Shown here: piece by piece, positions 1-39,106 of the stretch
Numbering within the stretch: the first letter of the stretch is position 1
Layout of the letters: each line of letters starts with the position of its first letter
NCBI GenBank assembly: GCA_027031265.1
Contig: JALVRO010000141.1
Span: forward strand, 1-39,106
DNA: 39,106 nt
Direction of reading: 5' to 3'
From: Bacteroidales bacterium
GTDB lineage: Bacteria; Bacteroidota; Bacteroidia; Bacteroidales; S143-33
Made by a program: the position numbers and the translations under genes
Notes under the pieces: model-generated
Seen by the model: the letters and a program-made list of their open reading frames with translations, nothing else
The model's database searches: none
Told to the model about the DNA's origin: nothing

Positions 1-555
<555 letters not shown>

Positions 556-632
556 AAAACTTCTTCGCCGAGTGCTTTGCTCCTGCGCCATTCAACATGT
601 CTAAAGATATTGGCTCTTGCCAGAAAAAGCAA

Positions 633-740
<108 letters not shown>

Positions 741-750
741 ATTTAATTAA

Positions 751-778
751 GCCTCAGCACAAGCTGAGGCTTTTTTTA
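751..778 (+). terminator. Rho-independent terminator of rRNA operon
   Basis: GCCTCAGC-acaa-GCTGAGGC stem-loop followed by a T run. Confidence 0.9.
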
Positions 779-946
779 TGCACAAAATCACATGAATTTT
801 ACACATATCTTGCTCTTTTTGACAATAAAATTGTTTATTGGCATTTTTTTTGAACCTTTTTGTTATCTTTTCGTATAATTAAACTGAATACTTAAACATC
901 TTGCCTATGAATTATTTTTACCCTCAACACTAAAAAGAGGGTTCTG

Positions 947-1540
947 ATGGCTTCAAAACAAAAAAATTCAGACAACCAACTTATTGAACGTTTTCGTAAT
1001 GGTGATAAGCAAGCACTTAATGAGCTGCTCACCCGTTATAGTTCTAATGTTTATTCTTACATATTGATGATGGTCAAAAATTCGGACCTAGCAAAGGATT
1101 TTCTGCAGGAGACTTTTATTAAGGTTTTTGATTCTATAAAAAGAGGGAAATACACGGAAAAAGGCGCTTTTTTTTACTGGGTAATACGTATTGCACATAA
1201 TCTGGTAATCGATTATTACAGGAGGAATAAGACTTTCCCTACAGTTTCTAATGACAGCATGGAATATGACTTGTTTAATTCCTCACGTTTTGCTGATAAA
1301 AATGTGGAGGATGAGATTATCGAACTGCAGACGTATACTGATCTTAGAAACCTTATCGAGAAATTACCTCCAGAGCAGAAAGAAGTTGTTCTTCTGCGGC
1401 ACTATGGTGGATTGAGCTTTAAAGAAATAGCCAAAATTACGAATGTAAGTATCAATACGGCTTTGGGACGAATGCGTTATGCATTGATAAATCTTCGTAA
1501 GCTTATTGCCAAGTATAAAGTAAATCTGAATTATTACTAA
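947..1540 (+). CDS. ECF-type sigma-70 family RNA polymerase sigma factor
   Basis: 197 aa; sigma2-like 'LAKDFLQETFIKVFDSI...AFFYWVIRIAHNLVIDYYRR' and sigma4-like 'LPPEQKEVVLLRHYGGLSFKEIAKITNVSINTALGRMRYALINLRK'. Confidence 0.93.
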   Translation: MASKQKNSDNQLIERFRNGDKQALNELLTRYSSNVYSYILMMVKNSDLAKDFLQETFIKVFDSIKRGKYTEKGAFFYWVIRIAHNLVIDYYRRNKTFPTVSNDSMEYDLFNSSRFADKNVEDEIIELQTYTDLRNLIEKLPPEQKEVVLLRHYGGLSFKEIAKITNVSINTALGRMRYALINLRKLIAKYKVNLNYY

Positions 1541-1568
1541 AAAAAGGAGGGTTTCTGCCCTCCTTTTT
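1541..1568. terminator. Bidirectional terminator between sigma factor and nadE (convergent)
   Basis: AAAAAGGAGGG-tttctg-CCCTCCTTTTT; A/T tracts on both sides fit both convergent genes. Confidence 0.85.
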
Positions 1569-1581
1569 AGCTCTATATAAA

Positions 1582-2400
1582 TTAATCTTTGAAGATAATT
1601 TCACGTGGAAAATTGTATGGATTATTGCGTTTGAAGTGAGTAGCAATGTGTCTTTTAACCACAGGATGATTTATATATTCTTTGCTGCCTGATAAGTATG
1701 ATTTGAGAATATTGTCCACTTCGTTGTACGAGCTTGCGCCTAATTGTTCAAGGTCACTGCTAGTAATACCTAAACCGTCAGTAGGTGTGGCATTAATGCA
1801 TGCCCAAAGAGCTTGTGCTTGTTGCTGGTTGGCTTCATTTTCGGCCAGGTATTTGGCCATTTCATATACTTCCATTTTCCACAGGTTTTGTATCATTCCC
1901 AGGTCTCCAACATCACCATGAAGTGTCCAGAAACCGAGTAATAATTCGGTGTAATTATCTGTAGAAAGTACAATACCTTTATTTTTAGCAGCCAGGTCAT
2001 ATAGATAAATCATTCTCATACGTGCTTTTATGTTACCCATGCGTATTTTGAAGCGTACGTCAGCTTTATTTTCTTTATTTAGATCCTCTACAATATATGG
2101 TTGGATAAGATGAAAGGCTTCTGTCAGATCTACATGTCTAAAATCTGTTCCAAAGGCTTTTCCAACGAGAATTGAACGGTTTATTTCATCTTCTTTGTTA
2201 GATTCTATGGTAATACTCCGTGTAATAAGAGGCATATTTAGTTCTTTGGCTACGCTGTGCGCAAGAGCTGCTGTTAGTGCGCTATCTATTCCACCAGATA
2301 CACCAAGGACCATGGCGTGTAAGTTGTTGTCTAACAAGTATTTCTTTAAGTGTGTACGGATATTGGCTATAGCTTTGCGATATTTTTCTTTAGCTGTCAT
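1582..2400 (-). CDS. nadE: NAD+ synthetase (ammonia-dependent type, no glutaminase domain)
   Basis: 272 aa; 'MVLGVSGGIDSALTAALAHSVAKEL' PP-loop, 'GNIKARMRMIYLYDLAAKNKGIVLSTDNYTELLLGFWTLHGDVGDLGMI'. Confidence 0.93.
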   Translation of the reverse strand: MTAKEKYRKAIANIRTHLKKYLLDNNLHAMVLGVSGGIDSALTAALAHSVAKELNMPLITRSITIESNKEDEINRSILVGKAFGTDFRHVDLTEAFHLIQPYIVEDLNKENKADVRFKIRMGNIKARMRMIYLYDLAAKNKGIVLSTDNYTELLLGFWTLHGDVGDLGMIQNLWKMEVYEMAKYLAENEANQQQAQALWACINATPTDGLGITSSDLEQLGASSYNEVDNILKSYLSGSKEYINHPVVKRHIATHFKRNNPYNFPREIIFKD

Positions 2401-2435
2401 ATAATTGTCGGTTTTTAGTTTAGTTCTTCAAAATT

Positions 2436-2467
2436 AAAAAAGGGAGGCAAATTTTGCCTCCCTTTTT
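2436..2467. terminator. Terminator downstream of M23 peptidase gene
   Basis: AAAAAGGGAGGCAAA-at-TTTGCCTCCCTTTTT near-perfect inverted repeat with flanking A/T tracts. Confidence 0.75.
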
Positions 2468-2483
2468 GTGGAAAAATTAAATT

Positions 2484-3440
2484 TTAGTCAAGTACGTGGG
2501 AGTCTGAAGATTTAGCTTGTTCTATCATCATTGAATATTCATCATCAGTTATATCGTTGTAGTAGAAGTTAACAGGATTAACAGGTTTTCCGTTAATTCT
2601 AATTTCGTAATGCAAGTGTGGAGCAGTAGAGCGTCCAGTGTTTCCGACCAGTCCAATCAGGTCACCTCTTTTGACTTTTTGACCTGGTTTAACCATAATT
2701 TTACTTAAATGTGCATAATAAGATTCGTAACCAAAGCCATGAGAAATAATGATGATATTTCCATAGCCACCAGATGAGTAGTCTGCTCTTACTATAATAC
2801 CATCGCCTGAGGCATAAACAGGAGTACCGCGACGAGCTGTAAGGTCTATACCAGTATGAAATTTTATAACGTGGAAAATAGGATGCATTCTATATCCGAA
2901 AGGAGAAGAAAATCTAATGATATCTTTACGAGCAAGAGGTCGAATAGCTGGTACTGAAGAAGCCATAAGTTCTTTGTTGGAGATAACTTCTACCAGTTCC
3001 TTGTATGAATTTTGTTGAATTGAGACTTTCTTTGCTAGAAGTTTTAATTTGGTTTTAGTTTGGTTAATCAAAGTGGGTGTGCTGATATTTTCATTTATAT
3101 TACCACCAATACCAGCATATCTCCATGTTTGAGGTACTTCGGGTAAACCGAATACATTTCTGTATATTTTATCATCTTTTTGAGCAAGAGTATTGAGTTC
3201 TTTGTCAAGCTGAACTATTTGTGTGTTAAGCTGAGAAAATTTATGTGCAAAAGTTTGTTTAATACTCAGCAGGCTAGCTTCCTTGGGTGTGGTATATGTA
3301 GTGATTAGATACGCAGTAAAAATAACTGATATCACAAAGGAGAGAAAAACATAAGGGAATGAGCTGGAAATCAGTTGTTTGATATCGATTTTTTTCTTTT
3401 TAATCTCCAGTGTATCTAAGTCAATAACGTAACCTTTCAT
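2484..3440 (-). CDS. M23 family metallopeptidase (LytM/peptidoglycan endopeptidase) with N-terminal TM segment
   Basis: 318 aa; TM 'FPYVFLSFVISVIFTAYLITTY'; M23 motifs 'FGYRMHPIFHVIKFHTGIDLTARRGTPVYASGDGIIVRADY' and 'LVGNTGRSTAPHLHYEIRINGKPVNP'. Confidence 0.93.
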   Translation of the reverse strand: MKGYVIDLDTLEIKKKKIDIKQLISSSFPYVFLSFVISVIFTAYLITTYTTPKEASLLSIKQTFAHKFSQLNTQIVQLDKELNTLAQKDDKIYRNVFGLPEVPQTWRYAGIGGNINENISTPTLINQTKTKLKLLAKKVSIQQNSYKELVEVISNKELMASSVPAIRPLARKDIIRFSSPFGYRMHPIFHVIKFHTGIDLTARRGTPVYASGDGIIVRADYSSGGYGNIIIISHGFGYESYYAHLSKIMVKPGQKVKRGDLIGLVGNTGRSTAPHLHYEIRINGKPVNPVNFYYNDITDDEYSMMIEQAKSSDSHVLD

Positions 3441-3499
3441 TTTAATTTAATCTATTAATTTTTGTAAGTGTTTTAATTTACTTTATAACTGTTTCAATT

Positions 3500-3531
3500 C
3501 AAAATTATTTTATTGAATGTTAAAAACCAAA
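3500..3531 (-). promoter_or_regulatory. Candidate Bacteroidota-type promoter for M23 gene
   Basis: On minus strand: TTTG (3531-3528), 20-nt spacer, TAATTTTG (3507-3500) matching TTTG/TAnnTTTG; about 60 nt upstream of the start codon. Confidence 0.5.
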
Positions 3532-3756
3532 TTTTTTATTAAAAAATTTTTAACAATTTTTCCTACTAAGTTGACATTTAATAAATAAGAGATTAATTAA
3601 ATTTATAAAACTAAGCATTTTAAGGTCATCTACAATGGTTTAGCAAAATATAGACCAAAGAGAAATTTTTTTTGGCGAAATACAAAATTGTTGTAAAACA
3701 ATAAAAATGAGCTATGTGTATATAAAGAAATTTTATAGATTTAATAAAAAAATGCT

Positions 3757-5259
3757 ATGTCTGATCAGAAGGTATTGTACACTCCAGTAAAATTATCAGG
3801 ATTGGTCATAGGTGTTCTGGCTTTTATTGCGATAACTTTTTTAGACATAATGCCTGGGCAGAGGCAGACGACCTATATGTTGGCCGTAGCGGTTTTGATG
3901 GCTATATGGTGGATGACTGAGGCAGTACCTATTGCTATTACGGCATTACTTCCTGTGGTATTATTTCCGCTGTTTGGGATTATGAATGGTAAGGCTGTTT
4001 CGGCTACTTACTTTAACCATATAATTTTCTTGTTTATAGGTGGATTTATTGTGGCGTTGGCGATGGAAAAGTGGAATTTACATCGAAGGATTGCATTAAA
4101 AATATTGCTGTGGATAGGGGTAAGCCCGAATAGGATTCTGATAGGATTTATGGTAGCTACGGCTTTCCTGTCTATGTGGATTTCAAACACAGCTACAGCT
4201 ATGATGATGGTGCCAATAGCTTTGTCTGTAATCAGTCAGCTTGAGGAGAAGATAGGAGAGGAATATGTGAAGAAATATTCCATTGCTTTGCTTTTGGGAA
4301 TAGCTTATAGTGCTTCTATAGGAGGTATTGCGACGTTGATAGGGACGCCACCTAACATAGCGTTTACACAGATTTATTCACAAACATTTCCTAGTGCTCC
4401 TGAGATTGGTTTTGCCCAGTGGTTTTTATTTGGATTTCCTCTGAGTGTGGTTATGCTTGTTTTTGCATGGTTGATATTATATCTTTTGTTTGTTCCAAAG
4501 ATGAAGTTTAAAGGTGGAGCGAGGGAGACTATTCAGGAGGAGTATATGAAGCTGGGCAAAATAACTTATGAGGAGGTAATTGTACTTGTTGGATTTGTTA
4601 TTCTGGCATTGCTATGGCTATTTCGTTCGGGGTTTGATATAAGTGTGGGACACGTAAATGTAAAACTGCCTGGCTGGGCAAAGCTTTTTGCTCATCCTGA
4701 GTATTTTAATGATGGGACAGCGGCTATGTTAATAGCTTTGTTATTGTTTATTATACCTTCAAAGAATGACAGGACACAGGCGATTATGGACTGCCAGACA
4801 TTGGCTAAGTTACCATGGAATATAGTTTTATTGTTTGGGGGTGGTTTTGCCCTGGCAAAAGGATTTACAGATTCTGGGCTGTCGATGTGGATAGCGCAGC
4901 GTTTCCATGCTTTGAGTGGTCTGCATTTAATAGTAATTGTGGGAGTAATATCCCTTGTTGTAGTAGTTCTGACAGAGTTTACGTCAAATACAGCAACAAC
5001 GCAGATGGTTTTGCCAGTGCTGGCATCTATGGCAGTAGGGATGAATATTGAGCCTTTGTTGTTGATGATACCAGCGACGATATCTGCATCTCTGGCTTTT
5101 ATGTTACCTGTTGCTACACCACCTAATATAATTATTTTTGGTAGCGGAAGGGTGAGAATAGCCGATATGTTGAAGGCAGGTGTGCTGCTGGATTTTATAG
5201 GTGTGGTGGTTTTGTTGGTTGTTTTGTATTTGATCATCAGACCAGTGCTAGGGATATAG
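3757..5259 (+). CDS. DASS/SLC13 family anion:sodium symporter
   Basis: 500 aa polytopic; 'AIWWMTEAVPIAITALLPVVLFPLFG', 'SMWISNTATAMMMVPIA', 'GIAYSASIGGIATLIGTPPNIAF', 'FTSNTATTQMVLPVLASMA', 'MLPVATPPNIIIFGSGRVRI'. Confidence 0.93.
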   Translation: MSDQKVLYTPVKLSGLVIGVLAFIAITFLDIMPGQRQTTYMLAVAVLMAIWWMTEAVPIAITALLPVVLFPLFGIMNGKAVSATYFNHIIFLFIGGFIVALAMEKWNLHRRIALKILLWIGVSPNRILIGFMVATAFLSMWISNTATAMMMVPIALSVISQLEEKIGEEYVKKYSIALLLGIAYSASIGGIATLIGTPPNIAFTQIYSQTFPSAPEIGFAQWFLFGFPLSVVMLVFAWLILYLLFVPKMKFKGGARETIQEEYMKLGKITYEEVIVLVGFVILALLWLFRSGFDISVGHVNVKLPGWAKLFAHPEYFNDGTAAMLIALLLFIIPSKNDRTQAIMDCQTLAKLPWNIVLLFGGGFALAKGFTDSGLSMWIAQRFHALSGLHLIVIVGVISLVVVVLTEFTSNTATTQMVLPVLASMAVGMNIEPLLLMIPATISASLAFMLPVATPPNIIIFGSGRVRIADMLKAGVLLDFIGVVVLLVVLYLIIRPVLGI

Positions 5260-5454
5260 GGTTCTCAGTTGTGTAGAGTTTTAGTTCTCCCTGCATATCC
5301 ATACGGAGCATTATGGAGGTATGTGCCTCCCAGCCATGATTGGTAGGTTTGTCTGATAGCACTGCGAGGCAAGGTTTGGGTGCGCCCTGCATTTTCATAT
5401 GGGGGTTCCTTTAGGGGCAATGCCTAACGTCATTGTTTGGAGGAGATGTTAGGG

Positions 5455-6657
5455 TTATTCTTCCCAGTCTAGGAGACGTTTTTCGCCGGTGATTTTCTGG
5501 ATGTCGGCAATGTCTTGTGTTACTTCTAGTACACCACGATAGTTTCCCTGCTGGTCACGCACGGCAAAGTATTGTATAAGCAGGTATTTATCGCGGAAAT
5601 GTATCCAGAAAGAGGCCTTGTCTTTTTTACCTTCACGAAACTGGTCAACGATTTTATTGACAATGTGGACACTATCTGGAGGATGGCAGTTTTGCACTTT
5701 GCGTCCAAGAATCGCCTTTGTACGGGGAAATACGCGATGTGGAGGATCGGAAAAGAATTTGACCTGGTCGTTTTCATCCACGTAGGTGATGTCCAGTGGT
5801 AGATGAGAGAAGATAAGGCGGATTTGTTCGGGTGTCAGTTTTCCTGTTAGCAGGTCTACGATACCCTGTGTAGATTGAGTGTTTGCTTCGGATGCCTGCA
5901 TGATTATTTCCTGTGGTATTGTGGTGAAAGCCAGTCCTATTTCGGCAGCCTGTGGGAAATTGGCATCAATTTCTTCTGTGTTTATAGTTTCAAGCAGAGC
6001 AGGTATGAGTACATGGTTTTCGCGGAATATTAGAGTGTATGTATCAAAGAATGTTTCGGCCGAAAGTTTGTGGAATTGTTTTTCGTCAAATGGTTCTGTG
6101 TCAAGTATTTGTATTACTTTTTTTATTTTGTCCAGGACAAGGTCCTGTATGTGCCAGAGTAGTGATAGGCATTGATGGTTTTCCCAGTGTTTTTCTGCTA
6201 TTGGGAAGATAATATTTTGCAGGAGTGAGTAATGTTTAGCAAGGTTTTTTAGTTGGGCAAAGTTCTCCAGGATTTGTGGTATTAGGTCTTTATCTCTAGT
6301 CTGGATATATTTTTTTTGCAGGGGACGAAGTGTTTGTAGATGTTTATCTATCTTCTGGTTGTCTAATTTTATAAAGTAAAGAAGTGAATTTTCCTGTGGG
6401 CTGAGGGCAGGGTATGATTTGAGTGTTTTGTACAGGAGATTAAAAACTTTGTTGGACACAACTTTGACAGTGTTTATGTCGGGGATACGTTGCATAAGGA
6501 TATCGAAAGCAGGGAGTATGTCTTTGGGTATGAATTGTATGTCCAGTATGTTGTATTTTTTTACAAGCTGAGCACCGTTTCCACCCTGAGCCAGTTCGGT
6601 CATGAAGTCGGCCAGTATTTGAGCGCGTTGTTCTATGGTGTTAGAAATTTCGGACAT
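5455..6657 (-). CDS. DUF438-like/hemerythrin-like helical protein with C-terminal PAS domain
   Basis: 400 aa; C-terminal PAS 'LPLDITYVDENDQVKFFSDPPHRVFPRTKAILGRKVQNCHPPDSVHIVNKIVDQFREGKKDKASFWIHFRDKYLLIQYFAVRDQQGNYRGVLEVTQDI', characteristic of DUF438-associated PAS proteins; helical His-containing middle part. Confidence 0.8.
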   Translation of the reverse strand: MSEISNTIEQRAQILADFMTELAQGGNGAQLVKKYNILDIQFIPKDILPAFDILMQRIPDINTVKVVSNKVFNLLYKTLKSYPALSPQENSLLYFIKLDNQKIDKHLQTLRPLQKKYIQTRDKDLIPQILENFAQLKNLAKHYSLLQNIIFPIAEKHWENHQCLSLLWHIQDLVLDKIKKVIQILDTEPFDEKQFHKLSAETFFDTYTLIFRENHVLIPALLETINTEEIDANFPQAAEIGLAFTTIPQEIIMQASEANTQSTQGIVDLLTGKLTPEQIRLIFSHLPLDITYVDENDQVKFFSDPPHRVFPRTKAILGRKVQNCHPPDSVHIVNKIVDQFREGKKDKASFWIHFRDKYLLIQYFAVRDQQGNYRGVLEVTQDIADIQKITGEKRLLDWEE

Positions 6658-6680
6658 AGAAGTATGATTTTGTTTTATTG

Positions 6681-6688
6681 CAAAGATA
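6681..6688 (-). promoter_or_regulatory. Candidate -7 element (TATCTTTG) for the DUF438-like/PAS gene
   Basis: Minus-strand TATCTTTG matches TAnnTTTG, 24 nt upstream of the start; no clear -33 element. Confidence 0.35.
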
Positions 6689-6737
6689 AAAAGGAATTTT
6701 TATAAAATGTATAGTTTATTAGTTTTTCGGTAGTTGA

Positions 6738-6823
6738 TAGTGCGATAGGGGTTTGCAGGCTCCTGCCTGCGAACTGTGTATTTTGGTTACACAAAAAGCG
6801 TCGCATTCCTATAGTCGCATAGT
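6738..6823. repeat. Imperfect inverted-repeat/hairpin element (REP/MITE-like?)
   Basis: Contains perfect hairpin GCAGGC-tcct-GCCTGC (6755-6770) flanked by imperfect outer arms 'tagtgcgatagg' and 'cctatagtcgcata'. Confidence 0.35.
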
Positions 6824-6847
6824 AAGTTTAGGGGGAGATTAAACTAA

Positions 6848-6893
6848 AATAGGGCACACCATTTAAAAAAATTTAATTAACGGCGTGCCCTAT
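6848..6893 (-). terminator. Stem-loop downstream of FG-GAP gene
   Basis: AATAGGGCACaCC ... GGcGTGCCCTATT (12/13 bp stem, large AT loop); on minus strand followed by TTTTAGTTT. Confidence 0.5.
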
Positions 6894-6916
6894 TCTGGCG
6901 TACATTAATAGTGTTT

Positions 6917-8872
6917 TTACAGCTTAATAAATTTGCTTGAAAAAACTTTCTGTTTTGTTTCAAGCTTTATTAAATAAACGCCTGAAACCAAATTACTAAC
7001 GTTTATATGACTTGTCCCGGTAATTACACCTTTTTTGACAATACGGCCCTGTAAATCTGTTATTTCATAGTTTATAGGCTGATAGTTAACAATCCCAAGA
7101 TTTAATATGTTCACAACGGGATTTGGATAAATGTTTAATTCAATGTTATTACTGGTTAGTGCTGCTGAAGAGGTATTCGTCTTGTTTAACCAATAATTAA
7201 CAGAACCGGAGAACTGTGAGATCACAATATCATCTTTGCCGTCGTTATTAAGGTCTGTCATGGCAATTGAGTAATTATCGTGTCCTACGTGGTATTGTCC
7301 ATAGCCAGAATTATCAGTTTGACGGAAGTTGCCCTGCCCGTCATTGAGGAAAAATGTGATATTATCTTTAGAATAATTAACATCATATAAAATTACGAAG
7401 TCGTCATAACCGTCGCCATTAATATCACCTCCAGCTATTGAAGGATTATTAGCCCATAGACTTATAGATTGTGCTGTATCCAGTTTACCCTGCGATAGAT
7501 TAAACAAAATAACAGTCCCATTATTTTCATAACATGTGGCAAGGTCTTTAATGCTGTCCACATTGAAATCACCAACTGCAAAAGATAGTTTGGGACCTTG
7601 CTTGTCCAATGTATCCACAAATTCAAAATTATTTCCTGTGGTTTGCTTGTAATACAGGAAGTTACCATGGTAATCACAGATAAATAAATCGTCTTTCCCA
7701 TCACTATCCAGATCGTAGATAGCAAAATTAATAGTTGTCCCAATTTCAATTGGTTTTCCGTGTGTTTTCAGAGTATCAGGCAAAAGGAAATAATTATTTT
7801 TCCCGTCACGTAATGATACGAGTATATGTCCATATAGATCAGTCATATAAGCATCTTGGTAACCATCTTTATTAACATCATAGAAAAATATATCTGGATA
7901 GTTAAATGACTGAAGAAAATAATTTTCTGCAATGACATAACCTACATTTTTCCAGCCTTTACGAGTCTCTCTATACTTAACAGGTGCTCGGTAATCACGA
8001 AAAACTAACATATCATAAAGAGTGTCAGCATAGAATTTATCTATTACTGCTCTAGGATTCTTAACTTTTATTATATTGCTATCTTTATCATAGACTTTGC
8101 CCTGCGGAATAAATTGGGTTGGAGTCACCATTGTATAGGCATAAATAAAACTGTCCTGAGTAGAAACATAAAGCATTGTATCTATAGTAACTCCAGAATA
8201 ATCCACGCTTTTAAAAAAGTCAATGTAAGTTATATCTGGTGAAATTATGATATTAGTACCTGATGTATCCTGTAAGTTGTATCCACTTTTGAAATGATAA
8301 ATACTATCGTTTTCGTAGTAAACTAGAGAATTGTTAAAGTCAACGGCGTATAAATCTTGTTTTTTGTCGTGATTAGCGTCTACAAAGTTATAAACCCTAT
8401 CAATTGGTTCATAATTGTTATTAGCATCCCTTATGGTGTCGATAAGTTTAAAGTGATTTGTTGTTATTCTTTTGAATATCTGATAGTTATTAGAGTTGTG
8501 ATTTGGATTAATAATTAAATCTAATGTATCATCAAAATTAATATCAGTTGCTATAGGCTTAACACCGTGCAAAACCGCTCCTTGGTCATTTCTCAATGTA
8601 TCGTAAAAAGTAAACAGGTCTTTCGGTCGATCATATAAAAAAACAAGACTAAAATTAAAGTTATGTTGATATACCTGCATGTAATAGGTTCCCAGGATTA
8701 AATCCGGAATAGAATCCCCATTAATGTCTCCTGTAGCTGGATAGATTGCTGAAGGGATAGTCAGGTAATTAGTTGCTCTTAGCTTACCAGAATACTCAAA
8801 CTCTGGCTGAGTCTGTGAGAATAAAAACGAGAAAGAAAAAACAATAAAAAATAGAACAGAAAAGCGTTTCAT
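6917..8872 (-). CDS. FG-GAP/VCBS repeat protein with T9SS type A C-terminal sorting domain
   Basis: 651 aa; signal peptide 'MKRFSVLFFIVFSFSFLFSQ'; repeated 'DINGDSIPDLILG', 'DVNKDGYQDAYM', 'DLDSDGKDDLFICD', 'DINGDGYDDFVI', 'DLNNDGKDDIVI'; C-terminus 'ELNIYPNPVVNILNL...YEITDLQGRIVKKG...GVYLIKLETKQKVFSSKFIKL'. Confidence 0.92.
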   Translation of the reverse strand: MKRFSVLFFIVFSFSFLFSQTQPEFEYSGKLRATNYLTIPSAIYPATGDINGDSIPDLILGTYYMQVYQHNFNFSLVFLYDRPKDLFTFYDTLRNDQGAVLHGVKPIATDINFDDTLDLIINPNHNSNNYQIFKRITTNHFKLIDTIRDANNNYEPIDRVYNFVDANHDKKQDLYAVDFNNSLVYYENDSIYHFKSGYNLQDTSGTNIIISPDITYIDFFKSVDYSGVTIDTMLYVSTQDSFIYAYTMVTPTQFIPQGKVYDKDSNIIKVKNPRAVIDKFYADTLYDMLVFRDYRAPVKYRETRKGWKNVGYVIAENYFLQSFNYPDIFFYDVNKDGYQDAYMTDLYGHILVSLRDGKNNYFLLPDTLKTHGKPIEIGTTINFAIYDLDSDGKDDLFICDYHGNFLYYKQTTGNNFEFVDTLDKQGPKLSFAVGDFNVDSIKDLATCYENNGTVILFNLSQGKLDTAQSISLWANNPSIAGGDINGDGYDDFVILYDVNYSKDNITFFLNDGQGNFRQTDNSGYGQYHVGHDNYSIAMTDLNNDGKDDIVISQFSGSVNYWLNKTNTSSAALTSNNIELNIYPNPVVNILNLGIVNYQPINYEITDLQGRIVKKGVITGTSHINVSNLVSGVYLIKLETKQKVFSSKFIKL

Positions 8873-9110
8873 GATCTCGGATTTTATTTTTTTGAGTACA
8901 GAAATTTAGGAAATTTAATTTAAATTATCTAATAAGTATAAACAGTAAGCTCCATAGAAAGTAAACTTTGCAAAAGAGGTAATAAATTTTCGAAGTATTA
9001 AAAACCTTTAAGGTCGCATTATTGCATCCAACCTTCCTGGAAGTGTACTGGATAGGATTTTGGAGAAGATAAAAAAATATTTCAAAAGGCCTGAAATAGA
9101 ATAGAGATAG

Positions 9111-9141
9111 TTTGTTAAATCAAAAACAATCATTAACTTTG
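9111..9141 (+). promoter_or_regulatory. Bacteroidota-type promoter for rpsA
   Basis: TTTG (9111-9114), 19-nt spacer, TAACTTTG (9134-9141); about 60 nt before ATG. Confidence 0.75.
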
Positions 9142-9202
9142 CACGGCAATAAATTACACAATATATTGTCTAACTAAGTAAAAATCAAAAACAAATACAG
9201 TT

Positions 9203-11140
9203 ATGGCAGAAAAAAATTTAACACCAGAAGAAGAAAACTTGCGCGAGATCTCCGAGGAGAAAATCCAGGAAGAGCTTCGCGAGCGCCAGGAAATGGCAAA
9301 AATCAGGGGCGAGGAAGAAGTAGAGAGCGATGCTGAGGATGCCTCTGAGATAAAGAAAGAACTTTTGAAAGAGGAAGAAGCGCAGGTTATGAATGCTTCA
9401 ACTCTGGATTTTGACTGGGATTCAGTGTCAAAGAGGAGCACAGTTTATAAGGGTGAAAAGCTCAAGGAACTTGAGGAAAAGTACAAGACATCACTTCGCA
9501 CTTTCCAGGAAGGTGATATTGTAACAGGTAAGATTGTAAATATTACTGACCGTGAGGTAGTTGTAAATATTGGTTATAAATCAGAAGGAGTTGTTCCGTT
9601 GAATGAGCTTCGGTATAATCCAGACATAAAGGTTGGAGATGAAATTGATGTTTATATAGAGAAGCTGGAGGATGCAGATGGTCAGTTGAAACTTTCGCAC
9701 AAGAAGGCCCGCTTGCTCAAGGCGTGGGATAAGATTAATGAGGTATACAAGACAGGAGAAGTTGTTAAAGGATATATTAAGTGCCGCACAAAGGGTGGTA
9801 TGATTGTCGACTTGTGGGGAATCGAATGTTTCTTGCCAGGTTCACAGATTGATGTTAAGCCTATTCGTGACTATGATGCTTTTGTAGGTCAGTGGATGGA
9901 CTTCAAAGTAGTACGTGTTAATCCTGAGTTTAAGAACGTAGTTGTTTCACACAAGGCAATCATAGAGGAAGAGCTCGAAGAACGTAAGAAGGAAATTATC
10001 AGCCAGCTAGAGCGTGGTCAAGTTCTTGAGGGTACTGTTAAGAATATCACATCTTACGGTGTGTTTATGGATCTTGGTGGTGTTGACGGTTTGATTCACA
10101 TTACAGACCTGAGCTGGGGCCGCATCAATCATCCAAGTGAGCTTGTACAGCTTGACCAGAAATTGCAGGTAGTAGTTCTGGACTTTGATGAGGAGAAGAA
10201 ACGTATTGCATTAGGACTCAAGCAGCTTCAGCCACATCCATGGGAGAGCCTTGATCCAAATCTGAAAGAAGGTGATGTAGTAGAGGGTAAAGTTGTAGCA
10301 GTTACAGACTTTGGTGCATTTGTAGAGATTCAGCCAGGTGTAGAAGGTCTGGTACACGTAAGTGAGATGACCTGGTCTACCCATCCACGCAATCCTCATG
10401 AGCTAGTTAAGGTAGGTGATGTTGTTAAGGCAAAGATTATTAGCCTTGACCGTGAGGAGCGTCGTATGTCATTGAGCTTCAAGCAGCTTAAACCAGATCC
10501 ATGGGAGAAGATCGAGGAGAAATATCCTATAGGTTCAAAACATGTTGGTAAGGTACGTGCTTTTACAAGTTTTGGTGTTTTTGTAGAGCTAGAGGAAGGT
10601 GTTGATGGTCTGATTCATATATCAGATTTGAGCTGGACAAAGAAGATTAATCACCCAGCTGAGTTCACACAGATTGGCAATGATATAGAAGTTGTTGTTA
10701 TAAACATTGACAAGGAGCATCGCCGTCTTGGTTTGAGTCACAAGGCAGTAGAGGAGAATCCGTGGGATGTTTATGAAACAATTTTCAAGAAGAATGATAT
10801 TTTCCAGGGAATTATTACCAAGATAGATGACAAGACAGCTACAGTAATGTTGCTTCCTTATGGTGTGGAGGCAGTAGCAGATATTAGCCACTTGCAGAAA
10901 GAAGATGGTACAACAGCAAAGGTGGATGAGAAACTTCCATTTAAGGTAATAGAGTTTTCAAAGGCTGCAAAGCGTATTGTTGTTTCACACCGCAAGGTAT
11001 GGGAAGATGCCAAGAAAGTAGAAGAAGGTATCGATGTTGATGAGCTCAAGAAGAAGATAGAGACAACGCTCGGAGATCTGGAAGCTTTGCAGGAGCTCAA
11101 GAAGCAGATGGAGAATGGAGAAGATAAGCAGGCAGAATAA
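9203..11140 (+). CDS. rpsA: 30S ribosomal protein S1
   Basis: 645 aa; acidic N-terminal extension and about six S1 repeats, e.g. 'EGDIVTGKIVNITDREVVVNIGYKSEGVVPLNEL', 'LEGTVKNITSYGVFMDLGGVDGLIHITDLSWGRINHPSE', 'VEGKVVAVTDFGAFVEIQPGVEGLVHVSEM'. Confidence 0.96.
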   Translation: MAEKNLTPEEENLREISEEKIQEELRERQEMAKIRGEEEVESDAEDASEIKKELLKEEEAQVMNASTLDFDWDSVSKRSTVYKGEKLKELEEKYKTSLRTFQEGDIVTGKIVNITDREVVVNIGYKSEGVVPLNELRYNPDIKVGDEIDVYIEKLEDADGQLKLSHKKARLLKAWDKINEVYKTGEVVKGYIKCRTKGGMIVDLWGIECFLPGSQIDVKPIRDYDAFVGQWMDFKVVRVNPEFKNVVVSHKAIIEEELEERKKEIISQLERGQVLEGTVKNITSYGVFMDLGGVDGLIHITDLSWGRINHPSELVQLDQKLQVVVLDFDEEKKRIALGLKQLQPHPWESLDPNLKEGDVVEGKVVAVTDFGAFVEIQPGVEGLVHVSEMTWSTHPRNPHELVKVGDVVKAKIISLDREERRMSLSFKQLKPDPWEKIEEKYPIGSKHVGKVRAFTSFGVFVELEEGVDGLIHISDLSWTKKINHPAEFTQIGNDIEVVVINIDKEHRRLGLSHKAVEENPWDVYETIFKKNDIFQGIITKIDDKTATVMLLPYGVEAVADISHLQKEDGTTAKVDEKLPFKVIEFSKAAKRIVVSHRKVWEDAKKVEEGIDVDELKKKIETTLGDLEALQELKKQMENGEDKQAE

Positions 11141-11160
11141 ATTTTAAAATAAAACGTTTT

Positions 11161-11193
11161 AAAAGCGGATGGCCACGGGGCATCCGCTTTTTT
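11161..11193 (+). terminator. rpsA terminator
   Basis: AAAAGCGGATG-gccacgggg-CATCCGCTTTTTT. Confidence 0.9.
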
Positions 11194-11210
11194 ATTAGTG
11201 GTAAGTTTTG

Positions 11211-11218
11211 TATTTTTG
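11211..11218 (+). promoter_or_regulatory. Candidate -7 element (TATTTTTG) for the 669-aa gene
   Basis: TATTTTTG matches TAnnTTTG 25 nt upstream of ATG; -33 element unclear. Confidence 0.4.
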
Positions 11219-11243
11219 GTAAAAAAGTAAAAACAAGACAATT

Positions 11244-13253
11244 ATGAAGCGTTTGTTATTGTTAAGCATAATATTATTGTCGTGGAGGTGTCTATTTTCA
11301 CAGGAGTATGTCAAGGCAGTGAAATTAGGTACTATACGCACAGATTTTGAGTTCACCCCAGAGTGGCAATATATATCATCGGATCTGTATTTGTTTAATA
11401 CGGATAAGTTTGCAGATATTCTCAATCAGGTATTGACGGGTAAGAAGAAGAGTTTGTTTAGGCGCAATCGTCTGGAGCTGAAGAATATTTTGATAACCAT
11501 GAATCTGCAGGGACTAAAGGGATATGAAAAGATAACTTTTCCTTTATACAATTTTGTGGTGAGTAAGGATGAAGAAGGCAATGTTAAGGTCAATACAGAG
11601 ACTAATGAGGTTATAAGGATAATAGATAATTATCCAGCACCATCTGTTAATGATTTTATTACGGCCAAGGTGGATGTGAAGGTTATTACCAAGGATGATG
11701 AGGTAAAAGTGTATAAGCTAGCGGCCAGCCAGCTTGAGACAATAGCTAATGTGGTGACCAATCCATCGACAGCTGTTATTAAGCTCGTAGGCGAGTTTGG
11801 AAAGATGATACAGGCAGCTGCTGATGAGAAAGAGTATCACTTTACTTCTACGATAAGGATTTATGAGAATGATAATTTTAACCAGCGTTTACATTCAATA
11901 GTAGTGTTTGTGTTTTTGCCCAGTCAGCTAAAGGATGAGAAAGTAAAGGTTGATTTGTCGGAGCTGGATAGTGCACTGAAGGATACAAGTATGGTGATAA
12001 ACCGTAAGTTTTTGCACAAGTATGTGAAGGTCAAGAAGTATCCTTATGTTGTGATTGTTAATTATAAGTCCAAATACATACCTGATGTGCCAGAAGAGAT
12101 TGATTTTGATGTATTAAAGGCTAGAGAGTCAAAACTTAGTCTTGATTTATCCAAAGGTGTGATTAACAAGGAGATATATGAGTTAGAGAAAGAACTTCTG
12201 GAGTATTTGAAGCTTTATGCACAATTTCAGATGGATTTGAATAATTATTTATTGAATCTGGAGAATAAGACCACAGAGGACTTTTCGAAATTTTATTATT
12301 ATCTGGTACGTGATTACTGGAGGATGAAGAATTATTACAAGATAGTCAGCCAGGCCAGGAAGGATAACAAGATTTACCAGGATGAGTTTAAGTCTTTGTA
12401 TGACAAGTTTATGATGAGGGTAAACATGCATCTGGATCAGAACAGCAATCTCCAGAAGATACGTACGCTTGTTGAGACTTTATATTATCTGGAGAACACG
12501 CCAGAGCACAGAATACCGATGGATAGTAATAGTATAGAGGGTTATTTAACCAAGCTTTATGGGGTGCCGTTGCCAGAGAGTGAGAATAACACACCTGTCA
12601 TGCAGGTTTTGAATAAGTGGGTTAATAAGCTGGAGTCTTATCAATATGATCACGTGTATGCAAGACGTTTTGCCAGTTTGCGGCTCTTGCCAGTCAATTC
12701 AGAGTCATACAAAAAGATCATAAAGGCCCAAAGGGAGTATAGTCTGACACAATGCCATAGGTGTAAAGACAGTCTCAATGCTATAGTTTCTGGTTTTCAG
12801 GTTAAATATGAAAAATATCAGCTAGCCAAGGCAAAGAGCGAATTTGACAAGGTAAAAGCAGATGCAAAGGTTGCGATGATAGGTATAACAAAGCGTCTTA
12901 GCTGTATACGTCAGAAACTGAGAGAATATCCAGGAGCTAAGCCAGAGTATCTTCAGCTTATCGAACAGGATGCTGTGAAACTGGATGACCAGAGGCAGGC
13001 TTTGTTGGCCTCTTTGAATAAGAATTATGTTTTCACATCTGTGGATGAGATCAGGGAGGTCACCTCAGATATACATAGTAGTCTGGAGAATTTGCAGACA
13101 GATATAGAAAGCTTGTGTAAGCAAGAGCCGCAGGTATGTGACTGCACCAGACCATGGGAGGGCATAAACAGACAAGTGGATACACTGCAGCATAAGCCTC
13201 AGGTAGATAGTACACAGACCACAGGCAAGGGTGCTAAGCCGGAAAAATTGTAA
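11244..13253 (+). CDS. Hypothetical secreted/periplasmic protein, helix-rich C-terminal half
   Basis: 669 aa; N-terminal signal-like 'MKRLLLLSIILLSWRCLFSQ'; mixed N-terminal domain and long charged helical region; no recognised family. Confidence 0.85.
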   Translation: MKRLLLLSIILLSWRCLFSQEYVKAVKLGTIRTDFEFTPEWQYISSDLYLFNTDKFADILNQVLTGKKKSLFRRNRLELKNILITMNLQGLKGYEKITFPLYNFVVSKDEEGNVKVNTETNEVIRIIDNYPAPSVNDFITAKVDVKVITKDDEVKVYKLAASQLETIANVVTNPSTAVIKLVGEFGKMIQAAADEKEYHFTSTIRIYENDNFNQRLHSIVVFVFLPSQLKDEKVKVDLSELDSALKDTSMVINRKFLHKYVKVKKYPYVVIVNYKSKYIPDVPEEIDFDVLKARESKLSLDLSKGVINKEIYELEKELLEYLKLYAQFQMDLNNYLLNLENKTTEDFSKFYYYLVRDYWRMKNYYKIVSQARKDNKIYQDEFKSLYDKFMMRVNMHLDQNSNLQKIRTLVETLYYLENTPEHRIPMDSNSIEGYLTKLYGVPLPESENNTPVMQVLNKWVNKLESYQYDHVYARRFASLRLLPVNSESYKKIIKAQREYSLTQCHRCKDSLNAIVSGFQVKYEKYQLAKAKSEFDKVKADAKVAMIGITKRLSCIRQKLREYPGAKPEYLQLIEQDAVKLDDQRQALLASLNKNYVFTSVDEIREVTSDIHSSLENLQTDIESLCKQEPQVCDCTRPWEGINRQVDTLQHKPQVDSTQTTGKGAKPEKL

Positions 13254-13263
13254 TATTTTATAA

Positions 13264-14037
13264 ATGAAGGTCACAACAAAACTTATTGGACTGATTGGTT
13301 TTCCTCTGGAGCATTCTTTTTCGGAGCGGTATTTCAATGAGCGTTTTGCACGTCTGGGGTATGATTTTATAGAATACAGGAATTTTCCCCTGGAGGATAT
13401 AGAGGAATTGCCAGAGCTCCTGGAGTTGATACCAGAGATTTGTGGGCTCAATGTGACGAGTCCACACAAGCGAAGTGTGCTAAAATTTTTGAATGAGGTA
13501 GAGTCTGAGGCAGAGCAGGTTGGTTCTGTTAATACGATAACAATCAGGCGAGGAGACGATGGATTGTGGCTAAAGGGTTATAACACAGACATTGTTGGTT
13601 TTGAAAAGAGTTTCGTACCACTGTTGGAGCCGCACCACACCGCTGCACTAATATTAGGAACGGGTGGTGCGGCTCGTGCAGTGGCTTTTGTCCTCAGGAA
13701 GTTGGGTATTGAATATCGTTTTGTGTCCAGGCATTTTAAGCCGGAGGATGCTTTGTTGTACTCGGATCTTGATATGGAGGTAATTAAGCAATTTAGTATA
13801 ATTATAAATGCTACGCCACTGGGTATGTATCCCAAGGTTGGGCTTTACCCTCCTATTCCTTATAAATATATCACTCAGAAACATTTGCTTTTTGACCTGG
13901 TATATAACCCAGAGCTAACGAAGTTTCTGGAATTTGGTAAAGAAAGAGGGGCTAAGATAAGCAATGGATTGCAAATGCTGTATGAACAGGCAGATGCAGC
14001 ATGGGAGATTTTTAGTCGTTGTGGTTGTGTGGATTAA
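13264..14037 (+). CDS. aroE: Shikimate dehydrogenase
   Basis: 257 aa; 'LIGFPLEHSFSERYFNERF', 'GLNVTSPHKRSVLKFL', 'VGSVNTI', 'GYNTDIVGFEKS', 'ALILGTGGAARAVAFVLRKLG', 'IINATPLGMYP', 'FDLVYNPELTKFLEFGKERGAKISNGLQMLYEQADAAWEIF'. Confidence 0.93.
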   Translation: MKVTTKLIGLIGFPLEHSFSERYFNERFARLGYDFIEYRNFPLEDIEELPELLELIPEICGLNVTSPHKRSVLKFLNEVESEAEQVGSVNTITIRRGDDGLWLKGYNTDIVGFEKSFVPLLEPHHTAALILGTGGAARAVAFVLRKLGIEYRFVSRHFKPEDALLYSDLDMEVIKQFSIIINATPLGMYPKVGLYPPIPYKYITQKHLLFDLVYNPELTKFLEFGKERGAKISNGLQMLYEQADAAWEIFSRCGCVD

Positions 14038-16787
14038 GGACTGATGAGCATGTAAATTTTAATGTTTTTCTTGTTTTCGTCCTGCAGGAAGAAATGGATT
14101 GTTAGCTTGATAGCATTGCCATCTTTTCTGAGGAACTGGTATGAGTCACTGATTTCTTTGTGTTCGAGGGCAAGCTTGAAGTTGTTGTAAAATTTGGCTT
14201 TTTCGGTCTGAAGAATATAGTTTTCGAAAGGTTTGTTTAGCATTTCTTCGGGTGTGTAGTTTAGTATTTCTGCTATCCATGTGTTAACTTCTATTATTTT
14301 CTTGCTACGGTTAAGTACTATACGGCCAGTGGTTTTGTCATACAGGTTTAGCAGGAATTCAAACTGTTTCTTTTGTTTTTCGAATTCTTCTTTTTCTTTT
14401 CGTAGTTTTCTTTCCTCACGGCGCAATATACGAGTTTCTTTACTAATTTCTTTTACCTGGATACGTAGCTGGCGTTCGAGCATCCTGGCTTCAGTGATAT
14501 CAATAGCAATGAATAGTACTTTTATAATGTTGTTGGATGTATCTCGGATAGCTACTAGGTATTGCTGCATCCAGATGGTTTGTTCCTCTTTCAGGGTTAT
14601 TGATTCTTCTGTGCTTATGATTTTACCTGAGAGCATCTGCTCCCATTTTTCTTTGTATTTGGGGTTTAGGATGTCAAAGCCAGTGAATTCGCTTATATAT
14701 TTACCTACGAAAAAACTGTTAGCTTTTTCATAAAGAGAGGCTAGTTTGTCATTGACAGATAGGATTTTCCCATTTTCATCCAGCTCTACCCGATAAGCGA
14801 ATTGGTCTATCAGATTGAGTGTGGTATTGTATTCTTTTTCGAGGTTTTTGTATTGTGTGTTCAGAGTGGATAGCTGTTGTATTTTTTCCTGGAGTTCTTT
14901 TTGTTGTTGTTTGAATTGTTCTGTTTGTTGTTCATATCGTTTGAGCAAGTGCTCTGTTTCTTGCGCTACTTTCCAGGATGAGAGGTTAGCGCTAATATGT
15001 CCGGCTATTTCTTTGAGGAATTCGAGCTGGTATTGTTCGAGTTTTTTAAAGGAGTCTATTTCCATAGCTCCAATGAGGAGGTTGTTGTAAATGAGAGGAA
15101 CCAGCACAATGGCATTGGGCTTGACCTGTCCCAGAGCAGATGTGATTATTTGATAATTTTCTTCAATATTTTCAATATATAAGATTTCGGGTGTTTTGTA
15201 TAGTTTGGCAAAGAGTCCTGCAGAGGCTGGTACTTTTCTGTCTATTATTTTTTCTTCATTGAAGGCATAGCAGGCTATGAGTGTGAAGTAAGGTTGCTGG
15301 TCCTGCTCATCTTGTTCGAGGATAAACAGTCCACCCTGGAATGCATCAAGGTATTCCACGCCAGCTTTGATGATCTGGAAACTCCATTTGGATAGTTCTT
15401 CTTCCCTGTGGCTAAGTATGTTAATGAATTTTTCTATTCCAGCGTTACGCCATGCGCGGATTCGTTCCTCTTGCTCGCGTTTTTCTATGTCTTTATGAAC
15501 GTTCTGCAGATGCTCACGAATTTTCAAGAGGTTGTATCCGAGTATATCGCTGTTAGAGATAGGTGTGAATTGGTATTGGTAGTTGCCTTTGGATAGCTCA
15601 GCAGCAAAGGCAGTGTATTTCTTAAAATTGTCAATAAGATGATTATAGACTTTTTCCAGGGCAATATAATTATCGCCTTTGATATCGATTTTTTCGCCGA
15701 TAGTACCGAGTGAAAGCTGTTCCAGTCGCTTACGTACATTATTTATTTTCTGAAGGATAAGATTTTCTATGATAAGGATGAAGATAAGCGAGATAATTAA
15801 AGAAAGGAAGACTGCGATGATGTAATAGGTCTTGAATTTTTGTGTATAATTGTAAAAGTCATCTTTATAAAGGGAAATGGCCAGGAAATAGCCATATTGT
15901 GGCATGTATTTAACGTAGAGGATTTTTTGTTGGCCAGAGGCAGTTTCAGGCCATCGGTATTCTATCTTGAGTATGTTTTTGGTATTTTTAGCAGAAAAGA
16001 TTCGATAAAAAATATTTGTGTTTTTGATGTTTTCGCCTTCGAGCAAAGGATGCAATAGAAGGTTGCCTTGTTCGTCGATAAGCACAGGGTAACCTTTATT
16101 GAGGTAAACTTGTGATTCGAAGAAAGTTTTAAATTTTTCGGAAAACCACTGGTCATTGAGCAAGAGGATAGCGCCTTTTATGTTTTTTCCCAGGAAGATT
16201 GGCACAATACCCAATTTATAGATATTGTCTTTGATCTTGATTTTTTCGACAAATGTTTGTTTGTTTTCTATGTAGAGTGCTACTTCTGAGTTGTTTGGGA
16301 AATAGTATTTACTACCATGACGTTTGAGGTCATCGATATCTGAGAAGGTGACCACATATCCATCCTCGAATTTTTGCACAATAGCTATAGGAGTGTTACT
16401 GAGGAATTTGATGTATTTAACGAAATTCTCATCTATTGGTCTGCCCTGGATAAGTATAGGTGAAAGGATAGCAATATTTTCTTCCTGTGTGTTGATATTA
16501 ATAACAGGGATCTGAGTGCGGATATGTTGCTCAGAGATTGTCTGGCTATTGATGTAGTTGTTAATGATTTTAATCCTATAGAGGAATTGCTTATTGGCCT
16601 GCTCCTCCTGGTCAATGATGAGGTTTTCGAGGGTACTGAGGTCTTTCTTGACAGTGGTTTCTATAAAGTCGATAACAATGTCGTTTGTTTTGTTGTATAA
16701 AAAACTCGCTATCAGTGCAAAAAAGATGATAAGAACGATAATGGATACCAGTAATATTCTATTAATAAAACGTCCGATCATGAACAA
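14034..16787 (-). CDS. Membrane sensor protein: extracytoplasmic Cache-like domain, HAMP-like region, GAF, coiled coil and two PAS domains; no recognisable output domain
   Basis: 917 aa; two TM segments ('ILLVSIIVLIIFFALIASFLY', 'YYIIAVFLSLIISLIFILIIENLIL'); GAF-like 'ASAGLFAKLYKTPEILYIENI...IVLVPLIYNNLLIGAMEIDSFKKLEQYQLEFLKEIAGHISANL'; PAS-like 'GKILSVNDKLASLYEKANSFFVGKYISEF' and 'IIEVNTWIAEILNYTPEEMLNKPFENYI'. Ends right after the last PAS. Confidence 0.85.
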   Translation of the reverse strand: MFMIGRFINRILLVSIIVLIIFFALIASFLYNKTNDIVIDFIETTVKKDLSTLENLIIDQEEQANKQFLYRIKIINNYINSQTISEQHIRTQIPVININTQEENIAILSPILIQGRPIDENFVKYIKFLSNTPIAIVQKFEDGYVVTFSDIDDLKRHGSKYYFPNNSEVALYIENKQTFVEKIKIKDNIYKLGIVPIFLGKNIKGAILLLNDQWFSEKFKTFFESQVYLNKGYPVLIDEQGNLLLHPLLEGENIKNTNIFYRIFSAKNTKNILKIEYRWPETASGQQKILYVKYMPQYGYFLAISLYKDDFYNYTQKFKTYYIIAVFLSLIISLIFILIIENLILQKINNVRKRLEQLSLGTIGEKIDIKGDNYIALEKVYNHLIDNFKKYTAFAAELSKGNYQYQFTPISNSDILGYNLLKIREHLQNVHKDIEKREQEERIRAWRNAGIEKFINILSHREEELSKWSFQIIKAGVEYLDAFQGGLFILEQDEQDQQPYFTLIACYAFNEEKIIDRKVPASAGLFAKLYKTPEILYIENIEENYQIITSALGQVKPNAIVLVPLIYNNLLIGAMEIDSFKKLEQYQLEFLKEIAGHISANLSSWKVAQETEHLLKRYEQQTEQFKQQQKELQEKIQQLSTLNTQYKNLEKEYNTTLNLIDQFAYRVELDENGKILSVNDKLASLYEKANSFFVGKYISEFTGFDILNPKYKEKWEQMLSGKIISTEESITLKEEQTIWMQQYLVAIRDTSNNIIKVLFIAIDITEARMLERQLRIQVKEISKETRILRREERKLRKEKEEFEKQKKQFEFLLNLYDKTTGRIVLNRSKKIIEVNTWIAEILNYTPEEMLNKPFENYILQTEKAKFYNNFKLALEHKEISDSYQFLRKDGNAIKLTIHFFLQDENKKNIKIYMLISP

Positions 16788-16884
16788 AAAAATTTTTCTT
16801 AGTTCTTATCCCGTATAGGCAAGCGTAAGTTCGTAGTTTTTTTGATAAAATTAAAAAGAAAAATGGATTTTTCAATAAAAATTT

Positions 16885-16892
16885 TATTTTTG
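16885..16892 (+). promoter_or_regulatory. Candidate -7 element (TATTTTTG) for parA
   Basis: TATTTTTG 34 nt upstream of parA ATG; -33 weak. Confidence 0.45.
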
Positions 16893-16925
16893 CCTATAAA
16901 AGGAAAAGAGTAAACAAATTTAATC

Positions 16926-17711
16926 ATGGGCAAAGTAATTGCTATCGCCAACCAGAAAGGCGGTGTTGGTAAGACTACCACAGCTATTAACCTTGGTGCC
17001 AGTCTGGCAGTCCTGGAGAAAAAAGTTTTGATTATAGATGCTGATCCCCAGGCAAATGCGACATCGGGGTTGGGATATGATCCTAAGACTATAGAAAAAA
17101 GTATTTATGAATGCATTATCGAAGATTCTGATCCAAATGATTTTATTATTCATGTGGAGGAGCTGGAAGGACTGGACCTGCTGCCTTCTCATATAGATCT
17201 GGTTGGAGCAGAGATCGAAATGCTAAATTTCCCTGAGAGGGAAAAAGTCTTTAAGCGAATCATTGAAAAAATAACCACACCTTATGATTACATTTTCATT
17301 GACTGTTCGCCATCGCTGGGGCTTTTGACATTGAATGCTTTGACAGCAGCAGATTCTGTTATTATACCTGTTCAGTGCGAATATTTTGCTCTTGAGGGAT
17401 TGGGTAAACTTCTTAACACCATTAAGTTGGTGCAGAACACTCTAAATCCAGATCTGCAGATTGAGGGCTTTTTGATGACAATGTATGATCCTCGTTTGAA
17501 GCTAGCAAACCAGGTAGTAGAAGAGGTGAGGCGTCATTTCCAGGATATGGTCTTTGATACTATTATTCAGCGTAATATTCGTATTACAGAGGCTCCAAGT
17601 CATGGTCGTCCAGTGATTCTTTATGATGCAAAGTCTAAGGGTGCGTTGAATTATTTGAATCTGGCAGAAGAGCTTATAAAGAGAAACGAGCAAGTAGCAG
17701 TTGAAGGTTAA
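16926..17711 (+). CDS. parA: Chromosome partitioning ATPase ParA (Soj)
   Basis: 261 aa; deviant Walker A 'IAIANQKGGVGKTTTAINLGASLA', 'VLIIDADPQANATSGLG', 'YDYIFIDCSPSLGLLTLNAL'. Confidence 0.96.
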   Translation: MGKVIAIANQKGGVGKTTTAINLGASLAVLEKKVLIIDADPQANATSGLGYDPKTIEKSIYECIIEDSDPNDFIIHVEELEGLDLLPSHIDLVGAEIEMLNFPEREKVFKRIIEKITTPYDYIFIDCSPSLGLLTLNALTAADSVIIPVQCEYFALEGLGKLLNTIKLVQNTLNPDLQIEGFLMTMYDPRLKLANQVVEEVRRHFQDMVFDTIIQRNIRITEAPSHGRPVILYDAKSKGALNYLNLAEELIKRNEQVAVEG

Positions 17712-17730
17712 ATAAAATCTCAATATAATC

Positions 17731-18624
17731 ATGGCAACAAAAAGAGGACTTGGGAAAGGTCTTGGTGCATTAATACCAGATGAGCCTTTACATAATCCTA
17801 AACCTGTAGAAGAGGCTATTTCCACACCTTCGGTGGCAGAGATAGAATTAGACAAGATAGAGACAAATCCTTACCAGCCACGTGCTGTCTTTGATGAGTC
17901 AGCTTTGCAGGAATTGGCAGAGTCAATCAAGCAACTAGGTGTTATACAGCCTATTACAGTCCGAAAAGTAGCTAAAGACCGCTATCAGCTAATTTCAGGA
18001 GAGCGTCGTCTGCGTGCTGCCAGGCTTGCAGGCTTGAAGACCATCCCTGCTTTTGTCCGTAGCACAGATGACAACAATATGCTCCTGGAAGCCCTGGTGG
18101 AGAATATTCAGCGCGAGGATCTTAACCCAATAGAAATTGCCATTTCATTTAAGCGCTTGATAGAGGAGCTGAATCTGACTCAGGAGCAGTTGAGTAAGAC
18201 TACAGGTAAGGGGCGCTCGACAATTGCTAATTATCTACGTTTGCTCAACCTACCGCCAGAGATACAGGCTGGTCTGAGAGCAGAGAAGATAACAATGGCA
18301 CATGCAAAGGTGCTGGCCTCTATACCAGATAAGTTCACACAGATTAAGGTTTTTTACAAGATTCTGGCAGGTGGTCTTAGTGTCAAGAAGACAGAGCAGC
18401 TTGTCCAGGACCTGATGAGCGAAGAGAACAAGGAGAAAAAGCAAACCAAATCCAGCTTGCCAGAGGAATATGTCCAGTGGAGAGAAAGCCTTAAAAAGGG
18501 TCTTAATACAAAAGTAGATCTGAAAGTCAGCAAAGAAGGTAAAGGGAAACTGGTTATTAATTTTGACAATGAGGAGCAATTGAAGCAGATAATGAACAAA
18601 CTAAAATTGGCTTCAGAAGAATAA
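17731..18624 (+). CDS. parB: ParB/Spo0J/Noc family chromosome partitioning protein
   Basis: 297 aa; 'RGLGKGLGALIP', 'IETNPYQPRAVFDESALQELAESIKQLGVIQPITVRK', 'YQLISGERRLRAARLAGLKTIPAFVR', HTH 'LTQEQLSKTTGKGRSTIANYLRLLNLP'. Confidence 0.96.
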   Translation: MATKRGLGKGLGALIPDEPLHNPKPVEEAISTPSVAEIELDKIETNPYQPRAVFDESALQELAESIKQLGVIQPITVRKVAKDRYQLISGERRLRAARLAGLKTIPAFVRSTDDNNMLLEALVENIQREDLNPIEIAISFKRLIEELNLTQEQLSKTTGKGRSTIANYLRLLNLPPEIQAGLRAEKITMAHAKVLASIPDKFTQIKVFYKILAGGLSVKKTEQLVQDLMSEENKEKKQTKSSLPEEYVQWRESLKKGLNTKVDLKVSKEGKGKLVINFDNEEQLKQIMNKLKLASEE

Positions 18625-18631
18625 TGCTACA

Positions 18632-19153
18632 ATGAGACGCATTTTTGTAATAATGGGCCTGGTATTTTTGTTTAATTGGAATTTGTCAGCACAGAAAGAC
18701 ACTGTTGTAACCAAGAGTCACAAAGATTTAGTCCCTGTATATTTGTCAGCTGTCCTGCCTGGTGCAGGACAGATTTATAATGGTAAGTGGTGGAAAGTGC
18801 CATTTATATATGCTGGTTTGGGGGGAACTTTTTATTTGTACCAAAATCTAGATTACCAGTATCATGTGCTTTTGCAGGATCTGGTAACTATGCAGAATGG
18901 ATATTCTTTTACTATTTCTGGTATCAAGGATATAAATACTCTCAAAAGTACAAAAGACCAGTTCAGGAATTGGCGTGACCTGACAGCAATAGGTTTTTCA
19001 CTGGTATGGCTTTTGAATGTGGTGGATGCTTATGTGGATGCAGAGTTTAAGGATTTTGATGTTTCACCGGATTTGTCCATAAATTATACGCCTATATATG
19101 ATTTTTCATCTCATCAGGCAATACCAGCTGTGTCGGTGAAGGTGAGGTTTTAG
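18632..19153 (+). CDS. DUF5683-like membrane protein
   Basis: 173 aa; 'HKDLVPVYLSAVLPGAGQIYNGKWWKVPFIYAGLGGTFYLYQ' and 'RNWRDLTAIGFSLVWLLNVVDAYVDAEFKDFDVSPDLS'; located next to parAB. Confidence 0.85.
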   Translation: MRRIFVIMGLVFLFNWNLSAQKDTVVTKSHKDLVPVYLSAVLPGAGQIYNGKWWKVPFIYAGLGGTFYLYQNLDYQYHVLLQDLVTMQNGYSFTISGIKDINTLKSTKDQFRNWRDLTAIGFSLVWLLNVVDAYVDAEFKDFDVSPDLSINYTPIYDFSSHQAIPAVSVKVRF

Positions 19154-19194
19154 GTATTATGTTTGTTAGTAATTTCTTTGAAAAACAATGAATT

Positions 19195-20718
19195 ATGAGG
19201 AAGATTTTTACAGTATTTTTAGGATTAATGTTTTTTTTGTCTGCATGGACACAGGATGATTCATTGATAACGAGTCAAGTTGTTGAGAATCTTGATGAGT
19301 TGATGGGTTTGTGGTATGTGCGCAACCCACATGATACTTTTGTAAGCAGTACAGGGTTGGATCATAAGCTTGAGACGCCTGATTCTGTTATTGTACAACG
19401 TCTGCATTATATTCCCACAAGTATTCCATTGACATTTAATTATCGTGTTAGACGCTGGATAGATTTTTACCTGAAACAAGAGCAAGCTTTACCTACCTTT
19501 CTGGGGCTGGGAAGAGTGTATTTCCCTATCTTTGAGCAGATTCTGGATAAATATGGTTTGCCATTAGAGCTTAAATATTTACCTGTGATAGAGTCGGCTT
19601 TTAATATCAGGGCACGCTCGCGTGCAGGAGCTGTGGGACTATGGCAGATTATGTATGGCACAGGAAAATTATATGGTCTTGAGATAAATAGCCTGGTGGA
19701 TGAACGTATGGATCCCTACAAAGCCACAGATGCCGCTGCTAGAATTTTGAAAGATCTGTATGATAAGTACCATAATTGGTATTTGGCCCTGGCTGCATAT
19801 AATGCAGGGCCAGGAAATGTGAATAAGGCTATCAGGCGTTCGGGAGGTAAGACTGATTTCTGGCAGATTTATCCATACCTGCCAAGAGAAACAAGGGGAT
19901 ATGTGCCAGGATTTATTGCTGTTGTTTATTTGATGAATTACGCCACAGAACATAATTATTACCCACGCAATCCAGGTTTTGCCCTTGCGGCGGACACAGT
20001 AATGGTTAATGATACTCTCCACCTGAAGCAGGTAGCACAGGTCCTTAACATACCTTTGCAACAGTTGCGTGATCTTAATCCACAGTATAAACTCGATATC
20101 ATACCAGGCCATATTAAGCCTTATCCATTGCGTTTGCCAGTTAATAAGGTGTTGAATTTTATAACATTAGAAGATTCTATTTATCATTACAAGGATTCTG
20201 TATTTTTCCCCAAAAATGTGATTGTCAGTGTTAATACTCGTTCGTATTATGCTAGAGGGTATTCCAGACCCACACCATGTTATACCAATACCAGGGGTAA
20301 GGTGAAACTTTATTACAGAGTCAAACCTGGCGACACTTTTGGTTTTATAGCAGATTGGTATGACGTTACTATTCGTGAGCTCAAGTGCTGGAATAATCGC
20401 TGGTCTAACCGTCTGCGTGTTGGTGAAAGACTCGTGGTCTATGTGCCTGCCAGCAAGGTAAGCCTGTATAAAAAGATTAATAGCCTTAGCTTTGAGCAAA
20501 AACAGAGGCTCACAGGTACACCAATAGTTAATACCAGTAAGCCCAAAGATCCGAATTATGTATATTATCAGATACGCAGGGGTGAGAGTCTTTATACCAT
20601 AGCACGCCGTTTTCCTGATATTTCCTACAGTGACCTGGTCAAGATAAACGGTTTCACAGATTACGAGGTAAGGCACTTAAAGCCAGGCCAGTGGATAAAA
20701 ATAAAAAAGAAAGATTAA
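19195..20718 (+). CDS. Membrane-bound lytic transglycosylase (SLT domain) with LysM domains (MltD-like)
   Basis: 507 aa; 'GLPLELKYLPVIESAFNIRARSRAGAVGLWQIMYGTGKLYGLEINSLVDERMDPYKATDAAARILKDLYDKYHNWYLALAAYNAGPGNVNKAI'; LysM-like 'YYRVKPGDTFGFIADWYDVTIRELKCWN' and 'YYQIRRGESLYTIARRFPDISYSDLVKING'. Confidence 0.93.
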   Translation: MRKIFTVFLGLMFFLSAWTQDDSLITSQVVENLDELMGLWYVRNPHDTFVSSTGLDHKLETPDSVIVQRLHYIPTSIPLTFNYRVRRWIDFYLKQEQALPTFLGLGRVYFPIFEQILDKYGLPLELKYLPVIESAFNIRARSRAGAVGLWQIMYGTGKLYGLEINSLVDERMDPYKATDAAARILKDLYDKYHNWYLALAAYNAGPGNVNKAIRRSGGKTDFWQIYPYLPRETRGYVPGFIAVVYLMNYATEHNYYPRNPGFALAADTVMVNDTLHLKQVAQVLNIPLQQLRDLNPQYKLDIIPGHIKPYPLRLPVNKVLNFITLEDSIYHYKDSVFFPKNVIVSVNTRSYYARGYSRPTPCYTNTRGKVKLYYRVKPGDTFGFIADWYDVTIRELKCWNNRWSNRLRVGERLVVYVPASKVSLYKKINSLSFEQKQRLTGTPIVNTSKPKDPNYVYYQIRRGESLYTIARRFPDISYSDLVKINGFTDYEVRHLKPGQWIKIKKKD

Positions 20719-22349
20719 TGCAGGACAGATCTGAAATATTTCATAATGCTGTCAGAGAGGTTATTCCGTCCTGGCAGGGCGAAAGTGATAACCGTTATGA
20801 CCAGATACGATTCCTCAATTTTTCTTATTACATGATTGATGCTTTGCCAGAGGAGGTAGCCAGATGCTATAATCTGGAAGAGATAGAGCTTATTAACACA
20901 TATATTTACCACTGGAGTGAAACATTTGAGATACTCCGCAAGCTACCAGGACTTAGCAGGATAAAGATAACGATTCCTTCGGCTTATGTGTTACCAGATG
21001 ATTTTCTGGACAGGATTGTGTGGCTGGAGATAAAACCATATCAAAGCGAGGCATTTTTCCCTAAGGTCCAGAAAGGAGTAGAGATAATGGATCTGCGGGA
21101 TAAGTTTCTTAGCATTGACACATTTTTTAAGTTTAATGAGAAAATTTTTAATCTGCCAAATCTGGAATATCTGAGCCTTGGATCATTAAATCTAGAGACC
21201 CTACCAGAACAAATAGGCAATCTAAAGGCATTGCGCAAACTGGATCTGACTTATTGTTCATTGCGCAGTCTTCCCTCCAAAATAGGACAGCTCACAAATC
21301 TGGAAGAGCTATATTTACAGTTTAATGATCTGGAAGAAGTGCCTTTAGAATTAAGCATGCTTGAGAATCTAAAAGTGCTTGACCTGACGTCTAATTATTT
21401 GCAATATTTACCAGACCTGAGTAATCTGGTACATTTGAGGGAATTGTATCTATCAGAGAATCAGTTTAATGTGTTTCCTGAGTTTTTGTTGAACATCACA
21501 GGTCTGGAAATACTCAATCTATCGGGTAATTATATCAAAGCATTACCAGAAAATATTAATAAACTTCAGAGCCTTCGAATACTTGATGTCTCGGGTAACA
21601 AGTTGTCTACCCTACCTGGGAACTTTGTTTTTCCAAAACTCGAAGAATTATATTTATCGCGTAATAAAATTACACATTTGCCTGGAGGTTTCGTTGCAAA
21701 TAATACCATGACAATCCTAGAGATAGCTGGTAATATGCTTGAGGCATTGCCTGATGATTTCGGTAAATTATACCGTCTGGCCAGGCTAGACCTTAGCGAA
21801 AATAGAATTATTTCGTTGCCAGAGTCATTTGTTTTCTTGCAGCACCTGGGAGAGCTTAATCTCTCTGGTAATGGGCTAACAGATTTGCCAGAGCAGTTTG
21901 TATCCCTCAGATCATTGAAAGTTTTGTATCTAGCTTATAATCAGCTGTATGGCTTGCCAGATCTTCCTTTCTCCCTGTTGAAGTTGGTTTTGTCATTCAA
22001 CCGTTTTGAGCAAATGCCAGAGACAATAGGTAAGTTGCTGTATCTGACAGAGCTTTACCTGGATCATAACCAGCTGATGAGTGTATCGGGACAGATTGGT
22101 AAATTGCGTTCTCTTATTGTCCTGAACCTGAGTGATAATAATATAAAACAGCTGCCGCCACAGATAGGATTCCTGGACAATCTAGATGAGCTAAATATTA
22201 GTAATAACCCTGTGGAAAATATTCCTGAAGAGATAAACCAGCTTCCTTCGAATTTATACTTTTATGCTGTACGTACTCACCTGTCTGACCAGCAGAAAGA
22301 TCAGCTAAAGCAGCTAGCTAAGAAAAAGAATTGGGTGTTGTTGATCTAA
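20718..22349 (+). CDS. Leucine-rich repeat protein (probably cytoplasmic)
   Basis: ORF track starts at 20691, but an ATG at 20718 overlaps the upstream stop as TAATG and is the more likely start. About 15 LRR units of about 23 aa ('LPEQIGNLKALRKLDLTYCSLRSLPSKIGQLTNLEELYLQFNDLEEVP...'). No signal peptide. Confidence 0.88.
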   Translation: MQDRSEIFHNAVREVIPSWQGESDNRYDQIRFLNFSYYMIDALPEEVARCYNLEEIELINTYIYHWSETFEILRKLPGLSRIKITIPSAYVLPDDFLDRIVWLEIKPYQSEAFFPKVQKGVEIMDLRDKFLSIDTFFKFNEKIFNLPNLEYLSLGSLNLETLPEQIGNLKALRKLDLTYCSLRSLPSKIGQLTNLEELYLQFNDLEEVPLELSMLENLKVLDLTSNYLQYLPDLSNLVHLRELYLSENQFNVFPEFLLNITGLEILNLSGNYIKALPENINKLQSLRILDVSGNKLSTLPGNFVFPKLEELYLSRNKITHLPGGFVANNTMTILEIAGNMLEALPDDFGKLYRLARLDLSENRIISLPESFVFLQHLGELNLSGNGLTDLPEQFVSLRSLKVLYLAYNQLYGLPDLPFSLLKLVLSFNRFEQMPETIGKLLYLTELYLDHNQLMSVSGQIGKLRSLIVLNLSDNNIKQLPPQIGFLDNLDELNISNNPVENIPEEINQLPSNLYFYAVRTHLSDQQKDQLKQLAKKKNWVLLI

Positions 22350-22359
22350 ATATAGTGAT

Positions 22360-23022
22360 ATGAGGAAGCTGTTGATTATATTCATGGTCCTGTTGGTGTT
22401 TCCGGCATGTTCGCCATATTACCATGGTACTGGTGCCCGAAAGTATATTTTTTCGCAGCCAGATACAATGGTCTATACATGGGTATCCCGGAATGATTCA
22501 TTAATTGATACTTCTACTGTGATGATTTACAGACATGGGGATACGGTTTTTTCAATAACCTATGCCTTTGATTCAACGCTGGCTATTTACAGGAATTATT
22601 TGATAAAGCCCGAAGGTCTGGAATTATTCCAGTATTTTCACCTGACTAATAATTTAATAATGTTTTATCAGATTAAGCAAGGAATGGAATTTAGCTTTGA
22701 CTCCAGACATGTGGGTAAGAAAAGGGAAAAATCAGTATTTAATTGGCCAGAACGTAAATTATATCTAGCAGAGATGACTAAGAGTATTGGAAGCCAGCTG
22801 GATACAATTACACTGGGCGATAGTATTCTACCAGTGCTTCGTGTGGATTTAAAATATCATTTTGTTAATAAAGACAGGAATAGCAGGGAGTCTAATGCTG
22901 ATCTGCCGGGTAAGATGAGTTATTACATTTATCCAGGACTAGGGGTTATATATATGACCGAGAGTCCTGGTTATGTTGAGGAAGTTATAAAAATCCAGAA
23001 ATATCAAAACCAGGAGCCATGA
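22360..23022 (+). CDS. Hypothetical lipoprotein
   Basis: 220 aa; lipobox-like 'MRKLLIIFMVLLVFPAC'; no recognised family. Confidence 0.8.
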   Translation: MRKLLIIFMVLLVFPACSPYYHGTGARKYIFSQPDTMVYTWVSRNDSLIDTSTVMIYRHGDTVFSITYAFDSTLAIYRNYLIKPEGLELFQYFHLTNNLIMFYQIKQGMEFSFDSRHVGKKREKSVFNWPERKLYLAEMTKSIGSQLDTITLGDSILPVLRVDLKYHFVNKDRNSRESNADLPGKMSYYIYPGLGVIYMTESPGYVEEVIKIQKYQNQEP

Positions 23023-23891
23023 TCTATTCAATGACAGGATTCGGTCGTAGTGAATACCAGGACGAGAAGATCTATGTCAGGGTTGATATAAAATCGGTTA
23101 ATAGCAAAGCATTTGATCTGAAACTAAAATTACCTGTGGATTATTACCACAAAGATCCAGTATTGAGGAGCTATTTACAACAAAAACTTGTTCGCGGGAA
23201 AATAGAGTGTTTCATAACACTAGAAAGACAGGATATCGTTCCTTATGAAATAAATCAAAGCATTGGAGAACAGTATTTCCAGGCTATACAATCCCTGGCT
23301 AAAAAATTGGGGTATAACCCCAAAAGAATAAACATGATAGAGACCATTATGCGCTTGCCAGATATACTCAGGCCAGGCCGCGCAGAAGGCGATGAGCAGA
23401 CATGGGAAAAAGTGGTGGAAACAATAGATCAGGCAATAGTACAGTTGATTTCTTTCCGACGGCAGGAAGGTCTGGCTCTGGAAAAGGATCTGCTCAAGCG
23501 TGTGGAACTAATCGAGACTTACCTTTCACAGGTACCACAGTATGAAAAAGAAAGAATAGAAAAGGTCAAAGAACGCCTGCTGACAGCGTTAAGCGAGCTG
23601 AAAGTGGACCACGACAGGGAACGTTTTGAGCAGGAAATGATTTATTATCTCGAGAAATATGACATTACAGAAGAAAAGGTGCGCCTGCAGAATCATATAG
23701 ATTATTTTCGTCAGACAATCAGCGAAAATACTGCCACAGCAGGTAAGTCCCTGACATTTATCTCACAGGAGATGGGCAGGGAAATTAACACAATGGGTTC
23801 CAAGGCTAATCATTTTGCAATACAGCAGCTCGTGGTAAAGATGAAAGATGAACTGGAAAAGATAAAAGAACAACTGGCTAACGTTTTATAA
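23019..23891 (+). CDS. yicC: YicC-family endoribonuclease
   Basis: 290 aa; start 'MIYSMTGFGRSEYQDEKIYVRVDIKSVNSKAFDLKLKLP', C-terminus 'RLQNHIDYFRQTISENTATAGKSLTFISQEMGREINTMGSKANHFAIQQLVVKMKDELEKIKEQLANVL'. ATGA overlap with upstream gene. Confidence 0.95.
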   Translation: MIYSMTGFGRSEYQDEKIYVRVDIKSVNSKAFDLKLKLPVDYYHKDPVLRSYLQQKLVRGKIECFITLERQDIVPYEINQSIGEQYFQAIQSLAKKLGYNPKRINMIETIMRLPDILRPGRAEGDEQTWEKVVETIDQAIVQLISFRRQEGLALEKDLLKRVELIETYLSQVPQYEKERIEKVKERLLTALSELKVDHDRERFEQEMIYYLEKYDITEEKVRLQNHIDYFRQTISENTATAGKSLTFISQEMGREINTMGSKANHFAIQQLVVKMKDELEKIKEQLANVL

Positions 23892-23901
23892 TCACCTGTA
23901 T

Positions 23902-24981
23902 ATGGAACGCTACCTTTCCCTGGGCATAATGTCCGGCACATCTTTAGACGGTCTGGATCTGGCTTTGTGCGAGTTTCGGTATGAGAGAAGCATGAAGCAC
24001 ACAAGCGATGATAAAACTGAGGGATCATGGTCTTTTCAGATTCTCGAGGCCAGGACAGTGCCTTATCCCAGGGAATTAGCTTTGGAGCTACGGAAAGCGC
24101 AGAAGGGAAGTGCTTTGAATCTTATTGCTTTGCATAAACGCTATGGCAAGTTTATAGCGGAGAAAGTAAATGAATTTCTGGTGGGCAAGAGCAGACCAAT
24201 GCTCATAGCCTCGCATGGACACACGGTTTTTCACTACCCAGATGCAGGGATAAATTTTCAGATTGGTGATGGTGCTATTATTGTCTCGCTGACAGGCCTG
24301 CCTGTGGTGTGCGATTTCCGTTCGCAGGATATTGCCCTGGGTGGCCAGGGAGCACCTCTGGTGCCAGCCGGGGATTATTTTTTATTCCCCGGCTACAATA
24401 TCCTGCTTAACCTGGGCGGATTTTCCAATGTGACGATTCGTAATCGGATGATAGCCTTTGATATTTCGCCAGTTAATTATGCCTTGAATTATTTTGCCCG
24501 TCAGTTTGGATTGGAATTTGACCGAGATGGACAGCTAGGACGAAAAGGCAAGGTATACCCCCCTTTGCTTGACCAGCTTAACAATCTGGATTATTACTCC
24601 ATGGAGCCACCTAAATCTTTGTCAGACCACTGGTTTTATAACGAATTTTTGCAAGTTCTGGAAGCACATAAAATAGACATTATGGACAAGTTCGCCACTG
24701 TGTACCATCACATTGCGTGGCAGATTGCCAGTGTGGTTAACCAGGAAAAAGGACGTGTGCTGGTCACAGGTGGTGGCGCAAAGAATAAGTATTTGATAGA
24801 GTTGATCAGGTCACAGGTTAAAAATGAAGTCATTATTCCAGACCCACTTCTGGTAGATTTTAAGGAGGCTATGGTCTTTGCATTCCTTGGACTATTGCGC
24901 TGGCTGGGGAAGGAGAATGTTTTTTCCTCTTTTACAGGTGCTGGGCGTAATAGCATCAGTGGTGCTGTTTATTTGCCATAA
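23902..24981 (+). CDS. anmK: Anhydro-N-acetylmuramic acid kinase
   Basis: 359 aa; 'SLGIMSGTSLDGLDLALCEF', 'ASHGHTVFHYPDAGINFQIGDGAII', 'VVCDFRSQDIALGGQGAPLVPAGDYFLF', 'LNLGGFSNVT', 'VLVTGGGAKNKYLIELI'. Confidence 0.95.
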   Translation: MERYLSLGIMSGTSLDGLDLALCEFRYERSMKHTSDDKTEGSWSFQILEARTVPYPRELALELRKAQKGSALNLIALHKRYGKFIAEKVNEFLVGKSRPMLIASHGHTVFHYPDAGINFQIGDGAIIVSLTGLPVVCDFRSQDIALGGQGAPLVPAGDYFLFPGYNILLNLGGFSNVTIRNRMIAFDISPVNYALNYFARQFGLEFDRDGQLGRKGKVYPPLLDQLNNLDYYSMEPPKSLSDHWFYNEFLQVLEAHKIDIMDKFATVYHHIAWQIASVVNQEKGRVLVTGGGAKNKYLIELIRSQVKNEVIIPDPLLVDFKEAMVFAFLGLLRWLGKENVFSSFTGAGRNSISGAVYLP

Positions 24982-25338
24982 GACTATACCTTTGGACTGA
25001 TGATAAAAAATTTTTATTCTTTTCTCTGTGCTAAAATCTCTGTTCATTTTTGTATCCTATAGTTAAATCCTATGGGATATTATACCAAACACCAGATAAA
25101 TCGGGACAGGATATGCCGATGCTACAGACAAATTGTCCAATTAGCTTAAAGCTGTTTGCATTATGTGTTTGTTAAATAATGCATTATACAAAAAGTTAAT
25201 CCGTATTATTGGACTATATTGTGTGTCAAATCGGTATTATTTTGCTAAACCTTTGAAGAAATATTATAAAACATTCTTTTTACTGCTTTACATCAGAGAA
25301 GATTTGTTTAAAAAGTTTAATATTTAATATAAAAAGCT

Positions 25339-25818
25339 GTGAAAATGAGAGGGTTACTTAAACTAACAGGTTTACTGTTCGCAACAATATTGATACTAGT
25401 ATTTACAAGTTGCGAAAAATTTGAAATATCCGGAGAAGAAACACTGGTAGTAAAAAAAATAACATATTCCGGTTGTAAAAGTTCTAACAAAAAATCATTA
25501 AAAACAGAGACCATAACACTGAAAGCAATCAATGATAATGAACTAAAAATAACTCATAGTAATGTTGTTTTCCCCTGTTGTCCTAATGGTGAATTAAAAG
25601 CAGAGGCTTACCGGTCCAATGATACAATTTTTTTGAATGAATATTATACTGATATCTCTTGTGATTGTCTTTGTCCTTATGATCTGGAATATACAATAGG
25701 AAAACTTGATTATGGCAAATATACTGTGGTTCTGAAAATTTATAATCACGAGCATTTTACCTTTAAATTTAATTTTAATCCAAACACTGATAAAACAATA
25801 ACTATCAGAAATAATTAA
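25339..25818 (+). CDS. Hypothetical Cys-rich lipoprotein
   Basis: 159 aa; lipobox-like 'LLFATILILVFTSC'; cysteine motifs 'YSGCKSS', 'VFPCCPNGELKAEAY', 'DISCDCLCPYDLEYTIGKL'. Confidence 0.75.
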   Translation: MKMRGLLKLTGLLFATILILVFTSCEKFEISGEETLVVKKITYSGCKSSNKKSLKTETITLKAINDNELKITHSNVVFPCCPNGELKAEAYRSNDTIFLNEYYTDISCDCLCPYDLEYTIGKLDYGKYTVVLKIYNHEHFTFKFNFNPNTDKTITIRNN

Positions 25819-25819
25819 G

Positions 25820-26149
25820 ATGGGGAGATTAATTAGAGTAACAGATGCAGCATTGTTTTTTATAATAACTGTTTTGCTATTTAGCTTCATCTCCTGTAAT
25901 AATAAAATGAGTGAAATAAAAAAGGATGAAGCTGTTATAATTTACGACGGAGACCCTGCGGTTGATGGTTATGGATGGTTTTTGTCTATAAATGAGATGA
26001 AATATAAACCTATAGAATTAGACACGGAATTTTGCAAGGACGGATTAATTGTAAATGTTAAATATCAATTATTGGATACTAAATGGTCTTGTAATTGGCA
26101 AAGGAAAGAATATCCTCTAATAAAAATTATTGATATTGCTAAAGAATAA
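25820..26149 (+). CDS. Hypothetical small lipoprotein
   Basis: 109 aa; 'FFIITVLLFSFISCNN' lipobox-like; 'GWFLSINEMKYKPIELDTEFCKDGLIVNVKYQLLDTKWSCNWQRKEYPLIKIIDI'. Confidence 0.75.
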   Translation: MGRLIRVTDAALFFIITVLLFSFISCNNKMSEIKKDEAVIIYDGDPAVDGYGWFLSINEMKYKPIELDTEFCKDGLIVNVKYQLLDTKWSCNWQRKEYPLIKIIDIAKE

Positions 26150-26159
26150 GGAATTATGA

Positions 26160-26420
26160 AGTACATTAGATTACGGTATTCCTTATGAAGTTGTTGTTGA
26201 AGTTGGTGGATTTATAATACCAGCTAATGATACTTTAAAAATTGAATATCCCCGGTTAGGCGGAATACTTTGGAGTGAAAAATATTCTTTTTTAGCAAAC
26301 GAAAATACAAATCCTCCATTGCCTAAAGGCTATTATTACACAGCATTCTTGCAATCATTCAAAATCGGAGATATTCAAACAGAAGAAAAACATTTTAGAA
26401 TAAATTTCACTGTCAAATAA
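26160..26420 (+). pseudogene. Start-less ORF fragment (86 sense codons), possible truncated or frameshifted third gene of the small-lipoprotein cluster
   Basis: Open frame between TGA (26157-26159) and TAA (26418-26420) reading STLDYGIPYEVVVEVGGFIIPANDTLKIEYPRLGGILWSEKYSFLANENTNPPLPKGYYYTAFLQSFKIGDIQTEEKHFRINFTVK*; protein-like, but no in-frame ATG near its 5' end and no signal sequence. Confidence 0.5.
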
Positions 26421-26780
26421 CAACTCTGACCACCTACAGACTCATAGCACAGTTATAATCAAAAAATATTTTACAACAGTTTTTTGTTTAACATATCTGA
26501 GTTTGCTAACAAAAATTTAATAATATTCTTTCCTTTCTATATCGTTTTTTATAAACCTTTGGACAGGCACTTGACCGGAACCCTGGAGGAGATTTATAAT
26601 TTTTTAAAACTCAAATTAATAAAATACAAGCAAGTCTGTCTATGTGTATCTAGACACGCATCGATATTTTATCTGCTGGTTTTCAGTGGAGAAGGGTAGT
26701 ATTGCTCATTGTTTTCTGTACTTTGTATAAAAAAAATATTTTTTTGTTATTGCGGAATTGCTGTTTACCAGGCATTTGAT

Positions 26781-26810
26781 TTTGATTTGTTACAAAAAAA
26801 ATTATCTTTG
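26781..26810 (+). promoter_or_regulatory. Bacteroidota-type promoter for ileS
   Basis: TTTG (26781-26784), 18-nt spacer, TATCTTTG (26803-26810). Confidence 0.75.
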
Positions 26811-26854
26811 CAACATTTGAAAAGTAGTATTAAAATGTTTAAATCATTGATACG

Positions 26855-29800
26855 ATGAAATTTGCTGAGTATAAGCAGCTGAATTTACCAGAGATTAATA
26901 AAGAGGTATTGAAGTACTGGAAGGAGAATAATACCTTCCGCAAGAGTTTGAACTTGAGAGAGAACAATGAGCCTTTTGTTTTTTACGAAGGGCCACCATC
27001 AGCAAATGGACGTCCGGGAATTCATCATGTGCTCTCCCGTACTATAAAAGACCTGTTTTGCCGTTACAAGACAATGCAGGGATATTATGTAGAGCGTAAG
27101 GCAGGATGGGATACACATGGTTTGCCGGTCGAGCTTCAGGTGGAGAAAAAACTTGGCATTAACAAATACGAAATTGGCGAAAAAATATCTGTCGAAGAAT
27201 ATAATCGTCACTGCAAGCATGATGTAATGCAATATACTGATGTATGGGAAGAGCTGACCGAGCTCATGGGCTACTGGGTAGACCTAGATGACCCATACAT
27301 TACTTATGAGCCTAAATATATCGAGTCACTCTGGTGGGCCCTGAAGGAATTATACAAGCGTGGATTGCTTTACAAAGGTTACACAATACAGCCTTTCTCA
27401 CCAGCTGCTGGCACAGCTTTAAGCTCTCACGAGCTTAACCTGCCAGGCTGCTACCGTGACATCAAAGATGTCACGGGTGTGGCAATGTTTAAGGTAAAGC
27501 GCGACGATAGGAGCGAATTTTTGTTCCGTGATGTTGACACTGACCTTTATATCCTAGCATGGACAACCACACCCTGGACACTTTTGTCCAATACAGCCCT
27601 GGCAGTCGGTGAGAAAATTGTTTACCAGAAAATACGAACCTTTAATCCATACACAGGTGAGCCTGTAACAGTTATCCTGGCCACAGATCTGGTTCCTGAT
27701 TATTTCAAGCCCGAAGGTGCTGAGGCTGAGATGAAATACAATCCAGGGGACAAAGTCTTACCATGGCGTGTGCTTGGTGAATATACAGGTAAGGAACTGT
27801 CAGGTGTTCGCTATGAACAGCTATTCCCATATAAGCAACCCGACGAAGGTGATGCTTTCCGTGTAGTTATAGGTGACTTTGTTTCTACTGATGAAGGTAC
27901 TGGCATTGTACATATAGCACCAAGCTTTGGTGCAGATGACATGCGAGTAGCAAAGCAGAATGGTATTGGAGCTCTGACGCTGGTTAGCGAGCGTGGTAAG
28001 TTTGTTGATGGAGTGGGTGAGTTTAGTGGCCGTTTTGTCCGTCCAGAATATGAGCAGGGCTATGACCGTGAGACGAAGGAGATAGAGGAGAAATATGCCA
28101 GGGGTGAGATTAACCAGCGCCAGTATGAGAAGGAGAAAGACAAGATTGCAGATAAATATAATGTGAACATTGACATTGTTGTTAAGCTCAAGAAAGAAGG
28201 CAAGCTATTCAAAAGCGAGAAATATACACACTCATATCCTCACTGCTGGCGTACAGACAAGCCAATTCTTTATTACCCAATTGAGGCTTGGTTCATTCGT
28301 ACTACTGACAGGAAGGAGCGCATGATTGCGCTAAACCAGACCATTAACTGGCAGCCACCATCCACTGGCCAGGGCCGTTTTGGCGAATGGCTCAAGAATA
28401 TGGTGGACTGGAACCTGTCCCGTACCCGTTATTGGGGTACACCTCTGCCAGTGTGGGTTACTGACGACGGCAAGGAAGTCAAAGTAATTGGTTCGTACCA
28501 AGAGCTGATCCGTGAGATTGAGAAAGCAGTAGAGGCAGGTGTGATGAAGGAGAATCCATTCAAGGATTTTGTACCTGGTGATATGAGCAAGGAGAACTAT
28601 GAGAAGATTGATGTACACCGTCCTTATGTGGACCGTATTGTGCTGGTATCGGATAGCGGCAAGCCGATGAAGAGGGAGGAATTCCTTATTGATGTGTGGT
28701 TTGATTCTGGTGCTATGCCATTTGCCCAGCAGCATTATCCGTTTGAGAACCAGGAGAAATTCAAGCGTTATTTCCCTGCTGACTTTATAGCAGAGGGTGT
28801 GGACCAGACACGAGGTTGGTTCTATACATTACATGCTCTGGCAACAATGCTTTTCGATAGTGTGGCATACAAGAATGTTGTGTCTAATGGTCTGGTGCTT
28901 GATGCAAATGGTGAGAAGATGTCCAAGCGCAAGGGTAATGTTGTAGACCCATTCGAGGCTATGGACAAATATGGTGCAGATGCTATTCGCTGGTATATGA
29001 TGACTGTTTCGCCTCCATGGGAAAACCTCAAGTTTGACCTAAAGGGTGTGGAAGAAGTAATCCGCAAATTCTTTGGCACACTGTATAATACTTACAATTT
29101 CTTTGCTCTCTACGCTAATATTGATGGTTTCAAATACGCAGAAAAAGATATACCATACCAGCAGCGCCCAGAATTTGACCGCTGGATTCTGTCATTGCTC
29201 AATAGCTTGATAAAAGAAGTACATGACAGCCTTGACAGATATGATCCGACACATGCTGGCCGTGCAATTCAGAAGTTTGTAATCGATGACCTGAGCAACT
29301 GGTATGTGCGCCTTAACCGTAAGCGTTTCTGGGGCGGAGAATATGACAATGATAAAATTTCTGCTTATCAGACTTTATACACAGCACTGGAGACAGTAGC
29401 AATGTTGATGGCTCCATTGGCTCCGTTCTATGCAGAGCGTATTTATCAAGATCTGAATAAGGTGACAGGACGCCGCAGCGGAGAATCTGTGCATTTGCTT
29501 GATTTCCCACATGCAGATGAGAGTATGATTGACAAGGACCTGGAAGGGAAAATGGAGGTTGCTCAGCGTATTTCTTCCATGGTTTTGTCTCTGCGTCGCC
29601 AGGCAAAAATCAAGGTACGCCAGCCATTGGCCAAGATTCTTATACCAGTGATTGATAGTAAGATAGAGGAACAGGTTAATGCTGTTAAGGATATTATCCT
29701 GAGCGAGGTTAATGTCAAGGAAGTAGAGTTTATCAAGGACACAACAGGTGTGGTAGTTAAAAAAATAAAACCTGATTACAAAAAGCTGGGCCGTAAGCTT

Positions 29801-30289
29801 GGTAAGTTAATGAAGAATGTAGCCCAGGCTCTTGCCCAGATGTCACAGGAAGATATTAACAAGTTTGAAGCAGAGGGTAAATGGACTTTTGATATTGATG
29901 GACAGACAGTTGAGCTCTCATTAGACGAAGTAGAAATAATCACAGAAGACATGCCAGGCTGGATGGTCAAGACTGAAGGAAAATATACTGTGGCTTTGGA
30001 CGTTACTATAACAGACGAGCTCAGAAACGAAGGTATTGCACGCGAACTTGTTAACCGTATCCAGAATTTCCGCAAGGAGCTTGACTTGAATCTAACGGAC
30101 CGTATACTGGTATTTGTAGAGAATAAACCATTGGTTCGGGGTGCAATAGAATCTCATGCTGACTATATTAAAAATCAAACTTTGGCAAGGTCTTTGGAAC
30201 TGGTTGACAGTCCAATAGACGGTTATCCGAAAAAAGATGTTGAAGTTTATGACGAAACACTGTATATTCAGATACAAAAATTAAACTAG
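26855..30289 (+). CDS. ileS: Isoleucyl-tRNA synthetase
   Basis: 1144 aa; HIGH-like 'GPPSANGRPGIHHVLSRTIKD', 'GWDTHGLPVE', editing domain 'LAWTTTPWTLLSNTALAV', 'GEKMSKRKGNVVDPFEAMDKYGADAIRWYMM'. Confidence 0.97.
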   Translation: MKFAEYKQLNLPEINKEVLKYWKENNTFRKSLNLRENNEPFVFYEGPPSANGRPGIHHVLSRTIKDLFCRYKTMQGYYVERKAGWDTHGLPVELQVEKKLGINKYEIGEKISVEEYNRHCKHDVMQYTDVWEELTELMGYWVDLDDPYITYEPKYIESLWWALKELYKRGLLYKGYTIQPFSPAAGTALSSHELNLPGCYRDIKDVTGVAMFKVKRDDRSEFLFRDVDTDLYILAWTTTPWTLLSNTALAVGEKIVYQKIRTFNPYTGEPVTVILATDLVPDYFKPEGAEAEMKYNPGDKVLPWRVLGEYTGKELSGVRYEQLFPYKQPDEGDAFRVVIGDFVSTDEGTGIVHIAPSFGADDMRVAKQNGIGALTLVSERGKFVDGVGEFSGRFVRPEYEQGYDRETKEIEEKYARGEINQRQYEKEKDKIADKYNVNIDIVVKLKKEGKLFKSEKYTHSYPHCWRTDKPILYYPIEAWFIRTTDRKERMIALNQTINWQPPSTGQGRFGEWLKNMVDWNLSRTRYWGTPLPVWVTDDGKEVKVIGSYQELIREIEKAVEAGVMKENPFKDFVPGDMSKENYEKIDVHRPYVDRIVLVSDSGKPMKREEFLIDVWFDSGAMPFAQQHYPFENQEKFKRYFPADFIAEGVDQTRGWFYTLHALATMLFDSVAYKNVVSNGLVLDANGEKMSKRKGNVVDPFEAMDKYGADAIRWYMMTVSPPWENLKFDLKGVEEVIRKFFGTLYNTYNFFALYANIDGFKYAEKDIPYQQRPEFDRWILSLLNSLIKEVHDSLDRYDPTHAGRAIQKFVIDDLSNWYVRLNRKRFWGGEYDNDKISAYQTLYTALETVAMLMAPLAPFYAERIYQDLNKVTGRRSGESVHLLDFPHADESMIDKDLEGKMEVAQRISSMVLSLRRQAKIKVRQPLAKILIPVIDSKIEEQVNAVKDIILSEVNVKEVEFIKDTTGVVVKKIKPDYKKLGRKLGKLMKNVAQALAQMSQEDINKFEAEGKWTFDIDGQTVELSLDEVEIITEDMPGWMVKTEGKYTVALDVTITDELRNEGIARELVNRIQNFRKELDLNLTDRILVFVENKPLVRGAIESHADYIKNQTLARSLELVDSPIDGYPKKDVEVYDETLYIQIQKLN

Positions 30290-30310
30290 TAATTAACTAA
30301 ATCTTTTATT

Positions 30311-30700
30311 ATGGCCGAAAAGACAAGATACTCAGACGAAGAACTTGAAGAATTTCGTCAAATTATTCTCGAACGCCTCAAGACAGCTCGCGAAAACTAT
30401 GAGATGTATCTAAAAATTCTCAATCGCGAGCAAGAGAATATTACTGAAAACGACGCCTTTGTTTTCAAAGGTGTGGATGAGGACTATGTTGGGATTAGTC
30501 AGATGGAAGCTGCTATATTAGCCCAGCGCCAGATGGAGTATATCAAAAAACTAGAGGCTGCTCTGGTGAGAATCGAAAACAAAACTTATGGTATCTGCCG
30601 CAAAACAGGCAAGTTGATCTCCAAGGAAAGACTCAGGGCAGTACCACACGCTACTCTTAGCATTGAGGCTAAGATGAACAGGGACGTTCTGGGTGACTGA
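30311..30700 (+). CDS. TraR/DksA family transcriptional regulator
   Basis: 129 aa; 'KLEAALVRIENKTYGICRKTGKLISKERLRAVPHATLSIEAKMNRD'. Confidence 0.88.
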   Translation: MAEKTRYSDEELEEFRQIILERLKTARENYEMYLKILNREQENITENDAFVFKGVDEDYVGISQMEAAILAQRQMEYIKKLEAALVRIENKTYGICRKTGKLISKERLRAVPHATLSIEAKMNRDVLGD

Positions 30701-30722
30701 GTATCTTTTGGTTTGTCTCTGA

Positions 30723-30768
30723 TAGTCCAAAGCCAAAAATTTTATAGGCTTTGGACTATTTTTTTTAT
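30723..30768 (+). terminator. Terminator after dksA-like gene
   Basis: TAGTCCAAAGCC-aaaaattttata-GGCTTTGGACTA followed by TTTTTTTTA. Confidence 0.92.
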
Positions 30769-30808
30769 TTTAGCATCAACAAGAAGTTCTGGCGTAAAAG
30801 GACCGATT

Positions 30809-31471
30809 ATGAGTATTCAGAAGAAGCGTTTGATTATTTCGTTGTTAGTAATAGTGTTTATTTTGTTTCTGGATCAGGCTCTGAAAATATGGGTCAAGAC
30901 CCACATGTTGCTCGGAGAAGATAGTTATTTGCATTGGGCCAGTTGGAATATTTCATGGATGAGACTGCATTTTGTGGAGAACCCGGGCATGGCTTTTGGC
31001 TTTAGTTTTCCTGGACTTTGGGGTAAGCTGTTGCTATCATTGTTTCGTGTGATACTTGTGGTGATTTTGATTATTATCCTGGTAATGAATTCTGATAAAT
31101 ATAGACTGGGATTTACAATTTTTCTGTCTGTGATAATAGCTGGAGCTCTTGGTAATCTGATAGATAGCGCATTTTATGGTTTGATATTTTCTGAGAGTCC
31201 TTATTTTCAGCCTGGAGCTGTGCCAGCGCATTTTGTTCCTTTGGGCCATGGCTATGCTCCTTTTTTGATGGGAAAGGTTGTGGATATGTTGTATTTCCCT
31301 TTGTGTAATTGTCATTTACCTGACTGGATCCCTATATGGGGAGGCAGGGATTTTTTGTTTTTTAGACCTATCTTTAATATAGCAGATAGTGCTATCTTTA
31401 TAGGTGTGTTAGGTTTATTTATTTTTAAAAATAAATTAGAATACAATGGGAAAGTTTCAGATAATAGCTGA
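30809..31471 (+). CDS. lspA: Signal peptidase II (lipoprotein signal peptidase)
   Basis: ORF track starts at 30713, but that start lies upstream of/inside the preceding terminator hairpin; ATG at 30809 gives 'MSIQKKRLIISLLVIVFILFLDQALKIWVKTHM'. Motifs 'FVENPGMAFGF', 'GALGNLIDSAFYG', 'FRPIFNIADSAIFIGVLGL'. Confidence 0.92.
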   Translation: MSIQKKRLIISLLVIVFILFLDQALKIWVKTHMLLGEDSYLHWASWNISWMRLHFVENPGMAFGFSFPGLWGKLLLSLFRVILVVILIIILVMNSDKYRLGFTIFLSVIIAGALGNLIDSAFYGLIFSESPYFQPGAVPAHFVPLGHGYAPFLMGKVVDMLYFPLCNCHLPDWIPIWGGRDFLFFRPIFNIADSAIFIGVLGLFIFKNKLEYNGKVSDNS

Positions 31472-32003
31472 ACCTTTACCTGGGCTAAAGTTGTTGCAGC
31501 CCAGAGTCTTTGAGGATCATAGAGGCTATTTTGTTGAGTCATATAATAAGAAAGATTTTCTGGAGATTGGTATAGATACAGAGTTTGTTCAGGATAATCA
31601 AGCTAAATCAGTCTATGGTGTAATACGTGGACTTCATTACCAGTTACCTCCTTTTGCCCAGGCCAAGCTGGTACGTGTCATTCAGGGTAGGATTATTGAT
31701 GTGGCTCTGGATATGCGTAAAAATTCTCCTGCTTATGGGCAATACTTTATGATAGAGCTTTCGGAATCAAATCATTTACAGCTGTTTATTCCAAAAGGCT
31801 TTGCACATGGTTATGCCGTTCTTTCTGATGAAACTGTGGTCTTTTACAAAACAGATGAATATTACAGTCCAGAGTCAGAGGCAGGTGTTTACTTCGCTGA
31901 TCCTGAGCTTGGTATAAACTGGGAGATTCCCGAAAAAGACAGGATTATTTCTGATAAGGATAAAAAATTGCCACCATTCAAACAGGCAAAAATTTTTCAA
32001 TAA
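31446..32003 (+). CDS. rfbC: dTDP-4-dehydrorhamnose 3,5-epimerase
   Basis: 185 aa; 'LKLLQPRVFEDHRGYFVESYNKKDF', 'FVQDNQAKSVYGVIRGLHYQLPPFAQAKLVRVIQGRIIDVALDMRKNSPAYGQYF', 'FIPKGFAHGYAVLSDETVVFYKTDEYYSPESEAGVYFADPELGINW'. Confidence 0.95.
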   Translation: MGKFQIIAEPLPGLKLLQPRVFEDHRGYFVESYNKKDFLEIGIDTEFVQDNQAKSVYGVIRGLHYQLPPFAQAKLVRVIQGRIIDVALDMRKNSPAYGQYFMIELSESNHLQLFIPKGFAHGYAVLSDETVVFYKTDEYYSPESEAGVYFADPELGINWEIPEKDRIISDKDKKLPPFKQAKIFQ

Positions 32004-32872
32004 TGAAAGTTCTGGTTACAGGTAGTACAGGCCAGCTGGGCGGTGAGCTGCAAAAGATTGCACACAATTACCATTGCGATTTTGTTTTTACTACCACGCA
32101 GGATCTGGATCTGAAAGACATGCCACATGTTAGTGATTTTATCCGGTACGAAGGTTTTGATTGGATAATTAATACAGCCGCATATACTGCTGTGGACAAG
32201 GCAGAGGAAGAGAAAGACGAAGCATTCTTGATTAATAGCATGGCAGTGTTCAATATGATTCAGGCTGCTGAGTGGATTGGTGCTAAGTTTATACATATTT
32301 CCACAGATTATGTTTTTGATGGACGGAAATCTACTCCTTATACAGAGCAAGACGAAATAAACCCCCAGAGTGTTTATGCCCAGAGCAAAGCCGAGGGTGA
32401 GAAATATGTGCTAAAATACAATTTTGGCATAGTGATACGTTCATCATGGCTTTATTCAGAATTTGGGCACAACTTTGTCAAGACAATGCTGCGCCTGGCC
32501 AGTCAGAGAGACGAGATAAGTGTGGTTTTTGATCAGGTGGGAACTCCTACTTATGCCCGGGACCTGGCAGAGATGATAATGACTATTATTCAGCGTCACG
32601 AGAAAGGTGGGCAGTTAATAGAACCAGGTCTTTATCATTTTTCCAATGAGGGTGTGGCTTCGTGGTATGATTTTGCACAGACAATATTTGAGTATTCGGG
32701 CAAAAATGTGAGACTCTTGCCTATCAGAACGCATCAACTCCTCCGTCCTGCTCCACGCCCAGCATATAGCGTGCTGGATAAGTCAAAGATCAAAAATCTA
32801 TACAATATTACCATCCCACATTGGAGACAGAGTCTCAGGAAAGCTATCAAAAGAATCGAAAAGAGTCTTTAA
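32003..32872 (+). CDS. rfbD: dTDP-4-dehydrorhamnose reductase
   Basis: 289 aa; 'KVLVTGSTGQLGGELQKIA', 'WIINTAAYTAVDKAEEEKDEAFLINSMAVFNM', 'FIHISTDYVFDGRKSTPYTEQDEINPQSVYAQSKAEGEKYVL'. Start overlaps rfbC stop (TAATG). Confidence 0.95.
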   Translation: MKVLVTGSTGQLGGELQKIAHNYHCDFVFTTTQDLDLKDMPHVSDFIRYEGFDWIINTAAYTAVDKAEEEKDEAFLINSMAVFNMIQAAEWIGAKFIHISTDYVFDGRKSTPYTEQDEINPQSVYAQSKAEGEKYVLKYNFGIVIRSSWLYSEFGHNFVKTMLRLASQRDEISVVFDQVGTPTYARDLAEMIMTIIQRHEKGGQLIEPGLYHFSNEGVASWYDFAQTIFEYSGKNVRLLPIRTHQLLRPAPRPAYSVLDKSKIKNLYNITIPHWRQSLRKAIKRIEKSL

Positions 32873-32888
32873 CAAACCAAAGACTATA

Positions 32889-35492
32889 ATGAGTAGACAG
32901 ATTAAATATTTGATAATCAATGTAATATTATTTTTCCCATTACTAGCCTTCCCACAGCAAGTAGATAGCCTGAGGCTTGATTCACTGCGCAGGGATTCTT
33001 TACTTATTGACACCATAACACACGGTGATAGCCTACAGATAACGGTTGCGAATACAGCAGATACAAATAAACCAAAACCCCTGGATAGACTGATAGAATA
33101 TGAGGCCAGGGATTCCTTGCATCTTTATATGGATAGTATGATTACTTACTTGTATCGTAAGGTCGACCTCAAAAGCGAGGATATGGAGCTTAAAGCTGGT
33201 AAGGTCAGGGTTGATATCCGGCACAACCAGCTTGAGGCTTTTGTAACTTATGATAGCATTGGACGTATTGATGAAAAGCCTGAATTTTCGAATAAAGACG
33301 ACAATTTTACTGCATATTACATGAAATATAACTTCAAGACACGAAAAGGATATGCTACAAATGTAAAGACCGAACAACCAGAAGGTTACCTGCATGGGGC
33401 ACAGGTAAAAATATTCCCATCCGGTATTACAAACATTCTGCATGGCAAGTTTACCACATGTAATCTGGACCGTCCACATTATTATATAAAACTCTCCCGT
33501 GCTAAATATATTCCTAACAAAAGTATTGTTACAGGACCTTTTTACTTTGTTATTGAGGATATTCCATTTCCCATTGGTTTGCCGTTTGGATATTTTCCAC
33601 AGCGAAAATATAATAGCTCTGGTATAGTACAGCCACAGCTCTTTCAGGAGCAAGAACGTGGTATAGGTCTTATTAATGGTGGTTATTACTTTGTGATTAA
33701 TGACAATATGGACTTTGAGGTGCTGGCAGATGTATTCTCCAAGGGTAGCTGGGGTCTGCATACCCGGCTTAGAGTTAATGACCGGTATAGGTATCAGTCC
33801 ACATTCTCGTTCAATTATACACATAGAGCCTCTGGTGAAAAAATATTATTAGATAGTCGCAGGAGCAATATGTTTAATGTGCAGTTTAGATTTAACCAGA
33901 AACAAAAAGCCAATCCAACTTTGCATTTCTCGGCAAATGTGAATTATTCCAAGGGAAATTATGATCAGTATAATGCGGTTAATATCCTGCAATTTGTGAA
34001 AAGCACTTCACAATCTTCTATCAACCTGACCAAAGATTTTCGTGGCACACCTTTCCGGCTTTCTGTGAATGGGTCTGTAACACAGACTTTCAAAGATAGT
34101 ACAACGATATTGAATATTAATGCACCTCGCCTGACTCTTAACATGAATCGTATCCAGCCATTCAAAAAGTTATTCAAGCCAGGGTCTAAGTCATGGTTTA
34201 AGGATTTTTCTGTAGGTTTTAAGGCCCAGTATAGCAGCAGTTTACCAAGTATTGTCGATACTGTGCTTTATTATCATCTAGATACACTCAAATATCTGGT
34301 ACAGAATGGGTTTAGCTATAACGTGCCAATAAGTTTTAAACCTGTCCGTGTTCTCCATTACATCAATATTTCTCCTGCTATATGGTACCAGGGCTGGATA
34401 TACACATCTTATATACACAAATACATGGTCAATGACACCACAGTAGAAGTTGATACAATCTATCGTTTACGTCATGCTTATAATTATAACCTGAGTCTGA
34501 GTGCTTCGACAAATCTTTATGGCCTTTTCAGGATTAATGCTCTGGGAATAAAGGCTATACGTCATAAGATGACCCCAGGTATTGGTTTTTCTTACAAGCC
34601 AGATTTCGGTGATCCTAAATATGGTTTTTACCAGCCTGAGCCTGATGATACCACAGGAACCAAATTTTACAATGTATTTTACATGCGTCCACTGGGTTCC
34701 CCAACACCAGGACTTCAGAAAAATCTTAATTTCGGTATTAATAATACATTCGAGATGAAAATCAGGCAAAAACAGGGCGATACTATTATTGACAAAAAGG
34801 TCAAGTTGCTGGATAGGTTTAATATATCTGGAAGCTATAACTTTGCAGCAGATTCGCTCAGATTCAGTCTTATACGAATCAATGCTAGCACTCATATCAA
34901 GCAAACTAATTTTTCTCTCATAGCTACATTTGATCCATATACAATAGACCACAGTGGCCGTAGAATCAATGTTTATGAGTATACAGTATCAGGCAAACCT
35001 TTGAGACTGACTAGCGTTCGGTTCAATACAAACCTGTCGCTCAAATCAGAGGATTTTAACAAACAAAAACAAACACCTGCTAAAAAAGGCAAGGGTCAAA
35101 AGCAACAAACAGAAAAGGAGCAATATATACCTTACAAATACTTTGAGCCTAATTGGAACTTTAACCTCAGGTATAGTTTCACGCTCAGGAATGTTTTTGA
35201 CCGCAAGACAGGTACATCAGTGATAAATATTTCCCAGGTTTTGAACTTTACATTTGTTATAAATCCCACGCCTTACTGGAAGGTCAGTATATTCTCTGGT
35301 TATGATTTTAATAAAAAACAAATAGTACCTCCTACATTTTATATATATCGTGATCTGCATTGCTGGGAGATGGCTCTGCAGGTCATACCATCTGGTAAGA
35401 TGAAAAGCTATTTGTTTACAGTCAGGATAAAATCGCCAATGTTTAGCTTCTTCGAATTCAAACGTCAGCGTAGTTGGCACGATAATTTCTAG
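32889..35492 (+). CDS. Putative LPS-assembly outer-membrane protein LptD-like (OstA-like N-terminal domain plus beta barrel)
   Basis: 867 aa; signal peptide; 'YLYRKVDLKSEDMELKAGKVRVDIRHNQLEAFVTYDSIGRIDEKPEF', 'YYMKYNFKTRKGYATNVKTEQPEGYLHGAQVKIFPSGITNILHGKFTTCNLDRPHYYIKLSRAKYIPNKSIVTGPFYFVIEDIPFPIGLPFGYFP'. Confidence 0.88.
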   Translation: MSRQIKYLIINVILFFPLLAFPQQVDSLRLDSLRRDSLLIDTITHGDSLQITVANTADTNKPKPLDRLIEYEARDSLHLYMDSMITYLYRKVDLKSEDMELKAGKVRVDIRHNQLEAFVTYDSIGRIDEKPEFSNKDDNFTAYYMKYNFKTRKGYATNVKTEQPEGYLHGAQVKIFPSGITNILHGKFTTCNLDRPHYYIKLSRAKYIPNKSIVTGPFYFVIEDIPFPIGLPFGYFPQRKYNSSGIVQPQLFQEQERGIGLINGGYYFVINDNMDFEVLADVFSKGSWGLHTRLRVNDRYRYQSTFSFNYTHRASGEKILLDSRRSNMFNVQFRFNQKQKANPTLHFSANVNYSKGNYDQYNAVNILQFVKSTSQSSINLTKDFRGTPFRLSVNGSVTQTFKDSTTILNINAPRLTLNMNRIQPFKKLFKPGSKSWFKDFSVGFKAQYSSSLPSIVDTVLYYHLDTLKYLVQNGFSYNVPISFKPVRVLHYINISPAIWYQGWIYTSYIHKYMVNDTTVEVDTIYRLRHAYNYNLSLSASTNLYGLFRINALGIKAIRHKMTPGIGFSYKPDFGDPKYGFYQPEPDDTTGTKFYNVFYMRPLGSPTPGLQKNLNFGINNTFEMKIRQKQGDTIIDKKVKLLDRFNISGSYNFAADSLRFSLIRINASTHIKQTNFSLIATFDPYTIDHSGRRINVYEYTVSGKPLRLTSVRFNTNLSLKSEDFNKQKQTPAKKGKGQKQQTEKEQYIPYKYFEPNWNFNLRYSFTLRNVFDRKTGTSVINISQVLNFTFVINPTPYWKVSIFSGYDFNKKQIVPPTFYIYRDLHCWEMALQVIPSGKMKSYLFTVRIKSPMFSFFEFKRQRSWHDNF

Positions 35493-35523
35493 TAAATTTA
35501 TAGCAAACTAAAAATCATTTGTT

Positions 35524-35907
35524 ATGAAAAAGATAATTGCAACTGATAATGCACCCAGGGCTATTGGCCCTTATAGCCAGGCTGTAGAGGTCAATGGTAT
35601 GCTCTTTATCTCTGGTCAAATACCTATTGATCCCAGCACAGGCCATATAGTCAAAGGCGGAATAAAAGAACAGACTGGCCAGGTGCTGAAAAATATTGGA
35701 GCCATACTGGAGGCCGCAGGATATAGTTTCTCAGACGTGGTTAAATCAACTGTCTTCCTTAAAGACATGAATGATTTTGCAGGTATGAATGAAGTTTATG
35801 CCCGCTATTATGCTGATAATCCGCCTGCCCGCGCTGCTTTTCAGGTAGCACGCCTACCTCTGGATGTATTGGTGGAGATAGAAACAATAGCAATTAAATC
35901 TAAATAA
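35524..35907 (+). CDS. ridA: RidA family reactive intermediate/imine deaminase
   Basis: 127 aa; '[34 protein letters not shown]', '[74 protein letters not shown]'. Confidence 0.96.
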
Positions 35908-35908
35908 A

Positions 35909-36670
35909 ATGAATAACAAGCTGAAATATACTGTTTTCCTGCTGATAATCCTTAGTCTTTTTGCCTGCCATAGGGACAAAAAAAACAATGAGCAGGGAAA
36001 GAAAAGTAAGCAATTTGTTGAACAAGATTATTTCTTTCCTCCTGAGTTGTATTATTACCAGGCTCGAAGCGATTATATGATAGACAAACTCTTCCCTATT
36101 GGCTGGTCTGAGGATGGTAATTTTGCTTTTATTGTCGAACCAGCTGTTGAAGGGCTGGATGTATATGTCTTTGAGATGTATGTCATTAACCTTATTAGTG
36201 GGGATACGCTCTGGCACTGGACCACACCTCCAGACCAGGACCTGGTTAGAGAAGAAGTGTGGAAGAATAATTACAATCAGTTCAAGACTATCTTGAATAA
36301 GTACCATGTTATTCAGGATAAAAAGCCACAATTGCTTGCTCCGTATTTTACTTATCAGGGGGATGATTTTAGCATAGAGATGCAGACAGACTTTCGCAAG
36401 GAGCCAGGTTATGGTTTTGAACCTGTCGGTCATACACGTATTATTATCCGTTCTCCACAAAGAGGTGTGAAGGTGGCTTATGATAAAGATTTGCCAAAGA
36501 ATTCTATTATCATTTCGCAGACAATAGCTGGTGTGCTGATCAGCCCTCTCAATGACAAGATAGCTATTATCTTACAGCAGGAAAGACCAGGCTATGAAGG
36601 GCCTCCAAATGTTATTACTTTCCAGATCATTGGTACCAGCCTGGGAGCTGGATGGAGCTATGAAAATTAA
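35909..36670 (+). CDS. Hypothetical lipoprotein
   Basis: 253 aa; 'MNNKLKYTVFLLIILSLFAC' lipobox-like; no recognised family. Confidence 0.8.
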   Translation: MNNKLKYTVFLLIILSLFACHRDKKNNEQGKKSKQFVEQDYFFPPELYYYQARSDYMIDKLFPIGWSEDGNFAFIVEPAVEGLDVYVFEMYVINLISGDTLWHWTTPPDQDLVREEVWKNNYNQFKTILNKYHVIQDKKPQLLAPYFTYQGDDFSIEMQTDFRKEPGYGFEPVGHTRIIIRSPQRGVKVAYDKDLPKNSIIISQTIAGVLISPLNDKIAIILQQERPGYEGPPNVITFQIIGTSLGAGWSYEN

Positions 36671-36672
36671 TT

Positions 36673-36707
36673 AAAAGGCTGCCTATTTTACACAGGCAGC
36701 CTTTTTT
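36673..36707 (+). terminator. Rho-independent terminator
   Basis: AAAAGGCTGCCT-attttacac-AGGCAGCCTTTTTT. Confidence 0.92.
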
Positions 36708-36776
36708 GTCAATTTAGTGTTTTGCTTTTTTGAAAAAAATATTATTTTTAACAAAAAAATAATAATCTTTTTTATT

Positions 36777-37592
36777 ATGGAAATCAAAGATCACATTCTT
36801 TACGGTAAGAATGTCAAAAAAATGATTCCTTCCCCAAATCATGGAGGCGAGTTTAAAGAAGGAGACCTTGACACAATCGTTATTCATTATACTGGAGGGC
36901 CTTATAAGCAGTCTATTAATACCCTGACAAATCCCCGTGTGCGTGCTTCGGCCCATGTCGTTGTCGACCGTGATGGTAGTGTTACTCAGCTGGTACCATT
37001 CAATCTAATAGCTTGGCACGCTGGTAAGAGTTATTACCGTGGACGTACTGGGTTTAATAATTTTTCTATAGGCATTGAGATTGTCAATTCCGGGCCATTA
37101 ACAAAGAGTGGTAATGTCTTCCGTTCATGGTATGGTGAGGCTTTTAGTCCTACAGAAGTAATTGAGGCTGTTCATCGTAATGAGACGCGCCCTCGTTATT
37201 GGCATATATATACTCCAGAACAGATTGAGACAGTTACAGAGCTATCCCAGCTACTTATTGAAACTTATGGACTTAAGTATATATTGGGGCATGAGGAGAT
37301 TGCTCCGGGACGTAAGCTAGATCCAGGACCAGCATTTCCTTTAGACAAACTCCGTGACCGTCTGCTTGGCACACATCGTGATGAAACTGGAGCGCCAGAA
37401 CCACCACAGGCAGGTCGTATAATTGCCAAGAGCCTTAACATTCGTCTTAAGCCTAGTACCACAGCTCCTCTGGTAGCACGTCCTCTGACAAAGGGAACGA
37501 AGGTTATTATCAAGGATGAGCATAACGGCTGGTACAAAGTAGCGGTCACTGTCGAAGGTTGGGTCTTTGGTAAATATGTTGAACCAGAATAA
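36777..37592 (+). CDS. N-acetylmuramoyl-L-alanine amidase (Amidase_2/PGRP-like) with C-terminal bacterial SH3 domain, endolysin-like
   Basis: ORF track starts at 36717, but 36777 ('MEIKDHILYGKNVKKMIPSPNHGG') is the likelier start. 'DTIVIHYTGG', 'SAHVVVDRDGSVTQLVPFNLIAWHAGKSYYRGRTGFNNFSIGIEIVNSG', 'ILGHEEIAPGRKLDPGPAFPLDKLRDRL'; SH3b 'KSLNIRLKPSTTAPLVARPLTKGTKVIIKDEHNGWYKVAVTVEGWVFGKYVEPE'. Confidence 0.93.
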   Translation: MEIKDHILYGKNVKKMIPSPNHGGEFKEGDLDTIVIHYTGGPYKQSINTLTNPRVRASAHVVVDRDGSVTQLVPFNLIAWHAGKSYYRGRTGFNNFSIGIEIVNSGPLTKSGNVFRSWYGEAFSPTEVIEAVHRNETRPRYWHIYTPEQIETVTELSQLLIETYGLKYILGHEEIAPGRKLDPGPAFPLDKLRDRLLGTHRDETGAPEPPQAGRIIAKSLNIRLKPSTTAPLVARPLTKGTKVIIKDEHNGWYKVAVTVEGWVFGKYVEPE

Positions 37593-37606
37593 AAAAGTAC
37601 CTGGCC

Positions 37607-38038
37607 ATGAAAAAAATATATTTCATATTGGGCCTACTGGCTTTGCTGCTAATAGTTGGTTATTTATATAATAAAGGTGTGATAAAGACAGACTGGCAAT
37701 GGCTAACCATAATTCTAGCTGCACTGGCTGGTCCTTATAAACTTATTGAAGATTCTCTTAAAGAAAAAGGTAAACGACATGGCAGGGGCAAAGGTAAGGC
37801 CCAGCAGATCTTGATGCGACAGCTGCAGATAGAAAAAGAAGAAGCAGTGCTGCGCCAGCAGTATGAAGCATTGCTCAAACAGAAAGAGTTAGAGATAGAG
37901 GAGCTCAGAGCTAAACTGCAAAAACTACAGGATCAGCTCGAGCAATTGCAACTAGAACGTAAGCAGATAGAATCCGAGGTACAGTCAATGACTCTGGAAG
38001 AAAAATCCCAGGAGTTTTCTGATTATTTTGGCACATAA
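37607..38038 (+). CDS. Small membrane protein: N-terminal TM hairpin followed by long coiled coil
   Basis: 143 aa; 'IYFILGLLALLLIVGYLYNKG', 'WQWLTIILAALAGPYKLIE', then 'LQIEKEEAVLRQQYEALLKQKELEIEELRAKLQKLQDQLEQLQLERKQIESEVQS'. Confidence 0.8.
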   Translation: MKKIYFILGLLALLLIVGYLYNKGVIKTDWQWLTIILAALAGPYKLIEDSLKEKGKRHGRGKGKAQQILMRQLQIEKEEAVLRQQYEALLKQKELEIEELRAKLQKLQDQLEQLQLERKQIESEVQSMTLEEKSQEFSDYFGT

Positions 38039-38049
38039 AGAATCTATTT

Positions 38050-38484
38050 ATGAAACGAGCAGTTTTTATAGTATTTGTGCTAATTTTGTCTGCTGCCTTA
38101 TGGGCACAGCATTATCCAATATCTGTGGTACCAGGTCAGAAATATACAATTGCACCCAAAGAAGACACACTGTGGGTAATAACAGATAACCAACTGGAGA
38201 GGGCCTTGATAGCTGCTAAACAGCTAGAGAATGCAGATAAACAAATTGTTAATTATCAGAAGCAAATAGAAAATCTCAATGAGCAGTTGCAGCAGACAGA
38301 TACTTTGCTCCTTGAGACCCAGAAGAATATGGAATATTATCGTCGGCAGTGGAAAGATTGTAGTGATAACATAAAGGTTCTGGTCAAAGAGAATGACCGG
38401 GTGAATGCAAAATTTAAAATGGCAAAGATAATCGGAGTAATTTCTACTGTTGCTGCATTTGCACTTGGTGCATATCTTTTTTAG
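38050..38484 (+). CDS. Small exported coiled-coil protein with C-terminal TM anchor
   Basis: 144 aa; signal peptide 'MKRAVFIVFVLILSAALWAQ'; coiled coil 'ALIAAKQLENADKQIVNYQKQIENLNEQLQQTDTLLLETQKNMEYYRRQW'; C-terminal 'IIGVISTVAAFALGAYLF'. Confidence 0.8.
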   Translation: MKRAVFIVFVLILSAALWAQHYPISVVPGQKYTIAPKEDTLWVITDNQLERALIAAKQLENADKQIVNYQKQIENLNEQLQQTDTLLLETQKNMEYYRRQWKDCSDNIKVLVKENDRVNAKFKMAKIIGVISTVAAFALGAYLF

Positions 38485-38529
38485 TCACATTTGAATAAAA
38501 AACAAACGAAACTAAAAATATAACATAAT

Positions 38530-39030
38530 ATGACAACATTACTTCAAATCTTCCCTGATACAGTGCAGTATTATGTAGGACATCCCAAAGAGTTCTTCTG
38601 GTTGGTTTATTTCCCAATCATGGCTTGGATGATTTTGGTACTCGTATTTTTGATTGCACTGTTCATCCGTTACACTTTTGGTAATTGGAGTGTGGAGAAT
38701 CCTAATCCTTATGAAAAAGAAACATTCGGTATGCCACGTGGTACTTTCCGTGGTATATTGACCCTCACATTGTTGTGGGTTGTGGTTGTCCTGGAGCTTG
38801 TTAATGTGCGAGTGGAAGGCTTCGAAGCTCAAATGCATGAACTCATGGTAGCTTTCCAGATGATGATAGGATTTTATTTCGGTGCGAAAGTTATGCATCA
38901 TATCACTGCAGTTGAGAAGACAAAGGCTTTGTATGAATATGGTCCTAGCTATCCAGGAACAGAAAGCTCTGGGTTAACTCCTGCTTCACCTGAGGCCGAG
39001 CAGGAAGAAGAACAGGGAGCCGTTGGTTAA
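38530..39030 (+). CDS. Small three-TM membrane protein with acidic C-terminal tail
   Basis: 166 aa; TM1 'FFWLVYFPIMAWMILVLVFLIALFIRYTFG', 'ETFGMPRGTFRGILTLTLLWVVVVLELVNV', 'LMVAFQMMIGFYFGAKVMHH', tail 'ASPEAEQEEEQGAVG'. Confidence 0.8.
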   Translation: MTTLLQIFPDTVQYYVGHPKEFFWLVYFPIMAWMILVLVFLIALFIRYTFGNWSVENPNPYEKETFGMPRGTFRGILTLTLLWVVVVLELVNVRVEGFEAQMHELMVAFQMMIGFYFGAKVMHHITAVEKTKALYEYGPSYPGTESSGLTPASPEAEQEEEQGAVG

Positions 39031-39057
39031 ACTTGTGTTTTTTAGTTTGACTAAGGG

Positions 39058-39083
39058 AAGGGAGCACCACAGTGGTGCTCCCT
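39058..39083 (+). terminator. Stem-loop, probable terminator of the amidase cassette
   Basis: AAGGGAGCACCA-cag-TGGTGCTCCCTT perfect hairpin; weak T tract. Confidence 0.65.
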
Positions 39084-39106
39084 TTCGTGTTTTGTAGGTT
39101 GTACGA

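Follow-up and report, generated by a model that had tools for sequence, protein, structure and literature searches.

Does a compact operon that joins an endolysin-like amidase gene to three genes for small membrane or coiled-coil proteins belong to a phage, or to the bacterium that carries it? The window, i.e., the whole stretch of 39,106 nucleotides analysed here, is a complete contig (C141) of the Bacteroidales MAG G000 (2.93 Mb, 346 contigs). The operon at 36777–39030 sits at the contig end, which is also the window end; at its other end the contig opens inside a 23S rRNA gene, and a 5S rRNA gene comes next (1–742). A sequence-only reading had proposed a domesticated lysis or envelope-release module or, alternatively, the flank of a phage-derived or contractile-injection locus further right.

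A conserved four-gene module

The four closely spaced, co-directional ORFs described by that reading were present where it had placed them, with intergenic gaps of 14, 11 and 45 bp, and the bounding hairpins at both operon ends are real (Table 1). A GTG at 36717 could serve as the amidase start; all homologues align from the ATG at 36777. The conserved lipoprotein gene upstream, here called up, had been overlooked. Since a terminator lies between this gene and the operon, we treat up as an associated gene and not as a proven operon member; in G000 the two are probably separate transcription units.

Table 1. Features of the operon and its upstream flank (window coordinates)
Feature	Position	Strand	Description
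up (lipoprotein gene)	35909–36670	+	253 aa, lipobox SLFAC, mainly beta fold
Hairpin/terminator, strong, between up and operon	36673–36707 (hairpin 36673–36705)		14 pairs
Amidase	36777–37592	+	271 aa, Amidase_2 + SH3_3, endolysin-type, without signal peptide
CC1	37607–38038	+	143 aa, N-terminal TM hairpin, basic linker, cytosolic coiled coil (predicted)
CC2	38050–38484	+	144 aa, signal peptide, periplasmic coiled coil, C-terminal anchor
TM3	38530–39030	+	166 aa, three-helix membrane protein, hydrophilic C-tail
Hairpin 3' of TM3, T-rich tail, probable terminator	39056–39086	+	14 pairs

We searched 393 genomes of the same order with TM3. Matches were obtained in 34 genomes, i.e., 29 of full type, four variants within a larger protein and one weak match (G030, E=3e-4) that we set aside as chance. 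The full-type cassette was found at 30 loci in 29 of the 393 genomes, with amidase, CC1, CC2 and TM3 together in constant order and on a constant strand, and with median gaps of 16, 3 and 35 bp. HMMs detected amidase, CC1 and TM3 at 30/30 loci and CC2 at 29/30; CC2 in the GC-rich locus L020 was recognised by eye, and the amidase of L128 is truncated by the contig end. A strong cassette-type amidase match occurred in 29/29 cassette genomes and in 0/30 control (non-cassette) genomes (p=1.7e-17, indicative only because the genomes are related). The up gene precedes the cassette at 23 of the 30 loci, about 27 being testable; the contig ends too early at L002, L128 and L130, and other genes occupy its position at L016, L021, L136 and L141. 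Small proteins scattered without the amidase, which the sequence-only reading had named as the finding that would speak against it, were looked for and not encountered, all 30 full-type loci being complete. We conclude that amidase, CC1, CC2 and TM3 form a real conserved module.

The four-gene cassette occurs once more in G000, on a 3.7-kb contig (C245, locus L002, 41–2287) and with 88% DNA identity. The first 40 upstream bases are identical to those of C141, a different hairpin with a T run stands at the matching place downstream of TM3, and a TonB-dependent-receptor-like ORF follows the cassette. C245 may represent either a paralogue or a piece of a related strain that was binned together with G000. 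Between the two copies, dS was about 0.6–0.7 for the four genes but dN/dS only 0.02–0.09, so all four ORFs are real, constrained proteins under purifying selection.

The cassette lies in an ordinary chromosomal setting, and no phage structural genes were found at the loci inspected. Its neighbours depend on lineage (LptD-like/RidA, TRCF, MreB at L127, MBOAT plus esterase); its position is stable within families, and in one genus the same housekeeping position recurs. To the right of the cassette in G002, a sister species of the same genus, lie a small protein gene and then the str/ribosomal-protein operon. No sheath gene was found in G000 with PF04984 and a home-made sheath profile. Given these ordinary flanks, the ribosomal-protein genes rightward in G002 and the lack of a sheath in G000, we reject the proposed phage or contractile-injection flank. 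Of the cassette genomes, 4/29 have sheath genes, on contigs other than that of the cassette, against 1/30 of the controls (p=0.19). We also observed eCIS-like clusters (sheath, tube, spike, PAAR, gp25-like) at L199–L203 in G019, G466, G567, G038 and G029, unlinked to the cassette.

Across loci, no shared cargo gene or lysis regulator adjoins the cassette. Three neighbours were considered as cassette parts and discarded as lineage-specific, i.e., an NMT1_3 substrate-binding gene downstream (four loci, two families), the MBOAT/esterase set (five loci, two families) and a WD40 gene (one locus). At L131, L132, L134, L144 and L145, genes for an MBOAT O-acyltransferase, a DUF459-like protein and an esterase adjoin the cassette, downstream in one family and upstream in the other; a link of this set to wall or polysaccharide acetylation is possible.

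The amidase and the muramidases of variant loci

The amidase combines Amidase_2 (E=4.7e-30) and SH3_3 (E=1.1e-9) domains. Neither an export signal nor a TM segment was predicted, in agreement with the sequence-only reading. Residues H37, E101, H172, K180 and D182 are invariant in eight amidase homologues; from what is known of AmpD-type amidases, we take H37, H172 and D182 to be candidate Zn ligands and E101 and K180 to be candidate catalytic residues.

Matches in phage records had 29–38% identity and covered most or all of the protein, and viral contigs held 68 relatives, the best with 57% identity over residues 1–196 in a 130-kb viral contig. The chromosomal amidases grouped together with support (98/94) in a 99-sequence tree; a single viral sequence fell within this group, and other viral endolysins fell outside it. 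Of the 29 cassette amidases, 27 formed one clade, and two (family f14) stood apart with weak support. By these matches and the tree, the amidase belongs with phage endolysins, as had been suggested. Its descent from a phage endolysin is likely, not proven, because the tree root is arbitrary.

A longer amidase paralogue, ami2 (about 350 aa; many copies have an additional SH3-like stretch; L187–L198, L128:2319–3365), forms a clade separate from the cassette amidases. It occurs in about 13 of the 29 cassette genomes and in none of the control genomes, and it directly adjoins the cassette in G567. On one viral contig (L031:3225–7357), tandem genes of WYLNGxxHRIDGPA repeats directly follow an endolysin of the same amidase group.

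In five genomes that lack the cassette amidase, TM3 occurs as a variant that retains the core motif LPxGTVRG...FFxTAFxMMxAFYFG; nothing like the variant was found in viral contigs. In three of the five (L148, L149, L150) its C-tail is fused to a PF11860 muramidase, as called by a Pfam run on L149 and by alignment to L149 for the other two. L151 has a separate PG-binding muramidase gene, then two small ORFs, then TM3; these ORFs are CC1- and CC2-like solely by their topology and position and had no HMM match. Near the variant TM3 of L147 no hydrolase was found. At L150 a DUF5675-like domain is joined to a hairpin that resembles CC1 (E=2e-5), L149 has a DUF5675 protein of the same cluster, and L148 has a CC2-like gene (E=4e-6).

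Muramidases and amidase are mutually unrelated wall enzymes of phage-lysin type, none of them with a signal peptide, and they pair with a TM3-type domain. As read from these gene arrangements, the wall cutter is swapped and the TM3 membrane partner is kept, and this is the strongest functional clue. At L147, L149 and L150 the variant TM3 is followed by a gene for a DUF4230 lipoprotein and one for a membrane-anchored protein of 600–740 aa, a second conserved, uncharacterised gene set.

Predicted topologies of the membrane partners

AlphaFold models TM3 as three long helices (19–49, 70–94 and 99–137; pLDDT 74). By hydropathy alone, the first two score as TM and the third does not, which makes the third pass of the three-TM protein described before a prediction. 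Two motifs are invariant, ..NP...E....PRG..R.. and FYFG.KV.HH. Among 29 homologues the mean K/R count was 0.5 at the N-terminus, 3.9 in loop 1, 0.2 in loop 2 and 3.7 after helix 3, from which an N-out/C-in topology is predicted. For CC1 the corresponding means were 1.8, 0.9 and 5.0 (19 of 30 sequences measurable), which predicts N-in/C-in. The second hydrophobic segment of CC1 and the third helix of TM3 are weakly hydrophobic; the positive-inside distribution and AlphaFold fit a holin-type topology. Class I holins have three TM segments, N-out/C-in, and class II holins two, N-in/C-in (PMC9636201). TM3 would thus have the class I arrangement and CC1 that of class II. These predicted topologies fit a holin–endolysin-like design and would leave the enzymes cytosolic.

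CC2 has a signal peptide ending in ..AQ, a conserved DTLWV motif, a coiled coil and a hydrophobic C-terminal anchor, and lacks a lipobox. The anchor is preceded by basic residues, which is unusual for the periplasmic side. Spanins are laid out either as an i-spanin with an N-terminal TM segment plus an o-spanin lipoprotein, or as a u-spanin, a lipoprotein with a C-terminal TM segment (PMC6139136). CC2, with a signal peptide and a C-terminal TM segment, follows neither layout, and the up product is a lipoprotein but large and folded; the spanin-type partner expected by the sequence-only reading was not borne out. AlphaFold gave the up product a confident beta fold (pLDDT 88), and its motifs are PIGWSxDGxFA and GYEGPP. 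It had no Pfam family, no significant PDB match by Foldseek or by sequence, and nothing in viral contigs.

Searches of Pfam, NCBIfam, PHROGs and PADLOC with TM3, CC1 and CC2 gave no informative match, and phage records contained no relative. Among homologues CC1 and CC2 are highly variable in alignment, and for these two the viral negative applies to phage records. TM3 had no relative in viral contigs, plasmids, PDB or BFVD, by sequence and Foldseek. No holin was matched by TM3 in Pfam, PHROGs, NCBIfam, BFVD or PDB, nor by CC1 in the family libraries. Weak matches of CC1 and CC2 (ADIP, hol-like chemotaxis, a Rz-like spanin at E=0.002, JetC) were dismissed as coiled-coil noise.

Proposed envelope opening, its rivals and known systems

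With about an even chance, we propose that the cassette is a chromosomal, host-owned, endolysin-dependent module for envelope opening or lysis, analogous and not homologous to type 10 secretion. The gene set, its order, the endolysin kinship, purifying selection and the replacement of amidase by muramidase with TM3 retained were observed. Membrane passage, the trigger, lysis and the roles of CC2 and the lipoprotein we infer as follows. The amidase would be made as an active cytosolic enzyme and held back by TM3 and CC1; on some signal, these would let it across the inner membrane, where peptidoglycan would be cut. CC2 and often the up lipoprotein would act in the periplasm or at the outer membrane in a spanin-like or gating role, and some cells would, in a regulated manner, lyse or release cytosolic cargo. 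Gene linkage, endolysin kinship, the lack of an export signal and a fitting topology partly support the domesticated lysis or envelope-release module of the sequence-only reading, in which lysis itself is the presumed step. Against our proposal speak the lack of any sequence or fold match of TM3, CC1 and CC2 to a holin or spanin, the layout of CC2, the strongly conserved charged residues of TM3, unlike a simple hole former, the hydrolase-free surroundings of variant L147 and the absence of a shared cargo or lysis regulator.

The same anatomy would be expected from non-lytic, local peptidoglycan remodelling, the main rival, which we consider rather unlikely; sequence does not separate it from lysis. 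Here TM3, CC1 and CC2 would deliver or gate the hydrolase at an envelope site during growth, division, apparatus assembly or vesicle release, and the cell would survive. Retention within families, the shared housekeeping position in one genus and a wall cutter that is swapped yet kept agree with such a function; the invariant charged TM3 residues suggest a regulated machine, and single-lineage neighbours include MreB (L127) and the MBOAT O-acyltransferase/esterase genes (five loci, two families). However, the hydrolase is predicted to be cytosolic without a signal peptide, the neighbours are not common to different lineages, and occurrence in only about one tenth of the sampled same-order genomes argues against a core growth function. 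That patchy distribution and an inherently lethal enzyme type would also suit abortive infection or altruistic death, in which the cassette kills its host on phage infection or stress. We regard this as improbable, as PADLOC gave no informative match beyond weak coiled-coil ones, defence neighbours do not recur and the position within families is stable.

A cytosolic, AmpD-like wall-recycling amidase with unrelated neighbours is very improbable. The enzyme is a cytosolic Amidase_2 protein with AmpD/AmpDh as the nearest solved structures, but it scored 104.8 bits against the NCBIfam AmpD equivalog, below the 143-bit cut-off, and it bears an SH3 domain. Linkage to three membrane proteins at 30/30 loci, with 0/30 in controls, and the muramidase in its place at variant loci, where TM3 is retained, likewise argue against recycling. 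A decaying prophage lysis block or an eCIS/tailocin flank would account for the endolysin-type amidase, and is hardly credible: barring a prophage past the contig end, it is refuted at this locus by the missing structural and sheath genes, by TM3, CC1 and CC2 without phage matches, by TM3 and the lipoprotein without viral-contig matches, and by the low dN/dS.

To a wider and more tentative proposal we give somewhat less than even weight. TM3 and its coiled-coil partners may form a common, previously undescribed Bacteroidota platform for the control of exchangeable cytosolic wall hydrolases, either the amidase encoded beside TM3 or a muramidase fused to it, and for their transfer or release across the inner membrane. 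It would be either an independently invented holin–endolysin logic or a delivery machine built unlike any holin. A description of such an operon was not found in the open-access papers searched. The amidase/muramidase swap predicts that any wall cutter works with a matching TM3. If the preferred reading, envelope opening, is right, about one tenth of the order's sampled genomes encode an endolysin module under host control with membrane components unlike anything known, and families of membrane proteins that control wall hydrolases would be newly added. The module would be a Bacteroidota counterpart to type 10 secretion and would bear on the release of large cytosolic cargo, public-goods sharing and lysis in these bacteria. 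It probably enables these environmental Bacteroidales to open their envelope, or to burst it, when cued.

Among known wall enzymes, AmpD, AmpDh2 and AmiD share the Amidase_2 fold, with the Zn-site-equivalent residues kept. In contrast to AmpD, the cassette amidase carries an SH3 domain and has membrane partners; AmpDh2 and AmiD are exported enzymes, whereas the cassette amidase lacks an export signal and is nearer to phage endolysins. The loci with PF11860 muramidase or PF18925 (DUF5675) fused to variant TM3 repeat the layout of a TM3-type membrane domain with a wall enzyme, but with an unrelated hydrolase and with DUF4230 genes instead of the up lipoprotein.

Like phage lysis cassettes (lambda S/R/Rz/Rz1), the cassette places a cytosolic endolysin beside small membrane proteins. 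The predicted topology is that of class I holins for TM3 and of class II holins for CC1, and CC2 is, like spanins, a periplasmic coiled coil with a single membrane anchor. Unlike in phages, TM3, CC1 and CC2 are without phage homology, the cassette is not in a phage, CC2 loses a signal peptide by cleavage and is anchored by its C-terminus, and a 250-residue beta-fold lipoprotein stands in contrast to the short Rz1-like o-spanin. Type 10 secretion employs holin, endolysin and spanins outside phages, and lysis-driven release was shown for Yersinia entomophaga (PMC10847048). As in the Serratia ChiWXYZ and Y. entomophaga systems, a chromosomal hydrolase outside a prophage is joined to small membrane proteins with proposed cytosolic release; however, the enzyme is an amidase or muramidase and not a ChiX endopeptidase, the membrane proteins are unrelated, and no linked cargo or ChiR-like regulator was found. 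Because holin and spanin homology and a spanin layout were lacking, we file the cassette under neither system; phage lysis cassettes and type 10 secretion are what it works most like.
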